A stretch of 33,628 nucleotides of DNA from Opitutia bacterium (lineage in GTDB: Bacteria > Verrucomicrobiota > Verrucomicrobiia > Opitutales > Seribacteraceae): the NCBI GenBank assembly GCA_018645725.1, contig JABGWD010000461.1, positions 1 through 33,628 on the forward strand. Direction: 5' to 3'. This document shows positions 1 through 33,628 of this stretch, piece after piece. The translations under genes and the position numbers were made by a program. Within the stretch, counting starts at the first letter, position 1. Every line of letters begins with the position of its first letter. Under the pieces are notes generated by a model, which saw nothing but the letters and a program-made list of their open reading frames with translations, was not told the DNA's origin and ran no database searches.

Positions 1-3000
1 CCGCAATAATCGTTGGTATCTCCAGTAACTCGTAGCGTCATGCCTTTCGGGCAAAATGCTCCAAGACTCTGGCCAGCCGATCCGATTAGGTTAATCGTCA
101 AGGTGTCGTCCGGCAACCCGTCGGGGCCGTGAGCCCTCGAAATTTCTGCACCGGTTATGGTCCCGACCACGCGATCCGTATTCACAATTGGAAGATCAAG
201 TACAACCGGCTTCTTGTCATGAATTGCCGGACGGGCAGCTTCCAGTATCTTCGTGATGTCAAGTGACTTGTCGAGAAGATGGTCCTGCTTCATTTGGCAA
301 AAAGTGCCAACCTCGGGACCAACTTCCGGACGATATAGGATTTTCGAATAGTCTAGGCCTTTGGCCTTCCAATGATCCAACGCTTTGCGCAATTCGAGTT
401 TATCAACGCGGCCGACCATTTCATTAATGGTACGAAAACCCAGTTTGGCCATGGTTTCGCGCATTTCTTCGGCAACGAAATTCATGAAGTTGACAACGGC
501 ATCCGCCCCACCGGAGAACTTCTCACGCAGGCGGGGATCCTGGGTTGCGATCCCAACAGGGCAAGTATTCTTGTGACAAACGCGCATCATGAGACATCCC
601 AACGTTACCAACGGGGCGGTAGCAAAGCCAAACTCCTCGGCTCCAAGCATACAGGCAACGGCAATGTCACGACCGGTCTTCAGTTGACCGTCGGTTTCAA
701 GAACGACCCGGCTTCGAAGGTCATTGAGCAAAAGAGTTTGGTTGGTTTCCGCCAAGCCAAGTTCCCAAGGAGCTCCCGCATGTTGAATGGAAGACCTGGG
801 GGAAGCGCCCGTGCCCCCATCATAGCCTGAGATCAAGATTACGTCGGCCTTTGCCTTGGCCACGCCGGCAGCGATAGTCCCTACTCCCACCTCGGAAACA
901 AGTTTGACGTTCACTCGGGCATCTACGTTTGAATTCTTCAGGTCGTGAATGAGTTCGGCCAAATCCTCGATCGAGTAAATGTCGTGATGCGGTGGGGGCG
1001 AAATCAAGCCAACGCCCGGGGTAGTGCCACGCGTCTTTGCAATCGGGGGAAGAACCTTGTGCCCAGGAAGCTCTCCCCCTTCTCCCGGCTTGGCTCCCTG
1101 CACGATCTTGATCTGAATCTCATCCGAATTGACCAAATAAAAGCTAGTTACTCCAAAACGCCCACTTGCGACCTGCTTGATTGCAGACCGGCGGGAAGTG
1201 CCATCCGGATCAGGAGTAAAGCGGTCCAATTCCTCCCCGCCTTCTCCGGTGTTGGATTTTCCTCCCAATCTGTTCATCGCGATTGCCAGGCTTTCATGCG
1301 CTTCCTTGGAAATGGAACCATAGGACATAGCCCCTGTCTTGAAACGCTTGACGATCTCGGACACAGGCTCGACTTCCTCCAAAGGAATCCTTTCGGATTC
1401 GTCGAATTTGAAATCCATCAGTCCACGAAGTGTGTAAAGATTGCGGGACTGGTCATTTACGGCATGTGAATATTCCTTGAATACCTCGTAATCCCCAAGT
1501 CGAGTTGCCTTTTGCAACTTATGGATGGTGGTCGGGTTGAAGAGATGCTTCTCTCCGCTTGAGCGCCATTGATAAACCCCTCCTGGATCCAAGGGCAATG
1601 CTCTTTCATCAGGCCTGGGGGCGTAGGCAAATTGATGGCGGTGACGAGCTTCGGCTGCCAGCGTATCCATCCCTATTCCCTCGACCCTGGAAGCAGTATT
1701 CGTGAAATATTCGTCAATGAGCGGTTGATTCAGACCTATGGCCTCGAATATTTGAGCCCCTCGATAGGATGCGATGGTTGAAATTCCCATCTTGGACATG
1801 GTCTTGATCACCCCGTTGAGGTTCGCCTTGAGAAAATTCTTGCAGGCAGTTTCCGGGGTTTCGCTTAGGTCACCGGTCTCGATCATGTGTCGCACCGTCT
1901 GGAGGGCAAGATACGGATTGATGAGATCGACTCCGTAGCCTAGCAACAGGGCAAAATGCTGTACTTCCCGGGGTTCACCGGATTCCAGAACAATGGAAAC
2001 CTTGGTGCGCGTTCCCCGCCGGATCAAATGGTGGTGCAAGCCCGAGCTGGCCAAGAGGGCAGGCATTACGGCTTCTTGTGAAGACAATCCCCGGTCCGAC
2101 AGAATGATTACGTTTACACCATTCTCTATAGCTTTGTCCGCTTCCTCGAAAAGCGAATCAAGAGAGGACTTGAGATCATTCCCATCACTATCTTCCGAAT
2201 CCGGATGAAAGAGGATCGGGATGGTGGTGGAAAGGAAACCATCAGGCAAAGGTCCGGCAAGTTGCCCGATCACGGAATCGGCAATGAGAGGTGATTCGAA
2301 CTTGATCATGCGACAACTCTCGGGGCTCGGCTTGGTCAAATTACCCTCGGATCCGACAAAAGTCACGGATGCGGTGACGATTTCCTCGCGAATCGGATCG
2401 ATCGGAGGATTGGTAACCTGTGCAAACAATTGCTTGAAGTAGTTGTAGATGGTCTGGGATTTTTCCGAAAGTACGGCCAAGGGGGAATCGTTGCCCATCG
2501 AGCCAAGCGGTTGCTTGCCCGCTTGAGCACTTGGACCGATCAAGAACCGAAGGTCTTCGAAGGTGTAGCCGAACGCCTTTTGCCTAGTGACAATATCTGT
2601 AAAATCGTCTTCTGCTTCCTTTGTTGAAAGAGGCAATTCGGAAGAGTCAATCAAGGATTCCTTCAACCAATCTCCATAAGGTTCTTGAGATGCGATTTGC
2701 TGCTTTAGCTCCAAGTCATCGACAATGCGCCCCTGCTCCATGTCGACCAAGAACATCCTGCCGGGCTCCAGCCTTCCCTTCTTCACGACCGATGATGAGG
2801 GAATCGACGGAAGAACGCCAACCTCTGATGCGAGAATGACCCGATCGTCGCTCGTGACGTAATAGCGCGACGGACGCAACCCATTGCGGTCAAGCACGGC
2901 TCCAATTTGTATGCCATCGGAGAAGGCTATGGAGGCTGGTCCGTCCCAAGGTTCCATGACGCAGGCATGGAACTCGTAAAAGTCTCTTTTTACCTTATCC

Positions 3001-3995
3001 ATCTCCTGATGCTTTTCCCATGGTTCGGGAATCATCATCATCATCGAATGAGCCAAACTCCTCCCGGACAAGATCAAAAATTCCAAGCAGTTGTCAAACT
3101 TCTGGGAATCCGATCCATCTTCGCGGATAATCGGCATCAACTTCTTTACGTCGGAACCGAAAACTTCGCTCGCCAATTGCATTTGGCGAGCATGAAGCCA
3201 GTTTTCGTTGCCCCTGACCGTATTGATCTCACCATTGTGACAAAGGTAGCGAAAGGGTTGAGCTCGTGGCCAACTCGGAAAGGTATTGGTTGAAAACCTG
3301 GAGTGAGTGAGAGCCAATGCGGACTCCATGTCCGGATCACTTAGATCAGGGAAATAATCGGCGAGTTGCTCCGTCGTGAGCATTCCCTTGTAAGTCATCG
3401 TCCTCGCGGAGAAAGAGCTTACGTGAAAGGCAACGTCGGGGGTGGAAGAACTGTACCGCAACCGGAAAGTTATGGTCCTGCGAGCCAAGTACAGCTTGCG
3501 CTCAAAATCCAAACCGCGTTCACAGCTCTCGGGGCGCCTGACGAAAACCTGCTCCATCCTTGGCTCACAGGCTGCTGACGCTTTTCCGAGGATACCGCTA
3601 TTCACCGGCACTTCACGCCAGGCGATTATCTCCAGTCCCTCTTCGAGCAAGACTTCCTTTACGACGGACTTCTCATGCAAGCAATCCGATTGGTCCTTTG
3701 AGAGATAAACGAAACCAACGCCGTAATCGCCCTCGGAAGGCAAATCCAAGGATAGTTCTTCTCGAACAACCTTTGACATGAATTTGTGAGGCATCTGGAT
3801 AAAAATGCCTGCCCCGTCACCCGTGATGGGATCGCATCCGCATCCGCCCCGGTGATCAAGGTTTACGCATATCTCCAACGCGCCCTGTACGATGTCATGA
3901 GATTTTCTGCCCTTCATATCGACGATCAAACCGATGCCACAGTTCTCGTGCTCGTTGCCAGGGTCGTAAAGACCCTGCTTTATTGGTGCTGTCAT
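1..3995 (-). CDS. gltB: Glutamate synthase large (alpha) subunit, 3' end cut by window edge
   Basis: Forms glutamate from glutamine and 2-oxoglutarate (GOGAT), normally with a small GltD subunit that is not in this window. Reading the minus strand from ATG at 3995 gives an open frame of about 1331 codons to the left edge; the family is near 1500 residues, so roughly the last 170-190 residues (rest of the GXGXG domain) are missing. The start gives [20 protein letters not shown], so Cys19 is the expected N-terminal nucleophile after removal of an 18-residue propeptide. The glutaminase domain follows (for example [21 protein letters not shown]), then the central domain and the FMN domain. The 3Fe-4S cluster cysteines are Cys1134, Cys1140 and Cys1145 in [20 protein letters not shown] (near 596-540). 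The last visible residues ([12 protein letters not shown]) match the start of the GXGXG beta-helix. It lies 112 bases downstream of a methyltransferase gene on the same strand, with a possible terminator between. No clear Shine-Dalgarno sequence is seen. Confidence 0.97.
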
Positions 3996-4049
3996 GGAGT
4001 AAAATATTGGAAGAAGAAATTGTTCTTTGTGTTCTGAAAGACCTGCTCG

Positions 4050-4089
4050 AAAAACAGGAGAACCACCCATTTTGCCCTACCTGTTTTTT
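4050..4089 (-). terminator. Putative A-tract/T-tract hairpin after the methyltransferase gene
   Basis: AAAAACAGG at 4050-4058 and CCTGTTTTT at 4080-4088 form a perfect 9-bp inverted repeat with a 21-base loop. Read on the minus strand it starts about 20 bases after the methyltransferase stop codon and ends in a T-run. It would separate that gene from gltB. The long loop and only four G/C pairs make it a modest candidate. Confidence 0.4.
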
Positions 4090-4107
4090 CGGTCAAGGCT
4101 ATTAAGG

Positions 4108-4764
4108 TTACCTTTTGACAAATCTCCTTTGAAAAACCTGTCCTTTGAAAGGAAGCTTTTCATGCATGTAGGTGTCCTTTGCGATAAAACCGTTTCCCAA
4201 CGCGACCGGTTCGATTTCAAATACTCGAGTGCTTTCGATCCCTGTCGCAAAACCGAAAAAGCCATATAATATTCTTAACAGGATGAAGTGAGATATTTTG
4301 AATCTTCGTCCGGACGAAGATGATGGCTCGACAAAGTCCGCGTTGATCAGCAAGCCATCGGGCTCCAAACAATTTAACAATCTTGGAAGCAGGGCCTTCG
4401 TTTGGTTTTCCCGGAAGCAATCCCAGAAAAAGAACGTGCAGGCGACGTCGAACGTTCCCTCAGGAACAAACTGACCAAAAGCAGCATTACAAAAGACAAC
4501 CCTTTTGCGATCCTTATGCGGAACCCTCGATTCCGCTTGCTTGATCATGTTTTCAGATGGTTCTACTACGGTGATCATTGCCTCCGCGTTCACCTCCAAA
4601 AGTTTCTTCAGAAAAAACCCACACCCTTCGCCAACGAGAAGAATTTCCTTGGAATCTTCAATTTGATTCAAGTACCGACACCGCATCAGCTGAAGACTGG
4701 ATCCGAACAAAGCTTTTTCCAAAACCCCGTAAGCGATTGCAACTTTGTCAAAACAAACCGGCAT
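4108..4764 (-). CDS. Class I SAM-dependent methyltransferase-like protein, substrate unknown
   Basis: The 218-residue product has a recognisable Rossmann-type SAM-binding start: ILLVGEGCGFFLKKLL (about residues 41-56) is motif I, and TVVEPSENMIKQA (about 65-77) carries the acidic residue after strand beta-2. RVVFCNAAFGQF and GTFDVACTFFFWDCF fit the following strands, and LLPRLLNCLEPDGLLINADF fits the usual helix plus strand near the end of the core. The C-terminal 70 residues (FKISHFILLRILYGFFGFATG) are hydrophobic and could sit against the membrane. The start ATG lies inside the end of the upstream UbiA-like gene (17-base overlap), so the two are probably translated together. Neighbourhood suggests action on a lipid or quinone-like substrate, but nothing in the sequence identifies it. 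Confidence 0.8.
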   Translation of the reverse strand: MPVCFDKVAIAYGVLEKALFGSSLQLMRCRYLNQIEDSKEILLVGEGCGFFLKKLLEVNAEAMITVVEPSENMIKQAESRVPHKDRKRVVFCNAAFGQFVPEGTFDVACTFFFWDCFRENQTKALLPRLLNCLEPDGLLINADFVEPSSSSGRRFKISHFILLRILYGFFGFATGIESTRVFEIEPVALGNGFIAKDTYMHEKLPFKGQVFQRRFVKR

Positions 4765-5605
4765 GATCCAAACTTAACAACAGCAATGGGAGAACCCAGT
4801 AACCTTGGTCTATGATTTTCCTTTTGTCCTCTTCATCAAGGAAAGATATCTCATCAAGCCACAAGACGAAGACAACAATCGTCAACGCATGAGCCAGTAA
4901 AAAAGTATCAAGGCAAATACTCATACCCGAAGCAAGAACACCCCCCAATGCCAGTGCGGCGACATGCTTTGTTCGGGAAAAAGCGGTTAGCAGTTTTGGT
5001 GTTCGTTGTAAAAAGGATAGCGAACCTCTCCTGTCATCATTGGCAAGTTCCCATCGACTTACGCTCAAACAATTGATGAACAAAAGATAGAAAAGAACAA
5101 CGATAGTCATTGATGATTTTGCGACTTCGGGAGAAGACTCGCAAGCAGGGAAAAAAAAGCAGCCCAATGCAAAAATCCCCGCAGTTCTCAATTCCTTGAG
5201 AATGGGTGAGGGAATTCCGGAATGCGATTCCCTGAGACAAAGAGCCAAGTTTGCCACGATCAGAACAATTAACGGGACTCCCAAAAAAAAACAATCAAGA
5301 GGCAAAACAGCGAATGACAACAACAGCGCGAAAAGCAACAGGGTTACCCAGATGACAAGGAAAGCGACCTTGTGCTTCTTGAAAATCTCATACCTCATTG
5401 AACTCATTGCGACTAACTGCCGAGGTTCGGAGAAACGGTCGGCGCCATAGGATAGCCATACCGAAATCCCCAGGATCAAATGGTGATGAGCTTCAAGAGT
5501 CACGGACAAGGACTTTGCAATGACAACTTGCCACACGATGGCAACGAGTGGAGCGTCCAAGCTAAAGTCATTCAGTATCGTAACCTGAAGAAAACCTTTT
5601 TTCAA
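4748..5605 (-). CDS. UbiA-superfamily-like integral membrane protein, motif degenerate
   Basis: A hydrophobic protein of about 285 residues with six to eight likely membrane segments. The segment GISVWLSYGADRFSE resembles the first Asp-rich site of the UbiA-like proteins found in Planctomycetes and Verrucomicrobia (WL-Y-ADRLLD type), and ILKELRTAGIFALGCFF resembles their conserved KEL-x-G-FALG segment. The classical UbiA NDxxDxxxD motif is not intact, so prenyltransferase activity is doubtful. The frame is open to a TTG at 5665, but that is only two bases from the divergent glutaredoxin ATG at 5667 and would put the AT-rich 5630-5660 stretch, which looks like a promoter, inside the gene. I therefore prefer the in-frame TTG at 5605; the true start is uncertain. 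Its 3' end overlaps the methyltransferase gene by 17 bases. Confidence 0.7.
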   Translation of the reverse strand: MKKGFLQVTILNDFSLDAPLVAIVWQVVIAKSLSVTLEAHHHLILGISVWLSYGADRFSEPRQLVAMSSMRYEIFKKHKVAFLVIWVTLLLFALLLSFAVLPLDCFFLGVPLIVLIVANLALCLRESHSGIPSPILKELRTAGIFALGCFFFPACESSPEVAKSSMTIVVLFYLLFINCLSVSRWELANDDRRGSLSFLQRTPKLLTAFSRTKHVAALALGGVLASGMSICLDTFLLAHALTIVVFVLWLDEISFLDEEDKRKIIDQGYWVLPLLLLSLDHAGLF

Positions 5606-5666
5606 TCGAGATCGAAAGGTATGCTTGTGTTTGCTATTTATTAAATTTGATAGTATTGATTCCAAG
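5606..5666. promoter_or_regulatory. Compact AT-rich divergent promoter region
   Basis: Sixty bases between the preferred start of the UbiA-like gene (minus) and the glutaredoxin ATG (plus). The part at 5630-5660 is strongly AT-rich (TATTTATTAAATTTGATAG), unlike the flanking coding DNA. I do not see well-spaced -35/-10 boxes, so this is assigned by position and composition only. Confidence 0.35.
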
Positions 5667-6017
5667 ATGAATGTTAAAGCTTATCTTAAACCGCACTGTG
5701 GTTGGAGCATGGGAGTACGGGCGATCATGGACAAATATTCCCTTGATTATGAAGACCTCGATATCATCAACAATCAAAATCTCTACGCGGAAATGGTAGA
5801 AAAATCGGGACAACCGCTTTCTCCATGCGTTGAAATCGATGGTGTCATGCTCGCGGACGTAAGCGGGGAAGAAGTCGAAAATTACATGCTTTCCAACAAA
5901 CTTGTAGAGTCGACCGAGAAGGAAGCGAGTGCCCCGACCAATTCACCCTGCCCGGACGAAGTACACGAGCAACGCGCCAAGCAGAACAACGAAGGTTCGC
6001 CGGTTCGCTTTTTTTAA
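5667..6017 (+). CDS. Glutaredoxin-like protein with CGWS active site
   Basis: The 116-residue product begins MNVKAYLKPHCGWSMGVRAI, a thioredoxin-fold glutaredoxin start with the active site C11-G-W-S14. The second cysteine of a dithiol site is replaced by serine, so it is of the monothiol type, though not the CGFS iron-sulfur carrier class. GQPLSPCVEIDG (about residues 61-72) contains the expected cis-proline, here followed directly by a cysteine. A polar tail of about 35 residues follows the fold. The ATG at 5667 is chosen because the longer in-frame start at 5625 adds residues that do not belong to the fold and lies inside the divergent gene region. The gene is 30 bases upstream of a ferredoxin gene, so a shared redox role is likely; the partner is unknown. 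Confidence 0.85.
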   Translation: MNVKAYLKPHCGWSMGVRAIMDKYSLDYEDLDIINNQNLYAEMVEKSGQPLSPCVEIDGVMLADVSGEEVENYMLSNKLVESTEKEASAPTNSPCPDEVHEQRAKQNNEGSPVRFF

Positions 6018-6047
6018 CAGATCGATAATTCGAGAAATTATTATATC

Positions 6048-6350
6048 ATGACCTATGTCGTAACAGAAAAATGCGTCGATTGTAAGTACACTACTTGTGT
6101 TGCCGTTTGCCCAGTTGACGCCTTTCACGAACTGCCGGACAGGCTTTATATCAATCCGGAAACTTGCATTGATTGCAACGCCTGCATGGACGAATGTCCG
6201 GTTGAGGCTATTTATCCCGATATGGACGTGCCTGACGAACTTCAGGAATGGATCGAATTGAACGAGAAGGCTGAGGGTCATCCTCAGCTTGTCGGTCAAC
6301 TTGACCCGCTCAAAGGCCCAAAATGCGTTGATTCTAACGCGGATCAATAA
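6048..6350 (+). CDS. fdxA: 7Fe ferredoxin (3Fe-4S plus 4Fe-4S)
   Basis: A 100-residue soluble electron carrier. All eight cysteines of the FdxA / Azotobacter ferredoxin I type are present: CVDCKYTTCVAVCP (Cys9, 12, 17, 21) and CIDCNACMDECP (Cys40, 43, 46, 50). In the family, Cys9, Cys17 and Cys50 hold the 3Fe-4S cluster, Cys21, 40, 43 and 46 hold the 4Fe-4S cluster, and the cysteine equivalent to Cys12 is free. The tail IYPDMDVPDELQEWIELN is also typical of this family. There is no Shine-Dalgarno sequence before the ATG; the leader is AT-rich. It follows the glutaredoxin gene and ends 325 bases before the AraC-type regulator. Confidence 0.95.
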   Translation: MTYVVTEKCVDCKYTTCVAVCPVDAFHELPDRLYINPETCIDCNACMDECPVEAIYPDMDVPDELQEWIELNEKAEGHPQLVGQLDPLKGPKCVDSNADQ

Positions 6351-6675
6351 TAACGAACCCAAGAACAGAGCAAACCGACTCCTCCTTCCCCCATCTCTTC
6401 GAACCGAAAGCCAAGCTGGTTTCGAATTGATTCAGTACTTTTGTCAGTGCGCCGACTTTGCCTTTTCAAAATTACAGTTACCCCGAGCCTAATCATTTTC
6501 GCGCCAGGCTTGTTTAGGTATTTAAATAACTACTTTATTTTCATCGAGAACACTTTTATGCATGCATATGCCGCAAAGAGATACCCCGATAAACTTTAAT
6601 TTGACTTATTCTGCAATCCTTGTAGAAATTATAGTTTGTTATTGAGTTACAATTCATAACTTTTGCCCAAAACAA
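6351..6675 (+). promoter_or_regulatory. 325-base intergenic region upstream of the AraC-type regulator
   Basis: No gene-like reading frame or RNA gene is seen. The right half (from about 6500) is clearly AT-rich. It contains a perfect 12-bp palindrome TATGCATGCATA at 6557-6568, a TTGACT box at 6601-6606 followed about 16 bases later by TAGAAA, and an imperfect 23-bp palindrome with GTTAT/ATAAC ends at 6638-6660 just before the start codon. These are plausible promoter and operator parts for the regulator gene, possibly for autoregulation, but none is a strong consensus match. Confidence 0.35.
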
Positions 6676-7839
6676 ATGAAAATCAGAGTTTTATCCGTTG
6701 ATCTTGGCGTCAGGAGAGGAAAAGATCATTTTATAGACAAAGCCAAGGGACAGAAATGTTATACCTTGTACGTATTTAAAACTGCGGCTTTGGCCAAAAC
6801 CAGCATTGGATTGAACGAGGTCAACGCAGGAGATTGTTTGTTGGTTTCGCCCAGTTCGCCCCACTACCTGAAAAGCAAAGACGACGAATGGGAATATGAC
6901 TCGATATCCTTCAAGGGCTCGGATGCCACTCGATTGGTTTCCCAGGCCGGTCTCGATTGCGACACTGTTCACACACCCCTTCAAACCTACTTCATAGACG
7001 CTCTTCTGGATAAAATTGTCAAGGAATTCAGGGCTATGGATATGTTGTACGAAAGAGTCATCAGTTCAACCTTGGATGAGCTGCTTACCAAGGTGGTACG
7101 TTTTTCAAAACAGGATTTTGTACTTTCAATGCCTGATCACTCCCAAAGGCTCAGAGACTTGAGATCCGAAGTCCACGAAAATTTTGCCAAAGCTTGGACA
7201 ATCGGGCAAATGGCGAACATGATGGGTTTGAGCGCAAGTAGATTTGCTTCCTTGTACAAGCAGGAATTCGAAGCAAGCCCAACTGAAGATTTGATTCGGA
7301 CAAGAATCGTGCAAGCGCAAAAAATGCTCTCGGCTACGAAAGTAAGTGTCAAACAAGTATCATTGGCCTGTGGATTCGAAAGCGTCCACTATTTCCACCG
7401 AGCGTTCAAAAGAAGGCTTAACATTACGCCAAAGCATTATCAGAATCATAAACTTGCCATGAGAGGTTCGGTCCCTCTCGAGGAAAAGTCCTTTACCTTG
7501 GACAGACTGTCGGTTGATTCCGATTTTTCCGGAACGATGGAAATTGTGGATGGAGAAATTCTATTTCATGGAACCGGTTCTCCTTGGGCCGATTATTTGG
7601 GTTTTTCCGTAGACGAAGTGAAAAGCAAGCCATTCCTGAACTTCGTTTATCCGGATGACTTGGATATTGCCCGGGAAACCGTCAGCAATATTGTCGAAGG
7701 CAGGAACGTTAAAGACGTGACCGTTCGCTTGAACACGAAGGCAGGCGATTTTGTGAAAATCGATTTCTCCGCATTGATCAAAGGAAACACTTGGTTTTGG
7801 TTTGCCAGAAAGCTACTGATTGACGAGGAAATCAACTAG
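6676..7839 (+). CDS. AraC-family regulator with C-terminal PAS domain
   Basis: The 387-residue product has three parts. Residues 1 to about 125 look like a cupin-type AraC sensor (VNAGDCLLVSPSSPHYLKSKDDEWEYDSISF is the usual proline/histidine-containing strand region; shown here in essence as GDCLLVSPSSPHY). Residues about 155-260 are the double helix-turn-helix DNA-binding domain: helix set one at WTIGQMANMMGLSASRFAS (W174 onward) and set two at VKQVSLACGFESVHYFHRAF, followed by the usual TPKHYQ end. Residues about 280-384 then form a PAS fold: WADYLGFSVDEVKSKPFLNF, VYPDDLDIARETVSNIVEGR and a final FWFARKLL strand. In AraC proteins the DNA-binding domain is normally the last one, so this order is odd. 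No kinase or membrane segment is present. Likely targets are its own upstream region or neighbouring genes; the ligand is unknown. Confidence 0.9.
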   Translation: MKIRVLSVDLGVRRGKDHFIDKAKGQKCYTLYVFKTAALAKTSIGLNEVNAGDCLLVSPSSPHYLKSKDDEWEYDSISFKGSDATRLVSQAGLDCDTVHTPLQTYFIDALLDKIVKEFRAMDMLYERVISSTLDELLTKVVRFSKQDFVLSMPDHSQRLRDLRSEVHENFAKAWTIGQMANMMGLSASRFASLYKQEFEASPTEDLIRTRIVQAQKMLSATKVSVKQVSLACGFESVHYFHRAFKRRLNITPKHYQNHKLAMRGSVPLEEKSFTLDRLSVDSDFSGTMEIVDGEILFHGTGSPWADYLGFSVDEVKSKPFLNFVYPDDLDIARETVSNIVEGRNVKDVTVRLNTKAGDFVKIDFSALIKGNTWFWFARKLLIDEEIN

Positions 7840-7923
7840 CAATCAATTTTCTAGTTTCCTAATCGAGCGGTTGCTGAGTTGACCGTTTTCGGGTAGATGA
7901 TGTTTGTTACGTTTTAAAACCCT

Positions 7924-10824
7924 ATGTACAAACCTACGTTTATCCTGTTCTTCATCTTTGTCGCGCACACTGATCACCTGCGTGCGTCAGTGGATGAAAT
8001 TATCAAAAACGCAAGGCAACTTACCTTCGAAGGGGCTCGGTCAGGCGAAGGTTACTTTTCTGCAAGTGGGAAAAAGTTAGTCTACCAATCTGAAAATTTC
8101 GAGCAAAACCCCTTTTACCAAATCTACCTTTTGGATTTGGTTTCGGGGGAAAACAAACTTGTTTCCCCTGGGATCGGGAAAACTACTTGCGCATGGATCC
8201 ACCCCGATGAGCGTTCGATACTTTACTCGTCAACGCACCTGGACACTAACGCCAGCCTGAAACAGACCGAGGAACTGACGGCAAGAAAAAGCGGCAAAGC
8301 CCGAAAGTACAGTTGGGATTACGACAGGAACTACGAACTGTTCAAAACCGACACCCTGTCAGGAAAAACCCAGCGCATTTCGTTTGCGGATGGGTATGAT
8401 GCCGAAGGTTCCTTTTCTCCGGACGGTAAAAAAATAGTCTTCGCCTCGAACCGAAATGCTTATTCAAAAAAACTTATCGAAGAAGAAGTTGAAATCTTCG
8501 ACCGGGACAAGTCCTATTTCAATGATATTTTTCTGATGAACTCCGACGGCACGGGCATACGGCAACTTACGCACACGCCGGGTTATGACGGCGGACCTTT
8601 TTTCAATAATCAAGGCGATCAAATCTGCTGGAGAAGATTTTCCAAAAATGGACACAAAGCGGAAATTTTCCGAATGCATCTGGAATCCGGAAAAGAAAAA
8701 AAACTAACTGCATTGAACGCAATGTCCTGGGCTCCTTTTTTTCATCCTTCCAATCAATACTTGATCTTTTCCACGAATCTTCACGGTTTTGATAACTTTG
8801 AACTCTATGCCGTCGATATCGACGGCCAAAGAAAGCCCGTAAGAATTACCGAATCTCCCGGTTTTGACGGCTTGCCCAGTTTCTCACCAAATGGGAAATT
8901 GCTTTCGTGGACCAGCAACAATACCAGTGACAAAAAATCCCAAATTTTCATCGCCGACTGGAATCACGAGCAAGTCCTTAGCCGCTTGGCTCTTTCACCA
9001 AAAAAGTCATTCCAAGATGAATCAAAGAAAACGGTTGCGCAAAACAAGGCAACGTCTCCTCAAATCCTTGAGGAGGATGCCAAAAAACATTTGGCTTATC
9101 TTTGCTCTGACGAGCTTGAGGGTCGGTTCACAGGATCAAAGGGCGAAAAACTAGGCAGCGAATATGTCGCCAATTCCTTTCGGTCCTATGGGCTAGAACC
9201 CTTTTCATCCGATGGAAGCTGGTTTCAGGAATTTTCTTTTTTCAATACAGCAGAGTTATCTGCTGACTGTAAGCTCGAAAACTCTTCGGAAGGAAAGCTT
9301 TTCAAGACCTTGGAAATCGCCAAGGATTGGACTCCGATGCCCTTTAGCGAATCGGGCACCCTTGAATTTGATCAAATCACTTTCGCCGGTTATGGGCTTC
9401 GCTTAAAAAAGTCTACCGAGTGGCCCGAGTACGATTCGTACACTCATTTGGATGTCAAAAACAAGTGGGTCATGGTGCTACGCAAGTTACCCCCGCAATG
9501 GAACGAAAAACGGAGGCAAGCTCATTATTACGACTCTACGTTCAGAAAGAAAGCATCCGTAGCCCGTGATTTAGGGGCCAAGGGGATTATCTTCGTCTCG
9601 GACTTTGAACAACCGAATGACAAACTGATTGAATTTTCGGCAAGTCCCGCGAAGGATACCATTTCGATTCATGCAATCTCGGTTACCCGTGAAATGGCAT
9701 CAAGGCTTTTTCAAACCAATTCCAGAGAGTTCCAATCATGGTGCAAAAAACTGGCGAATGGAGAACCACAAATTGGATTCCCTCTGAAAAAAACTTTCTT
9801 TCGCCTTTCTGTTTCCATCGAAAGAAAGAAAGGTATTGGCCGAAACACTCTCGGATGGATCCGAGCGGAAAAAGGCAAGGTTTCCGACCAATTCCTGGTC
9901 ATCGGGGCCCACCTTGACCACATTGGAATAGGAAAGACCAGTTCGCGTGCCAAGAAATCCCAAAAAGGCAAAATCCACCCGGGAGCAGATGACAATGCAT
10001 CCGGAATTGGTGCTCTTCTGGAAATTGCCGAATATTTGGCGGATCTTAGAAAAAGGGGGCTTCTTGATTCTTTGTATGACGTTCTTTTTGTTGCTTGGTC
10101 TGGTGAAGAAATAGGGCTTGTCGGATCTTCCCATTTCATGCGTGCCTTCCCCGCGAAGAACGATGGAGAGGGAAACAGGGAGATCGTGGCCTACCTGAAC
10201 CTTGACATGGTCGGCAGGTATCAAAAAAAGCTAACCCTGCATGGAGTCGGTTCATCAACCGGTTGGAAAAAAATAATACAACAGGCCAACGTCCCCGTCG
10301 GGTTGAACCTGAATTTGCAAAACGACAGTCACATTCCGACGGACACCACTTCGTTTTTCACAAAAGGCATTCCCATTCTCAGTGCGTTCACAGGGTTGCA
10401 CGCAGATTATCACGCTCCTTCCGATACAGTTGACAAAATAAACTACAAAGGCATTGCCGACACCTCCAAGCTTTTCAGCAGGTTAATTCAAACACTGGCA
10501 AAGCAAAATGAATTTGGCTATGTGGCTCAAGCTCCCCCGCCCAAATCAAGAGGTCGCTTAAGTGTCTACTTGGGAACAATACCCGACTATTCTCAGACGG
10601 ACAAGAAAGGCGTTCTTCTTTCGGGGGTGAGCAAGGGCGGTCCTGCAGACTTGGCAGGAATACAGAGCGAAGACCTAATCATTGAGCTCGAAGGAAAAAA
10701 GATCGAGTCAATCTACGACTACACGGACGCAATCGGACTATTGAAGCCAATGCAGAAAGCAAAGATCAAGATCATGCGGAAACAAAAGCTTTTGACTCTA
10801 AGCATAACTCCTTCATCCAGATAA
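7924..10824 (+). CDS. Secreted TolB-like propeller / PA / M28 zinc peptidase / PDZ protein
   Basis: The 966-residue product starts with a signal peptide (MYKPTFILFFIFVAHTDHLR then A-S), so it acts outside the cytoplasm. Residues about 30-360 are PD40-type propeller repeats (DAEGSFSPDGKKIVFASNRN, FDGLPSFSPNGKLLSWTSNN). Residues about 470-600 include a PA-like insert (ITFAGYGL, DVKNKWVMVLRKLP, ARDLGAKGIIFVSD). Residues about 655-840 are an M28 peptidase with the full set of metal and catalytic positions: H663 and D665 (GAHLDHIG), D689/D690 (GADDNASG), E728/E729 (WSGEEIGL), D761 (LNLDMVGR) and H830 (HADYHAPSDT). Residues about 865-960 are a PDZ domain (SKGGPADLAGIQSEDLIIEL). It is predicted to be an active aminopeptidase or carboxypeptidase-like enzyme; substrate unknown. 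No Shine-Dalgarno sequence is visible. It converges on rodZ. Confidence 0.93.
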   Translation: MYKPTFILFFIFVAHTDHLRASVDEIIKNARQLTFEGARSGEGYFSASGKKLVYQSENFEQNPFYQIYLLDLVSGENKLVSPGIGKTTCAWIHPDERSILYSSTHLDTNASLKQTEELTARKSGKARKYSWDYDRNYELFKTDTLSGKTQRISFADGYDAEGSFSPDGKKIVFASNRNAYSKKLIEEEVEIFDRDKSYFNDIFLMNSDGTGIRQLTHTPGYDGGPFFNNQGDQICWRRFSKNGHKAEIFRMHLESGKEKKLTALNAMSWAPFFHPSNQYLIFSTNLHGFDNFELYAVDIDGQRKPVRITESPGFDGLPSFSPNGKLLSWTSNNTSDKKSQIFIADWNHEQVLSRLALSPKKSFQDESKKTVAQNKATSPQILEEDAKKHLAYLCSDELEGRFTGSKGEKLGSEYVANSFRSYGLEPFSSDGSWFQEFSFFNTAELSADCKLENSSEGKLFKTLEIAKDWTPMPFSESGTLEFDQITFAGYGLRLKKSTEWPEYDSYTHLDVKNKWVMVLRKLPPQWNEKRRQAHYYDSTFRKKASVARDLGAKGIIFVSDFEQPNDKLIEFSASPAKDTISIHAISVTREMASRLFQTNSREFQSWCKKLANGEPQIGFPLKKTFFRLSVSIERKKGIGRNTLGWIRAEKGKVSDQFLVIGAHLDHIGIGKTSSRAKKSQKGKIHPGADDNASGIGALLEIAEYLADLRKRGLLDSLYDVLFVAWSGEEIGLVGSSHFMRAFPAKNDGEGNREIVAYLNLDMVGRYQKKLTLHGVGSSTGWKKIIQQANVPVGLNLNLQNDSHIPTDTTSFFTKGIPILSAFTGLHADYHAPSDTVDKINYKGIADTSKLFSRLIQTLAKQNEFGYVAQAPPPKSRGRLSVYLGTIPDYSQTDKKGVLLSGVSKGGPADLAGIQSEDLIIELEGKKIESIYDYTDAIGLLKPMQKAKIKIMRKQKLLTLSITPSSR

Positions 10825-10903
10825 CAACCTGATCCGCAACAAGTGTACGGAGGCAGGAATCAATGCCTTTTGCCTTGAAAGAAGGCTGATTGGGAAAAGC
10901 CAG
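10825..10903. terminator. Convergent intergenic gap, weak hairpin only
   Basis: Seventy-nine bases between the ends of the M28 peptidase gene (plus) and rodZ (minus). A small GCCTT/AAGGC hairpin lies at about 10870-10886. It lacks a downstream T-run on the plus strand, so any terminator role is doubtful. Confidence 0.2.
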
Positions 10904-11707
10904 TTACTCGGGCTTCCAGGTGAAGTTCCCGGTTCCCTCGCCTTCAATTTTCTTTTCCGCTCCGTCGTCCACGAAAAACCTAAGATTCTCGAGTGATGAA
11001 CAGTAACACTTGAATGAATCCCTGAATGTAAGGGTTCCCTCCCATCCTGCAGGCAAATCCTTGAATTCGTGGGTTTTCTGATTTGTCTCCGGAAAAAGTC
11101 CGCCTTCGTTTCTAACGATCAAGTGCTTGATCGGAGCAATAACGGCAAAGCGAAGCGAATGCTCATTTCCCGTTATGGGAACAACCGAGGGTACTGCGGA
11201 AGGATTGGTTTCGGTAATGGTACCACTACCGGGAGATGCCTCCTGGTTTTCGGGTTGAGGAGTGTCCTTTCCGGTCGCGATGATAATAATGATCACGAGC
11301 GAAAGGAGAACGATTCCGGCACCAACGATAAGCAGGGGTTTGAGCAAATTGGGATAACTGGGAGAATCGGCGGATGACTTGCCTACAGAAGGAGGCGCAT
11401 TGGAATAGTCCGTGCTCTCCGGGTTATCGGGAGCACTCAAGGAACCTAGAGATTTTTTTGCGGACCGGGATGGAGAGTTTCCCATTTCCAGGCTCAAATC
11501 CGCCAACACCGCATCCTGATCCAAGCCTAGAAAACGAGAATAAAGACGCACAAAGCCACGAAGGTAGACTTCCGGAAGATCAATGTCAAATTGACCTGCT
11601 TCAAAGGCACTAAGGTAATCCCCTCGGATTTTCGTGCTTTCCGAAGCTTCCCTTAAGGAAATACCCTTTCTGTTTCTAGCTTCTTCTAATTTTTGTCCTA
11701 TTGCCAT
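10904..11707 (-). CDS. rodZ: RodZ-like cell-shape protein
   Basis: A 267-residue bitopic membrane protein. Residues about 3-65 are a helix-turn-helix of the RodZ type (IGQKLEEARNRKGISLREAS, then DYLSAFEAGQFDIDLPEVYL and RGFVRLYSRFLGLD). A Ser/Pro-rich linker follows, then one membrane helix at about 123-145 (LLIVGAGIVLLSLVIIIII), then a periplasmic part with a beta-rich C-terminal domain of the DUF4115 type (LTFRDSFKCYCSSLENLRFF). In the family the cytoplasmic end binds MreB and links it to the elongation machinery. The start ATG at 11707 is 79 bases after the ftsK stop codon on the same strand, so ftsK and rodZ probably form an operon. It is slightly shorter than E. coli RodZ (337 residues). 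Confidence 0.92.
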   Translation of the reverse strand: MAIGQKLEEARNRKGISLREASESTKIRGDYLSAFEAGQFDIDLPEVYLRGFVRLYSRFLGLDQDAVLADLSLEMGNSPSRSAKKSLGSLSAPDNPESTDYSNAPPSVGKSSADSPSYPNLLKPLLIVGAGIVLLSLVIIIIIATGKDTPQPENQEASPGSGTITETNPSAVPSVVPITGNEHSLRFAVIAPIKHLIVRNEGGLFPETNQKTHEFKDLPAGWEGTLTFRDSFKCYCSSLENLRFFVDDGAEKKIEGEGTGNFTWKPE

Positions 11708-11786
11708 CTGGATTGCGTTTTTACAAATTCAGACTTCATCGATGGGAAACTTTTTGCAAGCGGAGATTTCGATTATTCGCAAATTA

Positions 11787-14441
11787 TTAGATATCCAACA
11801 AAATTTCCCTACCCTGCCCCGGCACGTCGGGTCCGACGACACCCCTGTCTTCAAGCTCGTCCATGATGCGGGCAGCCCTGTTGTATCCGATGCTGAGTTT
11901 TCTTTGCAGATTGGAAGTGGATGCCCTCTTGGTCGTGCGTATGATTTCAATGGACTTTCGGATCATGGGATCTTCATCCGGATCACCGTCACCACCCCCA
12001 AGCACTTCGTCCTCACCCGCCGCTTCGATTTGGTCCCGAACTTCCTCAATGATTTGCGGAGGGCCGTTAATCTTCAGGAATTCAACAATTCCGTTGATTT
12101 CGTCATCACTGACGAAAGCCCCTTGGGCTCTAATAAAAGTGGATCCACCGGGAGGAATGAAAAGCATGTCCCCTTTTCCGAGAAGAGATTCCGCACCCTT
12201 GCCATCCAAAATGGTCTGGCTATCCCTGTAAGAAGCGACCCTAAAAGATATTCTGCTGGGTAGGTTAGCCTTGATCACGCCTGTGATGACGTTCACGGAA
12301 GGTCGTTGCGTAGCAATAACCAAGTGAATGCCTGCGGCTCTGGCAAGTTGGGCTAGTCGGGCGATTCCAGTCTCCACGTCAGCCTGAGCGACCATCATAA
12401 GGTCAGCAAGTTCATCGATTATGCAAACGATGTAGGGTAACTTGTTTTCCGGTATCTCCAGAACATGATCGTCACGGGGAACCTCTATGTTTGACAAGGC
12501 AGCTCTTTCCTCGGGGGTCATCTGGGCGTCTAGTAACTGTGCCTTTTCCCTTTCCTCTTTGTCCTTGAGAATCTTCGCGTTGAATCCCGCAACGTTTCGT
12601 ACACCGACCTTGGAAAAGATCTGGTATCTACGTTCCATTTCGATCAAAAGCCACTTCAGGGCTCCGGGAACCTTCTTTGGATCCGTCACCACTGGTATGA
12701 GCATGTGAGGCAGATCATTATATACCTTCATTTCCACGATTTTCGGATCAACCATAATAAACCGAACGTCGTCGGGACTGGAGTGGTAGCAAAGGGAAGC
12801 AATAATCGCATTGATGCAAACCGTTTTCCCCGAGCCGGTGGATCCAGCAACCAGGAGGTGAGGCATTTTGGTCAAATCAGCGACCAAAGGTCGTCCGCTT
12901 GCATCTTTTCCAAGCACAATCGGTATGTCTGCTCGGGCATCCGCCCACGCTTTTGATTCAAGGATTTCCTTTAGGCAAACATCGGAGGGATTGGCATTGG
13001 GAACCTCAATGCCAACGCACCCCTTGCCTGGCACCGGAGCGAGAATTCTAACACTGTCCGCCTTGAGAGCCATGGCCAGGTTCTTGTCAAGGTTGGCTAT
13101 TTTCTCTACTTTCACTCCGGCAGCGGGGTGAACGTCGTACCTCGTGATGACAGGACCAGTGTGCACCTCCCCCATTTCAACCTCTATCTTGAACTCAGAC
13201 AAGGTTTCCTTCAATCTCTTGGCCTTGATCATGTGATCCTCGTCGCCGCTTGATTCGACTTCGGGAGGATCCATCAGCAAATCGGGCGTAGGATAATGGT
13301 AATCGCCTTTTCGTTCGGGAAACAAATCGGCCGCTTTTTCGGTTTTGGCAGGTCGCACGACCTTGAAGCCATCCATCCCTTCATCCGCATCACCCTGCTG
13401 ATCAAGATCCTGATCAACACTTTCATCGGCTTTGGTTTTTTCACTTGGAGAAACCTCATCAGCGGGAGGATCGGGAGTGTCCGCAGGTTCCTCTGTGTCA
13501 GGTTCTTCTATCTCAGCTTCATTCGCTTTTTGTTTGGCTTTCTTTGGTTTTGCTTTTTGGGAAGAGGGTCGCACGGGTTGGTTGCCCGAACTACCGTCGT
13601 TTTGGATCGAGACGTCCCCGAAAAGCAAATCGTCATCCTTTTCTTTTCCAAACCAAGGGAATTTCCAGGATTTGTTTGGAGGCTTCCGTTCAGTATCATC
13701 CTTTGACGCAGATTCGTCGATCTTCTCTGTCTTTTGGTTCGTGCTCGAAGTTGTTTCGGGGGAATTCTCCTTAACCTTCTTGTCGGGAAGCTGCTCTTTG
13801 ACTTTCTTGCCCAAGCCAACAAGAGCAGCAAGTAATTTCAGAGGTTCCATCGAAAAATGGATGCATAAACTCGCTACCAGCAAACAAGCCATAAGTATGC
13901 TCGTACCCAACGCTCCCATCCAGACTAGAAAAAAACCACCGCTGACATCTTCCGGAGAAGAAAGCCATGGCATGCCGGAGTAAAGGATTGCCCCAATCGA
14001 GCCGCCGGCGCCATGTTCATACAAATCGGGAGGGAAGTCCGTTTGGCGATCCTCTGGATTCAATGCATAATGGCGAACGTTGGCCAACACGGCAATCGAA
14101 ACGATCGCAACGGCAATGGTTGCGATCTTACGTATTTTTTCCCTTGTCGGCGGCCTCGTGGACCAAAGAAAGGATATGGTCCCAAACAACCAAGGCAATA
14201 GCCATGCGGCGATACCTAGAATGCCATACAGGAAGCGAGCCACGTTGACCCCCATTTGACCGAGCAACGGAGATGATCCCGCAGGAGGTGAAGAATGAAA
14301 ATTGGAAGGGTTGTAGTCGATAAGCGAAACGAGGAGAAGGATGCCCAAGAGCCCGCTCCCAAAGGCAACCCAGGGTTTTTTGCCCGGAGACACGTTACCC
14401 AACCCCTTGCCTTTGCCTGACTCGGATACCGAATTAGCCAA
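11787..14441 (-). CDS. ftsK: FtsK/SpoIIIE-type DNA translocase
   Basis: An 884-residue septal DNA pump that moves chromosome ends during division. The N-terminal 190 residues hold about four membrane helices (WVAFGSGLLGILLLVSLI, FLYGILGIAAWLLPWLFG, IATIAVAIVSIAVLA, GALGTSILMACLLVASLCI). A charged, proline-rich linker of about 200 residues follows. The motor has Walker A GSTGSGKT at residues 533-540 and Walker B in YIVCIIDELADLMMV, plus the conserved ATQRPSVNVITGVIKANLP. The last 65 residues are the gamma winged-helix domain (SNLQRKLSIGYNRAARIMDE) that reads polar DNA motifs. The start is TTG at 14441, supported by GGGAGG nine bases upstream; there is no ATG nearby. It is of SpoIIIE size rather than the longer E. 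coli FtsK. Confidence 0.97.
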   Translation of the reverse strand: MANSVSESGKGKGLGNVSPGKKPWVAFGSGLLGILLLVSLIDYNPSNFHSSPPAGSSPLLGQMGVNVARFLYGILGIAAWLLPWLFGTISFLWSTRPPTREKIRKIATIAVAIVSIAVLANVRHYALNPEDRQTDFPPDLYEHGAGGSIGAILYSGMPWLSSPEDVSGGFFLVWMGALGTSILMACLLVASLCIHFSMEPLKLLAALVGLGKKVKEQLPDKKVKENSPETTSSTNQKTEKIDESASKDDTERKPPNKSWKFPWFGKEKDDDLLFGDVSIQNDGSSGNQPVRPSSQKAKPKKAKQKANEAEIEEPDTEEPADTPDPPADEVSPSEKTKADESVDQDLDQQGDADEGMDGFKVVRPAKTEKAADLFPERKGDYHYPTPDLLMDPPEVESSGDEDHMIKAKRLKETLSEFKIEVEMGEVHTGPVITRYDVHPAAGVKVEKIANLDKNLAMALKADSVRILAPVPGKGCVGIEVPNANPSDVCLKEILESKAWADARADIPIVLGKDASGRPLVADLTKMPHLLVAGSTGSGKTVCINAIIASLCYHSSPDDVRFIMVDPKIVEMKVYNDLPHMLIPVVTDPKKVPGALKWLLIEMERRYQIFSKVGVRNVAGFNAKILKDKEEREKAQLLDAQMTPEERAALSNIEVPRDDHVLEIPENKLPYIVCIIDELADLMMVAQADVETGIARLAQLARAAGIHLVIATQRPSVNVITGVIKANLPSRISFRVASYRDSQTILDGKGAESLLGKGDMLFIPPGGSTFIRAQGAFVSDDEINGIVEFLKINGPPQIIEEVRDQIEAAGEDEVLGGGDGDPDEDPMIRKSIEIIRTTKRASTSNLQRKLSIGYNRAARIMDELEDRGVVGPDVPGQGREILLDI

Positions 14442-14450
14442 AACAAGCCG

Positions 14451-14456
14451 CCTCCC
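14451..14456 (-). promoter_or_regulatory. Strong Shine-Dalgarno for the ftsK TTG start
   Basis: On the minus strand this reads GGGAGG, nine bases upstream of the TTG at 14441-14439. It fixes a non-ATG start for ftsK. Confidence 0.7.
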
Positions 14457-14519
14457 GGATGATTTGCACTAAAGCAAACATGCTTCCACTTCACACATAA
14501 TAGTATAGAAAAGGAATTC

Positions 14520-15470
14520 ATGATGATTTTCAAGTTTGAACCGATCTACAAGGAAAGGATTTGGGGCGGAACCATGATCCGAGACCTTTTGAGAAGGGAC
14601 ACCCCGAAGGATTCCCGAATCGGCGAATCATGGGAAATCGTTGACAGGAAGAACGACAACTCGGTCGTCGCCAACACAAGCATGAGGGGCCAAACCCTTT
14701 CAACGTTGCTGGAGCAGCAAGGGAAGAGCGTCATGGGTCCGAATTGGCAGCAAGGACGTCCATTCCCCCTGCTCGTAAAGTGGTTGGACTGTTCGCAACG
14801 CCTGAGCTTGCAGGTTCACCCCCCCGAAAAGGTCGCCAAAAAATTGTCAGGAGAACCGAAAACGGAGAATTGGTACGTAGCGGAAGCAGCTCCGGATGCC
14901 GGACTTTTCATCGGGCTTAAAAAGGGAACTTCCCCGAATGATTTTGTCCAAGCGGCGGAATCCAAGACTGTCGAGGCACTCTGTCATCGGGTACAATCGA
15001 AAAAAGGCGATTCGGTATTGGTTGAAAGCGGGAGGCTACATGCTATCGACGCAGGCAACTTAATCCTCGAAATCCAACAGAATTCTGATACTACTTACCG
15101 AGTATACGATTGGGAAAGACTTGGGTTGAACGGCCGGCCGAGAACCTTGCATATCGAAGAATCGATGCAGTGCATTGATTTTAAAGATTACGAACCAAAA
15201 CCCAGGACCACCACGATCAAGAAAGGCATGGAAATCATCGCTGACTCCAAGCACTTTCGAATCAAAAAATTCAATCTCACGAAAAATAACCCCGTAAGCC
15301 TAAAAGACTGCAATTCAGATCCAATCATGATTCACGTACTCGAAGGCAAGCTGTTGGTCGATGAGGTAAAAATGGAAAAAGGGGAACATGCGCTCTGCCC
15401 TTTTTCCAGCAACTGTTTGATTTCTCCTCCGGAAGATTCAAGCATTTTGGTCACGGATCGGTTTTGCTGA
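14520..15470 (+). CDS. manA: Mannose-6-phosphate isomerase, class I
   Basis: Interconverts mannose 6-phosphate and fructose 6-phosphate, feeding GDP-sugar and polysaccharide synthesis. The 316-residue product matches the short class I form: YKERIWGG near the start, and the zinc ligands Q98 and H100 in LQVHPPEK, E116 in KTENWYV, and H174 in ESGRLHAIDAG, followed by the active-site stretch EIQQNSDTTYRVYDW. Two ATG codons lie in a row (14520 and 14523); AAGGA at 14511-14515 is better spaced (7 bases) for the second, so the protein may begin one residue later. The gene diverges from ftsK across a 78-base gap and is 76 bases upstream of grpE. Confidence 0.95.
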   Translation: MMIFKFEPIYKERIWGGTMIRDLLRRDTPKDSRIGESWEIVDRKNDNSVVANTSMRGQTLSTLLEQQGKSVMGPNWQQGRPFPLLVKWLDCSQRLSLQVHPPEKVAKKLSGEPKTENWYVAEAAPDAGLFIGLKKGTSPNDFVQAAESKTVEALCHRVQSKKGDSVLVESGRLHAIDAGNLILEIQQNSDTTYRVYDWERLGLNGRPRTLHIEESMQCIDFKDYEPKPRTTTIKKGMEIIADSKHFRIKKFNLTKNNPVSLKDCNSDPIMIHVLEGKLLVDEVKMEKGEHALCPFSSNCLISPPEDSSILVTDRFC

Positions 15471-15546
15471 AACCACTTCCTCCCCAATCCATTTTACTTT
15501 AACCCGAATATTTAACCCCTTCTCCGGAACTGCCTTACTCAAAACA

Positions 15547-16134
15547 ATGGAACAAGAAGAAAACATACCAAATCCCGAAAACCAAGACCCTGTGGAAACA
15601 GATGCGCCGGAGGCCGAACTGTCCGAAGAGGAAAAGGAAGAATCGGTCGGCCGTTTGAAATCAAAATTGGACGATGCGTATGGCAAGCAGGACGATCTTA
15701 AAAGCAAATACCTCCGAGCGGTCGCAGACTTGGAAAACATCCGGAAACGTTCGATTCGTGAAAGGGAAGACGCCGTTCAAAGAACAAGGTCGCAAATTAT
15801 TTCCGACCTGCTTCCCGTTATGGATGCCTTTCAACTCGGTTTTGCAGAAGCCAAGAAACACGAACAAACTTCCAATTTCGTGGAAGGGTTTTCCATGGCC
15901 ATGACTCTGATGGAAACGACGTTGTCCGAATATGGATTGAAAGTCATCGAACCAACTGGCGAAGCATTCGACGCCAAGTTGCATGAAGCCATAGGGTACG
16001 AGGAAAACAATGACTGCGAGGAAGGAAACGTCATCACGACCGTGAGGACCGGTTACCGGATCGGAGAACGTCTCCTGAGGCCCGCTTCAGTAATCCTGGC
16101 CAAGGCTTCGTCCACAGATGGGGAAGCAGATTGA
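15547..16134 (+). CDS. grpE: GrpE nucleotide exchange factor
   Basis: A 195-residue DnaK co-chaperone that speeds ADP release. An acidic, disordered start (about residues 1-35) is followed by the long dimerisation helix (YLRAVADLENIRKRSIRERE, a family hallmark) and the beta-wing domain (KVIEPTGEAFDAKLHEAIGY, then VITTVRTGYRIGERLLRPAS and VILAK). It is 43 bases upstream of dnaJ. No CIRCE inverted repeat and no Shine-Dalgarno sequence are seen in the 76 bases before the ATG. dnaK is not in this window. Confidence 0.97.
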   Translation: MEQEENIPNPENQDPVETDAPEAELSEEEKEESVGRLKSKLDDAYGKQDDLKSKYLRAVADLENIRKRSIREREDAVQRTRSQIISDLLPVMDAFQLGFAEAKKHEQTSNFVEGFSMAMTLMETTLSEYGLKVIEPTGEAFDAKLHEAIGYEENNDCEEGNVITTVRTGYRIGERLLRPASVILAKASSTDGEAD

Positions 16135-16177
16135 TTTGCGAACCCGATTGGTATTCGAATAACGTACGAAAACGACC

Positions 16178-17329
16178 ATGTCAGAAAAAGACTACTATGA
16201 AGTGCTCGGGGTCGACCGAGGCGCAAGTGACGACGAGATCAAAAAAGCCTACCGAAAACTTGCCGTCAAGTATCATCCGGACAAGAACCCCGGGGATAAC
16301 GAGGCAGAGGAGAGATTCAAGGAAATCTCAGCTGCGTTTGAAGTCCTCAAGGATCGTGACAAAAGAAGAAAATATGACCAATTCGGCCATGATGCCTTTC
16401 GGGGGGGAGGCCCTACTTCGGGGGGAGTTGATCCATTCGATCTTTTCAGGGACGTCTTCGGTGGCGGTGGTGGCGGTGGTGGCGGTTTCGGCAGCATTTT
16501 TGAAGATTTCTTTGGTGGGGGATCCGCTTCGGGAGGAGCGGAGCAAAGAGGGTCGGATCTTCGTGTAGCGGTCGAAATATCTCTTGAACAAGCGGCATCC
16601 GGTGTTGAAAAGGAGATCAAGTATCAACATCACGCCGAATGCTCTTCCTGCTCCGGAAGTGGTGCGGCGGCGGGTTCAGGGAAGATCATGTGCTCGACTT
16701 GCGGGGGTGTCGGTCAAGTCGCATCCAACCAAGGTTTCATAAGCATCAGGAGGACATGTCCTTCATGCGCCGGTTCCGGAGTAATGATTGAAAACCCTTG
16801 TACCGGCTGCAAGGGAGAAGGAAGGAAAAGGTCTCCCACGAAAATCAAAGTAAACGTTCCGAAAGGTGTGGGAGACGGAAACAGATTGTGTTCGAGGGGA
16901 CGGGGTGATGCAGGTCCAAGGGGTGGACCATCGGGCGATCTTTATGTTGACGTCAGGATCAAGTCCCATGAGTTTCTCGATAGAGATGAAGACGATCTTT
17001 TTCATGAAATGATGATTCCCTTTACTCTTGCTACCCTTGGAGGAATGGTCCAAGTCCCCACCCTTGACGGGAAAGTTTCCTTGAAAATCCCAGCCGGAAC
17101 GCCCTCGAACAAAACTTTCCGTATCAAGGACAAAGGGATGCCCAACCTTCGGTCACCCTCGAGAACCGGTGATCTTTACGCGAAAGTCATTATTCAAGTG
17201 CCAAACAAGCTGACGAAGGAACAAAGAGAGAAACTAGTTGAGTTCGGAAAATCATGCGGAGACAAGGACTTGACGGCAGAGGAAGGCTTCATGGGGAAGG
17301 CAAAACGTTTTTTTGAAGGAGACAATTGA
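16178..17329 (+). CDS. dnaJ: DnaJ chaperone (Hsp40, type I)
   Basis: The 383-residue product stimulates DnaK ATPase activity and delivers unfolded substrates. The J domain (residues 3-70) has the H33-P34-D35 motif in [12 protein letters not shown] Gly/Phe-rich region follows, with a run of nine glycines coded by a GGT/GGC tract near 16460-16487. The zinc-binding domain has all four CxxCxGxG motifs: [24 protein letters not shown] and CTGCKGEG. The two C-terminal beta domains end in KAKRFFEG. It follows grpE closely, and its stop codon overlaps the TTG start of the next gene. Confidence 0.98.
17316..17321 (+). promoter_or_regulatory. Shine-Dalgarno AAGGAG for the heptose nucleotidyltransferase TTG start
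   Basis: AAGGAG lies inside the last codons of dnaJ, four bases before the TTG at 17326. It supports the unusual overlapping start. Confidence 0.65.
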
Positions 17330-17844
17330 CCGGAAAACCAAGAGAAAACATTGCCAAGGCATTTTCGACTTCCCTCGACGAAGCCGTTCGCTTCAGGGAA
17401 GACGCCAAGAAATCGGGCAAAACCTTTGTTCTTACCAATGGATGTTTTGACCTTCTGCACTACGGACACGTCAGCAGTCTCACGGAAGCTTCCAAGCTAG
17501 GTGATTATCTTTGGGTAGCCATGAATTCCGACTCCAGTACGCGTAATCTCAAAGGCGAGAACAGACCCATAATCCCGGAGGAAGAACGCGCCTGCTTGCT
17601 CGCCTCACTCACTTGTGTTTCAGGAGTCACGCTTTTCGAGAATCGAAGACTGGTCAAAGAAATCCTTGCCTTGCAACCCGACGTGTACGTCAAGTCGGGA
17701 GACTACACGGAAGATTCGATTGACCCTGAGGAAAAGGAAGCCCTTCGTTCAGTCAAGGCATCCATCAAGTTCGTACCCTTTGTTCAGGGAACGAGTACGA
17801 CTTCTCTGCTCAAAAGGATTCAATCTCTTCCAACCGTAACCTAG
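17326..17844 (+). CDS. rfaE2: D-glycero-beta-D-manno-heptose 1-phosphate adenylyltransferase (RfaE domain II type)
   Basis: A 172-residue cytidylyltransferase-fold enzyme expected to make ADP-heptose for lipopolysaccharide core. The nucleotide-binding site is [19 protein letters not shown] (T/GxFDxxHxGH). Other conserved parts are [46 protein letters not shown] and [14 protein letters not shown]; the last matches the C-terminal STT-I-RI signature of this family. No kinase domain (RfaE domain I) is fused or adjacent. The start is TTG, overlapping the dnaJ stop codon and backed by AAGGAG. A glycerol-3-phosphate cytidylyltransferase role is less likely given the STT-type ending. purN starts 8 bases downstream. 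Confidence 0.9.
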
Positions 17845-17852
17845 ACGGATCG

Positions 17853-18446
17853 ATGAAGACTGTAATTCTAGGTTCCGGGAAAGGCACGAATGCCAAAGCA
17901 ATCGTTCAAGCGCAAACCAAACAACTTTTGGGAAATGCCGAGATCATTGCCATTCTGTCCGACAAACGGGAATCCGGAATTCTCGAGATCGCCAAAGACC
18001 ACAATATCGAAAACCGTTACCTGGATCCCGGTCCATTCAATTCCAAGTTCGATGAGAAGTCTGAACAAGCGTGGATCGAAACCATAAGAGGATACGAACC
18101 AGACTTGATTGCCCTGGCAGGCTTCATGAGAATCCTCAGACCCTCCTTCATCGATGCTTTTGAGGGGAAGATACTTAACTTGCACCCAAGCCTTCTTCCG
18201 AGCTTCACGGGACTTCATGCAATCAATCAAGCCTTTGACCACGGAGTGAAAATATCCGGTTGCACCGCTCATTGGGTAAATGAAGAGGTGGACGGCGGCA
18301 AAATCATTGCCCAAGCACCGGTCCGCATAATGCAGGGGGATACGGTCGAAATGATCCGGCGAAAAATTCAAGGAGTCGAACACATGATTCTGCCCGCGGT
18401 AATTCGCGATCTGTCTGTCGGTTCGATTCCCTTCCCCGAATCGTGA
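17853..18446 (+). CDS. purN: Phosphoribosylglycinamide formyltransferase
   Basis: Transfers a formyl group from 10-formyltetrahydrofolate to GAR in purine synthesis. The 197-residue length and order of motifs fit PurN: VILGSGKGTNAKAIVQA (substrate phosphate loop), the ADIIALAGFMRI-like stretch PDLIALAGFMRILRP, and LNLHPSLLPSFTGLHA, which contains the catalytic Asn and His. The catalytic Asp is in VNEEVDGGKIIAQAPV. The ATG is 8 bases after the rfaE2 stop codon, and its own stop codon overlaps the GTG start of prmA, so these genes are one transcript. Confidence 0.96.
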   Translation: MKTVILGSGKGTNAKAIVQAQTKQLLGNAEIIAILSDKRESGILEIAKDHNIENRYLDPGPFNSKFDEKSEQAWIETIRGYEPDLIALAGFMRILRPSFIDAFEGKILNLHPSLLPSFTGLHAINQAFDHGVKISGCTAHWVNEEVDGGKIIAQAPVRIMQGDTVEMIRRKIQGVEHMILPAVIRDLSVGSIPFPES

Positions 18447-19318
18447 TCAAATCAAGTCTCCCTCTCCTCCCCGATTGCATTGGAACACTCGAGGACGCAC
18501 TCTACGAAATTGCTCCGAACAATTGGAGCCTTACCGTAAACTCCGATGACGGACATGGTAAAATCGAAGGTTTTTTCAACTCAATTGAGGTGGCTAAACA
18601 AGCGATTTCGGATTTGGAATCGATTTGGGAAAATACCTTTGACGGCGAATTCCAACATGAAGATTTTGAAGAGGAGGATTGGACCGAAGCGTACAAGATA
18701 CATTTCAAACCGTGGTCACATGGCACCATTCATTGGGTTCCGGAATGGGAAAAAGAAAGTTTTCCCATACCTTCGGGGCACCACGCTCTTTACCTTGACC
18801 CCGGAATGGCCTTTGGCACGGGAAATCATGAAACAACCCGCTTGTGCCTCGAAAGCATGATCGGCATTTGCGAATCAAAGCAAGTCAAAGATTGCTTGGA
18901 CATCGGTTGTGGTTCAGGCATTTTGTCCCTTTCCGCATGTCTTTTGGGGATTGAAAAGGTAAGGGCCATTGATTTTGACCCGGACGCAATCAAGGTTGCA
19001 AAGGAGAACGCAAAGCGAAATTCAGTAGAGGGAGACGTTGACTTTCAAGTCCAGTCCGTGGAGGAACTTGAGGGCAAAGAAGCATTTGACCTCGTTGTAG
19101 CCAACATTCAGGCGGATATCCTAATGCAGAACTCTCTTACTCTTCTTCGACAGACAAAATCGGACGGTGTTCTTGTCCTTTCGGGAATTCTGGAAAAGGA
19201 AATCGACTTGGTGAAGGCGCATTTCAGTGACCTTCTGCGGACGGAAGGAATCAATTTCAATTGCCAAAATCGAGTGCAAGGAGAATGGTCGTCGTTGCAG
19301 TTGAACCTATCGATTTAA
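18443..19318 (+). CDS. prmA: Ribosomal protein L11 methyltransferase
   Basis: The 291-residue product adds methyl groups to ribosomal protein L11. The N-terminal 130 residues are the substrate-recognition domain (EDWTEAYKIHFKPW is conserved in PrmA), followed by GMAFGTGNHETTRLCLESM, the family signature, and the SAM site CLDIGCGSGILSLSACLLG. DLVVANIQADIL is the active-site strand. The start is GTG at 18443, overlapping the purN stop codon by four bases. It ends the plus-strand run and converges on the P-II-like gene. Confidence 0.95.
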   Translation: MIKSSLPLLPDCIGTLEDALYEIAPNNWSLTVNSDDGHGKIEGFFNSIEVAKQAISDLESIWENTFDGEFQHEDFEEEDWTEAYKIHFKPWSHGTIHWVPEWEKESFPIPSGHHALYLDPGMAFGTGNHETTRLCLESMIGICESKQVKDCLDIGCGSGILSLSACLLGIEKVRAIDFDPDAIKVAKENAKRNSVEGDVDFQVQSVEELEGKEAFDLVVANIQADILMQNSLTLLRQTKSDGVLVLSGILEKEIDLVKAHFSDLLRTEGINFNCQNRVQGEWSSLQLNLSI

Positions 19319-19333
19319 GAATTTAGCCAAGAC

Positions 19334-19398
19334 ACTACTCCCTGCCTGAGTCAGTAGTAGACGAGTGCAATTCAATGACCTTGTCGATGCCCGACAAG
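19334..19398. terminator. Two hairpins in the convergent gap after prmA
   Basis: The gap between prmA and the P-II-like gene holds ACTACT/AGTAGT (19334-19339 with 19353-19358) and a perfect 7-bp stem CTTGTCG/CGACAAG (19380-19386 with 19392-19398, 5-base loop). Neither has a clear T-run, so they could be weak or factor-assisted terminators for either strand. Confidence 0.3.
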
Positions 19399-19415
19399 AC
19401 CCTTGGCGAAGCTAA

Positions 19416-20540
19416 TCAACCGCCCAAATAAGTTAGGGCGCGAGGAATCGGAAGGGAGTAAAAAGCAAAACGCTTGATCCCCTTTTCATTAAGTCTCGAT
19501 GAGACCTTTTCACGCAGATCGTCCACGCTGTTTGGCCCCACCGAAGTATAGACCAAAGCCCATTCCTCGTTTTGTTGTTGGCCGGTGCCTGAATCGGCAT
19601 CAAGCATAAGACCGAAATTCGTACTTACCCCGGGTGCCCCTCCCTCCAAGACGGAGTCATAAACTTCCTCGTAATTGTCACGGGGAACGATGCAGTAGAG
19701 TCCCACGAGGTTCTCAAGAAAGGTTGTCTTGAGAGCTTTGCTAGCACCTGATTCCGCAGCCGTTCTCCAATCTTTGCCTCCCTTTAGGTCATCCAAGGCA
19801 GATATTACCTGTTCCATGTTGGCACCGTGGGCGGAGGAAGAAACCGTGCTTGAGACATTGATAAGCCCGGAGCGGACGGGGATGGAATACATGAATCCCC
19901 TGCCTGGTTCGGTGATTTTTCCGGCACGCGCCATGTCGGCAAATACTTCGTCAGCTTCATTCTTGTCCACGATGCACCACACGAATTCCTTTTCGGGGCC
20001 CTTTGTGATGCGCAGAAGTGGAATCTTATCGCGCACTCCGCCACCTTCGCCAAACGTAACGGTTGGACCGGGTGCCCCTTTCAGGAGGGCGGCTTTGGCG
20101 ATTTCATCGGCTATTCCGATTTCGCAAATGCAGCAAATTGCCTCAAGTTCGGCGGCGTAATCACCGGAAGAACCATTGGCACCCTCTTCGGATGAGGAGG
20201 GGACGGGAAACTTTTCGGTGTGACGCATGTCATTGCAGCCTATGACGAAAACGGCTCCGGCACCCACTCGGGAGAGGTTTCCTGCTTGCACGGCCGCTTC
20301 GGTAACGGCGTTCACCTTGTCGTTGGGCACCAGAGTCTGCAGAAGATGCTGTTCGGGAGCAGGTGGCGGGAACATCCGTTGAAGGAAGCCACCCTCGTTC
20401 AGTACAGAACCCCGGGCGGTGACCTCGAAGATGCCGGAGGCTCCGGCCTTGCCGATGGCATCTGAGACAGGGACTACCGATTCCTTGGGCAGGATGAGGG
20501 AGAGAAGAGAGAAGTTCTCGCTTTGGTTGAAGTTGCTCAT
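19416..20540 (-). CDS. Triple P-II-like domain protein, partner of the DUF1538 membrane protein
   Basis: A 374-residue soluble protein. I read three consecutive ferredoxin-like (beta-alpha-beta-beta-alpha-beta) P-II-type units. Unit 1 (about 10-103): FSLLSLILP, helix, GIFEVTARG, loop, HLLQTLVP, helix, GAGAVFVIG. Unit 2 (about 130-224): LEAICCICE, helix, GPTVTFGEG, loop, EFVWCIVD, helix, GRGFMYSIPV. Unit 3 (about 276-366): LVGLYCIVP, helix, GVSTNFGLM, loop, EWALVYTSVG, helix, RFAFYSLPI. Units 2 and 3 share GAPG before the second strand. Normal P-II proteins are about 112-residue homotrimers. The start at 20540 lies one base after the stop codon of the DUF1538 gene (TAAGATG), so the two are translationally coupled; the longer open frame upstream is antisense-like sequence within that gene. 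The likely job is sensing a nucleotide or metabolite and controlling the membrane protein. No membrane segment is present. Confidence 0.75.
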   Translation of the reverse strand: MSNFNQSENFSLLSLILPKESVVPVSDAIGKAGASGIFEVTARGSVLNEGGFLQRMFPPPAPEQHLLQTLVPNDKVNAVTEAAVQAGNLSRVGAGAVFVIGCNDMRHTEKFPVPSSSEEGANGSSGDYAAELEAICCICEIGIADEIAKAALLKGAPGPTVTFGEGGGVRDKIPLLRITKGPEKEFVWCIVDKNEADEVFADMARAGKITEPGRGFMYSIPVRSGLINVSSTVSSSAHGANMEQVISALDDLKGGKDWRTAAESGASKALKTTFLENLVGLYCIVPRDNYEEVYDSVLEGGAPGVSTNFGLMLDADSGTGQQQNEEWALVYTSVGPNSVDDLREKVSSRLNEKGIKRFAFYSLPIPRALTYLGG

Positions 20541-20541
20541 C

Positions 20542-22782
20542 TTAGGCGGTCTCCGGTGCGGTTGCGGTTTCGTCCTCATCGGCCTTGGGTTTCTTTCGGA
20601 CGATAAGCCCAACGGTGAGAACGGTAATGATGGGTCCGATGGAAGCCAGGGCAAGAACTCCAAAGCCATCGATGGCTCCGGTCTTTGATCCAATGCCAAG
20701 GCCCATCGCCAAAACGAGTGGCACGGTGATGGGTCCAGTGGTAACGCCTGCGCTGTCCCAACCGAAGTTCACGAAATCCTCGCTCGAAAGGTAGGTGATC
20801 AACATCAAGATTAGGTAGGGTGGAACAAGCAGGTACCAAAGATCGAGATTAAAAGCAATCTTAGCCACTCCGGTGGAGATACCAAGCGCAACGCCCGTGG
20901 CAACGGTTTGCATGAGCAAGCTCTTCTTGAAAGCGCCGACGGTGATTTTTTCCACCGTGGCGCCAAGCGCATTAAGGGCAGGTTCGGCCAAGGTGGCTCC
21001 GTAGCCCAGAATAAAACCGAAAAGGATCGCCAAAGCTTTGCCCATGTTGGAGGAGGCAAACATCGGATCAACGAAACCTTCGGCAGCCCAAGGCTCAATG
21101 GAGGCAAAACTGGACACTACGTTTCCGCCGAGTTGCTCCCCCAATGGGGTCAGACCGAGCGCTATGCCCAAGTTAAAGAGACCCATGCCTACAACTGCGC
21201 AGGCAATTCCAATGAATAATTCGTCGTAGTGCTTCGGGGGTTGCCTAAGACCGACGACAAGAACAATCAACAAGATGGAACACAGGGGAACAATCGCCCA
21301 AAGGGCTCCTTCGATTGCGCCGCGGTCCTGATCCGGTCCGTCTAAACCTTTCTCAGTTCCAATTACTGCGTCCGAAGACAATTCATCTGGTTCGTTGTAG
21401 ACAATCTCTCCACTCGCATCGCTATAAATATCTTCTCCTGCATCCAGCAAGCCATTTCCGTTCGAATCTTCATCAGGCTTGAAGGTGTTTGGAAAGAAAT
21501 CAAAGTTGTTGGTCAGGGCCGCCATGATTTCAGTTTTAGGATTCCACACTTCATCGGGTGTATCCACGCCATCTCTCACAATGATGGTATTGGTGCCGGC
21601 CACTTGAACGGTCTCACGGGATCCATTGTCTTCCGGATCAAGTGGAGTGGAAGTTAATTCGGCTTCGGCGATTTGGGTTTGCAGGCTGTATCCATCGGGA
21701 AGCTTTCCATTCTTGCTCAACTCTTCTCTAACCTCGGCCAAATCTTTTTTGGAAAGAGAGCGCGCAGCATCCCCCCCGGAAGCCCCACTGGCCGATGCCA
21801 ATCTTCTCTCCGCTACGACATCGCCGTATCGCTGGTAGCCTTTGTCATAGTTTTTGCCATACTTTTCTCCACCTTCCTTTTCAATGGCTATCGTATGCCA
21901 GTCTTCTTTTGGGAATCCATTTTCCTCGGTATGATAAGTGGCGAAGTAATAGTCCTTGGTTTCAAAGAGGAAAGTGGCATAGCAGAGAACTGCAAGAATG
22001 GGAAAGAGAGAGGCAAGCGTGACGACACCAAAACCGGTATTGCTCGAACCCCCAGTCGAAACAATGCGGCAAACCCCAATGCCGAGGGCAAGAACGAGCG
22101 GTACGGTGACCGGTCCGGTCGTTACAGCACCGCAGTCCCAAGCCAGACCGAGCACGTGCTGAAGTCGATCATCCGAGAATTGAAAATACAGCGTAAAAGT
22201 GGAAAGAACAAGGACGCCCACGTAAATGAAAGGCTTGAGAGACCAGCCTTTGTAAAAACGGAGCACACCCAGAAGAACGGCAATACCCACTCCCGCTCCC
22301 ACGCAATTCACGAGGTTGGTGGCTCCGGTATTGAGAATGGTCCACAACAAGGGGGCAAGCGTTGGATCAACACCGGAACCTGCTGCTCGCAACACGCCGA
22401 TAGCAGGTTCGGCGAAGGTAGCAAAAGCTCCCAGGACAAAGCCGAAAGCCAAGCTTGCAGGCAGGCATGGGATACCAAATATCTTTTTACGTGGAAGAGT
22501 GGACCCGAGAGTCTCCCCTAGCGGCATAAGCCCCAAACGGAGTCCTTCCATGAAAAAGGCGAGCCCAATGATTACAATGCCTATTCCGACCGCGATCATC
22601 AAGGAGTACACAATGGGCAAGCCGAGGACCAGCAATTGGAACACGACAAGGTAAAGAATGATGAACCAAACGCACTGAATTTGCTCGACTACCTTGTCCT
22701 TGGCAAAGGAAAGGATGATGCTCAGCTTTTGCCTGAAAGACAACTGAAGTTTCTTTGTATCGGATGATTGTTCAGGGCACAT
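20542..22782 (-). CDS. Duplicated DUF1538 integral membrane protein, putative transporter
   Basis: The 746-residue product consists of two homologous membrane halves. Matching blocks are GLAFFMEGLRLGLMPLGETL / GLFNLGIALGLTPLGEQLGG, ATFAEPA (121-127) / ATLAEPA (596-602), WDCGAVTTGPVTVPLVLALG (215-234) / WDSAGVTTGPITVPLVLAMG (675-694), and GFGVVTLASLFPI / GFGVLALASIGPI. The repeated TTGP-TVP block is the most conserved and is a good candidate for the substrate path. Between the halves is a hydrophilic insert of about 215 residues (276-490) containing a complete EF-hand-type loop at 439-450 (D439, N441, N443, G444, L446, D447, E450). The transported substrate is unknown; DUF1538 has no settled function that I know of. 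It is coupled to the P-II-like gene downstream and is 93 bases downstream of the lipoprotein gene. Confidence 0.85.
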   Translation of the reverse strand: MCPEQSSDTKKLQLSFRQKLSIILSFAKDKVVEQIQCVWFIILYLVVFQLLVLGLPIVYSLMIAVGIGIVIIGLAFFMEGLRLGLMPLGETLGSTLPRKKIFGIPCLPASLAFGFVLGAFATFAEPAIGVLRAAGSGVDPTLAPLLWTILNTGATNLVNCVGAGVGIAVLLGVLRFYKGWSLKPFIYVGVLVLSTFTLYFQFSDDRLQHVLGLAWDCGAVTTGPVTVPLVLALGIGVCRIVSTGGSSNTGFGVVTLASLFPILAVLCYATFLFETKDYYFATYHTEENGFPKEDWHTIAIEKEGGEKYGKNYDKGYQRYGDVVAERRLASASGASGGDAARSLSKKDLAEVREELSKNGKLPDGYSLQTQIAEAELTSTPLDPEDNGSRETVQVAGTNTIIVRDGVDTPDEVWNPKTEIMAALTNNFDFFPNTFKPDEDSNGNGLLDAGEDIYSDASGEIVYNEPDELSSDAVIGTEKGLDGPDQDRGAIEGALWAIVPLCSILLIVLVVGLRQPPKHYDELFIGIACAVVGMGLFNLGIALGLTPLGEQLGGNVVSSFASIEPWAAEGFVDPMFASSNMGKALAILFGFILGYGATLAEPALNALGATVEKITVGAFKKSLLMQTVATGVALGISTGVAKIAFNLDLWYLLVPPYLILMLITYLSSEDFVNFGWDSAGVTTGPITVPLVLAMGLGIGSKTGAIDGFGVLALASIGPIITVLTVGLIVRKKPKADEDETATAPETA

Positions 22783-22875
22783 AATTAAATAGGAAGGTGA
22801 TTAGATAAAAACAACTTATACAGGAAATGAAGCAATCTTGGCAATTCCAATAAAAATAAGTGGCGAAACGAACAT

Positions 22876-24162
22876 TTACAGGCTCCAACTCGCATTCGCC
22901 AAGGTCAGAGACAGCTTGTTGGCCCCCGTTCGAAGAACAACCGGCACGTCCCAAGTTACGCCGATCTTACCCAAGGATGCCGTGCCCACTACGAAGAATT
23001 TGCCGGACGGAAGGTTTTCCAGGGTAGCCGCACCGTTAATATCGGTTCTTACCCTCTGCCCCTGACCATTCTCAACCAATTTCAAAAGCAAAGATCTGAT
23101 GTTCTTTTGAACGTTTGGAAACAAAAATGAGTTTTTTCTGGAACGAGCCCATAACTCCGCATAGGAATCGATCCCCGAAAAATCGGAAAGTTCGACCCCG
23201 CCCTTTCTCAGGACGCCTTCGACGTCTTCATCGATAATGAAAAATTCGGTGTAGAAAGCCTCCTTGTTCTTCCCGTTCAAAGCAGTTACCACGGCATCGA
23301 ATTGCAGGTTGCATCCACCGGAAAACAATCGGGTTTCCTTAACGGCATCGACTGCGGGGGCGACGGGACCCAAGGAGGAGACGATTTGGGAAAGATCTTT
23401 CTGCCTGGGCGACAACCTGGAACCGGAAAGCTTCTTCGACGGGTTGAGTTCCAATACGCTGATTCTTTCCTCCAAGGAATCGTTTCGGATACGCAAATCC
23501 TGAATTTCCTTTGACTTGATGTGCAAATTGCCCCGTAGGTTTTTGACCTCGGCACGAAGGCCAAAAAGTTTGTCGCTTGCCGATTCGTCCGGTTTCAAGA
23601 CGGAAACCGTTTGTTCGAGACTCTTGCCCTTCAACCGGCTGATCTCAGTGACAAGTTCCTGGTTCAGCTTGGTCAGGGAGGCAATCGTCCTATCCTTGCG
23701 ACTGTTGATTTTGCGTAATTCGTCAATCGACCTTTGATGAGAAATTGTACCTTCCTCCAAATTCGAAAGCGCTTTTTCGGCTTCATGGTCAGCCAAAACC
23801 GATTTGGAATCAACCGGTTCACCAGACAGTGCAGGAGTCTCTTCACTAACGTTTGGATCCAAAAGGGCGAGACCGTCCACTTCCACGCCAGGACGCGACT
23901 CTGCAAAATCTTCAGCTCCCGTTGCCGTCGATGGGAGAAACGTCTCCCCCTCGTCCAGGAAGGACTCCCAGTCCTCGGCAATTTCAGGATCAGCGTCGAC
24001 AAGAGATGGCAAGTCATCACTTTCCGGATGCAGGTCCTCGTCAAAGGCAGTTTGGTTTGCATCGACAGGGGATTCGGATTCGTCAGTCCCGCAACTGCAA
24101 ATGAAAATTGACGTTAGCAACAAGACGAAGAGCGAAGTGAATTTGGGGTAGATTAGTTTCAT
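22876..24162 (-). CDS. Coiled-coil lipoprotein, function unknown
   Basis: The 428-residue product begins with a lipoprotein signal (MKLIYPKFTSLFVLLLTSIF followed by ICSC; Cys24 is the likely lipid-modified residue) and then a very acidic stretch, where Asp at +2 is not present but G-T-D follows. Residues about 135-260 form a coiled coil (SIDELRKINSRKDRTIASLT and EISRLKGK). The C-terminal third contains GAATLENLPSGKFFVVGTAS and WDVPVVLRTGANKLSLTL, which looks like a small beta-sandwich of the carboxypeptidase-regulatory/CNA-B sort. I chose ATG 24162 because it opens directly on the signal peptide; an extra 17 residues upstream do not fit. It lies upstream of the DUF1538 gene on the same strand and diverges from the long coiled-coil gene. 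No specific function is recognised. Confidence 0.8.
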   Translation of the reverse strand: MKLIYPKFTSLFVLLLTSIFICSCGTDESESPVDANQTAFDEDLHPESDDLPSLVDADPEIAEDWESFLDEGETFLPSTATGAEDFAESRPGVEVDGLALLDPNVSEETPALSGEPVDSKSVLADHEAEKALSNLEEGTISHQRSIDELRKINSRKDRTIASLTKLNQELVTEISRLKGKSLEQTVSVLKPDESASDKLFGLRAEVKNLRGNLHIKSKEIQDLRIRNDSLEERISVLELNPSKKLSGSRLSPRQKDLSQIVSSLGPVAPAVDAVKETRLFSGGCNLQFDAVVTALNGKNKEAFYTEFFIIDEDVEGVLRKGGVELSDFSGIDSYAELWARSRKNSFLFPNVQKNIRSLLLKLVENGQGQRVRTDINGAATLENLPSGKFFVVGTASLGKIGVTWDVPVVLRTGANKLSLTLANASWSL

Positions 24163-24267
24163 GCGTTGAAAAAAGAAAAAATTGTACTCAAGTATCTTTG
24201 CAAGCACAATCATTCATCGCTCAATCTTGTTGTTTACAATTTTCGTTCCAGAAGATAAAGGTTTGGC
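24163..24267. promoter_or_regulatory. Divergent promoter region between lipoprotein and coiled-coil operons
   Basis: These 105 bases separate two gene groups reading away from each other, so both promoters should lie here. The sequence is AT-rich. AAGG at 24258-24261 is a reasonable Shine-Dalgarno site six bases before the ATG at 24268. No clear site is seen for the lipoprotein start. I could not assign -35/-10 pairs with confidence. Confidence 0.5.
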
Positions 24268-26862
24268 ATGTCTCAAGTATCCCCCGAGGAGGCTGAAATC
24301 CTATTGCAAGAGAATCGTTTTTTAAAACAGACAATTCTTGCGCTGAGGAATGAATTGGTAAACAAAGGGCAGCAACAGGACGCCATTCATCAAAAAAGCC
24401 TGCGTTTCCTTGATCAACAAAATACTTCGCTCAAGGAAACGGTTGAAGAACTCAGGGAGGAGCTTGATGGAAGCCTGGCAAAGGCTGAGGACGACGTACA
24501 AAAGCACAAACAAGTTCATCTCAACGAACAAAAGCAGCTCAAGGAGCTCATCGGTAACCTCAGAAATGGATTGGAAGAAGCGAAGGACAAGGCTCGGGAT
24601 GAATCCCAAAGTATCCTGTCGACCGCAAACAGGGAAAACCTCGACCTCAAAAATACCATTGCCGAACTGAGAACGGAAATCGACCGGAGGGAATTCGAGA
24701 AGGACGAATTGGTCCAAAAGGAAAAAAGCAAGGCAAACCGGGAAATCGAACAACTTAGGGTTTCATCGCAAAACCTCCGGTTGCGATTGGACGGAATGGC
24801 AGCTGAACATGAAACTGACCTGCAAAAGACCCGATCCTCCGCAAATTCGGAAACCCAATCTCTCAAGAATTCGATCGAGGCGTTGAGGGGCGAACTGGAC
24901 AATGCCCGCAACCAGCAAGAGGAAGCAGTCCAACGGGCCGTTTCCGAATATTCCGCCGAAATAACCTCGCTTAAGGCCACCTTGTTTCTAGCCAGAGAGA
25001 AAATGGATAGGCTCAAAGCGGAAAAGGAGGACAGTTCGCAAAAACTCTCCAGCAATCACGCAACTGAAGTCAAATCCCTCAAGGAGACAATAGGCACACT
25101 AAGAGAGGAACTCGACCTTGCTTCCGTCAGGCAATCGGAGGCAGTGCAAATTACCCAAAACAAATCCAGGAACGAAATCAGGCAACTGAAAGAATCGCTT
25201 GCCAAGACAAGGGAAGGTTTGGAGGGAGCCAAAATCCGGGAGGACGATCGGGTTCAGAGAGCAAGAGTGGCTTCGGCAAGGGAGATTGAATCGCTGAAAT
25301 CGACGATTTCGGAGCTAAGGGACGAATTGGATCAAGCTTCCGTGGAAAGAGAGGAGGCCGTTCAGAAGGAAAGATCCTTGGCTCAGGCCGAAATCCTTTC
25401 CCTCAAGCATTCGATCGGCATGCTGAGGGAAAACATGGAGACAGCCAAAGCCCGAGAAGAAGAAAACGTACAAAAGGCCGTCTCCACAACGAATTCCGAG
25501 ATCCGCTCTCTCAAAAATACCGTCTCCCAACTTAGAGACGAGCTTGAACAAGCAGTGCTCGACAAAGACAAGGCCGTGCAGTCAGTGCAATCGGCTTTTC
25601 AGGTCGAGACCAAGCAACTCAAGGTTTCCCTTCTTCAGCTGAGGCAAAACCTTGAAAACACAAAGGCTCGGCAGGACGACCGCGTACAGCGCGCAATAGC
25701 ATCTCATGCATCCCTGAACCAAACTCTCCAGAATACGATTGGCGAATTAAGGAACGAACTGGACAAAAGCACAGTCATCCGGGAGCAGGAAGTTCAAAAC
25801 GCAGTCTCCTTCGCCAACAAGGAGATTCAACAGCTCAAAGTTTCACTCACTTCGACAAGGCAAAGCCTCGAGGAAGAAAGGTCACGGAACGAATCCACCG
25901 TTCAACGGGCGATACTTCGATCCGAAAACGAGATTCGCTCCCTCAAGTCGGTTGTACAATCCCTCCGGGATGAACTCGACAAAACCCACGCGCAGCAAGA
26001 GGACAGGGTCAGGGAAGCCTACTCGGCCGCTCATGCCGAAAACAACCAGTTGAAGCTTTCGCTGCAAAATCTCAGGATCCAACTAGAGCAAACGAGAGGC
26101 AAGCAGGACGATCTCGTGCAACGAACGGTTTCGAAAAGTGAGGCTGAAAAAAAATCCCTCCGGGAGACCATTGAAAACTTGAGGGGAGAACTCGAGGGCG
26201 CGCAACACAAGGAATCCGAAAGCATTCAGAAAGTGGAAGCGCGAGCAGCGTCTGAAATCAAGTCCCTCAAAGACACCCTTTCTTCTACCCGTGAAAAAAT
26301 AGATCAAATTCTCGCCGAGAAGAACGCCCTCGTTCAATCGAACTTGTCACAAAAGGAAACCGAGATCAACTCACTCAAGCAAAGCATCTCGCAAATGAGA
26401 GAGGACATCGACCGAAAGGGAGTGGAGAGAGACGAAGCGGTGCAAAAGGCCCTGTCTTCCTCAGCCAAGGAAAACCAACAGCTGCGTGAATCCGTATCGA
26501 CCATGCGCAAGCAAGTCGAATCCGCCCGCAATCGACAGCAGGACGCCGTACAAAGAGCCACCAACGCAGCTAGCGGTGAAATTCGTTCACTTCGGGAAAA
26601 CATAGCCAAATTGAGAAGCGAGTTGGATGGAGCGGAATACTCAAAACAGGAAGCAGTGCAGTTGGCGTTGGCCACCCATCAGAATGAAATCAACCATTTC
26701 AAGAGGATGGTCAATGCATTGAGGGACGAAATTGATCAAGAGGGGCATTTGCACAACGAAAGCATACAAAAGGAAAAACAATTGAAAACGATGGAGTTCA
26801 AGGAACTTCAAGAAACCATCATCGAACTTCGATCCGAACTGGAAAAGACACATGGAAGATAA
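24268..26862 (+). CDS. Giant coiled-coil protein with exact 36-residue period
   Basis: The 864-residue product is almost wholly helical and hydrophilic, with no signal peptide and no membrane segment, so it is probably cytoplasmic. After an 18-residue leader it has 23 full units of exactly 36 residues and a final half unit of 18. Each unit follows L-K-x-x-[IVL]-x-x-[LT]-R-x-x-[LIM]-[DE] in its first half and x-x-[VI]-Q-x-A-x-S-x-x-x-x-E-[IN] in its second half. No unit has an insertion or deletion. Such a regular rod of about 860 residues would reach well over 100 nm as a continuous coiled coil. It resembles structural filament or scaffold proteins in general properties, but I recognise no named family. 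It overlaps the adenylate cyclase gene by 11 bases (its last codons contain that ATG), which argues for coupled expression. Confidence 0.88.
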   Translation: MSQVSPEEAEILLQENRFLKQTILALRNELVNKGQQQDAIHQKSLRFLDQQNTSLKETVEELREELDGSLAKAEDDVQKHKQVHLNEQKQLKELIGNLRNGLEEAKDKARDESQSILSTANRENLDLKNTIAELRTEIDRREFEKDELVQKEKSKANREIEQLRVSSQNLRLRLDGMAAEHETDLQKTRSSANSETQSLKNSIEALRGELDNARNQQEEAVQRAVSEYSAEITSLKATLFLAREKMDRLKAEKEDSSQKLSSNHATEVKSLKETIGTLREELDLASVRQSEAVQITQNKSRNEIRQLKESLAKTREGLEGAKIREDDRVQRARVASAREIESLKSTISELRDELDQASVEREEAVQKERSLAQAEILSLKHSIGMLRENMETAKAREEENVQKAVSTTNSEIRSLKNTVSQLRDELEQAVLDKDKAVQSVQSAFQVETKQLKVSLLQLRQNLENTKARQDDRVQRAIASHASLNQTLQNTIGELRNELDKSTVIREQEVQNAVSFANKEIQQLKVSLTSTRQSLEEERSRNESTVQRAILRSENEIRSLKSVVQSLRDELDKTHAQQEDRVREAYSAAHAENNQLKLSLQNLRIQLEQTRGKQDDLVQRTVSKSEAEKKSLRETIENLRGELEGAQHKESESIQKVEARAASEIKSLKDTLSSTREKIDQILAEKNALVQSNLSQKETEINSLKQSISQMREDIDRKGVERDEAVQKALSSSAKENQQLRESVSTMRKQVESARNRQQDAVQRATNAASGEIRSLRENIAKLRSELDGAEYSKQEAVQLALATHQNEINHFKRMVNALRDEIDQEGHLHNESIQKEKQLKTMEFKELQETIIELRSELEKTHGR
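24322..26859 (+). repeat. Tandem 108-base (36-codon) coding repeat, 23 copies plus a half
   Basis: The unit starts at residue 19 of the coiled-coil protein and repeats 23 times before a final 18-residue half unit at 26806-26859. Examples of unit starts are LKNTIAELRTEID, LKSTISELRDELD and LRENIAKLRSELD. Copies are well diverged at the DNA level but keep the exact length, so selection on protein length rather than recent duplication maintains the pattern. Confidence 0.85.
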
Positions 26863-29176
26863 AAAACAATCCGATTCAAAAAGCCCCGGAGGTTCGAATT
26901 CCAAGAGAACTTCGAGGTTTGCCGAGATGCTTTTGCAGGTCACGACTGATTTGGCAAAAACCAAAAGCCTGGACGAAGCCCTCGAGGTTCTCATCAAGAT
27001 AACCACCTCCACCATAGGGGCAGAGCGAGGCACGATCTTTCTCAATGATCCTGCGACCGGTGAGTTATATTCGAGAATTGCCCAAGGCAATTTTCGGAGG
27101 GAAATTCGCATTCTCAACACCAAAGGGGTAGCCGGTTGGGCCTTCACCAAGAACGAAGGGGTCATCATTCACGATGCCTACAAGGACGAGAGGTTCAACA
27201 AGGCGGTGGACGTGCGAACCGGTTTTCGAACCAAGAGCATTCTCTGCGCGCCGCTGCGTACCGTGAACGGGGAAGAGATCGGGGTTTCCCAAATTCTGAA
27301 CAAGATTGACGGGGAATTCGATCAGAACGACCTGGATATGCTCGAGGCCATGACCGAGCAAGCGGCCATCGCGATTCAGGGAAATATCATCGTCGAGCAA
27401 ATCGAGGCCGCCCGGAAGCAGGAACTGGAGTTTCTGGACGTCGTCTCGCAAGTATCCTCCGAACTCGAGCTCACTCCCCTGCTCCAGAAGATCATTACCA
27501 CGATCTCGACCATGCTCGACTGTGAACGGGCCACCCTCTTCATCAACGACGAGAAGACCAACGAGCTTTACACCGAGGTCGGTGAAGGACTGGATGAAAA
27601 ATCAACCATCCGCATTCCGAATCATCTGGGTATTTCGGGAGCGGTTTTCACCTCGGGCAAAGCAGTCAACATTCCCCATGCCTACGCGGATTTGAGGTTC
27701 AATCCGTCCTTTGACAAGCAAACCGGTTTCTTCACCCGCTCCATCCTCTGCATGCCTGTCTTCAGCAAGGCGGGAAAAACCATCGGGGTCAGTCAGGTCC
27801 TTAACAAAAGAGGCGGATCCTTCAATGCCGAAGACGAGAAGAGGCTTGCCGCTTTTACCTCCCAAATATCCATGGGCATTGAGAACGCCAAGCTCTTCGA
27901 TGATGTTCAGAGTCAAATGAACTACTCCCAGAGCATCCTTTCGAGTATGCACGACGCCGTGCTTACCTTTGATGAGCAGGGAGTGGTCAAGACTTGCAAC
28001 CCGGCGGGTTTGCGCATTCTGAAAGTTCCTCACGAGGCGGCCATACTCGAACAACAAGCATCCGGTCTTTTCGGGGGCCCCAACGAATGGCTCCTTCAAA
28101 AGCTCGAAGCGGTCCATGAAAACGAGGAGTTTCTTGACGCCGAGCTGCAAATCGAGGGTGAAACCCTTTCCGTAAACATCACTTTGACCCCGCTTTTGGG
28201 GAAGAGTGAAAAGCGGAGCGAGGTGGATTCATCCCCCCAGGACAACATCATCGGAGCGATGCTCATGATCGAGGACATCAGTTCCGAAAAAAGGATGAAG
28301 TCCACCATGTCCCGGTACATGGATCCGGAATTGGCAGACCAATTGATGACGGCAGGCGGGAATGACGACGACATCATGGGGGGCAAGCAAAGCGTGGGCA
28401 CCGTCTTGTTCTCCGACGTCAGGAGTTTCACTACCATTACCGAGGAATTAGGCGCCCAGGGCACCGTCAAGTTGCTCAACGACTACTTCACGATCATGGT
28501 CGACTGCATCACGGACGAAGGGGGAATGCTGGACAAGTTCATCGGCGATGCGATGATGTGTATCTTCGGGACGCCCGTCCCGCATGATGATGATCCGGAC
28601 CGTGCCGTACGGGCCGCCATCCGAATGATGACCGACCTGAAGGTATTCAACGACAAAAGATCCACCGAGGGCAAGATGCCCATCGACCATGGAATGGGGA
28701 TCAACACCGACTCCATCGTCTCCGGAAACATCGGTTCCCCCAAGAGGATGGACTATACGGTGATCGGAGACGGGGTGAACTTGGCCGCCCGCATCGAGAG
28801 CGCCTGCAAGCAATACGGCGCCCACATTCTCATAAGCGAGTTTACCCACAATGCGGTCAAGGCAACCTATAGAACGCGGCAGGTCGATTACGTAATCGTC
28901 AAGGGAAAAACCGAACCGGTCGGGGTCTACGAGGTTCTGGATTTTCATGATGACGAGTCCTACCCGAATCTAGTCGAAGCCCTTGGCTTGTTCAACGACG
29001 GATACCGCAGTTGGAATCAAGGGAAATGGGATCAAGCGACCAAGCTCTTTAACTCGGTCAAGAAAATCAACCCGGACGACAAAGCCGCCCAACTCTACCT
29101 GGACCGTTGCAGTCACATGAAGAAAAACCCTCCCAAGGGTACCTGGGACGGCGTCTGGGTGATGACCTCCAAATAA
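26852..29176 (+). CDS. GAF-GAF-PAS class III adenylate cyclase
   Basis: The 774-residue soluble product should make cAMP under control of its sensor domains. Residues about 38-178 and 205-355 are two GAF domains, each with the paired pattern LNDPATGELYS / INDEKTNELYT and IGVSQILNK / IGVSQVLNK. Residues about 365-490 look like a PAS domain (MHDAVLTFDEQGVVKTCNPA). The cyclase domain (about 515-700) has both metal aspartates (D522 in LFSDVRSFT, D566 in DKFIGDAMM), the adenine-selecting pair K562 and D634 (DYTVIGDGVN), and the transition-state residues N643 and R647. About 65 residues with one or two TPR-like helices follow (YRSWNQGKWDQATKLFNSVK). No membrane segment is present. Its DNA is visibly richer in G+C than that of neighbouring genes (a sampled 60-base line at 28741 is 60%). 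It lies 20 bases before the TPR gene. Confidence 0.95.
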   Translation: MEDKKQSDSKSPGGSNSKRTSRFAEMLLQVTTDLAKTKSLDEALEVLIKITTSTIGAERGTIFLNDPATGELYSRIAQGNFRREIRILNTKGVAGWAFTKNEGVIIHDAYKDERFNKAVDVRTGFRTKSILCAPLRTVNGEEIGVSQILNKIDGEFDQNDLDMLEAMTEQAAIAIQGNIIVEQIEAARKQELEFLDVVSQVSSELELTPLLQKIITTISTMLDCERATLFINDEKTNELYTEVGEGLDEKSTIRIPNHLGISGAVFTSGKAVNIPHAYADLRFNPSFDKQTGFFTRSILCMPVFSKAGKTIGVSQVLNKRGGSFNAEDEKRLAAFTSQISMGIENAKLFDDVQSQMNYSQSILSSMHDAVLTFDEQGVVKTCNPAGLRILKVPHEAAILEQQASGLFGGPNEWLLQKLEAVHENEEFLDAELQIEGETLSVNITLTPLLGKSEKRSEVDSSPQDNIIGAMLMIEDISSEKRMKSTMSRYMDPELADQLMTAGGNDDDIMGGKQSVGTVLFSDVRSFTTITEELGAQGTVKLLNDYFTIMVDCITDEGGMLDKFIGDAMMCIFGTPVPHDDDPDRAVRAAIRMMTDLKVFNDKRSTEGKMPIDHGMGINTDSIVSGNIGSPKRMDYTVIGDGVNLAARIESACKQYGAHILISEFTHNAVKATYRTRQVDYVIVKGKTEPVGVYEVLDFHDDESYPNLVEALGLFNDGYRSWNQGKWDQATKLFNSVKKINPDDKAAQLYLDRCSHMKKNPPKGTWDGVWVMTSK

Positions 29177-29196
29177 CCTCCAACCCTTGTCGCTAG

Positions 29197-30816
29197 ATGA
29201 ATGCCAAAGCGCACCTAGAGGAAGCAATTGCCCTCAACCCGGATTTTGCGGAAGCTTATTATAAGCTCGGTCTTCTGCTCAAGGAACAAGGCGACCAAGA
29301 AGCCCTTGAGCATTTCAGGAAAGCGGTTTCGCTCAATGCGGAATACGCCGAGGCAGAATGCGAGCTTGCAATAGCGCTGGTTGCTCAGAAGGATTTCGAG
29401 ACAGCCCGCAATCATTTTCTCAACGCCTTGGAAATCAATCCGAATTATGCAGATGCATATTTTCACTACGCTCTTCTTCTCGTTGAACTGAACGATTCCG
29501 AGGAAGCCAAGAACAACTTCGACAAGGTAACCGAAATCAATCAAAATTATGCTCCGGCGTACTTCCACAAAGCCAAACTTCTGACGAACGCAGACGATTT
29601 CGAAGAAGCCCGCAAAAACTACGAGACGGCACTCGACATCGATGAGAAGTTTACCGAGGCCCATTACTATATGGGGAAGTTGCTTTCCGGCGGTGTCGCC
29701 ACCGACAAGGAAGGAACCCTGATTGACAGGACTAACCTCCCGCAAGCAAAGGAACACTACCTCCGAGTCCTGAAAATCAACTCCGGTCACACGAAAGCCC
29801 TTTATAACTTGGCCGATATCCTCTCGACGGAAAAAAATTACGATGATGCGAAGAAATATCTTCTCAATGCGCTGGAGATAGACAGTTCCTACTCCAAGGC
29901 TCACTACTTGCTTGCGCGCGTGTACGCAGAATGCGGGAAGAGTGACAAAGCCAAGGAGCATTTTCAACTTTCCATTGAGCATTTTGCGGACAATGCCCTG
30001 GCTCACTTCAGACTGGGCGTCCTTCTCTTCGAGGAAAATGAAATGGAAAAAGCTGCCGAACACCTCAGGCAGTCCGTAACGATCGATTCGAATCATGCGG
30101 AAGCAAATTTTTATTTGGCGATGATTCTAAGAAGCGACGATGACCCGAGCTTGGCCAAAAAGCACTTTTTCAGAGCGCTTGACCTCGACCCTGACTATGC
30201 CCTGGCCTATTATGAGCTCGCGCACCACAGTGAGAAAAACGGCGATCTCAACGAAGCCAAGATACACTTTCAAAAAGCCACCGATATCGACCAGAATTTC
30301 GTCAAGGCATATTTCAACTTGGCAAGAATCCTGACGAATCCATCCGAGTATGACCAAGCGATCAGAAATTTCGAAACGGCTTTGGAAATCGATCCTGATT
30401 TCGCGGAATGCCATTATTGGTTTTCCAAAATTCTTATTTCCGGTGAGAAACTGGAGGCTGACGGAACCTTGATCAAGAAACCCGATCACGAGCGGGCCGA
30501 AAGACACTTGCGCAAAGCCATCAAGATCAACCCAAAATTCTACAAGGCTTTTTACCGCTTGGGATTGCTTCTCAAAGATCACGAAAAGTACGACGATTCG
30601 TTTGAAAACCTCACCAAGGCCATCAAAATCAACCCGAAGTTTGCAGAAGCGCACTACCACCTTGCCGTATTGCTGATGGATGAGGATGCTCGAAAAAGCT
30701 TGAAGACCAAAACAACGGAAGGCCCTCGAGGTTCCCCCAAAAAAGCCAAAAGAACCCCTGCCAAAAGACCTGCTGCAGGAAGAAAGCCCCCTCGGAACAA
30801 CAAGAGAACAGGATAA
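29197..30816 (+). CDS. TPR-repeat protein with basic C-terminal tail
   Basis: The 539-residue product is a chain of about fourteen 34-residue TPR units (for example NPDFAEAYYKLGLLLKEQGD, NPNYADAYFHYALLLVELND, DPDYALAYYELAHHSEKNGD). Two units carry an extra loop containing EGTLI or ADGTLI (near 29690-29745 and 30438-30500). The last 37 residues (503-539) are rich in Lys, Arg and Pro (SPKKAKRTPAKRPAAGRK), like the tail of a nucleic-acid-binding or histone-H1-like protein. There is no signal peptide, so it should be cytoplasmic. It starts 20 bases after the adenylate cyclase stop codon, with no clear Shine-Dalgarno site. It is probably a protein-binding scaffold; its partner may be the cyclase or the coiled-coil rod. 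Confidence 0.88.
   Translation: MNAKAHLEEAIALNPDFAEAYYKLGLLLKEQGDQEALEHFRKAVSLNAEYAEAECELAIALVAQKDFETARNHFLNALEINPNYADAYFHYALLLVELNDSEEAKNNFDKVTEINQNYAPAYFHKAKLLTNADDFEEARKNYETALDIDEKFTEAHYYMGKLLSGGVATDKEGTLIDRTNLPQAKEHYLRVLKINSGHTKALYNLADILSTEKNYDDAKKYLLNALEIDSSYSKAHYLLARVYAECGKSDKAKEHFQLSIEHFADNALAHFRLGVLLFEENEMEKAAEHLRQSVTIDSNHAEANFYLAMILRSDDDPSLAKKHFFRALDLDPDYALAYYELAHHSEKNGDLNEAKIHFQKATDIDQNFVKAYFNLARILTNPSEYDQAIRNFETALEIDPDFAECHYWFSKILISGEKLEADGTLIKKPDHERAERHLRKAIKINPKFYKAFYRLGLLLKDHEKYDDSFENLTKAIKINPKFAEAHYHLAVLLMDEDARKSLKTKTTEGPRGSPKKAKRTPAKRPAAGRKPPRNNKRTG
30810..30813 (+). promoter_or_regulatory. Shine-Dalgarno AGGA for the second TPR gene
   Basis: AGGA sits in the last codons of the first TPR gene, eight bases before the TTG at 30822. 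It supports TTG as the start. Confidence 0.5.
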
Positions 30817-30821
30817 ATTTT

Positions 30822-32198
30822 TTGGACGGCCTAACTGCAGAAGCCTTGCGGCACTTGGAAAAGGCATTGACCCATGAACCGAACCATGTACCGGCCCTCA
30901 TTGCCCTATCCAATGCCTACCTGAAACAAGGGAATTTTCCCGAAGTGGAAAAGTTATTGAAAAAAGCCCTTTCTTTCAGGCAAGATCAAAGTGAGGTCTT
31001 CTTTCTCATGGCAAGGTTGCTCGTGCTTCAGGATGATCATGAAGCTGCCGCAGAATCCATCGATGAGGCAATCAAACTCGAGGCTGATCAGCCCAAGTAC
31101 TACAGGCTTGGCTCCGATATCGCGAGGGAGCGGAAAAAAACGTTTGAACGGCAGCTCTTCCTCGAAAGGCTTATCGACTTGGAACCACTTGACGGGAAAG
31201 CGCATTACGAACTCGGAAAACTTCTGCACCACCCGGATGACTTCGATCGCGTAAAACTTCTTTTCGAAATTTCAATAGATTTGCTACCTGATGATACGCA
31301 ACCGATGTTTTCTCTTGCCCAACATCTTTATGCCGGAGAAAAGTCCTTGGCAGACGGGACCATTAGCGTCCAAAGAGAACCGGAAAATGCCAAGGAACTG
31401 CTAAGGGAAATTCTTTCCGTCGACCCTCGTGAAAGCAAGGCAAAGATTCTGCTTGCGGAAATTGAACTGAAAAGTGACGAGGAAATTGTTGCCACCCGCC
31501 TACTGGAAGAGGCCCTCGAAGACAAAAGAACAAAAGGAGAGGCTTCTTATGAGCTCGGCTTGATCTGGGAAAAGAAGGGAAACGCGGCCAAAGCCACGAG
31601 GTACTACAAGTCGGCCATGGAATACGAAGATTGGGAGGCATTGGGGGAGTTCCGTCTTGCCCTCGTCATGCTGGGGAAAGGTAAATCCAAGGACGCCGTG
31701 AAACACTTCGGGAAATGCATTTCTTCCTTCAAGAAAAAGGAGGGTCATTTGGTCAAATCAAAAGATCTTCACCTGGAAAAGTTGGATTTTCATGCATCCC
31801 GAAAGGAACTGGAATCCTTGCAGTTGATCAGGAAATGCCTTGGCGAAGCAAACTTGGGGATTTACAAATGCAATTACGAATCCCGAAATGACGAAAGCTT
31901 TTCACGATACTTGGATGAAGCGCTCATCCATTATCCTCATTATCCGGAAGCGAATTACGAAAAAGGATTGAGACATATCCAATCCGGTGAAGAGGAAAAT
32001 GCAAAAGAGCGGTTCGAAAAATCGGTCGAAGGCGACTGGAACCATTGGCCTTCGCACATGGAGTTGGCAAAAATTGCGAAGATTGGGAACGAATTGCAAA
32101 AGGCGGAAATGCACCTTAAGATCGTGCTTGATTTGGATCCAACCAACAAGGCGGCGTCCTCATTTCTGAAAAAAATTCAAAAGTCATCAAAGAAATAA
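30822..32198 (+). CDS. Second TPR-repeat protein
   Basis: The 458-residue product is made of helical TPR-type repeats, more diverged than in the previous gene (EPNHVPALIALSNAYLKQGN, EWEALGEFRLALVMLGKGKS-like units, and a final LDPTNKAASSFLKKIQ). It shares the unusual loop with its neighbour: AGEKSLADGTISVQREPENA at about 31332-31390. A TTG start at 30822 is used, six bases after the stop codon of the first TPR gene; no ATG is nearby. There is no signal peptide or membrane segment. It ends the rightward four-gene run and converges on pssA. The function is not recognised beyond protein-protein binding. Confidence 0.85.
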   Translation: MDGLTAEALRHLEKALTHEPNHVPALIALSNAYLKQGNFPEVEKLLKKALSFRQDQSEVFFLMARLLVLQDDHEAAAESIDEAIKLEADQPKYYRLGSDIARERKKTFERQLFLERLIDLEPLDGKAHYELGKLLHHPDDFDRVKLLFEISIDLLPDDTQPMFSLAQHLYAGEKSLADGTISVQREPENAKELLREILSVDPRESKAKILLAEIELKSDEEIVATRLLEEALEDKRTKGEASYELGLIWEKKGNAAKATRYYKSAMEYEDWEALGEFRLALVMLGKGKSKDAVKHFGKCISSFKKKEGHLVKSKDLHLEKLDFHASRKELESLQLIRKCLGEANLGIYKCNYESRNDESFSRYLDEALIHYPHYPEANYEKGLRHIQSGEEENAKERFEKSVEGDWNHWPSHMELAKIAKIGNELQKAEMHLKIVLDLDPTNKAASSFLKKIQKSSKK

Positions 32199-32228
32199 CC
32201 AGGGGGCGGGAGGTTCGGTTCCCCTGGT
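32198..32228. terminator. Hairpin at the end of the TPR operon
   Basis: ACCAGGGG (32198-32205) and CCCCTGGT (32221-32228) form a perfect 8-bp, G/C-rich stem with a 15-base loop, beginning at the last base of the TPR stop codon. No strong T-run follows, so intrinsic termination is only possible. The gap to pssA holds nothing else that I can identify. Confidence 0.4.
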
Positions 32229-32287
32229 CGGTCGGCAAAAAATCAAAGGTATTTGGAGACGAAGGCCTTTTGCTCAAATCGAAGATT

Positions 32288-33067
32288 TTAGGCAGCATCC
32301 TTGCGGTGGGTCCAGCAAGAGAAAGGGATACTCAGAAAATATAGTACCCCCAAGGAAAACAAGAAGATCCATTTTTCCTTCATGAACACCGCTACGCCCA
32401 AGCAGACAGCAAGCAAAACCAACAAGGCCCTGTTCCTCGCGACATTGAACCTGACGTTGCGAAATGAAAAAGTTGGAAACCGGGAAATCATCAACAAGGA
32501 AACGACCGAAACCCATCCAATGACCCAAATCGGATAATTGGACAGAAAGGAATCCTGTCCAAATCGAGCCAGAATAAAATCAAACCCAAGTGGCATCAGC
32601 ACCAAACCAGCCGCCGCAGGCGCGGGCACGCCAAGAAAGTAATTTTTCGTAGGTTTGTTTTCTGATTCACCGAGATGCATAACGTTAAACCGGGCCAACC
32701 TGAATGCGTTGCAGGCAGAGAAAAAAAGAAACGGTATCCAATACCATTCAAGAAGGTGATTTTGGTTGGATGCAACAATCGGATGCCGTATCCACAGATA
32801 GGTAATGATAGCGGGGGCTACCCCAAAACTAATGGTATCCGCCAAGCTGTCGAGTTCTGCTCCAAATGGCGAGAATGCCTTGAGTAGGCGAGCGGAAAGC
32901 CCATCGATCATATCGAAGCAGGCAGCTATCAAAATTAAAAAAACTGCATTTTCCCAATCTGCTTCCAAGGCAAACCTTATTCCAGTAAGACCTGAGCATA
33001 GACCGATAGTCGTAAAAATATTCGGTAAGAGCTTTGGCAAAGAAAGACTGCCGGGCTGTTTTCCCAT
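32288..33067 (-). CDS. pssA: CDP-diacylglycerol--serine O-phosphatidyltransferase
   Basis: Makes phosphatidylserine from CDP-diacylglycerol and serine in the membrane. The 259-residue product has the full CDP-alcohol phosphotransferase motif D-x2-DG-x2-AR-x8-G-x3-D-x3-D: D52, D55, G56, A59, R60, G69, D73 and D77. The start LPNIFTTIGLCSGLTGIRFA is typical of the type II (Bacillus-like) PssA. Several membrane helices follow. A phosphatidylserine decarboxylase gene often sits next to pssA but is not recognised here. It lies nine bases after the stop codon of the upstream gene on the same strand. Confidence 0.95.
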   Translation of the reverse strand: MGKQPGSLSLPKLLPNIFTTIGLCSGLTGIRFALEADWENAVFLILIAACFDMIDGLSARLLKAFSPFGAELDSLADTISFGVAPAIITYLWIRHPIVASNQNHLLEWYWIPFLFFSACNAFRLARFNVMHLGESENKPTKNYFLGVPAPAAAGLVLMPLGFDFILARFGQDSFLSNYPIWVIGWVSVVSLLMISRFPTFSFRNVRFNVARNRALLVLLAVCLGVAVFMKEKWIFLFSLGVLYFLSIPFSCWTHRKDAA

Positions 33068-33076
33068 TGCAGAAGC

Positions 33077-33628
33077 TTATGGACTGATGAGCAAATCGCG
33101 ACGATAAAATCTACGCGGAGGCAATTGCTCGACTCCATAGGAGTATGTGATCAACCTTGTCCAAAGCTCGCATTTTTTAAGATCGAATGGATTGGTAATG
33201 CCTTTTGCGATGCACTCATGCGAATCGGTAAAGAAAACAAAATAATGGGAATCCGCACATCCTCCGCTTAAATTTGAAGTTAGCTCGAAAGGAGAGCCGC
33301 GTCGAATTTCCCTGACGAGGGGTTCCTCCATTTCGCACAACCCGGAGGAAAGCTCAACGGGGATTCTGTTTTCCTGAGACAGCGGACAATCTTCTTGCGG
33401 GAACTCGACCAATTTTCTCAACGGATGAAGGATTCTCGACACTTTGAGAAAAAACCGACTTCCCTTCGAGTAGAGATCCACAACCGTTTCCACGCCCTCT
33501 TTGGGCAACCTCACTAACCTGAACGAAAAAAGACCGGAATGCGGTTGAGGCAAATTTATGTTTGCCGAGAGTTTGGAAACTCGTTGCTCTAGTAAAAGCG
33601 GGTAGGATGGGTTTTGATCGATCAAGAC
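33077..33628 (-). CDS. Unrecognised protein, 5' end cut by window edge
   Basis: At least 183 codons are open from the right edge to TAA at 33079-33077. The first in-frame start codon visible is a TTG at 33625, but the frame is open to the edge, so the real start probably lies outside. The visible part is soluble-looking and slightly basic, with no membrane segment. It contains GCADSHYFVFFTDSHECIAK and PFDLKKCELWTRLITYSYGV, which I do not match to a family. Its nine-base spacing to pssA suggests one transcript. It is not phosphatidylserine decarboxylase by the motifs I can see (no LGST site). Confidence 0.6.
   Translation of the reverse strand, partial: VLIDQNPSYPLLLEQRVSKLSANINLPQPHSGLFSFRLVRLPKEGVETVVDLYSKGSRFFLKVSRILHPLRKLVEFPQEDCPLSQENRIPVELSSGLCEMEEPLVREIRRGSPFELTSNLSGGCADSHYFVFFTDSHECIAKGITNPFDLKKCELWTRLITYSYGVEQLPPRRFYRRDLLISP

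Follow-up and report, generated by a model that had tools for sequence, protein, structure and literature searches.

To our knowledge, class III nucleotide cyclases that have tandem GAF domains work with no rod encoded by a separate gene, and a dedicated rod subunit, as the gene organization described below suggests, would be a new feature for enzymes of this kind. Among the rods themselves, the Scy/FilP/DivIVA-like proteins of Gram-positive bacteria are also very long and depart from the heptad pattern, being rich in hendecads and very weakly supercoiled (PMC9858780); they have a DivIVA-type N-terminal domain and their gene partners belong to the division machinery. Crescentin (PMC10873595) and the filament formers of cyanobacteria (PMC7002697) are likewise presented, in the abstracts of those two papers, as cytoplasmic coiled-coil rods lacking a catalytic domain, and SMC and Rad50 proteins are again long and regular helical rods, in this case with an ATPase head and a hinge.

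The locus studied here lies in a window of 33,628 nucleotides (the whole stretch of DNA that was analysed, contig JABGWD010000461.1 of an Opitutia bacterium), where a gene composed entirely of repeats runs into the gene of a cyclase:

24268..26862, forward strand: rod gene, 864 amino acids, that is, 24 units of 36 residues (12 alternating A/B pairs of 72 residues)
26852..29176, forward strand: partner gene, 774 amino acids, GAF-GAF-(PAS-like)-class III nucleotide cyclase, ending in a short TPR-like tail

Compared with the rods mentioned above, the one in the window shows no Pfam match to the DivIVA-type N-terminal domain at E 0.001, and a cyclase takes the place of the division machinery as gene partner. 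Its similarity to SMC and Rad50 is weak (43 bits against an NCBIfam cut-off of 567), and it has neither ATPase head nor hinge, since the whole 864-residue reading frame is repeat. No domain or sequence family of intermediate-filament-like proteins was found in the rods, PF00038 reaching 19-21 bits in two short relatives (cut-off 40) with no match in the window rod. Two features described below, length changes by exact units and a cyclase partner, are absent from the descriptions of crescentin and of the cyanobacterial proteins, as far as the abstracts go (PMC10873595, PMC7002697).

Printed at a width of 36 and counted from Met1, residues 1-864 of the window rod fall into 24 ungapped units, which is equivalent to the 18 + 23x36 + 18 arrangement counted in the earlier note, and proline is absent beyond residue 6. 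A BLOSUM self-comparison gave scores of 1.1-1.5 at lags of 36, 72, 108 and further multiples and of at most 0.09 at any other lag (maximum in 200 shuffles, -0.12), confirming the unbroken 36-residue period, with no unit gaining or losing a residue, that had been read by eye. Units are about 28-35% identical to each other. Moreover, even multiples of the period (72, 144, 216, 288, 360) outscore odd multiples of similar size, and shuffling of the unit order gave p = 1.5e-4 for a 72-residue A/B alternation in the window rod; among the complete rods of Opitutales, most had p below 0.05. The protein is thus more completely described as 12 x 72. Type A units approximate S-L-K-E-T-I-x-E-L-R-E-E-L-E and type B units Q-L-K-S-S-L-x-x-L-R-x-K-L-E, with opposite charges at shared positions (E28/E33/E35 in A, K28/K33/R35 in B). 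At the DNA level no tandem repeats were detectable in the rod gene, which indicates that the repeats are old, and its dN/dS of ~0.06 (dN ~0.06 and dS ~1.0 against the nearest relative) indicates strong purifying selection. The rod gene is thus real, old and selected.

Relatives were gathered by searching with the downstream cyclase, which yielded 79 loci from many phyla (80 with the window), mostly from metagenome-assembled genomes. With the near-invariant Arg serving to mark each unit, 904 spacings were measured in 68 relatives, and all of them were multiples of 36 (891 of 36, 12 of 72 and one of 108, the longer ones spanning units that scored below threshold). Insertions between units in homologues, which the earlier note had named as evidence against its reading, were therefore not seen in any of the 904 spacings, and the pattern that it hoped to find, a unit number that varies while the period stays at 36, is precisely what the homologues display. 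The number of units goes from 3 to 24; complete Opitutales rods have only 16, 18, 20, 22 or 24, an even-number pattern with few length changes behind it, as the counts of related species are not independent, and odd numbers occur elsewhere. Outside Opitutales, short rods of 4 units (~22 nm) whose total length is odd or non-integral are common. Not one proline occurs in the 34,152 residues of the repeat cores. Pairs of 24-unit orthologues aligned without a single indel down to 39% identity; their cyclases, 87-94% identical, mostly required gaps. Some 22-unit pairs (30-41% identity) showed small compensating gaps in automatic alignments with no net change in length, which we attribute to noise in the alignment. 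In one relative, ~67-70% identical where the sequences align, there are 18 units; the two proteins differ in length between residues 365 and 577 of the window rod, consistent with a loss of six units. A more distant case is found in an alphaproteobacterium, in the position equivalent to that of the rod:

L083:5380-5931: divergent rod with a different 36-residue unit (ALRDTMEKMRNEYEEKLDKERA...)

This rod suggests that the period is kept while the sequence of the unit drifts. Minus-strand reading frames of period 36 in two other loci (L063 and L074) were considered as second rods and rejected as antisense shadows.

The geometry of the helix follows from the same number. The hydrophobic Fourier (FFT) peak of the window rod lies at 3.600 residues, with ten core positions per 36, which arithmetically make two heptads plus two hendecads, a better match than the five heptads plus one proposed in the earlier note. 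An undistorted helix has 3.63 residues per turn (PMC9858780), and a period of exactly 36 (18/5 = 3.60) falls on the left-handed side of this value, in contrast to hendecads (3.67), which fall on the right-handed side; the 68 rods of 4 units or more all gave 3.592-3.608, away from what a hendecad-dominated rod would give. From the difference between 3.60 and 3.63 we computed a drift of the hydrophobic stripe of about -30 degrees per unit and a left-handed supercoil with a pitch of ~65 nm, compared to ~15 nm for heptads, and the rod should for this reason be close to straight. An AlphaFold2 model of a 4-unit relative (L061, 155 amino acids, single chain, alignment of 7 sequences) is one helix over residues 2-153 with a mean pLDDT of 93. 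The weak supercoil that had been predicted for the protein is supported by the period, the pitch and this single-helix model alike. Fully extended, at 0.15 nm per residue, the window rod would measure ~129 nm. As 36 residues make ten turns, the stripe and the near-invariant residues of each unit (L18, R26, Q5 and E14, in our own phase numbering) should recur on one side of the helix every 5.4 nm; R26 is conserved in 98% of units and Q5 and E14 in 88% each, and these three were computed to return to one azimuth at each unit.

As for the partner, its PF00211 catalytic domain scores 81.7 bits (gathering cut-off 21.9), and its domains align to solved structures of tandem-GAF class III cyclases, the GAF domains to 1ykd (CyaB2) and the cyclase domain to 3r5g (CyaB) and 2w01, whose GAF-GAF and cyclase domains it reproduces. 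The cyclase domain contains FSDVRSF, DKFIGD and DYTVIGDGVNLAAR. We take these motifs to hold the two metal-binding Asp, the adenine-selecting Lys plus Thr/Asp, and the catalytic Asn/Arg. By domain and active-site residues the partner is a class III adenylate cyclase, with ATP as its predicted substrate. Its start lies 11 bases inside the end of the rod gene (overlap 26852-26862), and translation of both proteins is thus probably coupled.

The rod is found directly upstream of the cyclase in 71 of the 80 loci, mostly overlapping it or separated by short gaps (from -65 to ~+100 bp), in Verrucomicrobiota, Neomarinimicrobiota, Magnetococcales, Mariprofundales, Alpha- and Betaproteobacteria, Planctomycetota and others. 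The other nine comprise the divergent alphaproteobacterial rod, two contigs cut at that point, one broken cyclase gene (L088) and five distant cyclases (37-40% identity). Co-occurrence was examined in 243 genomes, 195 from Verrucomicrobiota and 48 from the class that contains Magnetococcales, counting cyclases of at least 55% identity. Rod and cyclase were present in exactly the same 16 genomes and both absent from the remaining 227 (Fisher p 2e-25, a value that ignores relatedness). A rod profile revealed five real rods in Verrucomicrobiota, and the search with the cyclase led to exactly those five genomes; all four rods that were new, found by the rod profile alone, adjoin a cyclase. A sixth match of the profile (genome G234) was discarded as false, with six stops and no cyclase nearby. 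In the other class, the 11 genomes with a rod are also the 11 with the cyclase (55-57% identity), and the rod is absent from two genomes whose only cyclases are distant (31-41%). An obligate genetic pairing of rod and cyclase is therefore well supported within the sampled groups. In addition, both genes were found as a single one in a metagenome-type genome of the same class (G281), the sole rod-cyclase fusion found and the sole rod match in that genome:

L149:4270-6936: rod-cyclase fusion, a single reading frame of 888 amino acids

The order within this protein is two good units 36 residues apart, a degenerate third, a proline-rich linker and then GAF-GAF-PAS-cyclase.

These data make it very probable that the downstream adenylate cyclase has the rod as its dedicated non-catalytic subunit. 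The best explanation as a whole, that this subunit works as a nearly straight coiled-coil stalk with two functional ends, is one we favour with some reserve; once the rod is taken as a subunit, the stalk has an even chance or slightly better. The C-terminal end of the rod would bind the soluble GAF-GAF-PAS cyclase, as the order within the fusion points to, its N-terminal end would bind an anchor or a second partner, and the middle would serve as a spacer in which any insertion other than a whole unit would break the register. We infer the physical binding, the role as a stalk, the assignment of partners to ends and the oligomeric state of the rod. That the N-terminus carries another partner is consistent with a second type of fusion, placed directly upstream of a cyclase:

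L065:4683-5969: metallo-beta-lactamase-fold hydrolase with a three-unit rod at its C-terminus

This hydrolase shows sub-threshold similarity to models of RNase Z and of cyclic-nucleotide phosphodiesterases. A metallo-hydrolase as a regular neighbour of the rods was rejected, as the motif search located it in L065 only.

Conservation along the rod was compared between orthologues, where its two ends stand out:

24268..24375, forward strand: first (N-terminal) unit, 60% identity between 24-unit orthologues, against 37-39% for units 2-4
26644..26859, forward strand: final two units, 64% and 71% identical between orthologues, against mostly 45-57% in mid-rod; putative cyclase-docking end

Within both the 24- and the 22-unit classes of Opitutales, conservation is higher at the end units than at most of those in the middle, and between length classes the first and last units are more alike than random pairs of units; middle units ~10-13 of the 24-unit rods are also fairly well conserved. 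When distant phyla were compared, end units were no more alike than middle ones. Orthologous units are 50% identical and non-orthologous ones 28-31%; in 638 of 1080 cases a unit was best matched by the one of the same index, so the units have not been homogenised. Length changes by whole units and the raised conservation of both ends fit the idea of a ruler, in which the number of 36-residue units (72 in Opitutales) in an obligate subunit kept across several phyla would set the distance or register between cyclase and anchor. We regard this quantised form of the stalk as a tentative proposal, with the odds somewhat against it.

A spacer alone leaves the recurrence of R26, Q5 and E14 in nearly every unit unexplained, a hint that the individual units may have some function. 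The residues flanking the stripe, so strongly conserved and at one azimuth in every unit, would suit a multivalent scaffold on which each 36-residue unit, or each pair of 72, docks cyclases or other partners along one face, spaced by 5.4 or 10.7 nm, either raising the local output of cAMP or letting the cyclases act together; a variation from 3 to 24 whole units would also be natural for a scaffold that works by copy number. The same residues could nevertheless serve coiled-coil packing equally well, the overlapping or close gene starts suggest similar amounts of rod and cyclase whether there are 4 units or 24, and in Opitutales it is the end units that are conserved above most of the middle, all of which makes the scaffold unlikely to us. 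A plain stalk also leaves the A/B charge alternation of Opitutales unexplained. In rods of the myosin type, a charge pattern of this sort sets the axial stagger, and the alternation, with opposite charges at the same positions, could accordingly belong to rods that associate laterally or by their ends into a bundle or cytoskeletal filament, decorated or sensed by the cyclase. Lateral matching of charges was better near a parallel shift of 40 residues than at 36 or 72, and slightly best in an antiparallel register that repeats every 72, these being small scores without a null; moreover, of 61 rods, 25 have a total length exactly divisible by 36, so that an end-to-end junction could keep the period. 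On the other hand, the short rods of odd or non-integral length outside Opitutales speak against such an assembly, and no head or tail domain typical of established filament proteins turned up in the family scans, which leaves the filament a little more doubtful still than the scaffold.

Another interpretation would be a generic coiled coil, kept regular by repeat turnover (unequal crossing-over or gene conversion) and linked to the cyclase by an inherited operon order with no functional contact. Proteins with unusual coiled-coil repeats are indeed common, and SMC, Rad50 and other coiled coils are matched only below threshold in the family scans. However, the lack of homogenisation between units, the undetectable DNA repeats and the pairing across phyla, recovered in both directions of search and reinforced by one fusion, largely contradict this interpretation, and we consider it very improbable. 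Altogether, the two-ended stalk attached to the cyclase stays as the reading that we prefer.

Other genes complete the locus in the window:

29197..30816, forward strand: TPR protein, directly downstream of the cyclase
30822..32198, forward strand: another TPR protein, with which the gene run probably ends
22876..24213, reverse strand: 445-amino-acid protein of no family, with a lipoprotein-like Cys-containing leader and a central coiled coil
20542..22782 and 19416..20699, reverse strand: DUF1538 protein, then an apparent PII-like regulator, divergent neighbours

In 43 of 70 loci, chiefly from Opitutales and Neomarinimicrobiota, the cyclase is followed by a TPR-like gene (period 34), and there may be a rod-cyclase-TPR cassette. 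Between the start of the gene for the 445-residue protein and the rod gene lie 54 bases, and a divergent promoter region may therefore be common to both. In its single chain the DUF1538 neighbour matches, below the cut-off, UmpA as well as UmpB, the two subunits of a Na,Li,K/H+ antiporter, and DUF1538 motifs are syntenic across Opitutales loci and recur beside the rod-cyclase pair in the alphaproteobacterium with the divergent rod. As a functional partner, DUF1538/UmpAB was rejected, the association being mainly Opitutales synteny. With regard to the Pycsar anti-phage system, in which a pyrimidine cyclase stands beside an effector activated by cNMP, the cyclase domain is generically similar to PycC models but sits in a GAF-GAF architecture, and there is no effector gene among the scanned neighbours.

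No family covering the rods was found in Pfam, NCBIfam, PADLOC or PHROGs. Pfam matches such as ApoO, Filament, Ax_dynein_light or SMC were rejected as generic coiled-coil matches, none of them consistent; DUF7607 passed its cut-off marginally in one relative (28.5 against 27, L054), ApoO more clearly in another (42.6 against 31.4, L063), and PHROG 5328, of unknown function, matched weakly. In the literature available as open-access full text, a description of the rod-cyclase pair was not found. The rods constitute an unnamed protein family that crosses phyla and resembles coiled-coil scaffold or stalk proteins. The constraint on them is extreme, with no insertion, deletion or proline found within the repeat cores, and their tie to one enzyme offers a concrete experimental handle on the family. 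If the rod is a subunit of the cyclase, it would represent a dedicated structural partner of a bacterial class III adenylate cyclase, of a kind for which we found no description. Moreover, if length in whole units matters, molecular rulers could be cleanly tested with these proteins, as could the geometry of coiled coils at 3.60 residues per turn, which natural examples, dominated by heptads, seldom reach.
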